A DNA stretch of 42,550 nucleotides from a virus, in IMG/VR virus record IMGVR_UViG_3300020020_000087, positions 1-42,550 of that record. One strand, written 5' to 3'. The first letter of the stretch is position 1; each line of letters opens with the position of its first letter. Below, piece after piece: positions 1-42,550 of this stretch. The notes under the pieces are model-generated. The model did no database searches. It was given only the letters and a program-made list of their open reading frames with translations, and had not been told where the DNA came from. Made by a program: the position numbers and the translations under genes.

Positions 1-217
1 CTCCAGCGTTACGGAGCTCGCTGATACGTTTTCGATGCGCACGGGTCCCCCACCTGCCTGTCGCCTCAAAAGCTCCTCCACGGGCTCCCCGCGTTGCTCA
101 AACGTGTGAATAATTTCGACCCTCACCGTGCGCTCGCCCGGAAGCGGGTCCGCCGCGTAGGCGGGGTGGCGGTCCTGTATTTTCTCGCGGGCGGGCTGCG
201 CCGCCGCGGGCAGTGTC
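1..217. repeat. Terminal direct repeat, left copy
   Basis: These 217 bases are repeated at 42334-42550 with a constant offset of 42333. The only difference I find is base 90 (c) versus base 42423 (a). The repeat lies inside one reading frame that is complete only when the two ends are joined, so the map is circular or terminally redundant. It could be a genuine short terminal repeat, or the overlap left when a circularly permuted genome is assembled. The mismatch argues against a purely exact-overlap assembly artefact and may be a population variant or sequencing error. Confidence 0.95.
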
Positions 218-264
218 AGCGCCAGCAAAAATGTCAGCGAAAGTGTCAGCAGCGTCCGTTTCAT
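1..264 (-). CDS. Signal-peptide protein, N-terminal part (continues at the right end)
   Basis: The start ATG at 264-262 overlaps the stop of the upstream gene (TGATG), with an AGGAGGG ribosome-binding site about 8 nt before it. The first 22 or so residues are a textbook signal peptide: MKRTLL, a Leu/Thr/Ala-rich core, then PAAAQ as a likely cleavage site. The frame is open to base 1 and continues without a break into 42333-42178, giving a 139-residue protein. The mature part is basic and has two Cys near its C-terminus (ATCLRHG and WRCRR). I recognise no family. A secreted or periplasmic role is inferred only from the signal peptide. Confidence 0.8.
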   Translation of the reverse strand, partial: MKRTLLTLSLTFLLALTLPAAAQPAREKIQDRHPAYAADPLPGERTVRVEIIHTFEQRGEPVEELLRRQAGGGPVRIENVSASSVTLE

Positions 265-878
265 CACGACAGGCCCTCCTGTGGCCATAGGTCTTCTACG
301 GGGTCATCAAAACTATTCGGCGGGGCCCGGATCCCGTCGAGCGGATCCGCCACGGTGCGCCGTACCTTGGTCACCGTGGCGCCCGGCCACGCAATCTTCG
401 CTGCGTTCACCCCGGGCAGCCTCCCGATCAGCTCGGCGACTTCGTCGATCGTGTAGACCGCGACCTTGCGGCCCTCGCGCGGCACCATGGCGGCCCGTGC
501 GCCGTCCGGCACGATCGCCAGCACCGTGCCGTCCGCCATCGCCGCCTCCATCACCTGCGGCGGGAGCGGCTCGTGTCCCGCCTGCTGCGCCGCCCGGTCC
601 AGCGTCGCCAGCGCCAAGGTCATGCGCGCGCATTCGCGCCTGACGTCCTCCAGCGCGCCGTCCTCGATCGCCCGCCGCGTCAGTACACGCTGGCGGTCGA
701 ACTTCTCGCGTAACGTTGCGTCAACCAGCAACCGCAAGCGCCCAGCTCCCCACCGCCCCTCGACTTCGGCGGCGAGCGCCTCGACGCCGTCGATGTATGA
801 CCGCCCCGTGAGGTAGGTACCGTGCAGGTTGTCCCACTTTTCCACCCTCTCGGGTGGCCTCAGACCAGCTCGCGCCAT
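264..878 (-). CDS. Hypothetical protein, 204 aa
   Basis: I chose the ATG at 878 (MARAGLRPPE) because GGAAGGAAA lies just upstream and because the longer in-frame extension would cross a hairpin and a repeat-rich control region. The N-terminal half is charged and probably helical (residues about 25-95, many Arg/Glu/Leu). A short C-terminal part contains VAVYTIDEVAELIGRLPGV, which looks like a helix-turn-helix-sized segment but is not a confident match. No catalytic motif is visible. It is the first gene after the 198-bp control region downstream of the primase-helicase and is translationally coupled (TGATG) to the signal-peptide gene. Function unknown. Confidence 0.75.
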   Translation of the reverse strand: MARAGLRPPERVEKWDNLHGTYLTGRSYIDGVEALAAEVEGRWGAGRLRLLVDATLREKFDRQRVLTRRAIEDGALEDVRRECARMTLALATLDRAAQQAGHEPLPPQVMEAAMADGTVLAIVPDGARAAMVPREGRKVAVYTIDEVAELIGRLPGVNAAKIAWPGATVTKVRRTVADPLDGIRAPPNSFDDPVEDLWPQEGLS

Positions 879-905
879 GGCACTTTTTCCTTCCCGTTTT
901 CGCTT

Positions 906-935
906 GCGCGGGGCGCCCCAGAGGCGCCCCCGCGC
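906..935. other. Strong imperfect hairpin in upstream region
   Basis: GGGCGCC (911-917) pairs with GGCGCCC (923-929) across the 5-nt loop CCAGA. The stem is extended by GCGCG (906-910) against CGCGC (931-935) with one bulged C. Neither strand has a T-tract after it, so I do not call a terminator. It lies between a candidate -10 (TATAAG, minus strand, 942-937) and the ribosome-binding site of the 204-aa gene. Confidence 0.5.
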
Positions 936-936
936 T

Positions 937-1070
937 CTTATAGGGACCCACTTCCGCACTTCCGCAGCGTGAAATATCAATGGGTTACACACCACGAATA
1001 CGCTACTTCCGCCGATACTTCCGCATAACGATTTCAAGCACTTAGAGGGTAGCTCCGGCACACTTCCGCA
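937..1070 (-). promoter_or_regulatory. Iteron-like control region (five ACTTCCGC copies)
   Basis: The 198-bp gap between the primase-helicase stop and the next start holds five copies of ACTTCCGC(A/C), at 950, 958, 1005, 1017 and 1062. They occur as two close pairs plus a single copy. Read on the minus strand, the first pair forms the direct repeat TGCGGAAGTGCGGAAGT directly upstream of TATAAG (942-937), where a -35 element would lie. That is the layout of an activator-dependent promoter for the 264-878 gene. Iterons of a replication origin beside the primase are the alternative reading. Confidence 0.5.
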
Positions 1071-1075
1071 AGCTC

Positions 1076-3160
1076 TCACGCGATTTCCCCGATCACTTTT
1101 AGCCCCTTCAGCTTGCTGTGCGCGTCGTAGGTTTCGACGCTCAAAACGTTGTTGACCAGCCACGTCTCGATAATGGCCCTTGCAACCTTGGCGTCTATCT
1201 GGAACTGCACCACCATGACCCGCGGCGCGTAGCGTCCGACGGCCTGCGGGGAGATTGACCACGGCGCCCCGGCGTCCCACGCGGCCCGGATCGCGTCGAG
1301 GATCTGGCGGCACACCATGACGTCCGGCCAGCCCGACGGGTGCGGGGCCCGGCCCGGGTCATTGTCGACCACGAGCGACGTCCGCCCCGAGATGTCGGAC
1401 ACGACGACTTCCGTCACCCGGAAGAACTGTTCCCAGCCGTCCTCGGCGTCCTTGATCTTCTTGGCGAAGATGCTCCCCACCATGGCGCCGGGCTCGCGCC
1501 GGACTTCGAGCATGAAGTCGCCAGCGGCGGGCATGACTGTAGAGCCGCGAAAGCCGCCATTGGCGTTGGTGTGGTGCAGGCCGATCACGGTGGTGGCGAA
1601 GCGCTGCCGCACGGCGTCGCAGGCCGCCACGAACAGCGTCATGTCCTTCTGCAGGTTTTCTTCGGCGCCGGGCAGGACGCGCGAGACCGTATCCACGAAG
1701 ACCGCCGCGATCGGCACGGCCGCCACGGCCGCGATCGCGCCGACCGTCGCCAGCAGCTTGCCGACGTCGTCGCCCGACATGAAATTCAGGGTCTCGCGGA
1801 TCAGGTAGAACGGCGCATCGTCAGCCGCGACGCGGCGATGGCTTTCCCACGCCATCAGGCGGAACTTGAGCGAGCCCACGCCCTCGCTCGAAATGTAGAT
1901 CACGGCGCCGCCGCGCGCGATGCCGTGCCCCCACCACACCGGGCGCCGCGTCGCCAGCGCCAGCGCCATGTCGAGCGCGATGAAGGTTTTCAGGCAGCCG
2001 GGCGGGCCGTAGATGAAGCCGAGCGTGCCCTCCGGGACGACGTTATGGATTTCCCACACCGGGTCAGATAGCGCCTTGATGCCGCGCACGTCGAGCCAGC
2101 CGAACTGCTGTGCCGGGTTCGCCGTGGCGGCCTCCTCGGCCTGCGCCGAGGCCTGCTGGAATTCGGCGGCGGGATCCTCGGCGTCGGCGTCCGGGTTCGG
2201 GCGCGCCGCGGCCTCGACCATCTTGGGCGAGCCCCAGTGGCGCATCTCGCGCATCCACTTTTGCCAGAACAGCGTCGTGCCGCGGCCCTCGCGCTCCAGC
2301 GCGTCGGTCTTTGACGCTACGTCAGGCAGCCGCGTGGTGACCTTGCGCTCGTAGTCCAAGTAGGCCCGCGCGCAGGCCTCGCGGCTCTCCGCGTCGGCGG
2401 GCTGGATCGGGCAGGCCCGGTAGAGCTCCAGCACGGCGTGCCAGACGATGTCGCGCATCAGGCCCTCGCGGCCGTCGACCGTGGTGCCGAATTCGTTCTT
2501 GGCCGTGCCGGGCGAGGCCGTGGACGTGCGCGGGCCGCCCCCGTAGGCGGCCGCCAGATCCTCGATCGCGCGCAGCAGCCAGTCCGGCGCGACTTCGATT
2601 TCAATCTCCCACGGGGCGCGCCCGGGCAGCCACGCGTAGGCGTGCTGGCTCTCGTGGATCGATGGCGGCAGCACGGCGAAGCCGCCCTGCCCGCGAATGT
2701 CGACGCCGTTCGCTGTTTTAATCGTAGGAACAACATAGCCCTCCGGCGCGAGGAACAGCTTCTGCCTGCCGCCGCCGCCCGTGCGCTGCTCGGGCGTTTC
2801 GAGGTCGATGCCGTTGTTCTCGACGGCGATCACGGCGAGCCACCAGCGCATCGCGGCCGGGTTCTTGTGTTCATCAAGGTCCACGATCAGGGCATTGCGC
2901 GAACAGCGCCCCGTGATCAGGCCCATGTTGGTGCGGCCCGCGTGCTCGCCGCCGGGGCCGTACCAGCGCTCGAACTGCGCCTGCGGCACCAGCTGCTCCT
3001 GCAGCGGCTGCCACTGCGACAGGAAGGGCCGCTTCCACGAGCCCGCGCCCTCGCCCGGGAGCCAGCCCGGAATGACCTGCAGGCCGCAGGCCCGGTACAT
3101 CGCGGCCCAGTCCGCCGGGCTGGCGAAGTCGGGATCAAATTGTGGGAGAGGCTTGGCCAT
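1076..3160 (-). CDS. Bifunctional primase-polymerase / AAA helicase
   Basis: This 694-aa replication protein starts at the ATG at 3160, which overlaps the upstream stop (TAATG) and has GGAGG nine nt upstream. Residues about 15-200 fit the bifunctional DNA primase/polymerase (Prim-Pol) fold: LITGRCSRNALIVDLDEH with the metal-binding D94/D96, the Gly-rich GGGGRQKLFL, and VDIRGQGGFAVLPPSIHE. Residues about 355-600 fit a RecA-like AAA_25/RepA-type ATPase: Walker A GPPGCLKT (385-392), Walker B VFVD (about 487-490), and GLHHTNANGGFRGST downstream. The fusion of primer synthesis and helicase is typical of small phages without a DNA polymerase. The Pro/Ala-rich stretch at about 315-350 is probably the interdomain linker. 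Confidence 0.9.
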   Translation of the reverse strand: MAKPLPQFDPDFASPADWAAMYRACGLQVIPGWLPGEGAGSWKRPFLSQWQPLQEQLVPQAQFERWYGPGGEHAGRTNMGLITGRCSRNALIVDLDEHKNPAAMRWWLAVIAVENNGIDLETPEQRTGGGGRQKLFLAPEGYVVPTIKTANGVDIRGQGGFAVLPPSIHESQHAYAWLPGRAPWEIEIEVAPDWLLRAIEDLAAAYGGGPRTSTASPGTAKNEFGTTVDGREGLMRDIVWHAVLELYRACPIQPADAESREACARAYLDYERKVTTRLPDVASKTDALEREGRGTTLFWQKWMREMRHWGSPKMVEAAARPNPDADAEDPAAEFQQASAQAEEAATANPAQQFGWLDVRGIKALSDPVWEIHNVVPEGTLGFIYGPPGCLKTFIALDMALALATRRPVWWGHGIARGGAVIYISSEGVGSLKFRLMAWESHRRVAADDAPFYLIRETLNFMSGDDVGKLLATVGAIAAVAAVPIAAVFVDTVSRVLPGAEENLQKDMTLFVAACDAVRQRFATTVIGLHHTNANGGFRGSTVMPAAGDFMLEVRREPGAMVGSIFAKKIKDAEDGWEQFFRVTEVVVSDISGRTSLVVDNDPGRAPHPSGWPDVMVCRQILDAIRAAWDAGAPWSISPQAVGRYAPRVMVVQFQIDAKVARAIIETWLVNNVLSVETYDAHSKLKGLKVIGEIA

Positions 3161-3591
3161 TACAGCGGCCTCCAGCGCGCCGCCTTCAGGATGATGCGCT
3201 CGATCACCGTGATCTGCTTCGGCGACAGTTCGTAGTCGCGGTCGTAGCGCCCGGCCACGTCGATCGCGAACTGGCGTTCCCAGTCCGTCAGCGCCTCCGT
3301 GTCGAGGGCGGCCTCCAGCCCGCACAGCAGGTCATTGCCGAGCAGGCCGCCCTGCTGGCCGTGGCGCTTCGGCGCCGCGTTGACGTTGCTCCACGCCTGC
3401 TGCGGCTGGTGCGGTGGCGGGGGCGGCGCCGTGCCGCCGCTCATCACCTTGGTGACCATCTCGTTGATGGTCATCTTGTGCTTGTCCGCCATCTTCTGGA
3501 TCAGGCTGGCGGCATTGGCGCGCTCGCCGTCGAAGGCGGAGCCGAGCATGCCGAGCAGCTTCTCAAGGCGGTCCTTGTCGGGTAAAGTCAT
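3160..3591 (-). CDS. DUF2786-like protein, 143 aa
   Basis: Residues 6-48 (DRLEKLLGML, GERANAASLIQKMADKHKM) fit the short helical DUF2786 domain, which is common in phages and has no assigned biochemical role. A proline run (PPPPPHQPQQ) follows, then a C-terminal helical part containing DWERQFAIDVAGRYDRD. It ends in WRPL and is coupled to the primase-helicase through TAATG. A 20-bp sequence at this junction recurs exactly at another gene junction (16232-16251). A replication-associated role is inferred from position only. Confidence 0.75.
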   Translation of the reverse strand: MTLPDKDRLEKLLGMLGSAFDGERANAASLIQKMADKHKMTINEMVTKVMSGGTAPPPPPHQPQQAWSNVNAAPKRHGQQGGLLGNDLLCGLEAALDTEALTDWERQFAIDVAGRYDRDYELSPKQITVIERIILKAARWRPL

Positions 3592-3628
3592 GTCATCCTG
3601 CTTTCGGGATCAGAGCCAAAGCGGGCGA

Positions 3629-3663
3629 GGGGCGGCCGGGGGCTCATCTCCCCGGGCCGCCCC
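3629..3663. other. Intercistronic G+C hairpin
   Basis: GGGGCGGCC (3629-3637) pairs with GGCCGCCCC (3655-3663). A further GGGG/CCCC closes a loop around CTCATCT, with one mismatch. There is no T-tract on the transcribed (minus) strand, so it is more likely an mRNA-processing or stability element, or an attenuator, than a full terminator. It separates the ssDNA-binding-like gene from the DUF2786 gene, the only clear gap in this part of the operon. Confidence 0.5.
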
Positions 3664-3672
3664 AACCATGAC

Positions 3673-4398
3673 TCAGCCGAAGTCAGACGCGAAGTCCTGC
3701 TGCGCTGCCGCCTGCGGCGGCGCGGCGCGCTGCGCGCCCGTGGCCGGTGCCGCCGTGCGCGGCTGCGCGGCGCCGTTGCTGGCGGCGCCATTGCCCGGCG
3801 CGACGCCGCGGTCGGGCGGAACGAACGTGAAGTCGCCGCGTGCGGCCCAGCCGACGATCTTGAACGCCGGGTGGTAGTTGGTCGAGCGCCGCGCTCCGGA
3901 TCCGCTCTCCACCGGCATCGGCATGCCGTCGAGCACGATCACCGGCAGCTTGCCCGGGTTCGCGCCCTTCTGGCGATCGTACTCGGCGACCACCTTCTCC
4001 AGCGCCCCGAGCAGCGAGATGGACGTGCCCGCCAGCTCGCGCACGGCCGGAGTGCCCTGCGCGCAGTCGCCCGAGAGCTTGACCAGCACGCGCACGCCCT
4101 GCCGGTGGTTCGTGCTCGGCGCGGTCGGGAACGGGTGGTCGGGGTCATTGCGCGGCGCCAGCGCCATGCTCGGCGCCATGCCGGGCTGGAATTCGATCCA
4201 GCCCACGTAGACGTTCTCGCAGTCGAGCAGGGCCTTGAACGAGGCCGTGATGTCGGCGCTCTGCGAGATGGCGTTGCCGGTCGTGTCGGGCACGCGATCG
4301 ACGCGGAACATGCGTCCGGCGCGGGCGTCGTACTTGATGATACCGAGCCAGTCTCCACCAGTGCCGGGCTGCTTGACGGTAAATCCAAAGGTCGACAT
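3673..4398 (-). CDS. Putative ssDNA-binding protein, 241 aa
   Basis: I start at MSTFGFTV because GGAG lies 6 nt upstream; the ATG two codons earlier would abut the ribosome-binding site. Residues 1-185 form a soluble domain (GGDWLGIIKYDARAGRMFRV, later HPAFKIVGWAARGDFTF). A low-complexity Ala/Pro/Gln linker then leads to a short acidic-aromatic tip, DFASDFG. Ordered domain, flexible linker and acidic tip is the architecture of single-stranded DNA-binding proteins, and the gene lies between a RecB-like nuclease and the primase-helicase. I do not see a definite OB-fold signature, so the function is inferred from architecture and position. Confidence 0.5.
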   Translation of the reverse strand: MSTFGFTVKQPGTGGDWLGIIKYDARAGRMFRVDRVPDTTGNAISQSADITASFKALLDCENVYVGWIEFQPGMAPSMALAPRNDPDHPFPTAPSTNHRQGVRVLVKLSGDCAQGTPAVRELAGTSISLLGALEKVVAEYDRQKGANPGKLPVIVLDGMPMPVESGSGARRSTNYHPAFKIVGWAARGDFTFVPPDRGVAPGNGAASNGAAQPRTAAPATGAQRAAPPQAAAQQDFASDFG

Positions 4399-4462
4399 GT
4401 ACATCTCCAAAAGTGCCGCAATCAGGCCTGCGGCGTTGCCAGTCCGGCTTCCCCGGAATTGG

Positions 4463-5194
4463 TTAGACGCCCCAAATCTCGAAGGCGCGCTGGCGCATCG
4501 CTGGATCTTTCCAGTAAAAACTATCGAGGTCGGGGACGACGAGAGACACCAGCACCTGCGGATCATCGCTCAGCGCAAGAAATCTTTCAACCGTCTGCGC
4601 GATGCGCAGCAGCGCATTGCGATGCGCGAATACATTCTCAAGCACGTAGGGCTCGATTTTTTTCGGCGTGACATAGATCAAGCGTGCGTCGACGTTGTCG
4701 GACGCTGCATATAGTGCCACCTGCCGCGCGTGCGGTATCTTGATGCTGGACGGCATTTTTTCGGTGGTTTTAAGGTCGGCGATGACGCCATGATTATCCC
4801 AGCGATAGTCATAATACCCTATTATCGGGAATTTCAGCCCGTTCGGTTTCCATTCGATCAGGCCCTGCGTGCTGGTCGGCTTGCCGTACGCGCGCAGTTC
4901 GCCCAACGCCGCGCTCACCATGTCGGGAATGCCGTCGCGGTATTTGGCGCGGCGCGCGTCGGCCGACAGCGCCGTCTTGTTGTCGTACACCGTCATCGCG
5001 ATGGCGACGCACTCGGACAGCGGGGCCTCGGCATTGTTGAGGCCGTGTGTAATCGCGTCCTCGACGGCGGAGCCGCGGTGCGCGGGCGGGCCGACCAGCT
5101 GGCGCTCGCCCAGCACGTACTCCAGCACGAACATCGCGGGCTCGGCGCAGTACAGGTTCAGTCGCGAAGGCGAGTGATGCGGATAGTCGATCAT
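4463..5194 (-). CDS. RecB/Cas4-like PD-(D/E)XK exonuclease, 243 aa
   Basis: The start at 5194 overlaps the upstream stop (ATGA) with GGGGAG 5 nt before it. The N-terminus (HHSPSRLNLYCAEPAMFVLEY) and GSAVEDAITHGL match the opening helices of phage RecB-family nucleases. The catalytic core is IIGYYDYRW followed by VIADLKTTEKMP (the D and LK of the PD-(D/E)XK motif) and ARQVALYAA (the QxxxY-type motif). It probably resects or processes DNA during replication or recombination, next to the ssDNA-binding-like protein and a second nuclease. The C-terminus LSDDPQVLVSLVVPDLDSFYW carries extra acidic and aromatic residues. Confidence 0.8.
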   Translation of the reverse strand: MIDYPHHSPSRLNLYCAEPAMFVLEYVLGERQLVGPPAHRGSAVEDAITHGLNNAEAPLSECVAIAMTVYDNKTALSADARRAKYRDGIPDMVSAALGELRAYGKPTSTQGLIEWKPNGLKFPIIGYYDYRWDNHGVIADLKTTEKMPSSIKIPHARQVALYAASDNVDARLIYVTPKKIEPYVLENVFAHRNALLRIAQTVERFLALSDDPQVLVSLVVPDLDSFYWKDPAMRQRAFEIWGV

Positions 5195-5568
5195 AGGGCT
5201 CCCCATTGTTTCAATGTGTCGAGCGCCTCGTCGAGCGTGTGCGCCACCGCGTAACGATGCCCGAGCGTGCTGCAGATATTCTGGAAGTGCTTTTGCGCGG
5301 GCGACTGCTTGCCCTTGGCGCTCTTGAGTTCGAGCCAGCCCGTGCGTCCGCCCGTCTGCATGATGCAAAGATCCGCGACGCCGGGGCGCAGGCCCTGCTT
5401 GATCATGCGCGCGGCGAGCTGCGGCGAGCGCTTGGCCTCGTTCGGGATGGCGAAGGCGTACACGGTGCGAAAGGCGCGCAGCTTGATGCAATTCAGTACG
5501 GCCGCCTGCAGCTGGCGCTCGCTCGTAACGCTACGGCGAAAGGCCGCCGCCGACACGGTGGCGGCCAT
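5191..5568 (-). CDS. VRR-NUC domain nuclease, 125 aa
   Basis: The start at 5568 is coupled to the GcrA gene by TAATG. The whole protein is a single VRR-NUC (PD-(D/E)XK-type) domain. It opens with SERQLQAAVLNCIKL (the conserved helix with E18), then FAIPNEAKRS, then the catalytic GVADLCIM and WLELKSAKGKQSPAQK (D...ELK). This family includes small phage Holliday-junction-resolvase-like and structure-specific nucleases. It sits directly upstream of the RecB-like nuclease and overlaps it by 4 nt, so the two are probably made together. Confidence 0.85.
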   Translation of the reverse strand: MAATVSAAAFRRSVTSERQLQAAVLNCIKLRAFRTVYAFAIPNEAKRSPQLAARMIKQGLRPGVADLCIMQTGGRTGWLELKSAKGKQSPAQKHFQNICSTLGHRYAVAHTLDEALDTLKQWGAL

Positions 5569-6035
5569 TACTGCGACACCACGTCGAGGTGCTCGGCGCA
5601 CCAGCTCCCGCGCACGGCCTTCCTGCCGCAGTAGACATACGGGGGCCCGTCGTCGCCGAACGGGTAGCGGCACATCGACGGCTCCAGCTGGTAGATCGTG
5701 ACGTGCTTGGCCGGACAGCGCGGCAGCGCGACCGGCCAGCGCGGCAGCACGGCCGGGATCTGCTCCTGCGGCGCCTCGCGCCGCGGCGCGGCAGGTTTGC
5801 TCGGGGTGCGCTTGCGCGTTTTCTTGACGTAGCCGAGCACCTGATAGCTCGGGCGCCGCTTCTGCAGGCCGAGGCGGCGCCCCTTCCCGATGCAGGCGTT
5901 CTTGGTCAGGTGGACCTTGAATTCGGCGCGCAGCGCCGCCGCGATCGCCTCGAACGAATTCATGCCGCTGGCGTGCAGCTGACGCAGGCGCTTGATCATC
6001 TCGTCGGTCCAGACGGTGTCTTGGTTGATGGGCAT
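5568..6035 (-). CDS. gcrA: GcrA-family transcriptional regulator, 155 aa
   Basis: Both ends of the GcrA family are recognisable. The N-terminal DNA-binding domain (residues about 8-57) contains VWTDEMIKRLRQLHASGM and ends in NACIGKGRRLGL, matching the family's NAVIGKxxRLGL. The C-terminal sigma-interacting domain has MCRYPFGDDGPPYVYCG and SWCAEHL, matching the (T/R)CRWPIGD...FCG...YCxxH pattern. Between them is a basic Pro/Arg/Lys linker. In Caulobacter and relatives, GcrA binds sigma-70 domain 2 and stimulates promoters carrying CcrM-methylated GANTC sites. A phage copy would let the virus recruit or redirect the host polymerase, or exploit the cell-cycle state. It is coupled to neighbours on both sides by TAATG overlaps. 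Confidence 0.85.
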   Translation of the reverse strand: MPINQDTVWTDEMIKRLRQLHASGMNSFEAIAAALRAEFKVHLTKNACIGKGRRLGLQKRRPSYQVLGYVKKTRKRTPSKPAAPRREAPQEQIPAVLPRWPVALPRCPAKHVTIYQLEPSMCRYPFGDDGPPYVYCGRKAVRGSWCAEHLDVVSQ

Positions 6036-6235
6036 TATCGTGGTTTCCCTTTTTCCATGTAGGCGCGCACGCGGTCGATCGTCTGCAGCCGCGGCGTGCG
6101 GCCGCCGCGCAGACGCTGAATGAAGTTGCCGTCACGCACGGCGTGGCGGCCGAATACGGTCGGCTCGACGCCGGTCGAAACGAGGTACCGCTCGATGTCG
6201 CTGAGCAGCTGCTTAACGGCCGGATGGTGCTTCAT
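6035..6235 (-). CDS. Small HTH-like DNA-binding protein, 66 aa
   Basis: The segment GRHAVRDGNFIQRLRGGRTPRLQTIDRVRAYM resembles the small alphaproteobacterial proteins with a recognition helix of the type FVxxLRxGRSPRLxTxxxVxxFM, which I take to be a minimal helix-turn-helix. The N-terminus (HHPAVKQLLSDIERYLVSTG) supplies the preceding helix. It overlaps the LuxR-type gene by 23 nt and is coupled to gcrA by TAATG. It is likely a small regulator or adaptor; no target site is evident. Confidence 0.6.
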   Translation of the reverse strand: MKHHPAVKQLLSDIERYLVSTGVEPTVFGRHAVRDGNFIQRLRGGRTPRLQTIDRVRAYMEKGKPR

Positions 6236-6419
6236 ATTGTTTCTTCGCCGTCATGAGGGCCAGTTCGGTGCGATTGCGCGCACCGGTCTTGTTGTAGAGG
6301 GCGTGCAGCATCGCCTTGACGGTGCCCTCGGTGAGCCCGAGGCGCGCGCCGATCTGCTTGTTTGACAGTCCTTGGCATAGTGCGTCCGTCAGCTCTGTTT
6401 CACGCGGCGTCATTGCCAT
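6213..6419 (-). CDS. Stand-alone LuxR/GerE-type HTH protein, 68 aa
   Basis: The protein is almost only a GerE helix-turn-helix: MTPRETELTDALCQGLSNKQ, IGARLGLTEGTVKAMLHAL, then YNKTGARNRTELALMT. It has no receiver or autoinducer domain. Starts at 6419 and 6413 are both possible and neither has a strong ribosome-binding site, so translation may depend on coupling to the upstream gene, which it overlaps by 20 nt. It forms a block of three DNA-binding proteins with the 66-aa protein and GcrA. Confidence 0.8.
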   Translation of the reverse strand: MAMTPRETELTDALCQGLSNKQIGARLGLTEGTVKAMLHALYNKTGARNRTELALMTAKKQYEAPSGR

Positions 6420-6609
6420 CGTCGTTTCTGACGACGGCGAGCGAGCCGTCCTCCACGCGCACGATCCAGTCGCCGATGTCGGCCGCGCTCAGGCCGGTCT
6501 TGGTCGGCACGAACACGCAGCGATACTTCGGGCTGTATTCCACGCCGGGAATGTGCGCGTTGTTCGGGTGCGGGTCGTCGAACATCGCGGCCGTTATCTG
6601 GACTTTCAT
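6400..6609 (-). CDS. Hypothetical small protein, 69 aa
   Basis: The start MKVQITAAMF at 6609 has GGAGACACC immediately upstream and overlaps the upstream stop as ATGA. The sequence is probably beta-rich (YRCVFVPTKTGLSAADIGDWIVRVEDGSLAVVRND, taken in parts) and ends in an acidic tail. No family recognised. Confidence 0.65.
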   Translation of the reverse strand: MKVQITAAMFDDPHPNNAHIPGVEYSPKYRCVFVPTKTGLSAADIGDWIVRVEDGSLAVVRNDDGNDAA

Positions 6610-7001
6610 GGTGTCTCCTTTGCTTTGTAGGGCCATTGGTGCGAGCAGACCGGGCAGACGACGTTCAGACTATTGCCGTGGCGGACGACGCCCTTGATGG
6701 TGCGGCTGTCGCACTTCGGGCAGGCCCACTCATTGCGTGGTCTGGGCGTGCGTGGCCACGTCGGCAGCGCGTCGCCGGGTGCGACCCACGTGCCCTGCGA
6801 GGGCGGGGGCGGCAGATCCGGCGGCGACTTCGGATCGGCGAGCGCCATCTGCTCGAACAGCGGCATGGGCGCGGCCTCCAGCGCATTGCTCGCCTCGATC
6901 AGCAGATCGGCGGCATCCTTCACGGCGTCGTAGTCGCGCATCAGCTGTGTCGTCAGCAGATACGCCGCGCACGTCCGCATACGGTCGGCGATGTCAGACA
7001 T
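6606..7001 (-). CDS. Zinc-ribbon protein, 131 aa
   Basis: Residues 1-45 are helical (MSDIADRMRTCAAYLLTTQL). A Pro-rich linker leads to a C-terminal zinc ribbon with two CxxC knuckles, CPKCDSRTIKGVVRHG and CPVCSHQW, about 22 residues apart. Such ribbons usually bind nucleic acid or a protein partner. GGAAA precedes the ATG at 7001. It overlaps the genes on both sides by a few nucleotides. Confidence 0.7.
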   Translation of the reverse strand: MSDIADRMRTCAAYLLTTQLMRDYDAVKDAADLLIEASNALEAAPMPLFEQMALADPKSPPDLPPPPSQGTWVAPGDALPTWPRTPRPRNEWACPKCDSRTIKGVVRHGNSLNVVCPVCSHQWPYKAKETP

Positions 7002-7203
7002 TTTTGTTTCCGTGGGGTAATGCTGGCGGCTTTGGTAGCTCGGCCCAATGCGTCGGCGGTCGCGTCCACGACCAATCCCAAGTGATGCCTTGGCATCGCT
7101 TTACTTGAGCGATTATCCACCGGCCCGGCGCAACCTCTGCCGTCGCCAGAACATCGCGGTCGGTTGGCATTGCTCGGTCGCCAATGTCGTGCCAATCAAC
7201 CAT
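6994..7203 (-). CDS. DUF551-like small phage protein, 69 aa
   Basis: The start at 7203 follows a GCAGGAGAGCG ribosome-binding site that is shared exactly with the next gene upstream. The protein begins VDWHDIGDRAMPTDRDVLA and ends with THWAELPKPP. This is the pattern of small phage proteins of the DUF551 type (W-x-x-I...THWxPLPxPP), whose role is unknown. The match is by pattern only. Confidence 0.6.
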   Translation of the reverse strand: MVDWHDIGDRAMPTDRDVLATAEVAPGRWIIAQVKRCQGITWDWSWTRPPTHWAELPKPPALPHGNKNV

Positions 7204-7450
7204 CGCGCTCTCCTGCGGTTTGTTCGCCCGTGGTTAAAGCCGCGCGCGCTATATCTCCGACCCCTTTGAGACAGTGCCGCCCCATGCTGGCGCTGAAGGC
7301 ATCCAGCGTCATGCCGTTGGCCGTCAGCAGCTTGTGCGCGCGATGGCACTCATCCGCGTTCGGCTCATGGAAGATGTCGATCGGATAGGCGTCGGCCCAC
7401 TGCACAATGCGTTGCAGCGCCTCGATCAAGTCTTCGCATCGCTCACACAT
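7196..7450 (-). CDS. Hypothetical protein with repeated C-terminal tail, 84 aa
   Basis: It starts at the ATG at 7450 behind GCAGGAGAGCG. The N-terminus has CxxC (MCERCEDLIEALQRIVQW) and the centre contains FHEPNADECHRAHKLL. The last residues (TTGEQTAGERDG) belong to the recurrent tail encoded by the junction cassettes of this cluster. Function unknown. Confidence 0.65.
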   Translation of the reverse strand: MCERCEDLIEALQRIVQWADAYPIDIFHEPNADECHRAHKLLTANGMTLDAFSASMGRHCLKGVGDIARAALTTGEQTAGERDG

Positions 7451-7676
7451 CGCGCTCTCCTGCGGTCACGGATGCGCGGCGCTCTTGATCGCTCTCGCGC
7501 TTGATGCAGTCGTACCAACTGTCGACTTCGTTGGTCGCAGTTTCCAGCATGTGATCGATCTCGTCGGCTTCGCGACGAAGCTGCCGCGAACGGTTTTCTA
7601 AGAACGAACGCATCGACCATGCGTCAACCTTCGCCATTGCTATGGCGGTTTGTGCTCGGCTGTAGTCCATTGGCAT
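7443..7676 (-). CDS. Hypothetical coiled-coil protein, 77 aa
   Basis: I start at MPMDYSRAQT (7676), three bases after the upstream stop and behind AAGGGCGG, rather than at a longer in-frame start that would run back through the upstream gene. The body is helical and charged (RSRQLRREADEIDHMLETA). It ends in SVTAGERDV, the cassette-type tail. No family recognised. Confidence 0.6.
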   Translation of the reverse strand: MPMDYSRAQTAIAMAKVDAWSMRSFLENRSRQLRREADEIDHMLETATNEVDSWYDCIKRESDQERRASVTAGERDV

Positions 7677-7678
7677 CA

Positions 7679-7855
7679 CTAACCGCCCTTCGCTGTCGTT
7701 AACGAGAGAAGTCCCCACGCATGTTGCAGGGCATCGTCAATAGCGGCCCGACGCTGTTGAGGAGTTTTCAGTTCGTCGTTGTGCCAATAGCTCTCGAATT
7801 GTGACGCGGCACAATCAACAGCCTTGTTCCATTCTTCGTCTGTCGGACTTGGCAT
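7679..7855 (-). CDS. Hypothetical protein, 58 aa
   Basis: The frame runs from the ATG at 7855 (MPSPTDEEWNKAVDCAASQF) to TAG at 7681-7679. It begins at the end of a junction cassette (TGATG overlap with the upstream stop) and itself ends in LTTAKGG, the cassette-type tail. The middle (TPQQRRAAIDDALQHAW) is helical. Function unknown, but it fills the only gap in the otherwise gapless chain. Confidence 0.6.
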   Translation of the reverse strand: MPSPTDEEWNKAVDCAASQFESYWHNDELKTPQQRRAAIDDALQHAWGLLSLTTAKGG

Positions 7856-8088
7856 CACTGACCGCCCTTCGCTGTCGGTTGCTCGCCTGCGGACAACGCT
7901 GCCGCGCTGGTAGCTTCGGCTGCTGCCTCTAGTGCGATTTTTCGCAAGAGGGAAAGGACATAATCAGCAACCTCACTCGGACCCTTGCAGGCACAATTAG
8001 GATAAACGCAGGGGGTATCAACGAGGCGCGGCTGAAAAGCTTTGCAAGCCATCCGTGCGATTTCATTCCGCTTCGCGGAATCAGTCAT
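7855..8088 (-). CDS. Hypothetical Cys-containing protein, 77 aa
   Basis: The start at 8088 (MTDSAKRNEIARMACKAF) lies behind a GGAGG-(G)n ribosome-binding site. A short cysteine cluster (CVYPNCACKG) suggests metal binding. An Ala-rich helix follows, then the tail SAGEQPTAKGGQ, nearly the same as that of the upstream protein. Function unknown. Confidence 0.65.
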   Translation of the reverse strand: MTDSAKRNEIARMACKAFQPRLVDTPCVYPNCACKGPSEVADYVLSLLRKIALEAAAEATSAAALSAGEQPTAKGGQ

Positions 8089-8339
8089 TGCCCCCCCCCT
8101 CCGCGTTTAGCTGTCGGTTGCTCGCCTGCGGTTACAGATTTGCGCCGCGATGGCCGAAACTTGGGGCAATCGCACTCGGCCCGGTTGGGGTCGCTATGCG
8201 AATAGGTGCTCACGAAACACTCGTGAGGTGCCGCCGCTGCGTGGTGCGCGAGCGTGTGACCGCAGACACATATGCGGTCTAGCTTGCCGTCGAACGTGTA
8301 GCGTCCGTCGTCAGCGCGATCTTGTTTGCGAAGCGGCAT
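8085..8339 (-). CDS. Hypothetical Cys/His-rich protein, 84 aa
   Basis: This is the first sizeable gene of the leftward operon. Its ATG at 8339 is preceded by GGAGGAGATTGA. It carries a Cys/His array (RICVCGHTLAHHAAAAPHEC then ECDCPKF), probably a zinc site, and ends in TAGEQPTAKRGGGGQ. The Gly run of this tail is encoded by a homopolymer of nine G on the coding strand (8091-8099), which also forms the ribosome-binding site of the next gene. Confidence 0.65.
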   Translation of the reverse strand: MPLRKQDRADDGRYTFDGKLDRICVCGHTLAHHAAAAPHECFVSTYSHSDPNRAECDCPKFRPSRRKSVTAGEQPTAKRGGGGQ

Positions 8340-8405
8340 TCAATCTCCTCCGCGTTTAGCTGTCGTCACAGCCCATGTCGCTCTCCGTTGGCTGGTCGCT
8401 TAACC

Positions 8406-8452
8406 ACAATAGGCAAAAAGCTATTGACGCGTCAAGTCACGCAGCGCATAAT
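8406..8452. promoter_or_regulatory. Divergent promoter with shared palindromic operator
   Basis: On the plus strand TTGACG (8424-8429) is followed after exactly 17 bp by CATAAT (8447-8452), placing transcription start near 8459, just before the 8480 gene. The -35 lies in the perfect 12-bp palindrome TTGACGCGTCAA (8424-8435), so the same element reads as TTGACG leftward. There, TATTGT (8411-8406) lies 18 bp away as a -10 for the leftward early operon. A protein binding this palindrome would control both directions. Confidence 0.65.
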
Positions 8453-8479
8453 TTTCAAACAGCAAACAGGAGGACACAC

Positions 8480-8581
8480 ATGCTGGTTCTTTCGGCTATC
8501 GCTTGGGGTCTCGTCGTCGCCCTGCTGATCGGCCTCATCCACCTCTGCATCATCAGCACGATCGCCGGGAGGCCCGAATGA
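8480..8581 (+). CDS. Small single-span membrane protein, 33 aa
   Basis: An ACAGGAGGACACAC ribosome-binding site precedes the ATG at 8480. The product is one hydrophobic helix (MLVLSAIAWGLVVALLIGLI then HLCIISTIAGRPE). It is the first gene right of the divergent promoter and overlaps the next start by ATGA. It may be an inner-membrane peptide acting early in infection; no family recognised. Confidence 0.65.
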   Translation: MLVLSAIAWGLVVALLIGLIHLCIISTIAGRPE

Positions 8582-8670
8582 AAAGCCTCCTGATCGCGGC
8601 CGCCGGAGAGGGCATCGCCGTACTGATCATCGGCGCCATCGTCGCGGCACACCTGCAGGTGTGGCCATGA
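8578..8670 (+). CDS. Small single-span membrane protein, 30 aa
   Basis: The ATG at 8578 lies in ATGA with the upstream stop and has GGGAGG just before it. The product (MKSLLIAAAGEGIAVLIIGA, then a short hydrophobic end HLQVWP) is a second membrane-spanning peptide directly after the first. The pair may act together; the function is unknown. Confidence 0.6.
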   Translation: MKSLLIAAAGEGIAVLIIGAIVAAHLQVWP

Positions 8671-8951
8671 TGCCCATGACCAAGATCCCCGGCGTGCCCG
8701 ACCGCGCCACCGCCAAGCCCGGCATGGCGTTCTTCTCCGGCACCGGGCCCGCCGGTTACACCTGCGGCAGCTGTCTGCACCGCGGCGGCTGGCGCAAGGT
8801 CGAGCAGCGCAACGGCGACGTCGTCTCGCGCCGCACCAGCGAGTGTCAGGCGTTCTTTCGCCTGACCGGCAGGCACGGGCCGAACGTCGCAAAGGAATGG
8901 CTCGCCTGCAAATACTTCGAGAAAATCCCCGAGAGCAAAAATAGGCGTTGA
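8667..8951 (+). CDS. Cys-motif small protein, 94 aa
   Basis: The start at 8667 overlaps the previous stop; MMPMTKIPGV offers nearby alternatives. Four cysteines (TCGSCLHRGG, later SECQAFF and LACKYFE) are spaced like a small zinc-binding fold. The stop at 8951 lies inside the operator-promoter of the next gene, so that promoter is embedded in the end of this one. No family recognised. Confidence 0.65.
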   Translation: MMPMTKIPGVPDRATAKPGMAFFSGTGPAGYTCGSCLHRGGWRKVEQRNGDVVSRRTSECQAFFRLTGRHGPNVAKEWLACKYFEKIPESKNRR

Positions 8952-9000
8952 CAGACTAGGTCAGTTTGGCCTAGTCTGTTTCTACCAACACAGGAGCCTT
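8948..9000 (+). promoter_or_regulatory. Promoter-operator module, copy 1
   Basis: TTGACA (8948-8953) and TAGTCT (8972-8977) are 18 bp apart and enclose the interrupted palindrome ACAGACTAGG (8951-8960) / CCTAGTCTGT (8970-8979). CTACCAACACAGGAG then leads to the ATG at 9004. The same module recurs before the genes at 39348, 40155 and 41075. Confidence 0.75.
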
Positions 9001-9003
9001 CAC

Positions 9004-9198
9004 ATGCGTGTACAGATCCCCGCCTATACCGACCGCTGGATGATGGGCGATCGCTTCGGCGATGTCGTCAAGGTCGTCAACAAGCCCCGCCCCGATGACG
9101 TCACCCGCGCGCCGTGGTGCGAAATCGCTCACGTCAAGCTGGACAAGTCCGGCAAGACGGTGCGCGTCATCCTCAGCGACTGCACGGTGGTCGCGTGA
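9004..9198 (+). CDS. Hypothetical protein, 64 aa
   Basis: It is expressed from promoter-operator copy 1 with AGGAG upstream. The sequence suggests a small beta-barrel-like domain: DRWMMGDRFGDVVKVVNKPR, then HVKLDKSGKTVRVILSDCTV. Small proteins of this kind occur in many phages without assigned function. Its stop overlaps the next start. Confidence 0.7.
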   Translation: MRVQIPAYTDRWMMGDRFGDVVKVVNKPRPDDVTRAPWCEIAHVKLDKSGKTVRVILSDCTVVA

Positions 9199-9446
9199 TG
9201 CGCAAATCCCTCGACTATCCGTTCGACGACGTCGTGAAGAACGCCAGCGCCAAGATCCGCGAGGGCGCCACGGTCTACCAGAAGTTCACCTGCGCCGGGT
9301 GCGGTCGGCGGTTGGGTATGGACGAGCCCAACGTGTTCCACACGTCCGGTACCTGCGACAACTGCGATGCCGTGACCGACATTCGCAAACGTGGCTGCAA
9401 TTTCATGGCGGTACTGACGGGGGAGCGCCATGGAAATCGTCATTAG
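9198..9446 (+). CDS. Zinc-ribbon protein, 82 aa
   Basis: The ATG at 9198 shares a base with the previous stop. Two CxxC knuckles (FTCAGCGRRLGM and GTCDNCDAVTDI, about 21 residues apart) form a zinc ribbon. The final Cys (KRGCNF) is extra. Nucleic-acid or protein binding is likely from the fold class only. It overlaps the following gene by 17 nt. Confidence 0.7.
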   Translation: MRKSLDYPFDDVVKNASAKIREGATVYQKFTCAGCGRRLGMDEPNVFHTSGTCDNCDAVTDIRKRGCNFMAVLTGERHGNRH

Positions 9447-9879
9447 TGACGGCGGCCGCAGGGCCGCCGGGTTCGACACCAAGGGCGGCGACTGCGTCAC
9501 CCGCGCGATCGCGATCGCGACCGGGAAGCCCTACGCCCGGATCCACCGCGAGGTCTCGGCGGTCAACGCCAAGATGCGCAAGACGCCGCGGCGCAAGCCA
9601 ACGGTTGGGCAGTTCACGGCCGATCGCGGGATCTACACCGGCAGCGTGCTGTTCAAGCGCTACATGCGCAGTCTGGGGTTCGTCTGGACGGCGACCATGA
9701 GCATCGGCAGCGGCTGCCGCGTGCACCTGCGCGACGGCGAGCTGCCGCCGGGGCGGCTGGTCGTCAAGGTGAGCAGGCACTACGCCGCCGTGATCGGCGG
9801 CGTGCTGCACGACACCCACGACTCGACGCGCGGAGGCACGCGCTGCGTCTACGGGTACTGGCGCCTGACAAAGACCTGA
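9430..9879 (+). CDS. Papain-like cysteine-peptidase-fold protein, 149 aa
   Basis: Near the N-terminus KGGDCVTRAIAIATGKPY places a Cys (C22) at the start of a helix. Near the C-terminus VSRHYAAVIGGVLHDTHDS supplies H117 and D128. This Cys-His-Asp order and spacing fit papain-like or C39-like peptidases. The middle contains KPTVGQFTADRGIYTGSV. If active it could cleave a host or phage protein, but its substrate cannot be read from the sequence. It is the last gene before a strong terminator. Confidence 0.65.
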   Translation: MEIVISDGGRRAAGFDTKGGDCVTRAIAIATGKPYARIHREVSAVNAKMRKTPRRKPTVGQFTADRGIYTGSVLFKRYMRSLGFVWTATMSIGSGCRVHLRDGELPPGRLVVKVSRHYAAVIGGVLHDTHDSTRGGTRCVYGYWRLTKT

Positions 9880-9885
9880 ACGGAA

Positions 9886-9921
9886 AAATGCCCGCGGGGC
9901 TTTCGCTTCCCGCGGGCATTT
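9886..9921. terminator. Bidirectional rho-independent terminator
   Basis: AAATGCCCGCGGG (9886-9898) and CCCGCGGGCATTT (9909-9921) form a perfect 13-bp stem with a 10-nt loop. The hairpin is flanked by A on the left and T on the right, so it can act in both directions. It lies just after the stop of the cysteine-peptidase-like gene. Confidence 0.9.
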
Positions 9922-10224
9922 CTACGCTGACAACGCGACCAACTTCCAACACCAACTTGGAGCCCGGGCAGATTACCAAAGCCGGGCCGGTGCGGCAAGC
10001 CTTGCAAATGTGGTCGAAGTTGCTGTGTTTGAAAATGCAGGAAGTGCCTGTGCCGCAGCACCTAATCACATTTTGTTACATTGACATCATTGACGAAAAT
10101 GCAAGAAGTGGCTGGTAAATGGGCACTTTTGGCGTTTTTGAAAAAGTCGATGTGCTATGGTGTTCCTGCGTTGGTGCGACAACACCAACGCAGGCTGTTT
10201 GACAACCAAATCGGAGAAAGAGAC
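9922..10224 (+). other. Non-coding control region with direct and inverted repeats
   Basis: I find no credible gene in these 303 bases, which look more A+T-rich than their surroundings. GAAAATGCAGGAAGTGCCTG (10031-10050) and GAAAATGCAAGAAGTGGCTG (10095-10114) are 18/20 identical. An extended -10-like TGCTATGGT ends at 10161. It is followed by the perfect 12-bp inverted repeat CCTGCGTTGGTG/CACCAACGCAGG (10165-10176, 10183-10194) around a 6-nt loop, in what would be the 5' leader of the 10225 gene. The hairpin could be an attenuator or an operator. Confidence 0.55.
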
Positions 10225-10641
10225 ATGACGCTACTACAGCAGAAGCGGCTCGCACAACTACGTGCGCAGCTTGATCGGAACCTCGATCTACGCGACGGGA
10301 CGATTACGAGACTGGTCAGGCTCGTCGCCAAGATCGAAAAGCTAACGAAAGCGATCGGCCGCGCCGAGAAGCGAATGGCAGCCGCGCCAGCGCGGTCCCC
10401 GGCCGTCATCGCGCCACCCGCTCCACCGCCACCGCCCGCCGCGGTGTTCGATGACGAGATGCCGGACTTCCTGCGGCGCACGAAGCTCGATCCTGTCGCC
10501 GCCTCGATCGCGGCCGAGAACGAGGAGCGGCGCAAGATCAAGTCGCGCAACCGTATCGACAAGATGAAGGCGAAGCAGCGCGGCGACACCAAGCGTATGC
10601 CTCTGGAGGGGCGCGACGCCCTGAAGGCGATATTCGGATAA
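10225..10641 (+). CDS. Hypothetical basic coiled-coil protein, 138 aa
   Basis: The ATG at 10225 follows CGGAGAAAGAGAC. The N-terminal 55 residues are a charged amphipathic helix (LLQQKRLAQLRAQLDRNLDL, VRLVAKIEKLTKAIGRAEKR), probably a coiled coil. An Ala/Pro linker follows (PPAPPPPPAA), then a very basic segment (KIKSRNRIDKMKAKQRGDTK) that could bind nucleic acid. It is a single-gene unit with its own leader and terminator. No family recognised. Confidence 0.7.
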   Translation: MTLLQQKRLAQLRAQLDRNLDLRDGTITRLVRLVAKIEKLTKAIGRAEKRMAAAPARSPAVIAPPAPPPPPAAVFDDEMPDFLRRTKLDPVAASIAAENEERRKIKSRNRIDKMKAKQRGDTKRMPLEGRDALKAIFG

Positions 10642-10649
10642 ACGAAGAA

Positions 10650-10675
10650 CCCCCGGCGCGAGCCGGGGGTTTTTT
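10650..10675. terminator. Rho-independent terminator between convergent units
   Basis: CCCCCGGC (10650-10657) and GCCGGGGG (10662-10669) form an 8-bp stem with the tetraloop GCGA, followed by six T on the plus strand. On the minus strand the sequence after the hairpin is TTCTTCG, so it may also end the late operon. Confidence 0.9.
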
Positions 10676-10848
10676 CATCTGATCGGTGCGCCGAAGGCCG
10701 CCCAGCCGAGCAACAGCAGCAGGATGAACAGCATCAAGTTGCCGCCGACCGGCTGCCACTGGCCCTGCGAAATGCCCGGCCAGCTCGACCAGAAGCCGAA
10801 GACCAGCCACAGCAGCATGAGTATCCAGAATATCAATCCCATCGACAT
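10675..10848 (-). CDS. Holin-like two-span membrane protein, 57 aa
   Basis: GAGGAG lies 8 nt before the ATG at 10848. The protein has two hydrophobic spans, MGLIFWILMLLWLVFGFW and LMLFILLLLLGWAAFG, separated by a short polar loop (SSWPGISQGQWQPVGGN). This size and topology, directly after the endolysin, match small phage holin-like proteins of the W-I-L-M-L-L-W type. The lysis role is inferred from context. Confidence 0.7.
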   Translation of the reverse strand: MSMGLIFWILMLLWLVFGFWSSWPGISQGQWQPVGGNLMLFILLLLLGWAAFGAPIR

Positions 10849-10850
10849 TG

Positions 10851-11552
10851 TTAGATCTCCTCGCCGTTGACGACGATCTGCACGTCGACATCGTCAGGTG
10901 CTGTGATGTTGACGGTGACCAACCGTCTCGCGGGGTCAGGCATTGGCTTGACGTCGAGGCCGCACCATTCGAGCGCGAGCAGCTCGTCGTCGGCAGCGTT
11001 AATGTACCTGTTGCAATCGACGTTGCCTGAGACGCCTGAGACCGAACCTTGGTCGGTGTACTGCCACAGCCACCACTCAGGCCACGTCGCGGTCGGCCAT
11101 GACGGTTCGCCCTGTGTGTACTGCGCGAGCCACAGTCGATGCCTCGCGAGGAAGTCATCGTGGCCGGTGACCTGCGCCTTGATCACATGCCCGCTGTAGA
11201 CGACGGCCTTCTGCCCGGTCATCTCCTCGACGATGCCGAGAAATTCTTTCAGGTCGTTGAGCGTAACGCTGGTGTCCTCGTGATCGGCCGCAAGCAGCAC
11301 CCCGTTGTGATTGCCGACGTTCTGCACGAACCAGCGCGCCTGCTTGTACGCATCGACCGGCCGCAGGAAATGGTACGCGCCCCACAGCAGGCCTGCCGCC
11401 TCGGCCTGCCCGCGCCGCTTCATATAGGTCGGGTCCACGTACCCGGTGCTCTCGGTGCATTTGTGGATCACGCCGGTAACGCCCGCCGCCTTCAGCTTGG
11501 CGAAGTCCACGCCCTCGTTCCAGTGGCTCAGGTCGACGACGGGATCAGTCAT
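10851..11552 (-). CDS. GH25-family endolysin (lysozyme), 233 aa
   Basis: It starts at MTDPVVDLSHWNEGVDF (11552) with AGGAG upstream. The glycoside hydrolase 25 pattern is clear: VDLSHWN (catalytic-site Asp), GVIHKCTESTGYVDPTY, GAYHFLRP, LLAADHED (the DxE pair), VVYSGH and RLWLAQYT, through to residue about 190. The C-terminal 40 residues (RRLVTVNITAPDDVDVQIVV) look like a small beta add-on, possibly cell-wall binding. It hydrolyses peptidoglycan at the end of infection. No signal peptide is visible, so it needs the holin-like neighbour or another route. Confidence 0.9.
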   Translation of the reverse strand: MTDPVVDLSHWNEGVDFAKLKAAGVTGVIHKCTESTGYVDPTYMKRRGQAEAAGLLWGAYHFLRPVDAYKQARWFVQNVGNHNGVLLAADHEDTSVTLNDLKEFLGIVEEMTGQKAVVYSGHVIKAQVTGHDDFLARHRLWLAQYTQGEPSWPTATWPEWWLWQYTDQGSVSGVSGNVDCNRYINAADDELLALEWCGLDVKPMPDPARRLVTVNITAPDDVDVQIVVNGEEI

Positions 11553-11866
11553 GGCGGCTCCTGACACGTCGGCGGCATCCAGACCAGCGCGGCATTGCGT
11601 GCACGGTTATAAGCGTTGACGCCGATGTTCATGCCTTGCCGCGCCCGCTTGGGTTGGTCGCTCGGGTCCTTGAGCCACACGTCGTAGACATGCACCGTGT
11701 GCTGCTTTAGCCCCTGCTCGATGCCGTCGATGATAATCTCACGCGCCCGCTCGCGCGTGGCGGGATCCATACAGATCGTCGTGGCCACCTCGGCCCGCGC
11801 CAACATCATCGTGAGCGCCATTGCGATGGACGCCACGAATGCCGCGAGTGAGATGGCCACACGCAT
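11549..11866 (-). CDS. Hypothetical secreted or membrane-anchored protein, 105 aa
   Basis: The first 25 residues (RVAISLAAFVASIAMALTMM then LARAEV) are a signal peptide or N-terminal anchor. The rest is soluble and helical (DPATRERAREIIIDGIEQGL) and ends MPPTCQEPP. It overlaps the endolysin start by ATGA, so it is part of the lysis cassette by position. A spanin-like role is possible, but I see neither a lipobox nor a clear coiled coil. Confidence 0.7.
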   Translation of the reverse strand: MRVAISLAAFVASIAMALTMMLARAEVATTICMDPATRERAREIIIDGIEQGLKQHTVHVYDVWLKDPSDQPKRARQGMNIGVNAYNRARNAALVWMPPTCQEPP

Positions 11867-11867
11867 G

Positions 11868-12044
11868 TCACCCGTGCTGCGCTTCGTTCTCGACCGTCTT
11901 CGGCTTGAGCGCTGCGCCGTTCGCGATCTGCTCGATGATCTTGATCATCGGGTTTTGGGTCACCTGCGCGAAATGCATCGGCGGCACGTAGGGCTGCATG
12001 GTGTTGAGTGCGACGATAAATGCGCGTGCGTCTTCTTGGTTCAT
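11868..12044 (-). CDS. Hypothetical protein, 58 aa
   Basis: The frame from ATG 12044 (MNQEDARAFIVALNTMQPYV) to TGA at 11870 overlaps the upstream stop (ATGA) and ends just before the next start. It has no hydrophobic segment. It sits among tail-fibre-associated and lysis genes. Its function is unknown. Confidence 0.6.
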   Translation of the reverse strand: MNQEDARAFIVALNTMQPYVPPMHFAQVTQNPMIKIIEQIANGAALKPKTVENEAQHG

Positions 12045-12277
12045 GGTTTCACCGGCACGCCCATGGTGCCGCCTTTCTGGCCTTCTGGCCGGGTGGGGTT
12101 GACGAGGAATGAGTTCAGCGCCGACAGCTTCACAACTGCCGGGTTCGACGTGTCGTGATAGACGGTTTTCTCGCCGGTCGTGTCGTTGGTGTAGGTGTCA
12201 CCGAGGAATACGGTGACATCAGGATCGTTATCGCCGGGCGTGATGTCCGACTGAAAGCGCCATGCGGTGAGTGACAT
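12041..12277 (-). CDS. Hypothetical protein, 78 aa
   Basis: AGGAG precedes the ATG at 12277. The sequence is polar and Asp/Thr-rich (DITPGDNDPDVTVFLGDTYT, then DTTGEKTVYHD) and looks beta-rich, as in small virion proteins. It is overlapped by the next gene. No family recognised. Confidence 0.65.
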   Translation of the reverse strand: MSLTAWRFQSDITPGDNDPDVTVFLGDTYTNDTTGEKTVYHDTSNPAVVKLSALNSFLVNPTRPEGQKGGTMGVPVKP

Positions 12278-12289
12278 GCGTTTGCTCCT

Positions 12290-12640
12290 TTACCGTTTTG
12301 CCAGCTTGGCCAGCGTGGCCTCGATCTTGTCGAGGCGCTCCTCCAGCGGTGACTTCAGCGGCTGCACTATCGGCGGCGGATCGACGTAGGTCACGACGCC
12401 ATCGATATAGCGCGCCCTGTCAGGCGCGGCGATCAGCGCCTTCCACGCCTCCTCGCTGATCTCGATAGCTTCAGGCGGAATGCCGCTGTTGCGCTCGCCG
12501 TCCTTTGACGGAAAAATTTCCGTGTTCCAGAACCCGGTCGGCACGCCCTCTGGTGTGAACGTGCCGAAAAACGTCAGCGGCTCCGCTACGCCAATTGGCG
12601 CATCCGGCGTGATCTTCTGTGTGTCGATGTCGTCGGTCAT
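12290..12640 (-). CDS. Putative tail-fibre assembly chaperone, 116 aa
   Basis: I start at MTDDIDTQKI (12640), which overlaps the tail-fibre stop. The features GFWNTEIFPSKDGERNS, IPPEAIEISEEAWKALIAA and a C-terminal coiled coil (LEERLDKIEATLAKLAK) resemble phage tail-fibre assembly proteins (IPxxAxEISxExWxxLL), which are normally encoded directly downstream of the fibre gene, as here. Such chaperones assist fibre trimerisation. Confidence 0.65.
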   Translation of the reverse strand: MTDDIDTQKITPDAPIGVAEPLTFFGTFTPEGVPTGFWNTEIFPSKDGERNSGIPPEAIEISEEAWKALIAAPDRARYIDGVVTYVDPPPIVQPLKSPLEERLDKIEATLAKLAKR

Positions 12641-14625
12641 CAATACCCCCACGCCAAAAAGCTGAAGTCAGCACCGGAGACTGCAACACCACTCTCCACG
12701 TAGCGCGGATAGATGTTGAACCCGGCAGCATCCGCCACAACGGCAGATGCCGTGTGCATCTGGTTCCCCGGATTGGCGTATCGCGACGTGGTGACGACAC
12801 ACATGCACACGCTGGGGAACGCGACGGGGAAGTTTATGCGCCGGTCGCCACCGGTACCGGTCGTGCCCCACACGAACATTATGTTGCTGGAGGCAAACTT
12901 TTGATAAGCGCCGTTGCCCGGCGCGACACCGTCGTGCCAGACGGTGTGTGCGACCGCGCCCATGCTCCAGCCGCCGTATCGAAGGACGTTGTCGCCGTCG
13001 AGGCCAAACAACGTGGCGTAGGCACCAGACCGATGGAAGGCCAAGTATGCGGCGTTGGGTGAAGCAGCCTGTATCTCCAGCTTGTGTCCCGGCGAAGCAC
13101 TAGAGATGTTGCCGGTGCTGCCGATAATGGTTGATGCGCCGTTTGAGGTGAAACCAACCGGCATCGTCACGCCGCCGCTGGCTGTCAGCAGACCGATTAC
13201 TGACACCATGCCAGCAAACGTAGTGTTGGCGGACACATTCACCTGTGAGCCGCCAATGTTCAGCGGCGCATAGGACGCTCCGCCGGATGCATCAACACCC
13301 TCGATATAGCCTCCGCCGGAATTGGTTCCTATGCGGACGCCATGGGTGGTGCCAGACGCCAAAAAGTGGATGATATCTCCGCCATAAGAGGTGATCTGTC
13401 CGCCAACCCGCAAGTCGCCGCCGACACCGACGCCACCGGCAACAACGAGTGCGCCGGTCGTTGGCGACGAGGACGCTACCCCAGCTTGAACATTGACCAG
13501 AACTTGAAAATTAAACTGCGGCCCCGGCACTACCTGAAATATTGTATTTCCGCCGAAAGGATCAGTGCCGGAAGAAGCCCCTTGCGCTAAAATAAGGTCA
13601 CCAACAACAGCATGATTAGCGCGGAACCCATAATTACGCGCCCCGCCTCGCTGTGTGTTAATGAAGAAGTCTGTTTTGATGGCATCGCCAGAAAGAGACA
13701 AAGACGGGCCGTGCAACGTTACTGCGCCAGTATTGTAGATACTGAGGCGAGTAATGCCTGCTGAGTTGTCGTGGATGACGAACCCACCTTCAACACCAGT
13801 ACCGTTCGCTCCCGCCAACAGTTGAATGTCGCGCCCGCCCGCAGCGGTGTTCTTCAAGCTGATGCCGGTGAGGGCCGCATTCTCGGTGACCTGAATGACG
13901 CCACCAACCTCAAGCTTGCGCGTCGGAGCCAAAGTGCCGATGCCGACATTGCCAGCGTTGCTGATGAACATGCGGGTCGCTGGCACGCCAATCCCGGCGA
14001 CAGCATAAATATTGCCACCGGTGTCCGATCCCATCCCGGCCCAATTATCTGAGCCGTTGTTGTAGAACAGGATGTTGGTGTTTGCTGTCGTCGGCGTCGT
14101 GGCGTTGCCGCCCGCGCCGCCAAACTGATTGCCGGGTACATAAACAGTCAGCGGTCCCGACATCGTGTCGCCGGTCTTGCTGACCTTGTCGTTGGGATTG
14201 GTGACTTGCTCCCACGCGCCCCACGTTGTCCACTTCCACCGACGCCAAGTGGTGCCAAAGGCCGGGCCACCGTAGACGTAGGCTTCCAGCAGCATCGCGC
14301 CACTGTTGAGCCAGTGACAGATGCCAGACACATATGAGCTAGCCACAGGCCCGGCCGTGGCGCTGCCGTCTGACCAGAACGACCCCGGCTCGAATGGGTG
14401 CGTGTCGTAGTTGGTGACCTGAACGCCCGACACTTCGGCTTGCAGATTGGCGCGAGCCGTCGACGGGCTATTCCCGCCCGTGCCGCCGTACTTGATCGGC
14501 CGCACCGTGTTGGCGTCAGTCACGAAGTCGTTGATCGTGCCGTTGTGTACGCTGCTCGAAATCGTCGTCCCCGTGACGACGTCGGGATAGAGCTTGGTGA
14601 AATCACCTGCACCGTCGCGCGGCAT
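12640..14625 (-). CDS. Tail fibre protein, 661 aa
   Basis: I start at MPRDGAGDFTKLYPDVVTGT (14625), preceded by GGAGCG. The N-terminus has the podovirus fibre pattern: RPIKYGGTGGNSPSTARANL. At about residue 130 lies DKVSKTGDTMSGPLTV, the fibre repeat motif seen in many phages. The centre is Gly/Asn/Ser/Thr-rich and probably a beta-helix or triple-stranded fibre. The C-terminus (ESGVAVSGADFSFLAWGY) resembles the distal tip of fibre proteins. It probably recognises the host surface. No intramolecular chaperone is seen here; the assembly protein follows. Confidence 0.85.
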   Translation of the reverse strand: MPRDGAGDFTKLYPDVVTGTTISSSVHNGTINDFVTDANTVRPIKYGGTGGNSPSTARANLQAEVSGVQVTNYDTHPFEPGSFWSDGSATAGPVASSYVSGICHWLNSGAMLLEAYVYGGPAFGTTWRRWKWTTWGAWEQVTNPNDKVSKTGDTMSGPLTVYVPGNQFGGAGGNATTPTTANTNILFYNNGSDNWAGMGSDTGGNIYAVAGIGVPATRMFISNAGNVGIGTLAPTRKLEVGGVIQVTENAALTGISLKNTAAGGRDIQLLAGANGTGVEGGFVIHDNSAGITRLSIYNTGAVTLHGPSLSLSGDAIKTDFFINTQRGGARNYGFRANHAVVGDLILAQGASSGTDPFGGNTIFQVVPGPQFNFQVLVNVQAGVASSSPTTGALVVAGGVGVGGDLRVGGQITSYGGDIIHFLASGTTHGVRIGTNSGGGYIEGVDASGGASYAPLNIGGSQVNVSANTTFAGMVSVIGLLTASGGVTMPVGFTSNGASTIIGSTGNISSASPGHKLEIQAASPNAAYLAFHRSGAYATLFGLDGDNVLRYGGWSMGAVAHTVWHDGVAPGNGAYQKFASSNIMFVWGTTGTGGDRRINFPVAFPSVCMCVVTTSRYANPGNQMHTASAVVADAAGFNIYPRYVESGVAVSGADFSFLAWGY

Positions 14626-14626
14626 G

Positions 14627-16237
14627 TCATCGCTCCGTGAGTTCGCGTTGCGCCTGCAGCGCAAGCAGGCGGGAGATTTCGTCGCGGTGCGCCCGCGCGC
14701 CGATCGACGGCTTCCATGGAATGTGCGGCGCCCCGGCGATCGGTCGCTGGTAGACCTGACGGCGCATCTGCGCCTGCGCGTAGGGTGCATTGGCGCGGAT
14801 CGTGTTGCTGGCGTTCTCGACGGCGCGGCGCGTCAGTCCCGTCGTCGCGGCGCTCGCCCCGAGGCTCGCCCCGAGGCCACCCGCCAGTAGAGCCGCCGGA
14901 GGCAGTACGGTGCTGCCCAGCCCCAGCGCGGCGCCCGCCGTCGACAGCGGCGCGCCGAAGCGGCCCGAGCCAGTAATGTGAGAAAGACCGCGCAGGACGC
15001 TCTCGCCGATCGAGCCGCTGCGGCTGACGTCGCGCAGGGCCTCGTTCTCGTTCGGCAGCCGGAACCGGCCCGCGTTGGTATCCTTGCGCAGCTGCCCGAC
15101 GGCCTGACGCGTGCGTTGTCCTTCGGCCAGAAACGGGATCGCCTGCCCCTCGGCGTCGACCAGCCCCTTGGCGATCTTCTCGCGCAGCTCGCGGTCGGTC
15201 ATGGCGGCGCGGTAGTTGGCGTTCGCCTCGCGCAGCCGCGCGCCGACCGTGCGCGCGTCGAAGGCCCCGCCCGTGATCGCATTCGGCGGTGGCGCTTCGA
15301 GGAAATTATCGATGTGGTTCTTGGCGATGAGTGCGCTGCGCCCTTCCGGGCTGGCGGGTCCGTGCGTGTTGATGACGGCCTGCAGCTCTTTGCGCGTGGT
15401 GTGCAGGCTCGACGGATTGGGCGGCAGGTTGGCGAAATTGTCGTCGAGGATAGCGCGCGTCTGCGCACTGCTGCGCGGCGTCGAGACGGAGCCGCTGTGC
15501 AGGTCGTGCCGGATCAGGGTGTTGAGGTCGTCGAGGTGCGGCCGCGAGTAACCCACGCCGCCGCGGCTGAGTGTCTGGTAGCCGGTCTCGGCGGCGTCGA
15601 AGATTTCCTGATTGGGTGGTGGCGCGACTTTGCGCGCGATGACGTTGCGCACGCCGGGCGTGCGGTCCGCGATCGCGCGGGCGCCCGACGCAAGGCCCTG
15701 CCCGATCGGCGCGAGGATGCTGCCGATGACGGGCGCGGCGCCGCCGATCAGGGCGCCGACCTTGACGGCGTCGGGGTCGCCGCCCGAGCGCACGGCCGCG
15801 TCGGTGCCGCCGAGTACCGAACCCGCCGCCGTCTGCCCCAGCACTCTGGCGCCGCCGAACAGGGCCGGGAGGGCCCGCGCGACGGACACGGTGGATAGGA
15901 TGCTGCCCGCCGTCTCGCCGACGGCATTGGCGATCGGGTGCTCGGCGCGGACGCGCTCGTTCTCGGCCTCGTAGCGGCCCGCAATGTCGGCGACGGGCTT
16001 GCCCGTCGCCAGACTTTCGCCGCCCGCGAGCCCGTAGGTGGTCGCCTTGTCGATCAGCGGCCCGGCGACCGGTGCGCCGCGCACGATGCTCTGCACGCCG
16101 GGAATGCCTTCACGCACGGCCTGCGTCACGCCCTGCACCGTGTCGTACCACGTGCGCGGCTTCGACACGGCCGTGTAGCCGGGCGGAAGGTCGCCCGCGT
16201 CGACTGCGTAGCCGGGAGGCAGGTCGTCGTCGGCCAT
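14627..16237 (-). CDS. Internal virion or ejection protein candidate, 536 aa
   Basis: I start at MADDDLPPGYAVDAGDLPPG (16237), coupled by TAATG. DLPPGY is repeated twice at the N-terminus. The body is Ala/Gly-rich and helical, with hydrophobic stretches near the C-terminus (GAALGLGSTVLPPAALLAGG, LGASLGASAATTGL) that could insert in a membrane. Long helical proteins with late hydrophobic segments, placed between tail and fibre genes, are typical of podovirus ejection proteins. I do not recognise a named family. Confidence 0.6.
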   Translation of the reverse strand: MADDDLPPGYAVDAGDLPPGYTAVSKPRTWYDTVQGVTQAVREGIPGVQSIVRGAPVAGPLIDKATTYGLAGGESLATGKPVADIAGRYEAENERVRAEHPIANAVGETAGSILSTVSVARALPALFGGARVLGQTAAGSVLGGTDAAVRSGGDPDAVKVGALIGGAAPVIGSILAPIGQGLASGARAIADRTPGVRNVIARKVAPPPNQEIFDAAETGYQTLSRGGVGYSRPHLDDLNTLIRHDLHSGSVSTPRSSAQTRAILDDNFANLPPNPSSLHTTRKELQAVINTHGPASPEGRSALIAKNHIDNFLEAPPPNAITGGAFDARTVGARLREANANYRAAMTDRELREKIAKGLVDAEGQAIPFLAEGQRTRQAVGQLRKDTNAGRFRLPNENEALRDVSRSGSIGESVLRGLSHITGSGRFGAPLSTAGAALGLGSTVLPPAALLAGGLGASLGASAATTGLTRRAVENASNTIRANAPYAQAQMRRQVYQRPIAGAPHIPWKPSIGARAHRDEISRLLALQAQRELTER

Positions 16238-17886
16238 TACAGCGGCCTCCACTTCCCGTCGCGGAAGACCAGATCCGGCTGGCCCGGCCTGCCGCGCGCA
16301 ATGTCGCCCTCGCGGTAGCGCTTCGCCGCGGGCTTGTCCTCGGCCGGGCGGGTATTCTCCAGCGGCGTGCCCGGCATCGGCTCACGAATTTCGTAGCTCT
16401 TGCGCAGGATCGGGAGCGCCGACGCGGGCTGTCCCGACAGCATCGTTTCAACCGTGTCCTTGTGGCTCTTGAGGTCCTGACGCGCGAAGCGCTCGGCGAT
16501 CGCCATCATACGCTCGGCGCTGTCGGCGTTCAAACTCAGGTCCGCGCCCGAGACAGACTTGATAAATTCCATCTCCTTGGTCGAGACGTCCTTACCGGCG
16601 AGGCTCTTGAGCATCTGCTGCATGATCGGGACCAGATTGGTGCGGTAGGTCTCGCTCGCCTGCACGATGCGGCTGGCCTCCGGGTTGCCCGTCGCCGCGC
16701 GGGCGCGGTACCAGAGCAGCTTGGCGTCGGCGCCGATGCCGGACACGGCGTGCTCGCGCGCGATGCGCGCGTTGTTGATGGCATCGAGTGTCCGCACGGA
16801 CAGGTTGGCCGTGTCCTTGCTCTCGTCGAGTGTCTTCGCGACCGGCGCGGGAAGGCTGCCATACGTCAGCCTGATGCGCTCCTTCTCCTGCGCCTCGGTA
16901 ACCTCGCTCGCGCCCTTCTGCAGATCCTGCGTCGTCTTCGGCTGGTTGCGGAGTGCGTCGGCGCGGTCCTTCTGCTGCTGCTTCCAGATGTCGATCCTGA
17001 CGTCGTCCTCGCGCTTCTTGCGCTCCCATTCCGCGTCGCGCGCGGCCTTGCCGAGCTCGTGCTGGCGCGTGAAGATTTCCTTGGCGCGCGGGTCGTTGGG
17101 ATACTTGCGCATCAGCTCCCACGCCTTCATCTCGCTCGGCGTCATGGTCTCGTCGCGCGTGGACAGGCCCGGCATCGGCTGCTCTGGCGGGATGACTGGC
17201 GCGAGCGCGCCGCCCACGGCGGCGGGCGGCTGCACGGGCGCGGCGGGAGGGCCCGCAGCGGGAGCCCCCGCGGCGGGGCGGCGCGCCTGCGCCATCATCA
17301 CCGGGCGAATGTCGGTGGGCGTCGGCGGGTTCGGGCCGTCGACGACGGTCTCTCCGGCGCCACCGCCACCGGCCGAGACGTCAGTTGTAGGGCCAGCTGG
17401 GATTGGCGATGTCGCGTTCGGGCTGGCGATTGGCGGAGGCGTCGAAGGGACTGCCCCCGCCACTGTAGGGTTTACGGCGGGCCGCGCCCCGCCTCCCGTG
17501 AACATCGAGACGACCGAGCTGACGAGGTCGCCGCCTCCGGGCGCCGCCGCGGCTGGCCGGGCCGCGGGCGCCGCTGGCGCCGGGGCGCCGCCCGGCACGA
17601 GCTTGGAGGCGTCCGTGTTGAAGCGCGCGTTGTAGTCTTTCTCGGCGGCGGCGAGACGCCGCGCCTCCGCGGCGTCCGCGAAGGCCTCGGCCGCGTAGGT
17701 CATCCCCTCGCCGATTGTCTTGGGGTAGCCCTTCTGTCGCGACGCGAGGGCTGCCGCGATGGCGCGGCGGCGCTGGATCTCCTCCAGCGTGAGGTTAGTG
17801 TTACCGCCAAAAACAAACGACAGAGCAGTCGGGTCAAGGATGCCGCTTGCGGGTCGTGCGGCCGTTGTTTCTTCGGTGTCAGCCAT
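16237..17886 (-). CDS. Large hypothetical virion protein, 549 aa
   Basis: The first 75 residues are helical (LTLEEIQRRRAIAAALASRQ). A long Pro/Ala/Gly linker (about residues 98-235) leads to a highly charged helical half with MTPSEMKAWELMRKYPNDPR, SLAGKDVSTKEMEF and AERMMAIAERFARQDLKSHK. It ends FRDGKWRPL, using the 20-bp junction also found after the DUF2786 gene. The gene lies between the S74-domain protein and another candidate ejection protein. A structural or ejected role is inferred from position. Confidence 0.65.
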   Translation of the reverse strand: MADTEETTAARPASGILDPTALSFVFGGNTNLTLEEIQRRRAIAAALASRQKGYPKTIGEGMTYAAEAFADAAEARRLAAAEKDYNARFNTDASKLVPGGAPAPAAPAARPAAAAPGGGDLVSSVVSMFTGGGARPAVNPTVAGAVPSTPPPIASPNATSPIPAGPTTDVSAGGGGAGETVVDGPNPPTPTDIRPVMMAQARRPAAGAPAAGPPAAPVQPPAAVGGALAPVIPPEQPMPGLSTRDETMTPSEMKAWELMRKYPNDPRAKEIFTRQHELGKAARDAEWERKKREDDVRIDIWKQQQKDRADALRNQPKTTQDLQKGASEVTEAQEKERIRLTYGSLPAPVAKTLDESKDTANLSVRTLDAINNARIAREHAVSGIGADAKLLWYRARAATGNPEASRIVQASETYRTNLVPIMQQMLKSLAGKDVSTKEMEFIKSVSGADLSLNADSAERMMAIAERFARQDLKSHKDTVETMLSGQPASALPILRKSYEIREPMPGTPLENTRPAEDKPAAKRYREGDIARGRPGQPDLVFRDGKWRPL

Positions 17887-17887
17887 G

Positions 17888-19558
17888 TCATGCCACCTTC
17901 AGTATGTCGCCCATAACGCGACGCGGGTAGATGTGTTTGACGCCGCCCATGGTCGTCACGGCCTGCGGGTCGATGCGCTCGACGTCCTGCGCCATCGGGC
18001 CGATTTGCGGCGCGTCGCTGCCCTTGTACTCGTAGCTGTAGATCGGCAGCTTTTTCGGCGCGTCGTGGCGGTCCGCCATGTAGACGTTGCCGAGCTTGGC
18101 GATGTTCTTCTTGACGCGCCGGTCGGACGCACGCGCCGCGTTTCCGGCCACGCCGAACAGTCCCCCGATGATGTTGTTCAGGTTCGAGCTGTTCTGCTTG
18201 TAGATGTCGAGGTTCTGGCTGAAATTGTTGTTGATGATCCCGGCAATGTCCGTGTTGGCAATCTGCTGCTGGTTGGTGCCGACGAAGCTCGGCTGCTGCA
18301 CCTGAGAGCCCGACTGCAGCGCCGTGATTTCGTTGAGTGGCTGCGCCCGCAGCGCGTATTGCTCCTGTGCGTACTGCCCGCGCAGGGCGTTCTGCGCGTC
18401 GAAGGCCGTCTTGTTGAGCGCGAGGGTCTGCGCAAGGGCGGCATTGCTAAACTGGCCGCGCGTCGCCTCCTGCGTGAAGGCGTTCTTCTGCGCCTCATTG
18501 GCGAAGTTGCCCGCCTGCAGGTCTTTCTGGAACTGCTCCATCTGCGCCTGATTGGCGAAGGCGCCGCGCGCCTGCGCCTGCTTGAAGGCGGCCTCCTGCG
18601 CGGTGTTGGCGAAGACGCCACGCGCCTGCAGCTGGTTGAACACCTGCTGCTCAGTCTGGTTCTTGAACTGGCCGCGCTGCGCCTCCTGCTCGAAGGCCTG
18701 CCGCTGCGCGGCATTCTCGAACCCGGCCCGCTGCGCCGCCATGTCGTTCATGCGCTGCTGCTCAGCGCCACCCTGCGCCGTGACGGCGAGACGCGCGTCC
18801 GTGGTCTGCCGGTCGGCATTGGCGATCGCGTCGTTGTAGGCCTTCGAGCCGTACTGGATGCCTTGGTCGGCGAGCTGCTGGCGCAGCCGCTGGCGGTCTT
18901 GTTGCAGCTGCGGGTCCATGCGCTGGAACAGCGCATTCTCGACGCGCTGGCGGTCGGCGCTGAAGTTGTCGGCCGGGCCGTAGCTGCGCGTGATGTCGCC
19001 CGTGTAGCCGAGCTCGCGCTGCACGGGCCCGGCATCCGCAAAGCCATATTGCTGGTTCCCGACGTCGCCGAAGCCGGTCTGCTGGCCCGCGTAGCCGCCG
19101 AGGCTGCGCTGCTGCCCGCCAACGTCGCCGAAGGTTCTCTGTGCCGGTGGTATCTGATGCAGCCAGTCCATTGGCGCGGCCCCGGGCGAGCCCGGGTCGT
19201 CGTAGGGATTGAACGACGTGTTCAGCAGGTCCCCAAGCCGCTGGCTCGACTGCTGGCCCTGCTGCGCGAGGTTGATGCTGGTCTGGTCGTTGTAGTTTTG
19301 GATCTGCTGCCCGGAAGGCGACAGCGTCTGCGTCGCCGTCCACTGCGGGATCGAGTATGGCACCTGCGTGGCCGGGTCGACGTAAGTGTAGGGCGCGCGC
19401 GACGTCGTATCCCACGACACGCTCCCGGTCGGCGTGTTCTGGTTGACGTTGTTCAGGTACGAGCCGGTGACAGCCGTGCCGATGTTCTGCGCGGTCTGCA
19501 GGCCCGACGTCAGGATCGGGTTGGGCGGCTGCGGCGGGTCGGGGAACGGCCATGCCAT
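17888..19558 (-). CDS. Repeat protein with S74 intramolecular chaperone, 556 aa
   Basis: Residues about 478-556 (SDRRVKKNIAKLGNVY, LPIYSYEYKG, IGPMAQDVERIDPQAV) are the peptidase S74 / intramolecular chaperone domain, which trims itself off trimeric fibres after folding. Residues about 140-200 are six decapeptide repeats (for example QRTFGDVGGQ, RSLGGYAGQQ). Residues about 275-382 are six tandem 18-residue helical repeats of the form RGxFxNxAQxxxF. The Gln-rich helical body is unusual for a fibre, so the chaperone may serve an elongated internal or tail-associated trimer. Confidence 0.8.
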   Translation of the reverse strand: MAWPFPDPPQPPNPILTSGLQTAQNIGTAVTGSYLNNVNQNTPTGSVSWDTTSRAPYTYVDPATQVPYSIPQWTATQTLSPSGQQIQNYNDQTSINLAQQGQQSSQRLGDLLNTSFNPYDDPGSPGAAPMDWLHQIPPAQRTFGDVGGQQRSLGGYAGQQTGFGDVGNQQYGFADAGPVQRELGYTGDITRSYGPADNFSADRQRVENALFQRMDPQLQQDRQRLRQQLADQGIQYGSKAYNDAIANADRQTTDARLAVTAQGGAEQQRMNDMAAQRAGFENAAQRQAFEQEAQRGQFKNQTEQQVFNQLQARGVFANTAQEAAFKQAQARGAFANQAQMEQFQKDLQAGNFANEAQKNAFTQEATRGQFSNAALAQTLALNKTAFDAQNALRGQYAQEQYALRAQPLNEITALQSGSQVQQPSFVGTNQQQIANTDIAGIINNNFSQNLDIYKQNSSNLNNIIGGLFGVAGNAARASDRRVKKNIAKLGNVYMADRHDAPKKLPIYSYEYKGSDAPQIGPMAQDVERIDPQAVTTMGGVKHIYPRRVMGDILKVA

Positions 19559-19568
19559 GGGTTATCTC

Positions 19569-19949
19569 CTAGCCGTAAGGTGAGCCCTGTCCGGGTGGTG
19601 TGAACGGCGTCGGCGGCGTCGCAATGGCGCCGGGAATTGCGCTCGGCGGCATACCGCCCGGCGGCGGCACGAGGCCGCCCGCTGGTGCGCCAGCCCCAGC
19701 GGGCGGCATTCCACCGGGCGGCGGCATTCCGCCTCCCGGTGGAGCCCCGCCGGGCGCCGCTGCGCCTCCCATGGGGAGGGGCGGCATCTGCGGGATCGGC
19801 GGCAATGGCGGCGGCTGCGGCGGCGGGAATTGCTGGTTCATCAGCGCCGCCGTGATGTCGTTGCGCGAGCTCGGCTGCGGCGGGGTCGCGCCGGACATGC
19901 CCGCCATCGGGCTCGGCGTCATCGGGGGCGCCTGCTGCGGATAGGCCAT
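19569..19949 (-). CDS. Pro/Gly-rich protein, 126 aa
   Basis: The start at 19949 is coupled to the acetyltransferase stop (TAATG). Apart from a short segment (SSRNDITAALMNQQF), nearly the whole protein is Pro, Gly, Ala and Met in repeats such as GGMPPPGGMPPAG, encoded by G+C-rich imperfect tandem DNA. It is probably disordered. A linker or scaffold-like virion role is possible; no family recognised. Confidence 0.6.
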   Translation of the reverse strand: MAYPQQAPPMTPSPMAGMSGATPPQPSSRNDITAALMNQQFPPPQPPPLPPIPQMPPLPMGGAAAPGGAPPGGGMPPPGGMPPAGAGAPAGGLVPPPGGMPPSAIPGAIATPPTPFTPPGQGSPYG

Positions 19950-20416
19950 TAGGCGGCGTCCTTCTGCTGGATGGCGGTGGGTCGATTGTAGCGGCTCGCG
20001 GCCCAGTCATCGTCCGTGTAGGTGGCGATGACGCCGTCGCGGTCGCGACCATAAAGGCGCCGGACCGGCACAAAAGCAAACCCAAACTTGGCGAGCTGGG
20101 CCAGCAGGATCTCGTTGTCGGCCAGCACCTGCATTTTCACCATCTGGCAGGTCGGAAACACGAAAGCGAAGGCGCGCTGGATCGTCTCGCGCGAGAACCA
20201 GAACGCGCCGGGACGTGCCGCCGCCGCCATCTCGATCGTGCCCGCGGCCATGTTCCAGTTGTAGTAAACGATACCGGCGACGGCGCGCCCGTCCGCGTCG
20301 ACGACGCCCAGTCCGCGCACGTTATCGGGGAAGCCGCGCGGGTCGACGTGCGGGATCAGCGACGCCACGAAGCGCGCCACGTCCGCGTCCCGATCGTAGA
20401 CGTACCGAAGCGTCAT
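19949..20416 (-). CDS. GNAT-type acetyltransferase-like protein, 155 aa
   Basis: The order of elements fits the GNAT fold: an N-terminal beta strand with the helix VARFVASLIPHVDPRGF, then LGVVDADGRAVAGIVYYNW, GTIEMAAAARPGAFWFSRET, the helix IQRAFAFVFPTCQMVKMQVL, and ADNEILLAQLAKFGFAFVPV at the end. The canonical Q/RxxGxG/A acetyl-CoA loop is not obvious, so catalysis is uncertain. Similar GNAT-like proteins are encoded among structural genes of many podophages. It overlaps the upstream gene by ATGA. Confidence 0.7.
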   Translation of the reverse strand: MTLRYVYDRDADVARFVASLIPHVDPRGFPDNVRGLGVVDADGRAVAGIVYYNWNMAAGTIEMAAAARPGAFWFSRETIQRAFAFVFPTCQMVKMQVLADNEILLAQLAKFGFAFVPVRRLYGRDRDGVIATYTDDDWAASRYNRPTAIQQKDAA

Positions 20417-21222
20417 TTGCCTGCGCCTGCGCCTCCGCCGCCTCCGCCGCCCTCACCGGTATTCGCGCCGCCCTCGCCACTGCCACCGGGGCCGCCGGAG
20501 ATGCCGGTGCTGTTGCCGGACGTGCCGATACCGGACGCATCGCTGGCGGCCGTGCTGCCGGACGTGCCGTCGCCCGTGGCGCCGCCGAAGCCCATGCCGA
20601 TGCCGGTCTCGCCGAGACCGAAGCCGGGGCTGTTGCCGGGATCGCTGGTGTAGCCGGGGGACGGCGACGGCGCGGCTGGCGTGCCGGTCGGTGTGCCGGT
20701 CGGCGTGCCGGTCGGCGTGCCGAAGCCCGGCAGGCCAGAGAGAGCGCCGGGCAGGCCGGAGATGGCAGACAGCACGCCGCCCCAGCCCTGATTTGCCGCG
20801 TTCGCGATCGCCGCTCCGAATGCGCTTGGCGTGCCCGGCGCATTGAATGCGGCGGGCGACTGGAGGTTGCCCATCGCGTCAGTGATCGCTGTCTGCGCCT
20901 GCGTCTCGGCCGTGGTCCGGCCTTGGCTCGAATAGCCGGGATCGTTCTGCGCCTCCCAGCCAGCCGCCACGTATCCGGCGGGCGTGGAGCTGGGGTCGTT
21001 AATGTTCGACGTGAAGCCCTGCTCCACGACGCTGTTGGGACTGGGGGCGTCGGGATCCGACGACACTTCGTCGATCTGCTGCCCCAGCCCGGGGGCGCCG
21101 CCGTCGTACTGTTCGAGCGAAAGGCCCGCCGCCTGCGCCGCCAGTAACCGCGCGATCAAGTCGCGCTGCGCGTTGACGGCGTCGTCGGACGCGCTGCCGG
21201 AGTTGTAGAAATTGCGTGCCAT
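20413..21222 (-). CDS. Gly-rich hypothetical virion protein, 269 aa
   Basis: GGGGAG precedes the ATG at 21222. The N-terminal third is ordinary (DDAVNAQRDLIARLLAAQAA). The rest is low-complexity, including a GTPTGTPTGTPTGTP tract from 12-bp DNA repeats (about 20680-20725) and a C-terminal Gly/Ser run ending GGGGGGGAGAGK. It lies between the tail hub-like and GNAT genes. No family recognised. Confidence 0.6.
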   Translation of the reverse strand: MARNFYNSGSASDDAVNAQRDLIARLLAAQAAGLSLEQYDGGAPGLGQQIDEVSSDPDAPSPNSVVEQGFTSNINDPSSTPAGYVAAGWEAQNDPGYSSQGRTTAETQAQTAITDAMGNLQSPAAFNAPGTPSAFGAAIANAANQGWGGVLSAISGLPGALSGLPGFGTPTGTPTGTPTGTPAAPSPSPGYTSDPGNSPGFGLGETGIGMGFGGATGDGTSGSTAASDASGIGTSGNSTGISGGPGGSGEGGANTGEGGGGGGGAGAGK

Positions 21223-21235
21223 GGGTTCACTCCCC

Positions 21236-22954
21236 TTAAACGTTCACACCGCCGCGTTCCTGCGTGGTGTGTATCGCAATCAGTTCGACGTCGGGCTTGG
21301 CGTGCTGGGCGATCTGGATCTGCACGATCGGCGCGTGCGCGAAACCGCTTTTGCCGATCGAAACCCACATCGTGTTGCGGATCGGCCGGGTCATCGGCCC
21401 GGGCTGGTCCCATTGCCCGTAGGCGTCCATGTCGAGTGGAGGCACCGGCAGGATATTCTCGGATCCGGGCGGGCCCCAGACGGCCTCGTCCCAGACGTCC
21501 ATCGGAACGGTGGTGTCGATCGGCGTCGGCAGCGGCGGCGGAATGGTGACGATGAAATCCGTCGTGGCCGAGAGCTGCGGCCGGAACGGCTCCTTGAACC
21601 CGGCCACGAACACGGCGCGGGCCTGATGCCAGACGACCTGCCCGGAGCTCGCCTGAAACGTTTCCCAGCCGCCAACCAGCGTCGCCACGTAGGGCAGGCC
21701 GTCGTCGGTGCCGCCGCGCTCGGCCTGCATGATGATGCCGCCCTGCGTCCCGAAGAACGCGTCCGCGCGCATGCGCAGGAAGCAGGTCGCGTCGAGCGTC
21801 ATCCTGCACCACGCGCCCGTCGCGTTATTGATACCGAGGCAATGCCTCGTCTCCGGCGTGGTACCGCCCGGCGTCGCAACAAAAATGCCGCCGAATTCGT
21901 CCCACTTCTTCATCGTCCACGGCCACGCGCCCTTGAGGGCGACTTCGTCGCGCCACAGCCGCCTGATCGGCTTGGTGATCATCGCGAGGTCGAGGTTGCC
22001 GCTGTCCTTCGTGATGGCGATGCTGAGCGGGACGATGCCGTCGACCGTCATGATCATGAGGTCGCCGCCCAAGACCATGTGCGCGTTCATACCGAGCGGG
22101 GCGCCGATGCTGTAGCGCCCCTCCTGTCGCCAGTTCGCGATGTCGCCGGGATTGGAGCCGGTGAAAATCAGGACGTCGCCCAGATCCGTGACGAAAACAC
22201 ATTTATCGTCGATGCCGTCGCCCGCATCGATGCTCCACGTGGCCCCGAACAGCAGCTTGCCGCCGCGCGTGGCCGCGCCCGCCATCGGAATTTCCGTCAG
22301 CACGCCGCCGACGGCGTTGATGTCGAGATACCAAGCCGACATCGAGCTCTGTTGAATGAAGAATAACCGGTTGCGGTACTTCCACACGTAGACCAGTCCC
22401 ATGCCCTGCGCCGAGACGCCGGGCGGCAGCGTCGGGTAGGTGATCGCGGGCGCGCCGTCCGTCAGCGGCGTGCCCGGCGTGCCGGGCGGCGTGCAGACGA
22501 TCCACGTGAGGCCGTCCTTGGTGCGCAGCGGGAGGTCGCCGCCGTCGTTGACGGCGATCATGAAGTCGCCGCCCATGTTGGAATACTGCGTGGCGCTGTA
22601 GTTGCCGGACGTCTGCGCGCCCTTGACCAAGACCGGCGTGGCGCCGGTCACGTCGTAGAGTTTGGTGGCGTTCGCCGCGAACATGCGCTCGTTGACGGAG
22701 CTGACGTACTCGAAGGCCGAAATCACGGGCGTCGTCTCGGGCAGCTCGCAGTGGCGCGTGTAGCCGCCGCGCAGCTTGACGCCCTTCAGCGTCGGCAGCC
22801 AGTTGTCCTGCAGCACGGCGCCGCCGGGCTGCATGAAGGACTCGTTCTCGGACTGAATGATGCCGCGCGTCGGCGCCGGAATGATGATCGTCTGCAGGTT
22901 CTGCGCGTACGTCTGCTGTACCGGCTGGCGGCGGAAGGCGGCGTAGCTGGTCAT
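21236..22954 (-). CDS. Tail hub / nozzle-like structural protein, 572 aa
   Basis: The start at 22954 overlaps the upstream stop. The sequence has repeated beta-rich units with YVSSVNERMFAANATKLYDV, KDGLTWIVCTPPGTPG, LVYVWKYRNRLFFIQQSSMS and CVFVTDLGDVLIFTGSNPGD. This is the pattern of a beta-propeller, as in podovirus tail hub or DNA-stabilisation proteins (analogous to the P22 gp10 position). It follows the adaptor-like gene, as expected for the head-to-tail order. Assignment to a specific protein is by fold pattern and synteny. Confidence 0.7.
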   Translation of the reverse strand: MTSYAAFRRQPVQQTYAQNLQTIIIPAPTRGIIQSENESFMQPGGAVLQDNWLPTLKGVKLRGGYTRHCELPETTPVISAFEYVSSVNERMFAANATKLYDVTGATPVLVKGAQTSGNYSATQYSNMGGDFMIAVNDGGDLPLRTKDGLTWIVCTPPGTPGTPLTDGAPAITYPTLPPGVSAQGMGLVYVWKYRNRLFFIQQSSMSAWYLDINAVGGVLTEIPMAGAATRGGKLLFGATWSIDAGDGIDDKCVFVTDLGDVLIFTGSNPGDIANWRQEGRYSIGAPLGMNAHMVLGGDLMIMTVDGIVPLSIAITKDSGNLDLAMITKPIRRLWRDEVALKGAWPWTMKKWDEFGGIFVATPGGTTPETRHCLGINNATGAWCRMTLDATCFLRMRADAFFGTQGGIIMQAERGGTDDGLPYVATLVGGWETFQASSGQVVWHQARAVFVAGFKEPFRPQLSATTDFIVTIPPPLPTPIDTTVPMDVWDEAVWGPPGSENILPVPPLDMDAYGQWDQPGPMTRPIRNTMWVSIGKSGFAHAPIVQIQIAQHAKPDVELIAIHTTQERGGVNV

Positions 22955-23721
22955 GACGGGCCCATGCTCCCGGTCAGCGGCCAGTTCCAGCCGACGTCAC
23001 TGCCGACGCCCGCAGTCTTGTGGTAGGCCGACATCGGCGAGCGCCCGATGATGATCGGGGCCGGGGCGTCGCGTCCGCTGACATTGGCCAAGGCGTCGCT
23101 AAAATTCCCCATATCCTCGGCGTAGGGGGAGCCCTTATTAGCCTTCCATTGGTAAATCATGCCGAGTTTTAAGACGCGCTCGTCGAGACGGAATTTATCG
23201 AAGTCGTCGCTGAATGCGTCGCCCTGCCCGCCGCTGACGATGTTGATGCAGTTTTTGTCGAGGTACATGAATGTCGCCGAGGTGCCGAGCATCATGCGCG
23301 GGTTGATGTGCATCTCGTCGGCAAGAATTGTCCACTCGCCGTTGGCGTCGAACTGCTGCGACAGGTGGTTCTGCAGCCATTCTTCCGGGTCCGCGATGAA
23401 GCGCATCGGCTGCTGCGTCGACGTCGAGCGCCAGACGTTCGACGTGAGCAGCAGGCGCTTGTAGTTGTTCGGCAGGAAGAACGACGTCTTGGCGGTCACG
23501 ATGCCGGTGTCGGGATCCGTCACGCCGTCGCCGTAGAACGTGTACATCTGGCGCAACGCCGTCCAGTCGCGCGTATCATAGGCAATACGCTGCGCCATCT
23601 CGGTGGCGAGGGCGAGCATCTCCTGCATGGTCCGGTTGCTGCCGATGCCCGCCGTAACCGACTGCGGGATTTCGACGCCGACAACCGCACACACGCCCTG
23701 CACCACCGAGAGAAGGCTCAT
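22951..23721 (-). CDS. Head-tail adaptor-like protein, 256 aa
   Basis: ATGA overlaps couple it on both sides. The N-terminal helical part (RTMQEMLALATEMAQRIAYD) followed by TRDWTALRQMYTFYGDG, FFLPNNYKRLLLTSNVWRST and PMRFIADPEEWLQNHLSQQF resembles adaptor/tubular proteins that sit below the portal in podoviruses (P22 gp4-like or T7 gp11-like position). The C-terminal part contains LKLGMIYQWKANKGSPYAED, typical of these adaptors. Confidence 0.7.
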   Translation of the reverse strand: MSLLSVVQGVCAVVGVEIPQSVTAGIGSNRTMQEMLALATEMAQRIAYDTRDWTALRQMYTFYGDGVTDPDTGIVTAKTSFFLPNNYKRLLLTSNVWRSTSTQQPMRFIADPEEWLQNHLSQQFDANGEWTILADEMHINPRMMLGTSATFMYLDKNCINIVSGGQGDAFSDDFDKFRLDERVLKLGMIYQWKANKGSPYAEDMGNFSDALANVSGRDAPAPIIIGRSPMSAYHKTAGVGSDVGWNWPLTGSMGPS

Positions 23722-24446
23722 CAGGCTGCCTTGTTGGGTTTAATGTCCTGTGCCATGCGCTTGAGGGTCTTGTGACTGATCGAGCCGGTCGGCGCGATGC
23801 CGGTGTGGGTCGTGATGTACTCGCGCAGTTGCTCGATGGTCATCTCGTCGTAGTCGTCGTCTGCCGCCGCCGCGGCAGCTGGCGCGGGCCGCTGCGACGC
23901 GGCCCTGCGGTAGTCTTCTTCCAGTACGGCGTTGCGGGCCCGCAGCGCCTCCAGTTCGGCCGCCATCTGCGCCGTGGGGGCACCGGCCTTGCTCTCGGCG
24001 AGGTACTCCTCCGCGCTGTTCTTCATCTCGCGGCCGCCGAGGCCCAAGTTCTTCAGCGGATTGCCCTCGATCGCGGCGAGCTGTTCGACGGTGTAGACGT
24101 TCTGTGCACGCAGCTCGGCGCGCCGCGCCGCCGTCAGGAACGTCGCGTATTCCAGCGGCGTGCCGCTCTTGGTCTGCGCCGCCTTCGCCTTGAATTGCAT
24201 GTACTGGCGCGAGAAGCGCTCGGCGTAGGTGACGGGCACGTCGGCGCCGGTCATCGGGTCAGTGATCCAGCGGGAAATCTCCGTCGCCGGGAAAACCTTG
24301 ACGTCGATCGAGCCCGGCACGCGGATTTCGCAAATCTCGATGTCGTCGTGCACGGGGCGCCCCTCGGCGAGGCTTTTGGCTTCGTTCTTGAAGTCCTTCT
24401 GTCGGAACAGAACGACGAGGTTATCGTCAGGTTCGCGTAGTGCCAT
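23721..24446 (-). CDS. HeH/LEM-domain head-associated protein, 241 aa
   Basis: AGGAG precedes the ATG at 24446. The N-terminal half has beta strands, ITDPMTGADVPVTYAERFSR and a QYMQFKAKAA helix. A coiled coil follows (AAELEALRARNAVLEEDYRR). The last 45 residues (MTIEQLREYITTHTGIAPTG, SISHKTLKRMAQD) are a HeH/LEM-like helix-extended-loop-helix domain, usually DNA-binding. Proteins of this layout occur just downstream of the capsid gene in related podophages. The function is unproven. Confidence 0.65.
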   Translation of the reverse strand: MALREPDDNLVVLFRQKDFKNEAKSLAEGRPVHDDIEICEIRVPGSIDVKVFPATEISRWITDPMTGADVPVTYAERFSRQYMQFKAKAAQTKSGTPLEYATFLTAARRAELRAQNVYTVEQLAAIEGNPLKNLGLGGREMKNSAEEYLAESKAGAPTAQMAAELEALRARNAVLEEDYRRAASQRPAPAAAAAADDDYDEMTIEQLREYITTHTGIAPTGSISHKTLKRMAQDIKPNKAA

Positions 24447-24651
24447 GGGGTCGCTTCTCCTGTTGAAGGGCCGCGACCACCGCGGGGAGGTAGTCTTGCG
24501 GCTTGGGGGGCGGTGGCCGCGGGTCGTACCCGGCGCCGGGCGGACGAGGCTCTGCGCCGGGTTTCTCGTAGCGGTTGTTTAGGCCGCCGGGTTGCTGTCG
24601 CGCATACGCCAGTTGAACAGGGGGTTGACCATGGTCAATTCTCCCATCCAA
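24427..24651 (-). CDS. Possible capsid frameshift extension or small Pro-rich ORF
   Basis: Between the capsid stop (24579) and the next start (24446) a reading frame in -1 relative to the capsid encodes LNNRYEKPGAEPRPPGAG followed by PPPPKPQDYLPAVVAALQQ. Its codon third positions are mostly G or C, as in real genes here. The gap holds no ATG or GTG in this frame, and the upstream TTG at 24651 has no ribosome-binding site. The product could be a -1 frameshift extension of the capsid protein; a CCCCC run on the coding strand (24624-24620) allows a tRNA-Pro slip. A non-coding spacer is the alternative. Confidence 0.4.
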   Translation of the reverse strand: MDGRIDHGQPPVQLAYARQQPGGLNNRYEKPGAEPRPPGAGYDPRPPPPKPQDYLPAVVAALQQEKRPHGTTRT

Positions 24652-25616
24652 CCAATGAATTGCGCGATCGCGTCTTTGTCGATCGGCATCTGGCCTTCGC
24701 CATCGAAGACGCGATCGAAATTCCGGTTCGGGTGATAGCGCAACCGGAGGCTGTCGGTGTTGAGCCCGAAGGTCGTGTCTGCGGGCATGTTCGAGCCGAT
24801 GCCGCCGTCGAGCACGATTTCGGCGCGCTTGCCGCCGCCGATATATTCGAGCGCCGAGAAGCCCAGCTTGCCGAGCGACGTGTCGCCCTGCTGGCGCTGG
24901 ATGGCGACCGTGGCCGCGTCATAGGCCGCGTAGTGTTGCGGGCTCATGATCAGCAGGTCGGCGTAGTCGCGGTTGCGCGAGCGGTCCGTCATGACCTTGT
25001 TGAGCATCGGACGGATCGTGTCCTTGGTCACCTGCGTGCCGATCGGCGTCAGCGAGATGCTGCCCGCGGCGCCGCTGGCGTCGTAGGTGCTGGTGCGCCA
25101 GATCGTGGCGTTGGCCCGGTCGATGCCGCCATAGACGCCGCTGTCGGTGATGACGGGGACGGCCGTGGCGAGGCCGGTGATCTGCTTGCCGTTGTTCTCC
25201 GTGCCCGCCGAGTACAGTCCGGCGTCCATCGTGTCTTCGAGGGAACGCTCCGCGGCAGCCATGTAGCTGTCGAGCACGTCCATCAGCTGACTGTCGCCCT
25301 CGTTGTTGAGGATCTCCTGCATCGACAGGATGATCGGGACAACGACCATCTTGGGGTCGAAGAAAGCATCGTTAAACAGATCAATCGCCGGGTTGAGCAA
25401 CTGATCGTATCCGGCGTACCATTGCGCGACTTGTTTTCCGACCTGCAAGGTTTCACGAATGCGCGGGCCCGAGTAAGTCTTCCACAGACCTTTCCGGCGC
25501 ATGACGGCCAACAATGCGTTGTTGTTGGACACCAGATCTTGGTAGCTGCTGGAGCGCTCCTCGACCGCCATGCTCAGGATCTGCTGGTAGGCGGCGTTCG
25601 TTGTAACGTTCGGCAT
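24579..25616 (-). CDS. Major capsid protein, 345 aa
   Basis: It follows the scaffold gene and has the features of an HK97-fold major capsid protein of podophages. The N-terminal arm is TTNAAYQQILSMAVEERSSS, then SGPRIRETLQVGKQVAQWYA, DAFFDPKMVVVPIILSMQEI and the long spine-like helix LMDVLDSYMAAAERSLEDTM. YADLLIMSPQHYAAYDAATV and ALEYIGGGKRAEIVLDG, plus RLRYHPNRNFDRV, form the later core. It starts at MPNVTTNAAYQ. No maturation protease is visible nearby. Confidence 0.85.
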   Translation of the reverse strand: MPNVTTNAAYQQILSMAVEERSSSYQDLVSNNNALLAVMRRKGLWKTYSGPRIRETLQVGKQVAQWYAGYDQLLNPAIDLFNDAFFDPKMVVVPIILSMQEILNNEGDSQLMDVLDSYMAAAERSLEDTMDAGLYSAGTENNGKQITGLATAVPVITDSGVYGGIDRANATIWRTSTYDASGAAGSISLTPIGTQVTKDTIRPMLNKVMTDRSRNRDYADLLIMSPQHYAAYDAATVAIQRQQGDTSLGKLGFSALEYIGGGKRAEIVLDGGIGSNMPADTTFGLNTDSLRLRYHPNRNFDRVFDGEGQMPIDKDAIAQFIGWMGELTMVNPLFNWRMRDSNPAA

Positions 25617-25646
25617 GTGAGTGTTCCACGTGAAACGGGGTTGCGT

Positions 25647-26951
25647 TTAGAACCCGCCGCGAGTGTGTCTGATTGCGCTCGCGATGGCGTCCTTGCGAGA
25701 AACCGGTGCCGACCTGCCATTCCGTGCGGCCCCGTTAGGGGCCCCGCTCGGTGCACCAGAAATGGATCGGTCGTGAGTGCGGGTCTGAGCCGCCGTCGTC
25801 CCGTCGCGGGTCTGAGCCGCCGTCGCTGGCCGGAGCAGTTCTGCCCGGCGGTAGGCCTCGTCCAAGCTAAATCCGAGCAGGATCTCGCGGTGGATCAAGT
25901 CTCCCAAAGCATCGAACCGGGGGTGGCGGTCAGCGTACTGATCAACGGCACCGCGGGTCATGTGGAAGTGCTGCGCATACTGCATCCGCCGATTTTCGTT
26001 TTCAAGAGCTTCAATACGCTGCTGCGCCGCCGCCATCTGGTGGCGCTGCGCCTCCGCGGCATTGCGCGTCTGGATGAGCTGCTTTTGCTCTGGCGTCTGG
26101 TTGAGATGGTGCCAGCACAGGTCCGTGAACGTGACCTTGTGGCCTTCCGGCGTGTGCAGATTGAGATTGTGCGTAATGATGTCGAAGGCGCCGATCGGAT
26201 CCGAGCGCAGCTTCTCCTCGATGGCGACGTGGTTCTGTAGCACGCGCTGCAGCGACGTGCCCTGCTGCCGCGCCATATTGGCGTAGGGTCGGATCGTCTC
26301 CATGGTGTCGTGGTCGTTCTTGTACGCCTGAAAGGCGCGCCCAACCTCGCCGTAGAGCCGGTGCGCGTCGGCGCGCACGGTGTCCGGCACCTTGTCCCAG
26401 TCCGCGGCGGCGCGTGGGCTCAGGCGCGGCAACGGGTGGTGGTGGGCCGGTGCGCCCGGCGGCGGCCGGTAGGGCTGCGGGGCCTGCTGGGGCTGCCTCT
26501 GTTGACCGGGTTGACTTTGTTGACCGGGTTGACCGGGCTGACCGGGTTGACCGGGCTGGTCCGGCTGCGCGTCCTTCTGCTCGCGCGGCGCGAAGCGGCC
26601 GCGATCGCGCGGCTGGTCGCTGGGGCGCTTCTTCAGCGAAAAGTCTTCGTCCGGCGTGTCCTCGGGCGGGTTGTTGTGGCCCTTCTTGGCCTCGGCTGGC
26701 TTCGGCGGGTTCTCGGCCCGGGACTTGGCGAAGGCCCGCTGGATCGCCTCGTGGCGGCTCTCCGGGCGCCCGTGCGGCTTGCCGCTGTCACCGACCGGCG
26801 GCGCCTGCGATGGGACGGCATTGCTGCTATTTGTCGGGCTCTGATTGATTTCGACTTCGGTGCGCTGCTGTGGGGCAGGCGCTGCCGGTGTAGCCGGTGC
26901 GGACGGTGTGGACGGTGTGGACGGGGGCGGCGCAATATTGACGTCAGACAT
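25647..26951 (-). CDS. Scaffolding protein, 434 aa
   Basis: GGGAG precedes the ATG at 26951. The N-terminal 190 residues are disordered and Pro/Gln-rich, with a QPGQPGQPGQPGQQ tract from 9-bp tandem DNA (about 26505-26560). The centre is helical (DKVPDTVRADAHRLYGEVGR). A coiled coil (AEAQRHQMAAAQQRIEALEN) and a basic C-terminus (SRKDAIASAIRHTRGGF) complete it. Length, charge, helicity and position directly upstream of the capsid gene fit a scaffold. DGTTAAQTRTHDRS and its neighbour form a short internal duplication. Confidence 0.8.
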   Translation of the reverse strand: MSDVNIAPPPSTPSTPSAPATPAAPAPQQRTEVEINQSPTNSSNAVPSQAPPVGDSGKPHGRPESRHEAIQRAFAKSRAENPPKPAEAKKGHNNPPEDTPDEDFSLKKRPSDQPRDRGRFAPREQKDAQPDQPGQPGQPGQPGQQSQPGQQRQPQQAPQPYRPPPGAPAHHHPLPRLSPRAAADWDKVPDTVRADAHRLYGEVGRAFQAYKNDHDTMETIRPYANMARQQGTSLQRVLQNHVAIEEKLRSDPIGAFDIITHNLNLHTPEGHKVTFTDLCWHHLNQTPEQKQLIQTRNAAEAQRHQMAAAQQRIEALENENRRMQYAQHFHMTRGAVDQYADRHPRFDALGDLIHREILLGFSLDEAYRRAELLRPATAAQTRDGTTAAQTRTHDRSISGAPSGAPNGAARNGRSAPVSRKDAIASAIRHTRGGF

Positions 26952-26989
26952 GTTATTCTCCCGAAAATGCGGTCAGGCTGACCGTAAAG

Positions 26990-27307
26990 CTATGTCCGGG
27001 CGCGGTACCCGGCCCGGTATTTCTCGGCGGCGACCTTGAGCGCGTCGCGGCGGCGCTGGCGCGCCTCCGGCGCGGCACTGGCGCGCGTCTTCGGCTTCTG
27101 CTTCTCGTTCCCGACTTCGACCAGCCCGAGCGAGCGCCCGGCGGCGCGAAACTTGGCCTTGCTGGTGTAGTGGACGCCGTCGACCTGTTCGGTTGGCGGC
27201 ATCTCGTCCGTGATGAGGTAGGGCCGGGGCAGGTCCGACCGGGCAGGCGGCAGCCCAACCGGTTCGAGCCGGAACCGCCCCGGCGCGACTTCGATGATCC
27301 GCCTCAC
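26990..27307 (-). CDS. Small head-associated phage protein, 105 aa
   Basis: I use GTG at 27307 (MRRIIEVAPGRFRLEPV) because it overlaps the upstream stop as GTGA and AAAGGCAGGCG precedes it; the alternative frame has no supported start. The segment YLITDEMPPTEQVDGVHYTS followed by KAKFRAAGRSLGLVEVGNEK is typical of small phage proteins near the scaffold gene (ISDxMxPxxHxxDGxxYxSKxxFRxxxxxxGxxEVGN). Their role is unassigned. The C-terminus is strongly basic. Confidence 0.75.
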   Translation of the reverse strand: MRRIIEVAPGRFRLEPVGLPPARSDLPRPYLITDEMPPTEQVDGVHYTSKAKFRAAGRSLGLVEVGNEKQKPKTRASAAPEARQRRRDALKVAAEKYRAGYRART

Positions 27308-27816
27308 CGCCTGCCTTTCTTGGGGCGCTTGTGGGCGGGCTCGGACTTCTTCGCCTTGCGCGCTGGCGCGCCCGAGCGTGTCCCGGTGACGAGCACAATC
27401 TCGAACACCAGCACGTCGGAGAGGTCCTCACCGCGCTGCACCTCGACGTCGTATACGCCCGCGCCCTGACTGACCGGCACGGTCGCCTCGATGCGGGTGT
27501 CCGAGGTGAAGGCGGTCGGCACCTCCTCGTCGTCGAACAGCACCACACAGTCCGGCGTGAAGCCCGAGCCAATGACGTCGAGCGTGACGTCGAGGACGTT
27601 ACCGGGCTGCACCGGGAGAGCGTCCGGATCGATCGAAGTAAGCACGAGAGGCGGCGGCGGCTCGACTGGCGGGGCCGTTTCCCCGTCGAGGTCGGACCCG
27701 AGCGGCTCGTTCGGGCTCGGCATGTGCGCGGCCACGAAGTCGGGGTGAGGCTCCTTGGGATCCGGCGACTTCGCGACGGGCGGGGCCTCGGTCGGCTCGA
27801 ATTTTGTCTTGCTCAT
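27304..27816 (-). CDS. IPT/TIG-domain protein, 170 aa
   Basis: After a Pro/Glu-rich N-terminal region, residues about 55-145 form one IPT/TIG immunoglobulin-like domain: LTSIDPDALPVQPGNVLDVT, GSGFTPDCVVLFDDEEVPTA, FTSDTRIEATVPVSQGAGVY. The tail is Lys/Arg-rich (KAKKSEPAHKRPKKGRR). Ig-like domains decorate many phage heads and tails, so this is probably a surface decoration protein. The next protein upstream has a related domain. Confidence 0.7.
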   Translation of the reverse strand: MSKTKFEPTEAPPVAKSPDPKEPHPDFVAAHMPSPNEPLGSDLDGETAPPVEPPPPLVLTSIDPDALPVQPGNVLDVTLDVIGSGFTPDCVVLFDDEEVPTAFTSDTRIEATVPVSQGAGVYDVEVQRGEDLSDVLVFEIVLVTGTRSGAPARKAKKSEPAHKRPKKGRR

Positions 27817-28562
27817 GTGAAGGTCCAGTTCAGGGGTGCGGTTTCGACGATACCTCCCGTCCGCACGAAGTAGGGCAGCGTGCCAGCGCTGGTCTTCTTC
27901 GTGGCGGTGCCGGTGAGCGAAGTGGCCGACACGAACGTAGTCGTGACGGCGACGCCGTTGACGTAGATCACGGACTGCGGCGTGAAGTTGGCGCCCGTGA
28001 CGGTGATCGCCTGCGTACCGACGCCGGACGCGATGTTGTTCGGCGAAATCGACGCGATCGTCGGGTTCGTCGTGGGCGACAGGCTCGACGCGTGCGTGGC
28101 ATTCGGTCCGGCCGCGCGCGAGGCCGCCGTCATGGCGAGCCCGCTCGACGCGCTGCGCGACATGTCGAGCGTGCCGCCGCCCGGGTAGGTGTGCGTGATG
28201 TTGCCGGGCGCCAGCACGGTCACCTCCGTGCCCGCGCCCTCGTGCGCCACGCTGCTCGCGGCCGGGACGGCGCCGACGTTGTTCGCGTTGGCGTAGGCCG
28301 TGCCGGTGCCGGGATAGCTCCCCTCGGTACCGCCCGAATTTACGCCCGTGCCCGAAGCCGACGCGGCCGCGTTGGTGGCGAACGTGTGCAGGGCCCCGGC
28401 CGCGCTGGCGTCGACGTCAAGGAACGGCGGCGGGCTCGACACCGGGTTGGTGTAGGTCGCCTTGGTGTAGTTCGGCACGTTCGGCGGCGAGGCGCCGTGG
28501 AACGGCATATTGGTCGGGGGCGTGGGGGACGGCGGCGTGACGGTCAGAGCGCTTTGGGCCAT
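27813..28562 (-). CDS. Virion protein with C-terminal IPT/TIG domain, 249 aa
   Basis: It starts at MAQSALTVTPP (28562) with AGGAG upstream. Residues 1-165 are Ser/Thr/Ala/Pro/Asn-rich (for example ATNAAASASGTGVNSGGTEG). Residues about 167-249 (TIASISPNNIASGVGTQAIT, GANFTPQSVIYVNGVAVTTT, TLPYFVRTGGIVETAP) form an IPT/TIG Ig-like domain. It is coupled to the second Ig-like gene by ATGA. A surface-exposed decoration role is likely. Confidence 0.7.
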   Translation of the reverse strand: MAQSALTVTPPSPTPPTNMPFHGASPPNVPNYTKATYTNPVSSPPPFLDVDASAAGALHTFATNAAASASGTGVNSGGTEGSYPGTGTAYANANNVGAVPAASSVAHEGAGTEVTVLAPGNITHTYPGGGTLDMSRSASSGLAMTAASRAAGPNATHASSLSPTTNPTIASISPNNIASGVGTQAITVTGANFTPQSVIYVNGVAVTTTFVSATSLTGTATKKTSAGTLPYFVRTGGIVETAPLNWTFT

Positions 28563-28578
28563 GCTAGTCTCCTCTGGG

Positions 28579-29538
28579 TTACCAACGGTTGGGGATTGCG
28601 ATAACCCGGCGCCCAAAACGGAGCGCGCCGGGCGGCGTCTTGCGTAAGTAGAGCAGGCTGGCTCCCGTCCCCGACACCACGACCGATCCGCTCGTGACGA
28701 TCATTCTGTACGTGGGTTCTGACGGTAGGTAAATCAGTCCAGCGGGGTGGCCCGTGACGAGAACCTCGCCACTCGCCGCATCGAGCCGGTAGGCGGCCCG
28801 GTACGTGAACGTGACCGGGTGCCCCGTGACGGTGACGGCGCCCGTCTGCGCCGCGAGGCGGCGCGCGGTCCGCAGCCCGGCTGGTGCCGCCGTTACGGTA
28901 ATCGAGCCCTTGTCGGCCGCCAGCGCGAACGAGCCCTTCTTGACCAGCAGGGCCGGGTAGCCAGTGACGGCGATCGGCGCCGTCGTGGCGGGCATCACGC
29001 GCGAGCGTTTTAGTATCGCCGCATTCGGTTGAACCAAAACCGCCGCCGCCGAGGCGTTTAGGGCGCGCCCGGACCGTAGGAATGCGGTCTTGCCAGAAAC
29101 GACGATCGTGCCCGGCGCCGCCGTCATCCGGTAGGAAACGGCCTTGCGCAGGTCGGCCGGATTGCCGGTGACGGTCACGGCGCCCGGCGCCGCACTCATT
29201 CGTATCGCGCGGCCATACTTCAGGATCGCCGCGTTGCCCGAAAGGATAACGGTTGACGTTGCGGCAATCAGCTTGCGCGCGTAGCGCAGCGTCGCCGCCG
29301 TGCCAGTGACGAGGACCGCGCCTTTCGCCGCCAGCAGGCCACGGCCGCCCCGCAGGCCCGCCGCGAAGCCCGAGACGGTCACCGTACCCGTCGAGGCCGC
29401 GACCCTGCGGCCGACCCGGAACGTGACCGGCGACGCCGTCAGCGTGACGGCGGTCGTGGTCGCGTCGAGCCCGAGCTGGCCATCCCAGTGAGCTTGGTCC
29501 CACTGGCCAACGTCCCATCGTTCTGGAACGAACACCAT
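28579..29538 (-). CDS. Tandem beta-repeat protein, 319 aa
   Basis: After a short N-terminus (VFVPERWDVGQWDQAHWDGQ) the protein is built of about eleven repeats of 22-24 residues with the consensus AAxGAVTVTGxxAxLxxxR; examples are AAKGAVLVTGTAATLRYARK and AAPGAVTVTGNPADLRKAVS. Alternating hydrophobic strands and small turns suggest a beta-solenoid or stacked beta-sandwich. The next gene carries the same repeat, so the two are related and probably form part of the particle surface or a fibre. The function is not known. Confidence 0.75.
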   Translation of the reverse strand: MVFVPERWDVGQWDQAHWDGQLGLDATTTAVTLTASPVTFRVGRRVAASTGTVTVSGFAAGLRGGRGLLAAKGAVLVTGTAATLRYARKLIAATSTVILSGNAAILKYGRAIRMSAAPGAVTVTGNPADLRKAVSYRMTAAPGTIVVSGKTAFLRSGRALNASAAAVLVQPNAAILKRSRVMPATTAPIAVTGYPALLVKKGSFALAADKGSITVTAAPAGLRTARRLAAQTGAVTVTGHPVTFTYRAAYRLDAASGEVLVTGHPAGLIYLPSEPTYRMIVTSGSVVVSGTGASLLYLRKTPPGALRFGRRVIAIPNRW

Positions 29539-29544
29539 GCATCA

Positions 29545-30741
29545 TCACCACCGGAACACGTTCATGCGCTCCGCGCGAGGGCGGCCGAATACGATCGGCC
29601 CGATCGGCGCCAACGGCGGCGCCGCGCGATCGACGTCGAGGATAGCGTCGTACCCGGCCAGCGTAACGGCGCCCGTCTGCGCGACCAGCACGGCCGCGGC
29701 GGGGAGGGCCACGTAGATCAGGTCGGCGTCGGCGCCAGCAATCGCGACGGACCCGATCGCGGCCAGCATTGCCTTATTGCTGATGGTGCCGAACGTCGCC
29801 CCGTTGCCGGTGACGGCGACGGCGCCCGGATCCGCCAGCATGGCGTAGCTGCGGCGCAGCCGCAGCGTTGCGTCGACGCCCTCCACAGTCACTGCGCCCG
29901 CAGAGGAGAGCAGTGCATAGGAGCGCCTGTGCCGCAGAACGGCGTCGACGCCGGTCACAGCAACGGCGCCCGCGGCCGCGGGCAGGCCGAAGCTGCGCCC
30001 GTACAGCAGGGTAGCGGCATTCCCGGCGAGCGCAATGGCGCCCGCGTCGGCCGCGAGCCTGCGGTCGGCGTCAAGGTCGGCGGGCTGCGCCGTCACCGCG
30101 ATCGGCGCCGTGACTGCAGGCATCGCGTAGCTGACGACGAAATTCGGCGTGGTGATCACGCCCGCACTCTCGATGAAGAAATCAACGTCGCCCGTGTTGC
30201 TGCCCGACGCGACGACGATGTCCCACTCGCACTGGACCCAAAGGTACTCGTTCGCGAGCACGACGGTGCTGCCCGGCGTCCACGTCACCGTGCTGGTCTG
30301 CGAGACGGTGGTCGACAGCGCCGCCGTCGTCGTGCCGGTGAGCACGGCGCTGGTAAGCTGCGTTGCGCCCGTGCCCGCCGCGTTGGACGACTTCCAGACG
30401 CGCAGCTTGATGCGCCCGGTCTGCGCCGACGCCGCCGTCACGGCGCGCACGCGGAAGGCCAGCGTCCAGTTGGCGTTGGCGAACGTGCCGGTGAACGGGT
30501 TCTCACTACGCCAGCATGCCGACGCCGCGAACGAGCCGATTGCGTCGGCGGCAGAGAACGTGTTCGAGGCGCGCTCGGTGCCCGCCAGCATGGCGGAGAG
30601 GTTGGTCGCCGTCAGGCGTGCAACGACCCAGCCCGTCGCGGTGATACCGGTTGCTGGCGCCGTGCCGCCGTCCTGCAGCGACAGGGACGTCGCTGCGCCC
30701 GACGGCGCGGCATTCTTGAAGTAGAGTGACTTGGTCGCCAT
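29545..30741 (-). CDS. Virion protein with shared tandem beta-repeats, 398 aa
   Basis: I start at MATKSLYFKNAAPSGAATSL (30741), coupled to the upstream gene by ATGA. The first 200 residues are a non-repetitive beta-rich domain (GWVVARLTATNLSAML, NANWTLAFRVRAVTAASAQT, EYLWVQCEWDIVVASGSNTG). The last 190 carry seven or so repeats of the AxxGAVAVTGxxAxLxxxR type, as in the 319-aa neighbour. It ends PRAERMNVFRW. A head or tail surface protein is inferred. Confidence 0.7.
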   Translation of the reverse strand: MATKSLYFKNAAPSGAATSLSLQDGGTAPATGITATGWVVARLTATNLSAMLAGTERASNTFSAADAIGSFAASACWRSENPFTGTFANANWTLAFRVRAVTAASAQTGRIKLRVWKSSNAAGTGATQLTSAVLTGTTTAALSTTVSQTSTVTWTPGSTVVLANEYLWVQCEWDIVVASGSNTGDVDFFIESAGVITTPNFVVSYAMPAVTAPIAVTAQPADLDADRRLAADAGAIALAGNAATLLYGRSFGLPAAAGAVAVTGVDAVLRHRRSYALLSSAGAVTVEGVDATLRLRRSYAMLADPGAVAVTGNGATFGTISNKAMLAAIGSVAIAGADADLIYVALPAAAVLVAQTGAVTLAGYDAILDVDRAAPPLAPIGPIVFGRPRAERMNVFRW

Positions 30742-31163
30742 CAGCTGATCGTCAGGACGCCGTTGGTGCCGTCGAAGTCGGTGGTGAACGTCTCCGTGTC
30801 GGCGAGCGAAATCGAGCTGCCGTAGTCGTAGTAGCCCAGCAGCTTGTTGGTTGCGGAGCTGTTGTACAGGATGGCGTAGCGGAACGGCCCGATGCCGCCC
30901 GCCGTCGCAGTGAACACGGTGTCGACCAGTACCAGCTTGAAGACGCCCGCCGTCGTCGTCGCGCTCGTCGTCGTCAGCGTGTTGCCGCCCGCCGGATAGC
31001 CGTTCGCCGCCGCTGGCGCGGGCGCCACCGTCGTATTCCACACCGTGTCGCCCGCGCCCGGCGCCGTGTTGGTCAGTGCGAGCTTGAACACGGCCGTGGC
31101 GTGGTTGTGCCCGGCCTTGGCAATCTCATCGATGTACGCGTTGTATTTGACGAATGCCGCCAT
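30741..31163 (-). CDS. Hypothetical structural protein, 140 aa
   Basis: A GGGGGACAACA ribosome-binding site precedes the ATG at 31163. The pattern FVKYNAYIDEIAKAGHNHAT, FKLALTNTAPGAGDTVW and GGIGPFRYAILYNSSATNKL is characteristic of small beta-rich phage virion proteins that precede tail or decoration genes. It is coupled to the following repeat protein. The exact role is unknown. Confidence 0.7.
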   Translation of the reverse strand: MAAFVKYNAYIDEIAKAGHNHATAVFKLALTNTAPGAGDTVWNTTVAPAPAAANGYPAGGNTLTTTSATTTAGVFKLVLVDTVFTATAGGIGPFRYAILYNSSATNKLLGYYDYGSSISLADTETFTTDFDGTNGVLTIS

Positions 31164-31191
31164 TGTTGTCCCCCTTGGGTTCAGCTAAAAT
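31163..31191 (+). promoter_or_regulatory. Rightward promoter for the lone + strand gene
   Basis: TTGTTG (31163-31168) and TAAAAT (31186-31191) are separated by 17 bp. Transcription would begin about 6 nt after the -10, at or next to the ATG at 31197, so the transcript would be leaderless. The -35 overlaps the start codon region of the leftward 30741-31163 gene. Confidence 0.5.
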
Positions 31192-31196
31192 GAAGC

Positions 31197-31418
31197 ATGG
31201 ACGACACCGGGAAAAAGCTTGCTCTCAGCGCCATCATGGCGAAGGCATACGCCCTCGCCGAAGTTGCTTGGCCGCGCGACGCGGCCGGTAAGTCAGACAT
31301 GCCAGAACAGGCCTTGCTGGCGCTCATCGATGTCCAGAGCGAAGCCGCGAAGGCGCTCGGCCTGCCGGAAGATCTCGACCTGATGACCGGCGACCTGTTG
31401 TTTGACGCCATCACTTGA
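31197..31418 (+). CDS. Lone rightward small helical protein (moron-like), 73 aa
   Basis: This is the only rightward gene inside the 28-kb leftward late operon. The product is acidic and helical (KLALSAIMAKAYALAEVAWP, QALLALIDVQSEAAKALGLP). It has no clear Shine-Dalgarno sequence but a well-spaced promoter directly before the ATG, consistent with leaderless translation. An independently transcribed gene inserted in a late operon is the layout of a moron. Its end overlaps the 3' end of the opposite gene by 8 nt. No family recognised. Confidence 0.55.
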   Translation: MDDTGKKLALSAIMAKAYALAEVAWPRDAAGKSDMPEQALLALIDVQSEAAKALGLPEDLDLMTGDLLFDAIT

Positions 31419-32820
31419 TGTCTCCCCACCGCCGCCGGATATTTCTCGCCCACGTCTCATCGAAAAACTGCTCGGTCGGCACACCCTCCGTTGGCTTCTC
31501 CAGATGATGGCGGGGCGTGATCTTCACCTTTTTGCCCGCCGCCATGTTGCGTGCGTTGAGCTCGGCAATGCCTTTGGCAATTGACGGCGCCGCATCCTCG
31601 AACGGCACCAGCGAGGCGAGCTGCCCTATATACTGACCGGCGACGCCCTTCGGGTAGCTCGGGTGTGTCGTGTTGAGCAGCCCCTGTCCCGGAATGTAGC
31701 GCGAAATTGCCATGCCGGTGGTGTTGCGCGGCGCCTCGATCAGCGCGGGCTCGGACGCGGCGTGCCGCACGGCGGCGACATCGGGAAAGCCCTTGGCCTG
31801 CCATTCGGCCAGCGCCATGCGATCGGCCATCAGCGCCTTTGTCGTCATGCCGCCCTTGAGGCCAGAGATGTAGTCCTGAAATTTGTTGTCCTTGATGCCG
31901 ACCCAATTGGGCACACTCTCGCGCATCATGTCATCGAACGCGTTGGCATCTTTCTTCGTGATTTTCGCGGTCTGCACCAGCTGCGACAGCGGATCGGCGA
32001 CGTGGTGCGAGGCGTCGATGGCCTGCGGCGTCATCGTCATCGGCCAGATGGTGACCGGCTTGCCGGTCTCCTCCATCAATCGTGCCGCCTGATTGTCGAG
32101 CCGCCGCGAAATTGACTGCTCCGACGCCGCGGCCATGCCGGGGTTGGCCTCGGGGAAACCGGTGCCGCCATACAATCGCACCGGACGGTCCAGCTTCTGC
32201 GCGTCGACGTGCGTCAGCGTCTTGTTCGCCGCCGACAGATCCCACGGCGTGAGGATGCCGTAGCTGCCGATTAGATCTTCAGGGTTGACGAACGTAGGGA
32301 CCGGCGTTCGCACGTCGGTGTAGCGGTGCTCCATTTCATCGAGCGGCTTGCGCAGCTTGGTTTTCGAGATTGCCGACCACAGACGCGGATCACGCGGCGC
32401 CGCCTCCGCCGGTCCCATTGCGGCGCCCAGCCCGCCCAGCACCGTCGCGGCGACACGCGCCGGGAATTGCACCTGCGGCGGCAGGCCACGCGAAATCAAA
32501 CCCGCGCCAAGACCGGTCTGGATCAACGCGCTCGGCACGTCGTGCGGGATGGCGAACTCCGCGGCCTCGGGCGACCAATCCTGCACCGACGCGATGCGGC
32601 CAATCTGCTGCGGCGAGGAAGCAAACGGGTTCATGTGCGGATCGGGCGTGATGTCGCGCTCGACCTGCTCGACGTCGTATTTCTTCCAGAAGTCTTTCGG
32701 CGCCTCGCGGTAGCGCCCCTGCGTCGCGCCGATCGGGCTGTCGCGATAGGCGGCGACGCGCTCGGCCATCGGGCCGGGATCATATTCGTCGAGAGCCGCC
32801 AGTCTGCCGAACCCACTCAT
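31411..32820 (-). CDS. Hypothetical large protein next to ART, 469 aa
   Basis: ATGA couples it to the ADP-ribosyltransferase-like gene. Near residue 100-135 there is a hydrophobic stretch (SALIQTGLGAGLISRGL, FPARVAATVLGGLGAAMGP). The C-terminal half has SVPNWVGIKDNKFQDYISGL, MADRMALAEWQAKGFPDVAA and ISRYIPGQGLLNTTHPSYP. The latter pattern recurs in large uncharacterised proteins of marine and soil podophages that are thought to be packaged. I infer that it is delivered or acts together with its ART neighbour. Confidence 0.6.
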   Translation of the reverse strand: MSGFGRLAALDEYDPGPMAERVAAYRDSPIGATQGRYREAPKDFWKKYDVEQVERDITPDPHMNPFASSPQQIGRIASVQDWSPEAAEFAIPHDVPSALIQTGLGAGLISRGLPPQVQFPARVAATVLGGLGAAMGPAEAAPRDPRLWSAISKTKLRKPLDEMEHRYTDVRTPVPTFVNPEDLIGSYGILTPWDLSAANKTLTHVDAQKLDRPVRLYGGTGFPEANPGMAAASEQSISRRLDNQAARLMEETGKPVTIWPMTMTPQAIDASHHVADPLSQLVQTAKITKKDANAFDDMMRESVPNWVGIKDNKFQDYISGLKGGMTTKALMADRMALAEWQAKGFPDVAAVRHAASEPALIEAPRNTTGMAISRYIPGQGLLNTTHPSYPKGVAGQYIGQLASLVPFEDAAPSIAKGIAELNARNMAAGKKVKITPRHHLEKPTEGVPTEQFFDETWARNIRRRWGDIK

Positions 32821-33797
32821 CGCGGCACCTCGTAGCTGTCCTGTGCGGTGAACGCGCCGATGCCGCCGGTCGCGATGCCGGGGACACCGTACTTCTTCAC
32901 GATGTCGATGATGCCGGGATCAAACATGACGTAGTTGCTGGTCGGGGGAGGCATCGACCCCAACTGATTTTCAATGCTGGTGATCTGCTGCTTGAGACGG
33001 TCGGGGATGCCTACATTGTTTGCCCGCGCGTAGATTTCATCGTCGCGCAACGTCTCAAGCCGGTTCTCCAATTGCGCCCTTGGGCGCGACCCCTGATCGA
33101 GATAACGGATGCCGGGGATGCCCGCGTCGCGCAGCATGTTCGCTGTACCAACGTAATCTTGCGTCAAGCCGCCGATGCCAGCATGCAATCGCCCACCGGG
33201 CGAACCGGGAGAGATGCCGATACGCTCCGCGATGATGTCAGGATCACCAAGCTTGCGGTCCCAATGCTGGCGCAGCATATCGAAAGCCTTCTGCCCTCCA
33301 ATCGGCTTGTCCCAATCGAGCAACTGCTCGGGCTTCGCCTTGATGTCCACCTCGTACGTGCGCGGACCGACCGGCTTGCCGCTCTCCAGCAACTCAAGCA
33401 CTTGTCGATCCGCGGCAAGGCTCTCCCGTGTCGGGGCGCCGTGCAGTCGAGGATTATCCCTCAGCCCCTCCAATAACGTGTCGTATCGCTTCTGCCGGAA
33501 GGCAAGCGCAGCTTTCATGTTGTCGATTGCAGCGGCGCGGTCGAAATTGTTGAGCCGCATCTCCTCGGCGGCGGCTAGTTCAGGCCCGCTGAAACGGCTC
33601 TTGAACTCCTGCCAATACTGCCCGCCCTGACCGCTCACCGCAGGGCTCTCGGCGGCGTAGAAGCCGTGGCCATAAGTCTGCGCGCCCTGCCCGCTGCCTA
33701 TCTTCGACATATCGACCTTGTCGAAGTCGTGCGGCGACGAGTGATAGGCGCGGATACGATCCGTCACCGCCTTGGTGATTTTCTCACGCCAGCCCAT
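32817..33797 (-). CDS. ADP-ribosyltransferase-like (ART, polyvalent-protein type), 326 aa
   Basis: The N-terminus IRAYHSSPHDFDKVDMSKIG followed by GQGAQTYGHGFYAAESP is the hallmark of ADP-ribosyltransferase domains found in phage polyvalent proteins (YHGSPHDFDxF...GxGxQxYGHGxYfAE). H19 and Y47 occupy the positions of the H-Y dyad. Later, YEVDIKAKPEQLLDWDKPI, DAGIPGIRYLDQGSR and NYVMFDPGIIDIVKKYG match the remaining conserved strands. Such enzymes would modify host proteins using NAD. Its position between portal and virion genes suggests that it may be packaged and injected. Activity is inferred. Confidence 0.8.
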   Translation of the reverse strand: MGWREKITKAVTDRIRAYHSSPHDFDKVDMSKIGSGQGAQTYGHGFYAAESPAVSGQGGQYWQEFKSRFSGPELAAAEEMRLNNFDRAAAIDNMKAALAFRQKRYDTLLEGLRDNPRLHGAPTRESLAADRQVLELLESGKPVGPRTYEVDIKAKPEQLLDWDKPIGGQKAFDMLRQHWDRKLGDPDIIAERIGISPGSPGGRLHAGIGGLTQDYVGTANMLRDAGIPGIRYLDQGSRPRAQLENRLETLRDDEIYARANNVGIPDRLKQQITSIENQLGSMPPPTSNYVMFDPGIIDIVKKYGVPGIATGGIGAFTAQDSYEVPR

Positions 33798-33886
33798 CAG
33801 CGCACCCCCTGATGAAGCGCAAGGACGATGCCGCAGGCCAGCGCCAGCACGATCAGGGCCATGACCGTGGAGCGCTGGGTCATCAT
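33797..33886 (-). CDS. Small membrane peptide, 29 aa
   Basis: The frame MMTQRSTVMALIVLALACGI then VLALHQGVR runs from 33886 (overlapping the portal stop) to a TGATG overlap with the ART-like gene. It is one hydrophobic helix with a positively charged N-terminus, so probably a membrane peptide. Its gapless fit between two genes supports it. Confidence 0.55.
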   Translation of the reverse strand: MMTQRSTVMALIVLALACGIVLALHQGVR

Positions 33887-36198
33887 GTCGGGAAGCCCTG
33901 CGTCTGCTGCTTGAACTGCTGCGCGGCCTGACGCTCGCCCTGACGCGCGGCCATGTCGGCCTGCTTGGCTTGGTGCGAGGCCGCCGCCATGGCGGCCTTC
34001 TCGGCGTCGGCCTGCCGCTTCGCGGCCATCTCGATCATGTCGGCCTGATGCTTCTCGCGATCGGCCGCCATCTTCTGATTGGTCTGCTGCGCCTTCGCTG
34101 CGGCGTCGCCCATGCGCGACTGGATCTCGGCGAGCTTGATCTTCTCGTTGCTCGCGACCTTCATCTTTTCGTGCTGGTCGCGCATCTGCATTTCCTGCTG
34201 CTTCAGCTGCGCCTCGGTCTGGTCACGCGCCTTCACGGCGTCGGTCTTCATCTGCTCGATCTGCAGCGCCGTCTTGTTCTGCGCCGTGACCGGGTCGTCG
34301 CCCTTCGGCTTGTCCTGTTCCTGTTTCATCAGCTCGACCATGTTGTCGATCGAGCCGTCGAGCGTGCGTCCGGCCCGGTACGGCGCGATCGAGAATTTCA
34401 GCAGCTCGCCGCCGAATTCGGCCGTGTGCGGCGTCGCCGCCGCCATGGCGCCGAGCTGCTGCAGCATCGGCGTCAGCACCTGAATGAATTCGGCGCGGCG
34501 GCCCTTCTCGCCGTTCTCGTCGATCATCACGGTGCTGTCGGTTTCGATGTCGAGCGTGAAGGCCTTGGCGCGGTTGTTCTTGAGGAAGTGCAACACCTGC
34601 TCGATCGTCGGCTTATCGTGAATGTCCTTGAGCGCCTTCGTGCCGCTGTCCTGTAGGCGCTGCATTTCCTGCTGCAGCTGCTGCATGCCCTGCGGATTGG
34701 CCTGCATGGCCTGCTGCGCCTGCGGTGAAGTGAGCTGCTGCTGCAGCTGCTGCGCCTGCTGCTGCATGTCGGACACGATCTGCTTGATCTGCGTCTGCTG
34801 CATCTCGCGCGTCGGCAATTGCGTCTGCGACATCTCGATGATGGTGACTTCGTCAAATACTTCCGTGATGATTTCGCTGGTGACGCTCACGAGCCCCTTG
34901 GCGAGCCGCACGAGCTCCTGCTGCTTGTCCTTGATGCGCGTCGAGCCGAATTGCGTCTTCAGCTCCTGCGCGCCGAGCGTCTCGCGCGCGTCGGTCGCGC
35001 CGCGCATGATGTCGCTTAGCCCAGTGATTTGATAGACATCATCGATCACCTGCTTGCGCATCGTCAGCAGCGTCTGCGCCGTGGTCGCGATCATGTCGAT
35101 CGGCATCCAGATGATCGTGTCCTTGCTGCCGCCGAAGGCGGCCCAGTTGCTGATCGGGACCATCACGATGCCGGGCGTATTGGCCTTGATCGCCGTCTGG
35201 ATCGCGTCCGCCAGTTCGCCGCCACCGGCCGGGTAGAAGCCGCGCGCCACGAGCGCGTCGGAGAGGGCGTGAATGCGGCCCGTGAGCAGGTTGATTTCTT
35301 CGAGCTGGTCCCTGTACTGCAGCACTTCCGGCACCGGGATCAGCGAGCCCGGCTGCACCGTGCTGTAGGCCGGTTTCGGACACGGAAAAAAATCCTGTAG
35401 CTCAAGGTGCGGCTCGTCCTCGTCGAGGATGTCGTCGCAGCCCTCGCTGACCCACACGACGCGGCGGTCGCGCCTGCTCCAGATTTCCCAGAATTTCGCG
35501 CGCTCGCGCTTATCGGTGCCGCCGATCTGCTGCGCGTCGCGATCGACGCGGTAGTCGGCGTCCTGATAGCAGAGCCCGGAGTGTTTCTTGAAGCGATCGC
35601 GCGCATCCTCACGCGTCATGTAACTCGCGGCGGCGACCCACTCGACTTCGCGCCACGAGCGCGACAGCGAATGCAGGAAGTCGCGGCGGTTCTTGTGGTC
35701 GATGCAAACTTTTTCGTAGTCGTAGTATCCGCTGCCCTTGCCGCTCTCGTAGCGGCACCACGCCACGCCGCGGCTGTAGAGCGCCACGTCGTCGCGCACC
35801 AGCAGCATCAGGTCGTTGATGTGGGCGAGGTCGAACGCGACCACGCAGCAGCGCTCCATCACCTCGCTGGCGGCCTGATAGACCGGGCGCCGGTCCTTGA
35901 ACTTGGGCACCACGACCGGGACTGGCGGCTTGGCGTAGATGCTCGGACGCAGCACCTCGATGTTGGCCCAGAACATTTGAAACTCTTTATCGCGCGCCAT
36001 GCCGGAGAGGCGCTCAAGGTTGGCGTACTGCTTGTCGATGCGGTCGCAGTGCTCGTTCCACGGCTCGAAGGCCTCCTCGGCCTCCTCCAGCAGGTTGAGC
36101 CACGCCTTCGCGCTGCCGGGCTCAAGGCGCGGATTGAATTCAAGATCGTCATGGCGGACGTCGCTGTCGTCGGGCGGGATGATCGGTTTATCGGCCAT
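33883..36198 (-). CDS. Portal protein, 771 aa
   Basis: The position after terminase and the features of podovirus portals support this: AWLNLLEEAEEAFEPWNEHC, FWANIEVLRPSIYAKPPVPV, and QITGLSDIMRGATDARETLG with AQELKTQFGSTRIKDKQQEL (the conserved crown/stem region). The C-terminal 280 residues are Gln-rich helices (QQQAQQLQQQLTSPQAQQAM; later MAADREKHQADMIEMAAKRQ), probably the long barrel of large podovirus portals. Twelve copies would form the DNA channel. It overlaps the sigma-region-4 gene by 11 nt. Confidence 0.9.
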   Translation of the reverse strand: MADKPIIPPDDSDVRHDDLEFNPRLEPGSAKAWLNLLEEAEEAFEPWNEHCDRIDKQYANLERLSGMARDKEFQMFWANIEVLRPSIYAKPPVPVVVPKFKDRRPVYQAASEVMERCCVVAFDLAHINDLMLLVRDDVALYSRGVAWCRYESGKGSGYYDYEKVCIDHKNRRDFLHSLSRSWREVEWVAAASYMTREDARDRFKKHSGLCYQDADYRVDRDAQQIGGTDKRERAKFWEIWSRRDRRVVWVSEGCDDILDEDEPHLELQDFFPCPKPAYSTVQPGSLIPVPEVLQYRDQLEEINLLTGRIHALSDALVARGFYPAGGGELADAIQTAIKANTPGIVMVPISNWAAFGGSKDTIIWMPIDMIATTAQTLLTMRKQVIDDVYQITGLSDIMRGATDARETLGAQELKTQFGSTRIKDKQQELVRLAKGLVSVTSEIITEVFDEVTIIEMSQTQLPTREMQQTQIKQIVSDMQQQAQQLQQQLTSPQAQQAMQANPQGMQQLQQEMQRLQDSGTKALKDIHDKPTIEQVLHFLKNNRAKAFTLDIETDSTVMIDENGEKGRRAEFIQVLTPMLQQLGAMAAATPHTAEFGGELLKFSIAPYRAGRTLDGSIDNMVELMKQEQDKPKGDDPVTAQNKTALQIEQMKTDAVKARDQTEAQLKQQEMQMRDQHEKMKVASNEKIKLAEIQSRMGDAAAKAQQTNQKMAADREKHQADMIEMAAKRQADAEKAAMAAASHQAKQADMAARQGERQAAQQFKQQTQGFPT

Positions 36199-37114
36199 AA
36201 GACTTCCCCGGTGTCGGCGGCGTCATGCCCAGCTTCTGATAGACCACGCGAACGTTCGCGTCGTAGTGGGACGACCCCGACAGCGAATTCAGTGCGCGCA
36301 CATAATAGAGCCGGATCTTGTCTTCCGCTTCCTCAATCTCGCGCTGCTTGGCGCGGTCCCGCTCGGCCTGTATCGCGGCGCGCAGCTCCTCCTCGCGGCG
36401 CCGCTGTGCGGCGACCTGCAGGCGCAGCTCGGCGAGTGCGGCGCGCTCTTTTTCCAGTATGCGTGCGTAGGTCTCGTCGCGCGCCATCTGCTCGGCCTGC
36501 GCGGGATTGCGCGGCGCGCGCAGGTCGAACGATCGGCCCCGGACGTCAGCAGGCGCCCACTCGCCGCGCTCGCGCAGCGCGCGCCGCTCCGCGGCCGCGG
36601 CCTTCTGGGCGGCCCTGAAGGCGGCCTCGTCGGCGAGCGCCTTGGCGGCCTTGGCGGCGGCTCTGAGCTCGGCGCGGCGCCAGTGCGGCACGTAGAGGTT
36701 CGGCGCGGCGGGCTCGTGCGTGCGCCTGCGCCATGGCAGTGACTTCACGCGGCTCGGTGCGCGCAGGCGCCGGAAGGCGCGCCAGCGCAGCTGGTGAATG
36801 CGCGCAGTCGAAAGCTCGAACTGCTCCGCTATCTCGATGAACGTCGTAGGCTCGACGCCGAGGCCGAAGTACTGACGCAGGATGCGCTCCTCGCGCGCGG
36901 GGATGCGCGCGAGCGCGTCGCCGATCGCGGCCTCGTCCTCACGCGCGATCAGGATCTCCTCGGGCGACGGCACGTCGGGCGGGTCATACAGCGCACGATT
37001 TTCGTACAGCTCGGCATAGGCGCGGCGCTCTTGGGACGGAAACAGCGGGAGCGGAATGGATCTGTTCTCGGGCTTGCGCCTGCGCCACCCCGCGATGCCG
37101 CGCTGGTCCCTCAC
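36188..37114 (-). CDS. Sigma-70 region 4 protein with long coiled-coil tail, 308 aa
   Basis: The start is GTG at 37114, overlapping the terminase stop (GTGA). Residues about 57-125 match sigma-70 region 4: EDEAAIGDALARIPAREERI, LRQYFGLGVEPTTFIEIAEQ, FELSTARIHQLRWRAFRRLR, APSR. Compared with E. coli sigma-70, the -35-contacting R584/E585/R588 are replaced here by T/A/H while Q589 is kept, so promoter specificity may differ. Regions 1-3 are absent. Residues about 145-280 are a charged Ala/Arg/Glu coiled coil, and the C-terminus resembles nothing known. Likely a transcription regulator; why it sits between TerL and portal is unclear. Confidence 0.75.
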   Translation of the reverse strand: MRDQRGIAGWRRRKPENRSIPLPLFPSQERRAYAELYENRALYDPPDVPSPEEILIAREDEAAIGDALARIPAREERILRQYFGLGVEPTTFIEIAEQFELSTARIHQLRWRAFRRLRAPSRVKSLPWRRRTHEPAAPNLYVPHWRRAELRAAAKAAKALADEAAFRAAQKAAAAERRALRERGEWAPADVRGRSFDLRAPRNPAQAEQMARDETYARILEKERAALAELRLQVAAQRRREEELRAAIQAERDRAKQREIEEAEDKIRLYYVRALNSLSGSSHYDANVRVVYQKLGMTPPTPGKSYGR

Positions 37115-38481
37115 AGCCGTATCCCCCGGCGATCGGGATCCGGCGGCGGGATGGTGATGCCGGTGCGCTCGGGCGTCCTGACCACGCGCAGCGGGGCCTT
37201 GCGCCACGACAGGCTCAGATACCGGAAGCTGTCGGCCGGGTCCGTCGTCCAGTCGTCGACGTGGCTCTTTTTGAACGACTTCGTCTCGTCGTTCCACTCG
37301 CGCCGATACTGCTCCAGAGCCCCGATGCCGCTAAGGTTACCGACATCACAGCGCGGGTGAAACACACACAAAGGCAGCGTGCGCCGCACCGCGTTGACGC
37401 CGTCGTCGACCGACGCGTCGGGAGCCATCTGAGGGCTGAGGCCCAGCTGTCGCATCGTCTCGACACGCGTGCGGCCAGTACCAATTTCCTTGACGCGCGC
37501 ATCGTGCGGCACCCAATCGATCCCGTGCGTCCAGCCGCGCTCGGCGTAGACCTGTTCGAGGTAGTCGCGGTAATGCTCGAAGCCGACGCCGCTGGCGCTG
37601 TAGTGGTCAAGCACGTAGACCTGCGCGCCGACGCTCGCGAACATCCAGATGCTGGTGCTGTGGCCGACGCCCAGATCCCAGCTGCGATTGACCGGCACGC
37701 CGGGCGGCACGTCGATGTCGGCAATGCGGCCCTCCTCGCGCACGGCCGCCATCTCGCCCGCGTAGAACGTGCCGAGCGTGGCGGCCTGCCAGTCGCACAT
37801 CAGCTCCTGCCGGTACGAGGCCATGCCCTGATCGGCGCCGTACAGCGATTGCATCTCGGCGAGCGTCTCGGCCAGCGTCGTGTCGCTCAGCATGCCGGTG
37901 TCGCGCGCAGTCAGCAGCTCGCAGAACCACGACGGCGTCTTGCTCGCATACTTGAACATCTCGAACGCATGATTTCGGCCGCGCGGCGTGGTGATAAAGA
38001 CAGCCCAGCCGTCGTTTTCTTCGAGCATCGGCCGCGCGAAGGCCCACACACTCGGATTGGATAATGCGTATTCGCTAAAGGTTATTCCCGCGTAGCTGGA
38101 GCCCACGAGAGAAGTATTATAAGTGTCGCTGCCTATAACCTGCCACGTCGAGCCGTTCTTAAACCTCAAGAACATTTCGTTATCGTTCGTGCTTAATCGT
38201 AGCGCCTCCGGGAAGGCCTCGTCGATGCGGCGCATTCCCGTGTGAGGATTAACGGCCGTCCAAATACTTTTACGGCCCTGCCCGAATTCCGGCAGGCAGT
38301 GCGCATAATTGCCGACACGATCGAACGCGGCGATCGCGGCGTTGTGCAGGCACACGTCGTCCTTGCCCGCGCGCCTGTGCCACACGGCTAAAGCCCGCTT
38401 GCCTCCCGCACGCAAAAAACGCCACAGCGGCATTTGATGCTCGCGTGGCGTCCAGCCTCCGAACGGCAATTCTATTTTCAT
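37111..38481 (-). CDS. terL: Terminase large subunit, 456 aa
   Basis: This is the packaging motor ATPase and nuclease. The adenine-binding segment and Walker A lie at the N-terminus (WTPREHQMPLWRFL, VWHRRAGKDD, residues 34-42). Walker B with the catalytic Glu is AGITFSEYAL (131-140), followed by the coupling motif VFITTPRGR. The nuclease domain starts with NRSWDLGVGHSTSIWM (D269) and ends with DDWTTDPADSFRYL, which supplies further acidic residues. It is coupled on both sides by four-base overlaps. Confidence 0.92.
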   Translation of the reverse strand: MKIELPFGGWTPREHQMPLWRFLRAGGKRALAVWHRRAGKDDVCLHNAAIAAFDRVGNYAHCLPEFGQGRKSIWTAVNPHTGMRRIDEAFPEALRLSTNDNEMFLRFKNGSTWQVIGSDTYNTSLVGSSYAGITFSEYALSNPSVWAFARPMLEENDGWAVFITTPRGRNHAFEMFKYASKTPSWFCELLTARDTGMLSDTTLAETLAEMQSLYGADQGMASYRQELMCDWQAATLGTFYAGEMAAVREEGRIADIDVPPGVPVNRSWDLGVGHSTSIWMFASVGAQVYVLDHYSASGVGFEHYRDYLEQVYAERGWTHGIDWVPHDARVKEIGTGRTRVETMRQLGLSPQMAPDASVDDGVNAVRRTLPLCVFHPRCDVGNLSGIGALEQYRREWNDETKSFKKSHVDDWTTDPADSFRYLSLSWRKAPLRVVRTPERTGITIPPPDPDRRGIRL

Positions 38482-38732
38482 CGCTGCGGCGCCTTCGACC
38501 CCTCACCGATATGGCGCACGATAATCTCGATCGTGCCGCCCTCTTTTCCAGTAATCTCCTGCGTCTGCGCGGGCTTGCCCCAGCCGCGATTAAGGATCGA
38601 ATTCGCGGCCGCAACGCGGACGGCGTCGTCGGTGCTCTTTTCAGCGATGCCGCCCAGTATCTCGATCGCCCTGCGCGTATAGCTGCGCGCAAATGACTTC
38701 ACGTCGATGTATTTCCTAGTTTTTGTAGGCAT
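38478..38732 (-). CDS. Putative terminase small subunit-like protein, 84 aa
   Basis: The start is ambiguous: MPTKTRKYID at 38732 or MRYPTQMPTK at 38750. I give the former, with GAGG 12 nt upstream, because the longer form would leave no spacing after its ribosome-binding site. The helical segment FARSYTRRAIEILGGIAEKS, TDDAVRVAAANSILNRGWGK matches small HTH-like proteins immediately preceding TerL in many phages. The C-terminus ITGKEGGTIEIIVRHIGEG may contact TerL. DNA recognition for packaging is inferred from position. Confidence 0.65.
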   Translation of the reverse strand: MPTKTRKYIDVKSFARSYTRRAIEILGGIAEKSTDDAVRVAAANSILNRGWGKPAQTQEITGKEGGTIEIIVRHIGEGSKAPQR

Positions 38733-38919
38733 TTGCGTCGGGTACCTCATCCTCTTGCTTAAGCTTATCGACGTCGCGCCGCAGCTGTGCGATCAGGTTG
38801 TTCAACAGCACCATTTCGCGGGCCAGCCCGAGCACGGCCCCGTGCAATTCCGTCAGGATCGCAGTCCGCGTCGCGAGTTGCGCTGCGTCAATCATGCTGA
38901 CGATTTTCATGTTCGACAT
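38716..38919 (-). CDS. Hypothetical helical protein, 67 aa
   Basis: The protein is helical with heptad-like Leu spacing (LTELHGAVLGLAREMVLLNN, LIAQLRRDVDKLKQEDEVPD), probably a small coiled-coil oligomer. It overlaps the terminase small-subunit-like gene by 17 nt. No family recognised; assistance in packaging is possible from context. Confidence 0.6.
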   Translation of the reverse strand: MSNMKIVSMIDAAQLATRTAILTELHGAVLGLAREMVLLNNLIAQLRRDVDKLKQEDEVPDANAYKN

Positions 38920-38979
38920 GGCGAACGTCCCCGCGCGCGGTCCCGGTCACGGAACCGTGCGCGCGAAAACGTCGAAAAG

Positions 38980-39228
38980 TCAAGGTTTCGGGGGTAACTT
39001 CGGCCGCTTCGGCACCAGCGGCTTGGTCCCCGACATCAGCAGCGCACTGAGCAGCAGCACCGTGGCCACGGGCACGCGCGCCGTGCCCTCGACGTAGCGC
39101 CGCCCCGTGCGCGGGCTGACACCAAGGTATCGCCCCGCTGAACTTTGGTTAAGGCCCAGCGCCGCGATCGCACGCGCGTAGCCGCGCGGCGACAGACTGC
39201 GCGTGTCTTGCCAGCTTGTTTTGTCCAT
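38980..39228 (-). CDS. Small HTH regulator, candidate operator-binding protein, 82 aa
   Basis: AGGAG precedes the ATG at 39228. A helix-turn-helix is clear: GYARAIAALGLNQSSAGRYL followed by GVSPRTGRRYVEGTARVPVA. A basic Pro-rich tail ends in KRPKLPPKP. It is the first gene of the leftward late operon, and its promoter is a diverged copy of the dispersed operator module facing the rightward 39348 gene. It is therefore the best candidate for the protein that binds those sites, either repressing the rightward genes or activating the late operon. Confidence 0.75.
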   Translation of the reverse strand: MDKTSWQDTRSLSPRGYARAIAALGLNQSSAGRYLGVSPRTGRRYVEGTARVPVATVLLLSALLMSGTKPLVPKRPKLPPKP

Positions 39229-39255
39229 GTGTTCGCTCCTGTGTTGGTTTTTCGA

Positions 39256-39322
39256 GACTACAGAAACTAGGCCAATCTGTCAAAAAGGATATTGACAGCC
39301 TAGGTCACGCTGGCCTACAAGT
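39256..39322. promoter_or_regulatory. Divergent promoter-operator, copy 2
   Basis: Rightward, TTGACA (39292-39297) is followed by CCTAGGTCACGCTGGCCTA and a TACAAG -10, with CACCAACAACGGAG leading to the ATG at 39348. Leftward, TTGACA (39283-39278) is followed after 17 bp by TAGTCT (39260-39255 approximately) and encloses GGCCTAGTTT. Both carry the CTAGG/GGCCTAG elements of the module, more degenerate than in copies 1, 3 and 4. Confidence 0.65.
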
Positions 39323-39347
39323 GCATCACCAACAACGGAGAGACGCC

Positions 39348-39566
39348 ATGAACAAGCTGATCACTGCCTACCGCGCCGACCCCACCCTGAAGAACGCCCA
39401 GAAGATCCGCGCGCACGATCGCGCCCACCCGATGTCGCGCAGCGTCCTGTCCAAGGACGACGCGGATCTGGTCGCCGACGCGATCCACAAGGCCAATGCG
39501 GGCCAGATCGAAGACGCCCTGCGCAAGCGCTTCCCCGGCCTCGGCGACAAGCTGATCGTCATCTAA
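39348..39566 (+). CDS. Hypothetical protein, 72 aa
   Basis: The ATG at 39348 follows AACAACGGAGAGACGCC of the conserved leader. The product is charged and helical (MNKLITAYRADPTLKNAQKI, DDADLVADAIHKANAGQIED, ending FPGLGDKLIVI). No family recognised. It is the first of four rightward genes under the repeated module. Confidence 0.7.
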   Translation: MNKLITAYRADPTLKNAQKIRAHDRAHPMSRSVLSKDDADLVADAIHKANAGQIEDALRKRFPGLGDKLIVI

Positions 39567-39591
39567 CCGGCCAACCCAAAGGAACACCAGC

Positions 39592-40089
39592 ATGACCACC
39601 ACCCGCTATCAGGCCTACTACAACGGCAAGCTCGTCGGCGAGCGCGCCACCAAGTCCCACACCTACAGCCACGCCTACGTGGTCCAGCGCGACGAGGCAC
39701 GCGAGCGCGCGAAAGCCTACGATCGCACCGTCACCGCGGACGATCGCAAGACCTACACGTGGCACGCCGACCGCATCCTGCGCGGCGTCGGCGCGCCCTT
39801 CTGGCCCAACGACGCCTACCTCGCGCACATTCGCATCACGGCGGAAGACATCGCCAACGCGCGCAGGGAAACCGAGGGCGGCCTCGACGGCTACGTGGCG
39901 CGCCAACGGCAGGCCATGATCGATCGCTTCGAGGACGAGAGGGCCCGCGGCCGCTTCGCGCCGCGCGTCGGGGGCTGGGCCAGCCGCGCAGACCTCGCCG
40001 TGAAGCAGGGCCGCGCGTACGTCAGCAATGGCGGCATCTTCCTCGGCATCGTCCCGGCCGTGCCCAAGCCCTCCACCAAGAAAACCTGA
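39592..40089 (+). CDS. Hypothetical protein, 165 aa
   Basis: AAAGGAACACCAGC precedes the ATG at 39592. The sequence begins TTTRYQAYYNGKLVGERATK and has a long charged helical region (YVVQRDEARERAKAYDRTVT), then GRFAPRVGGWASRADLAVKQ. It has no promoter module of its own and probably shares the 39292 transcript. No family recognised. Confidence 0.7.
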   Translation: MTTTRYQAYYNGKLVGERATKSHTYSHAYVVQRDEARERAKAYDRTVTADDRKTYTWHADRILRGVGAPFWPNDAYLAHIRITAEDIANARRETEGGLDGYVARQRQAMIDRFEDERARGRFAPRVGGWASRADLAVKQGRAYVSNGGIFLGIVPAVPKPSTKKT

Positions 40090-40098
40090 AACCGGCGC

Positions 40099-40151
40099 TT
40101 GACAGACTAGGTCAGGCTGGCCTAGTCTGTCCCTACCAACAACGGAGCCCT
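40099..40151 (+). promoter_or_regulatory. Promoter-operator module, copy 3
   Basis: TTGACA (40099-40104) and TAGTCT (40123-40128), 18 bp apart, enclose ACAGACTAGG (40102-40111) / CCTAGTCTGT (40121-40130). CCCTACCAACAACGGAG then leads to the ATG at 40155. Confidence 0.8.
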
Positions 40152-40154
40152 GAC

Positions 40155-41009
40155 ATGACCACCCGCACCGACATCCACCGCCCCTCCGCCATCCAGCCGC
40201 ACGAGTACGTGCTGGTCGGCTTCGACTACCTCGGCTCGACCGAGGGCGAGATGTGGGCCTCGCTCGCCAGCCACCGCGACGCCTTCCGCCAGCACCGCGC
40301 CCGCACGGGCGGCACCTTCTCCGGCCACGAGCACGGCGGCACCTGCCACGTCTGCGGCGCCACGGCGCTCTACATTGCGCGCTTCTGGCACCGTCCCAGC
40401 AACACCTACATCTGCACGGGCGAGGACTGCGCCGAGAAGCTCGACATGGGCGACGCGGCCGCCTTCCGCCAATTCCGCGACGCGGCCGCCAAGGGCCGCG
40501 AAGCGATCGCAGGCAAGAAAAAAGCCCGCGCGGCCCTCGCCGCGGCCGGACTAGAACGCGCGTGGGACGTCTACACGGCCCCGGCCGAGACCGACGCCGC
40601 CATGACCCTCAAGGACATCGTCGGCAAACTCGTGCGCTTCGGCTCGATCAGCGACAAGCAGATGGCCTTCGTGGGCAGCCTGCTCGACCGCATCGCACGC
40701 GCCCCCGCGATCGCCGCCCAGCGCGCCGCCGAGGCAGAGGCCGCGGCCCCGGTCCCGGTCAGCGGCGCCCGCATGCTGGTCGAAGGCAAGGTACTCACCC
40801 TGCGCGAGCCCGACGAGAGCGCCGCGTTCCCGGCGTGGAAGATGCTGGTGATGCACAACACCGGCTGGAAGGTCTGGGGCTCGGTCCCGGGCAGCCTCTG
40901 CGGCGTCAAGGTCGGCGACCGCGTGCGCTTCGAGGCCGCCATCAAGGTCTCCGACCGCGACCCCAAGTTTGGTTTCTACAGCCGCCCCACGAAGGCGGCG
41001 GTTGCCTGA
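40155..41009 (+). CDS. Zinc-binding hypothetical protein, 284 aa
   Basis: Residues about 50-100 contain a metal-binding region, FSGHEHGGTCHVCGATALYI followed by NTYICTGEDCAEKL (CxxC...CxxxxC). The middle is Ala-rich and helical (FRDAAAKGREAIAGKKKARA). The C-terminal 80 residues are beta-rich (MLVEGKVLTLREPD, KMLVMHNTGWKVWGSVPGSL, VGDRVRFEAAIKVSDRD), resembling a small OB-like or nucleic-acid-binding barrel. Many phages encode proteins of this layout without known function. It is expressed from module copy 3. Confidence 0.7.
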   Translation: MTTRTDIHRPSAIQPHEYVLVGFDYLGSTEGEMWASLASHRDAFRQHRARTGGTFSGHEHGGTCHVCGATALYIARFWHRPSNTYICTGEDCAEKLDMGDAAAFRQFRDAAAKGREAIAGKKKARAALAAAGLERAWDVYTAPAETDAAMTLKDIVGKLVRFGSISDKQMAFVGSLLDRIARAPAIAAQRAAEAEAAAPVPVSGARMLVEGKVLTLREPDESAAFPAWKMLVMHNTGWKVWGSVPGSLCGVKVGDRVRFEAAIKVSDRDPKFGFYSRPTKAAVA

Positions 41010-41019
41010 AAATAAACAC

Positions 41020-41071
41020 TTGACAGACTAGGCCACGCTGGCCTAGTCTGACCCTACCAACAACGGAGAGC
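41020..41071 (+). promoter_or_regulatory. Promoter-operator module, copy 4 (perfect dyad)
   Basis: TTGACA (41020-41025) precedes the perfect 12-bp inverted repeat CAGACTAGGCCA (41024-41035) / TGGCCTAGTCTG (41039-41050) with the 3-nt centre CGC. TAGTCT within the right arm is the -10. ACCCTACCAACAACGGAG leads to the ATG at 41075. This copy best shows the full operator. Confidence 0.85.
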
Positions 41072-41074
41072 ACC

Positions 41075-41362
41075 ATGACCAACCTGACCAAGATCATCGA
41101 CGACCTCGGCATCCTGAAGGCGCAGATCGCCGAGCTGGAGCTGCAGGAAAAGGCCCTCAAGGCCGCCCTCGCGGACCTGCCCGCGGGCGCCTACGAGGGC
41201 GACGTGTTCCGCCTCTCGGTGTCCGAGAGCGAGCGCGAGACGCTCGACATGGCCGCCGTGCGCGAGCACCTGTCGCGCCAGTTCATCGCGGCGCACACCC
41301 GCGTCACGCCCGTGCGCACCCTCAAGGTCGCGGCCCGCTCGGGCAAGAAACTCGCGGCCTAG
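41075..41362 (+). CDS. Hypothetical coiled-coil protein, 95 aa
   Basis: The first 40 residues are a coiled coil (IIDDLGILKAQIAELELQEK, ALKAALADLPAG). A small beta part follows (GDVFRLSVSESERETLDMAA, VREHLSRQFIAAH). This two-part layout is common in small phage early proteins. It is expressed from module copy 4 and ends just before the terminator. Confidence 0.7.
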   Translation: MTNLTKIIDDLGILKAQIAELELQEKALKAALADLPAGAYEGDVFRLSVSESERETLDMAAVREHLSRQFIAAHTRVTPVRTLKVAARSGKKLAA

Positions 41363-41378
41363 GCCGTGGGGTGAAAGC

Positions 41379-41398
41379 CCCCCTCCCGCGGGAGGGGG
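41379..41398. terminator. Palindromic terminator between convergent genes
   Basis: CCCCCTCCCG and CGGGAGGGGG form a perfect 20-bp palindrome. It is placed 17 bp after the rightward gene (41362) and 17 bp after the leftward gene (41415), so it separates the two convergent units. T-tracts are short (TTCTC on the plus strand). Confidence 0.75.
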
Positions 41399-41414
41399 TT
41401 CTCGCCCCTCCCCG

Positions 41415-41906
41415 CTAGGTGCCTGCCTTCGGCAGGTCCGCCAACTCCTCCACGTACGCGTCGTAGGCGTCCCCCTCCAGCCCCGGCTGGAAGGGGGCGC
41501 CGCGGTGTTTGTGCATCAGCGTCAACATCGCATCGATCAGCGTGTCCGCGCGCACGTGCCCGGCCACGGCCACGTCACGCTCGCGCTGGCAGCGTTCGAC
41601 CTGCGTCTGCAGCTGGCTCGACGCCAGCTGCAGGGCCGCGAGCTCGGCGCGTACGCCGCGCAGGTCGGCCTCTGTCGCCTGCAGGGCCGATCGCAGCTGC
41701 TCGCGCTCGCGCTCGGCCTCCTCGATTGCGGCGAGCCCGGCCTCGACCCTCGCCGAACGCGACGGCAGCGCCCGCAGCACGTCCGCATTGCGCTGCGCCC
41801 GCTCCATTGCGGCCTCAAGGCCGCCACGCACGGCCTCGGCCCCGCTCCGCTCGGCCAAGCGCGCCCGCGCGGCCTGAAATGTCTCCGTTCCATTACCTTG
41901 CATCAT
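41415..41906 (-). CDS. Hypothetical coiled-coil protein, 163 aa
   Basis: The start MMQGNGTETF at 41906 overlaps the upstream stop and follows AAGGAAACAACGCA. Residues about 35-115 are a coiled coil (LAAIEEAEREREQLRSALQA, TEADLRGVRAELAALQLASS). Further on, RADTLIDAMLTLMHKHRGAP and DAYDAYVEELADLPKAGT complete the protein. It is the last gene of the leftward early operon. No family recognised. Confidence 0.7.
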   Translation of the reverse strand: MMQGNGTETFQAARARLAERSGAEAVRGGLEAAMERAQRNADVLRALPSRSARVEAGLAAIEEAEREREQLRSALQATEADLRGVRAELAALQLASSQLQTQVERCQRERDVAVAGHVRADTLIDAMLTLMHKHRGAPFQPGLEGDAYDAYVEELADLPKAGT

Positions 41907-42181
41907 TGCGTTGTTTCCTTTGATGTTGAAGCGGCCCTGACCATGGCCCCATGCTCCAGTATCGGGATCAGCGCGGCGGTCACTTCCGCTTGCCCTTTCA
42001 ACATGATTTTCCGCTCCCCGGCATCGTCGCTGTGCAGGATCGCCATGATCGCCGTGAGAACCGCGAGGCAGCCCCCGACTTGGTTCGTCGGGAGCCCCTC
42101 GAATATCTCGGTAACCTCCATGGCCAGTTCGTACCACTCGTCGATCGCCGCCTTGACGCGCGTGTCAGCCTTCCCCGTCAT
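41903..42181 (-). CDS. Hypothetical helical protein, 92 aa
   Basis: I start at MTGKADTRVKAAIDEWYELA (42181), which has GGAGG 8 nt upstream and overlaps the signal-peptide gene's stop (ATGA); the longer frame would run back through that gene. The body is helical, with a hydrophobic run (GGCLAVLTAIMAIL) and HSDDAGERKIMLKGQAEVTA. No family recognised. Confidence 0.7.
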   Translation of the reverse strand: MTGKADTRVKAAIDEWYELAMEVTEIFEGLPTNQVGGCLAVLTAIMAILHSDDAGERKIMLKGQAEVTAALIPILEHGAMVRAASTSKETTQ

Positions 42182-42550
42182 CGCCTGCACCTCCACTGCT
42201 TGCCCGACCACACCGTCCGCAGGCCGTGCCGCAGACACGTGGCCTGATCCGGTCGGCGGATTGAAGCCACGCGAACCCGCTCGGGCTTCGCCTCGGCGGA
42301 AGCGGAAACGGTATCCGGGGGGCGACCGGGCCGCTCCAGCGTTACGGAGCTCGCTGATACGTTTTCGATGCGCACGGGTCCCCCACCTGCCTGTCGCCTC
42401 AAAAGCTCCTCCACGGGCTCCCAGCGTTGCTCAAACGTGTGAATAATTTCGACCCTCACCGTGCGCTCGCCCGGAAGCGGGTCCGCCGCGTAGGCGGGGT
42501 GGCGGTCCTGTATTTTCTCGCGGGCGGGCTGCGCCGCCGCGGGCAGTGTC
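42178..42550 (-). CDS. Signal-peptide protein, C-terminal part
   Basis: This is the remainder of the gene that begins at 264 and runs off the left end. Bases 42334-42550 repeat its middle, and 42333-42178 are unique and encode the C-terminus (RPGRPPDTVSASAEAKPERV, then RRPDQATCLRHGLRTVW and the last residues). In the repeat copy base 42423 makes a Trp codon where the left copy has Gly (EQRWEP versus EQRGEP). The frame is open to the end of the window, and the signal peptide is encoded only at the left end. Confidence 0.8.
   Translation of the reverse strand, partial: TLPAAAQPAREKIQDRHPAYAADPLPGERTVRVEIIHTFEQRWEPVEELLRRQAGGGPVRIENVSASSVTLERPGRPPDTVSASAEAKPERVRVASIRRPDQATCLRHGLRTVWSGKQWRCRR
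42334..42550. repeat. Terminal direct repeat, right copy
   Basis: This is the second copy of bases 1-217, with the single difference at 42423 (a here, c at base 90). It coincides exactly with the end of the window, as expected when a circular or terminally redundant genome is written as a linear sequence. Confidence 0.95.

Follow-up and report, generated by a model that had tools for sequence, protein, structure and literature searches.

The window, a 42,550-base IMG/VR virus record of 65.8% G+C analysed over its whole length, encodes a stand-alone sigma-70 region 4 domain with a long basic helical tail, in a gene lying between those for the terminase large subunit (terL) and the portal. We put the probability at about one half that this protein is a late transcription regulator, derived from sigma region 4, that acts with the host RNA polymerase. 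In the proposed mechanism the protein is made within the late operon, with translational coupling to terL presumably driving its expression; the recognition helix would bind phage DNA at a site different from TTGACA, and host RNA polymerase would be contacted by the sigma-4 surface, the helical tail, or both. That contact would change promoter choice or elongation in late expression, the target and sign of the change being themselves presumed.

The gene is where the original prediction placed it, and its coordinates, with those of its neighbours and of the parts discussed below, are as follows.

33883-36198, minus strand: portal protein, downstream border of the slot (phrog_12082, E=4.7e-179)
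36188-37114, minus strand: sigma-70 region 4 protein gene, 308 aa, GTG start
36278-36685, minus strand: two long charged Ala/Arg/Glu-rich helices, residues 144-182 and 204-279 (AlphaFold2, composition)
36722-36976, minus strand: sigma region 4 domain, residues 47-131 (end of the 3.2 linker, 4.1 and 4.2)
36767-36808, minus strand: predicted recognition helix, residues 103-116 (T103, A104, H107, Q108)
37111-38481, minus strand: terL, terminase large subunit, upstream border of the slot (phrog_2, E=1e-22)
38478-38750, minus strand: probable terS, 90 aa, a neighbour outside the finding itself (weak PHROG matches only)
38716-38919, leftward: 67-aa gene of the late operon, ahead of probable terS
38980-39228, minus strand: 82-aa HTH protein, head of the late operon (weak Xre-like match, E=0.0008, below cut-off)
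5568-6035, minus strand: GcrA homologue (PF07750, E=1.3e-18)

The late genes run leftward in the order 82-aa HTH gene, 67-aa gene, probable terS, terL, sigma-4 gene and portal, and every junction overlaps except the first, between the 82-aa HTH gene and the 67-aa gene. The sigma-4 gene shares 4 nt with the terL stop and 11 nt with the portal start; its GTG lies within the terL stop (GTGA) and is preceded by a GGGGGA stretch. Relatives of the probable terS precede terL in many related loci, and TerS families are absent among the Pfam and PHROG matches of the sigma-4 gene product at E<=0.1. No terminal direct repeat was found in the 42,550-base window. Genomes of Hyphomicrobiales, among them Ancylobacter and Mesorhizobium, contain relatives of the portal, which suggests that the phage infects bacteria of this order.

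The sigma region 4 domain and its helical tail

Sigma70_r4 (PF04545) is the sole Pfam family matched by the window protein, and the profile is covered in full (39.6 bits against a cut-off of 24.1, E=3.7e-10; residues 67-119, profile positions 1-50 of 50). A phmmer search of the PDB places E. coli RpoD region 4 on top (1tlh_B, E=1.8e-8, residues 61-124), the PHROGs match is to a phage RNA polymerase sigma factor (E=3.8e-10), and a series of NCBIfam sigma-factor models, with RpoD types among the best, falls on the residues of the domain. An AlphaFold2 model built from six sequences has an overall pTM of 0.30 and a poorly modelled N-terminus, and is therefore readable for the sigma-4 domain only, in which helices span residues 51-68, 73-83, 92-99 and 103-116 (pLDDT 71-89 by blocks of ten). 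Among the 50 Foldseek and VIA-align rows shown, PDB entries are RNA polymerase sigma subunits throughout (Z 10-11.6; 10.4-11.6 for RpoD/SigA), a result compatible with other folds for the tail. Residues 47-131 can be fitted onto E. coli RpoD 527-613 over 79-87 residues (Z about 11, rmsd 1.9-3.1), and the match thus extends over the end of region 3.2 together with 4.1 and 4.2. The predicted sigma-70 region 4 is therefore a true domain by Pfam, PDB sequence match and predicted fold; the alignment with region 4.2 originally described holds, and the match reaches further, into 4.1 and the end of 3.2. Because the best sequence and fold matches are all to sigma factors, and given the coverage of the domain, a generic HTH is ruled out.

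In four Hyphomicrobiales genomes the best match is a region 4 (42% identity over 60 residues) within an open frame of about 700 aa, the size expected of RpoD, and judged by sequence the window protein's domain is derived from a primary-type sigma factor. Sequence and predicted fold both identify it as the full domain of RpoD region 4, with the 3.2-4 junction included; unlike RpoD, the window protein has no regions 1-3, has R584, E585 and R588 replaced, and carries a long basic helical C-terminus. A search with the region 2 profile (Sigma70_r2, PF04542), positive as a control in 11 of 14 genomes, gave no match in the window at E<=1. This supports the earlier claim that the other sigma regions are missing and speaks against a split sigma with a separate region 2 in the window; region 2, which reads the -10 element, was not found, and the window protein is not a complete sigma-70 factor.

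Residues 131-308 consist of 21% Ala, 16% Arg and 11% Glu with a net charge of +10, and the pI of the whole protein is 10.3. The tail had been described as a long charged coiled coil, but neither of its two long predicted helices has a heptad signal (p 0.29 and 0.32, strong hydrophobics), leaving that description unsupported.

In E. coli sigma-70 the -35 element is contacted by R584, E585, R588 and Q589. Alignment with RpoD confirms that these positions read T103, A104, H107 and Q108 in the window protein, which thus falls short of the recognition set of primary sigma factors. The same three residues are lost, and Q589 kept, in four relatives, the aligned positions reading G, N, M, Q in L006, T, T, Q, Q in L070, and T, S, W, Q in L122 and L123; the canonical R, E, R, Q is retained in the L003 phage protein and in a Methylorubrum sigma factor. 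R554 and R586 are retained in all aligned proteins, positions 596-599 form a mostly basic patch (with Q at 599 in L006), and R562 is absent from the window protein and L006. Alternative sigma factors likewise vary at the four contact positions, so these changes are no proof of lost DNA binding. The domain could still bind DNA while no longer reading TTGACA, and the combination of kept R554, R586 and Q589 with altered contacts is what one would expect if a DNA-binding domain had changed its specificity.

Lost -35 contacts in a preserved fold would also suit a decoy, in which the sigma-4 domain sits on the beta flap in place of host sigma region 4. Transcription of host and early phage genes would then fall late in infection, with no need of a sequence-specific DNA target. 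T4 gp33, a sigma-4 mimic that binds the flap tip and represses basal transcription (PMC2988020), offers a model for such an activity, no region 2 was found with which to form a split sigma, and the accessory distribution described below fits a host-specific add-on. However, a pure decoy would have no use for R554, R586 and Q589 or for the basic patch at 596-599, most of which are preserved, and we consider this explanation unlikely, if a serious one.

The terL-portal slot

Loci around related portal and terL genes were compared. The gap between terL and portal ranges from 0 to 1.8 kb and its gene content varies. L006 and L070 carry sigma-4 proteins in this slot. L024, L041, L054, L075 and L101 carry a separate family, which combines a charged stretch at the N-terminus with a sigma-4.2-like HTH, and L010 a third protein type; in these six loci the Sigma70_r4 matches are weak and cover the HTH half only. 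Small proteins of the 'KTALTFEEKITAAFMHYV' type, assigned an HTH by weak match only, occupy the slot in about ten loci. Of the 47 contigs in which the slot is visible, 10 leave it empty (L020, L026, L035, L045, L046, L049, L053, L065, L067 and L040; L081, whose contig begins within the portal gene, is left out of this list, and an intein-like insert in L040 terL is excluded from slot length), and an annotated slot gene is absent from the cultured relatives Rhizobium phage RHph_I3_18, Bradyrhizobium phage ppBjS10J-1, Acetobacter phage phiAX1 and Stenotrophomonas phage BUCT708. In both L040 and L069 terL appears interrupted: the L040 insert (about 5048-6004) precedes the last part of the gene, which resumes as CDAFRYLAMAW, and L069 terL (1898-4240) is split into two parts separated by about 1 kb.

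Across 48 clade contigs (1.54 Mb) the slot amounts to about 23.6 kb, or about 1.5% of their sequence, and holds all five of their Sigma70_r4 matches above cut-off and 7 of the 15 at E<=0.01. The probability of such clustering by chance is about 1e-9 if matches are independent, and the true figure is weaker since the contigs are related, as L041 and L054 are. The position is non-random, and the presence of three protein types makes the clustering hard to dismiss. We conclude that the region between terL and portal is a variable accessory slot of the clade that repeatedly holds sigma-4-type HTH genes, which partly explains a position previously regarded as unexplained.

Because the slot is empty in ten contigs and in cultured relatives, the protein is no core packaging part. 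A role as packaging accessory, the HTH and long helix working alongside the short TerS where terminase meets portal, would agree with the location, the overlapping reading frames and the small size and weak matches of the probable TerS; it is nonetheless very unlikely, as close relatives that have TerL and portal leave the slot empty and the domain is specifically that of sigma region 4.

The other slot proteins retain just the HTH half, which suggests that DNA binding is what the slot selects. The same six loci would fit a regulator confined to an operator, in which the borrowed sigma-4 fold binds an operator of the terminase-portal operon and either represses that operon or adjusts terminase relative to structural genes, without touching the polymerase. 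Yet the window protein, L006 and L070 retain both region 4.1 and the 3.2-4 linker, which a mere operator binder could do without, and an operator was not found; we rate this alternative as unlikely.

The L006 protein is 43% identical to the window protein across the aligned part, and both carry LYDPP..P.PE before the domain and NLYVP[HD]W after it, which favours an orthologue over a merely shared domain. Full-length orthologue scans with individual proteins yielded L006 only; L070 was found among the portal-derived loci, and L122 and L123, which belong to another phage type, with the alignment. The proteins of L122 (5995-6618) and L123 (5992-6690) are stand-alone sigma region 4 domains fused to a different C-terminal part, and the L123 gene lies near a GcrA homologue and, by eye, recombination-like genes. 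In L003, L004 and L005 a phage protein has a canonical RpoD region 4 with R584, E585, R588 and Q589 intact in a frame of about 250 aa. No relative was confirmed in the bacterial genomes scanned with the family alignment. Among 397 genomes of the presumed host order, the matches listed, checked in part of the rows, are mostly to region 4 only and mostly in long frames the size of sigma factors, and a Methylorubrum hit (H65) proved to be a complete sigma factor. Elsewhere in the window, a 131-aa protein starting MSDIADRMRTCAAYL (6606-7001, minus strand) resembles by eye the slot genes of L058, L059, L082 and L085, and from this resemblance slot genes may move between loci.

Late transcription and precedents for a free region 4

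Three features together argue for a transcription regulator: expression from the late operon, preservation of the sigma-4 fold despite altered readout, and the apparent selection of DNA-binding proteins by the slot. We favour one acting late and with host polymerase because the full region 4 is above the Pfam cut-off with RpoD as its best sequence and fold match, because L006, L070, L122 and L123 share the pattern of kept and changed residues, because of the high pI and the confinement of above-cut-off matches to the slot, and because there is a precedent in GafZ. This Caulobacter protein, which belongs to the gene transfer agent and is predicted to contain a sigma-factor-like HTH, is an anti-terminator of a phage-like structural operon (PMC11150451). 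GafZ/GafA control a phage-like structural operon, as is proposed for the window protein, and share with it an alphaproteobacterial setting and a sigma-factor-like HTH (PMC11150451, PMC9638019); the window protein, however, has no Pfam match beyond Sigma70_r4, and GafY and GafZ are encoded by their own operon whereas the window gene lies between terL and portal. T4 gp33 forms a split sigma with gp55 and substitutes for sigma domain 4 (PMC2988020), and so would resemble the window protein in filling that role without the rest of sigma, but it recognises no DNA sequence and works with gp55, and the window yielded no region 2 protein. By analogy with GafZ and gp33, such parts can work without a full sigma.

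Stand-alone sigma-4 proteins are already annotated in phages, and we found no account of their function. The top match in a viral structure library, A0A6J5S254 ('Sigma70_r4 domain containing', uncultured Caudovirales), is likewise a free-standing phage region 4; it has 136 aa, and the window protein differs in its long helical tail. As the window protein combines a complete domain with altered readout and a non-random position in the late operon, action of a free region 4 on host polymerase is testable with one small protein, and if it holds, alphaproteobacterial phages gain a parallel to GafZ and T4 gp33. A broader scheme, which we think quite unlikely, is that the alphaproteobacterial phages of this clade control late expression via exchangeable sigma-4-type proteins encoded in the slot. 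These would be free sigma domains whose -35 specificity has been rewritten and which swap onto the host's polymerase, with other HTH proteins of a similar kind taking their place in different phages.

Retargeting of host polymerase to late promoters is plausible as a model. Against its simplest form, the late operon is preceded by an exact TTGACA promoter-like region. This divergent intergenic region (39229-39348), flanked by the 82-aa HTH gene on one side and by rightward genes on the other, carries TTGACA without mismatch on both strands and is the only promoter-like region found ahead of the operon, which may therefore start from a host-type promoter that host sigma-70 should read unaided. 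Other points also weigh against a late regulator: the gene is dispensable in the clade, as the empty slots show, and sits within the operon it supposedly controls; no target site for the protein was found; terminators, which an anti-termination model would concern, are not enriched (17 found against 13.4 expected); and R562 is lost.

The GcrA homologue named in the original prediction is real, but its suggested pairing with the sigma-4 gene is not specific. GcrA occurs in 17 of the 48 clade contigs (L123's contig left out), mostly without a full region-4 protein, and is therefore a habit of the clade rather than a particular partner. The suggested absence of a phage RNA polymerase is not proven, as it was judged by PF00940 alone, for which the control search was silent. 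Near GcrA lies a 68-aa stand-alone HTH protein of the LuxR/GerE type (6213-6419, minus strand; PF00196, E=2.6e-13).

From its sequence features the 39229-39348 region likely holds an operator and promoters. Near 39269-39305 lies an imperfect palindrome (CTAGGC..TGTCA / TGACA.GCCTAG), and the two start codons of the divergent region are each set in a 28-nt arm, the arms being 75% complementary.
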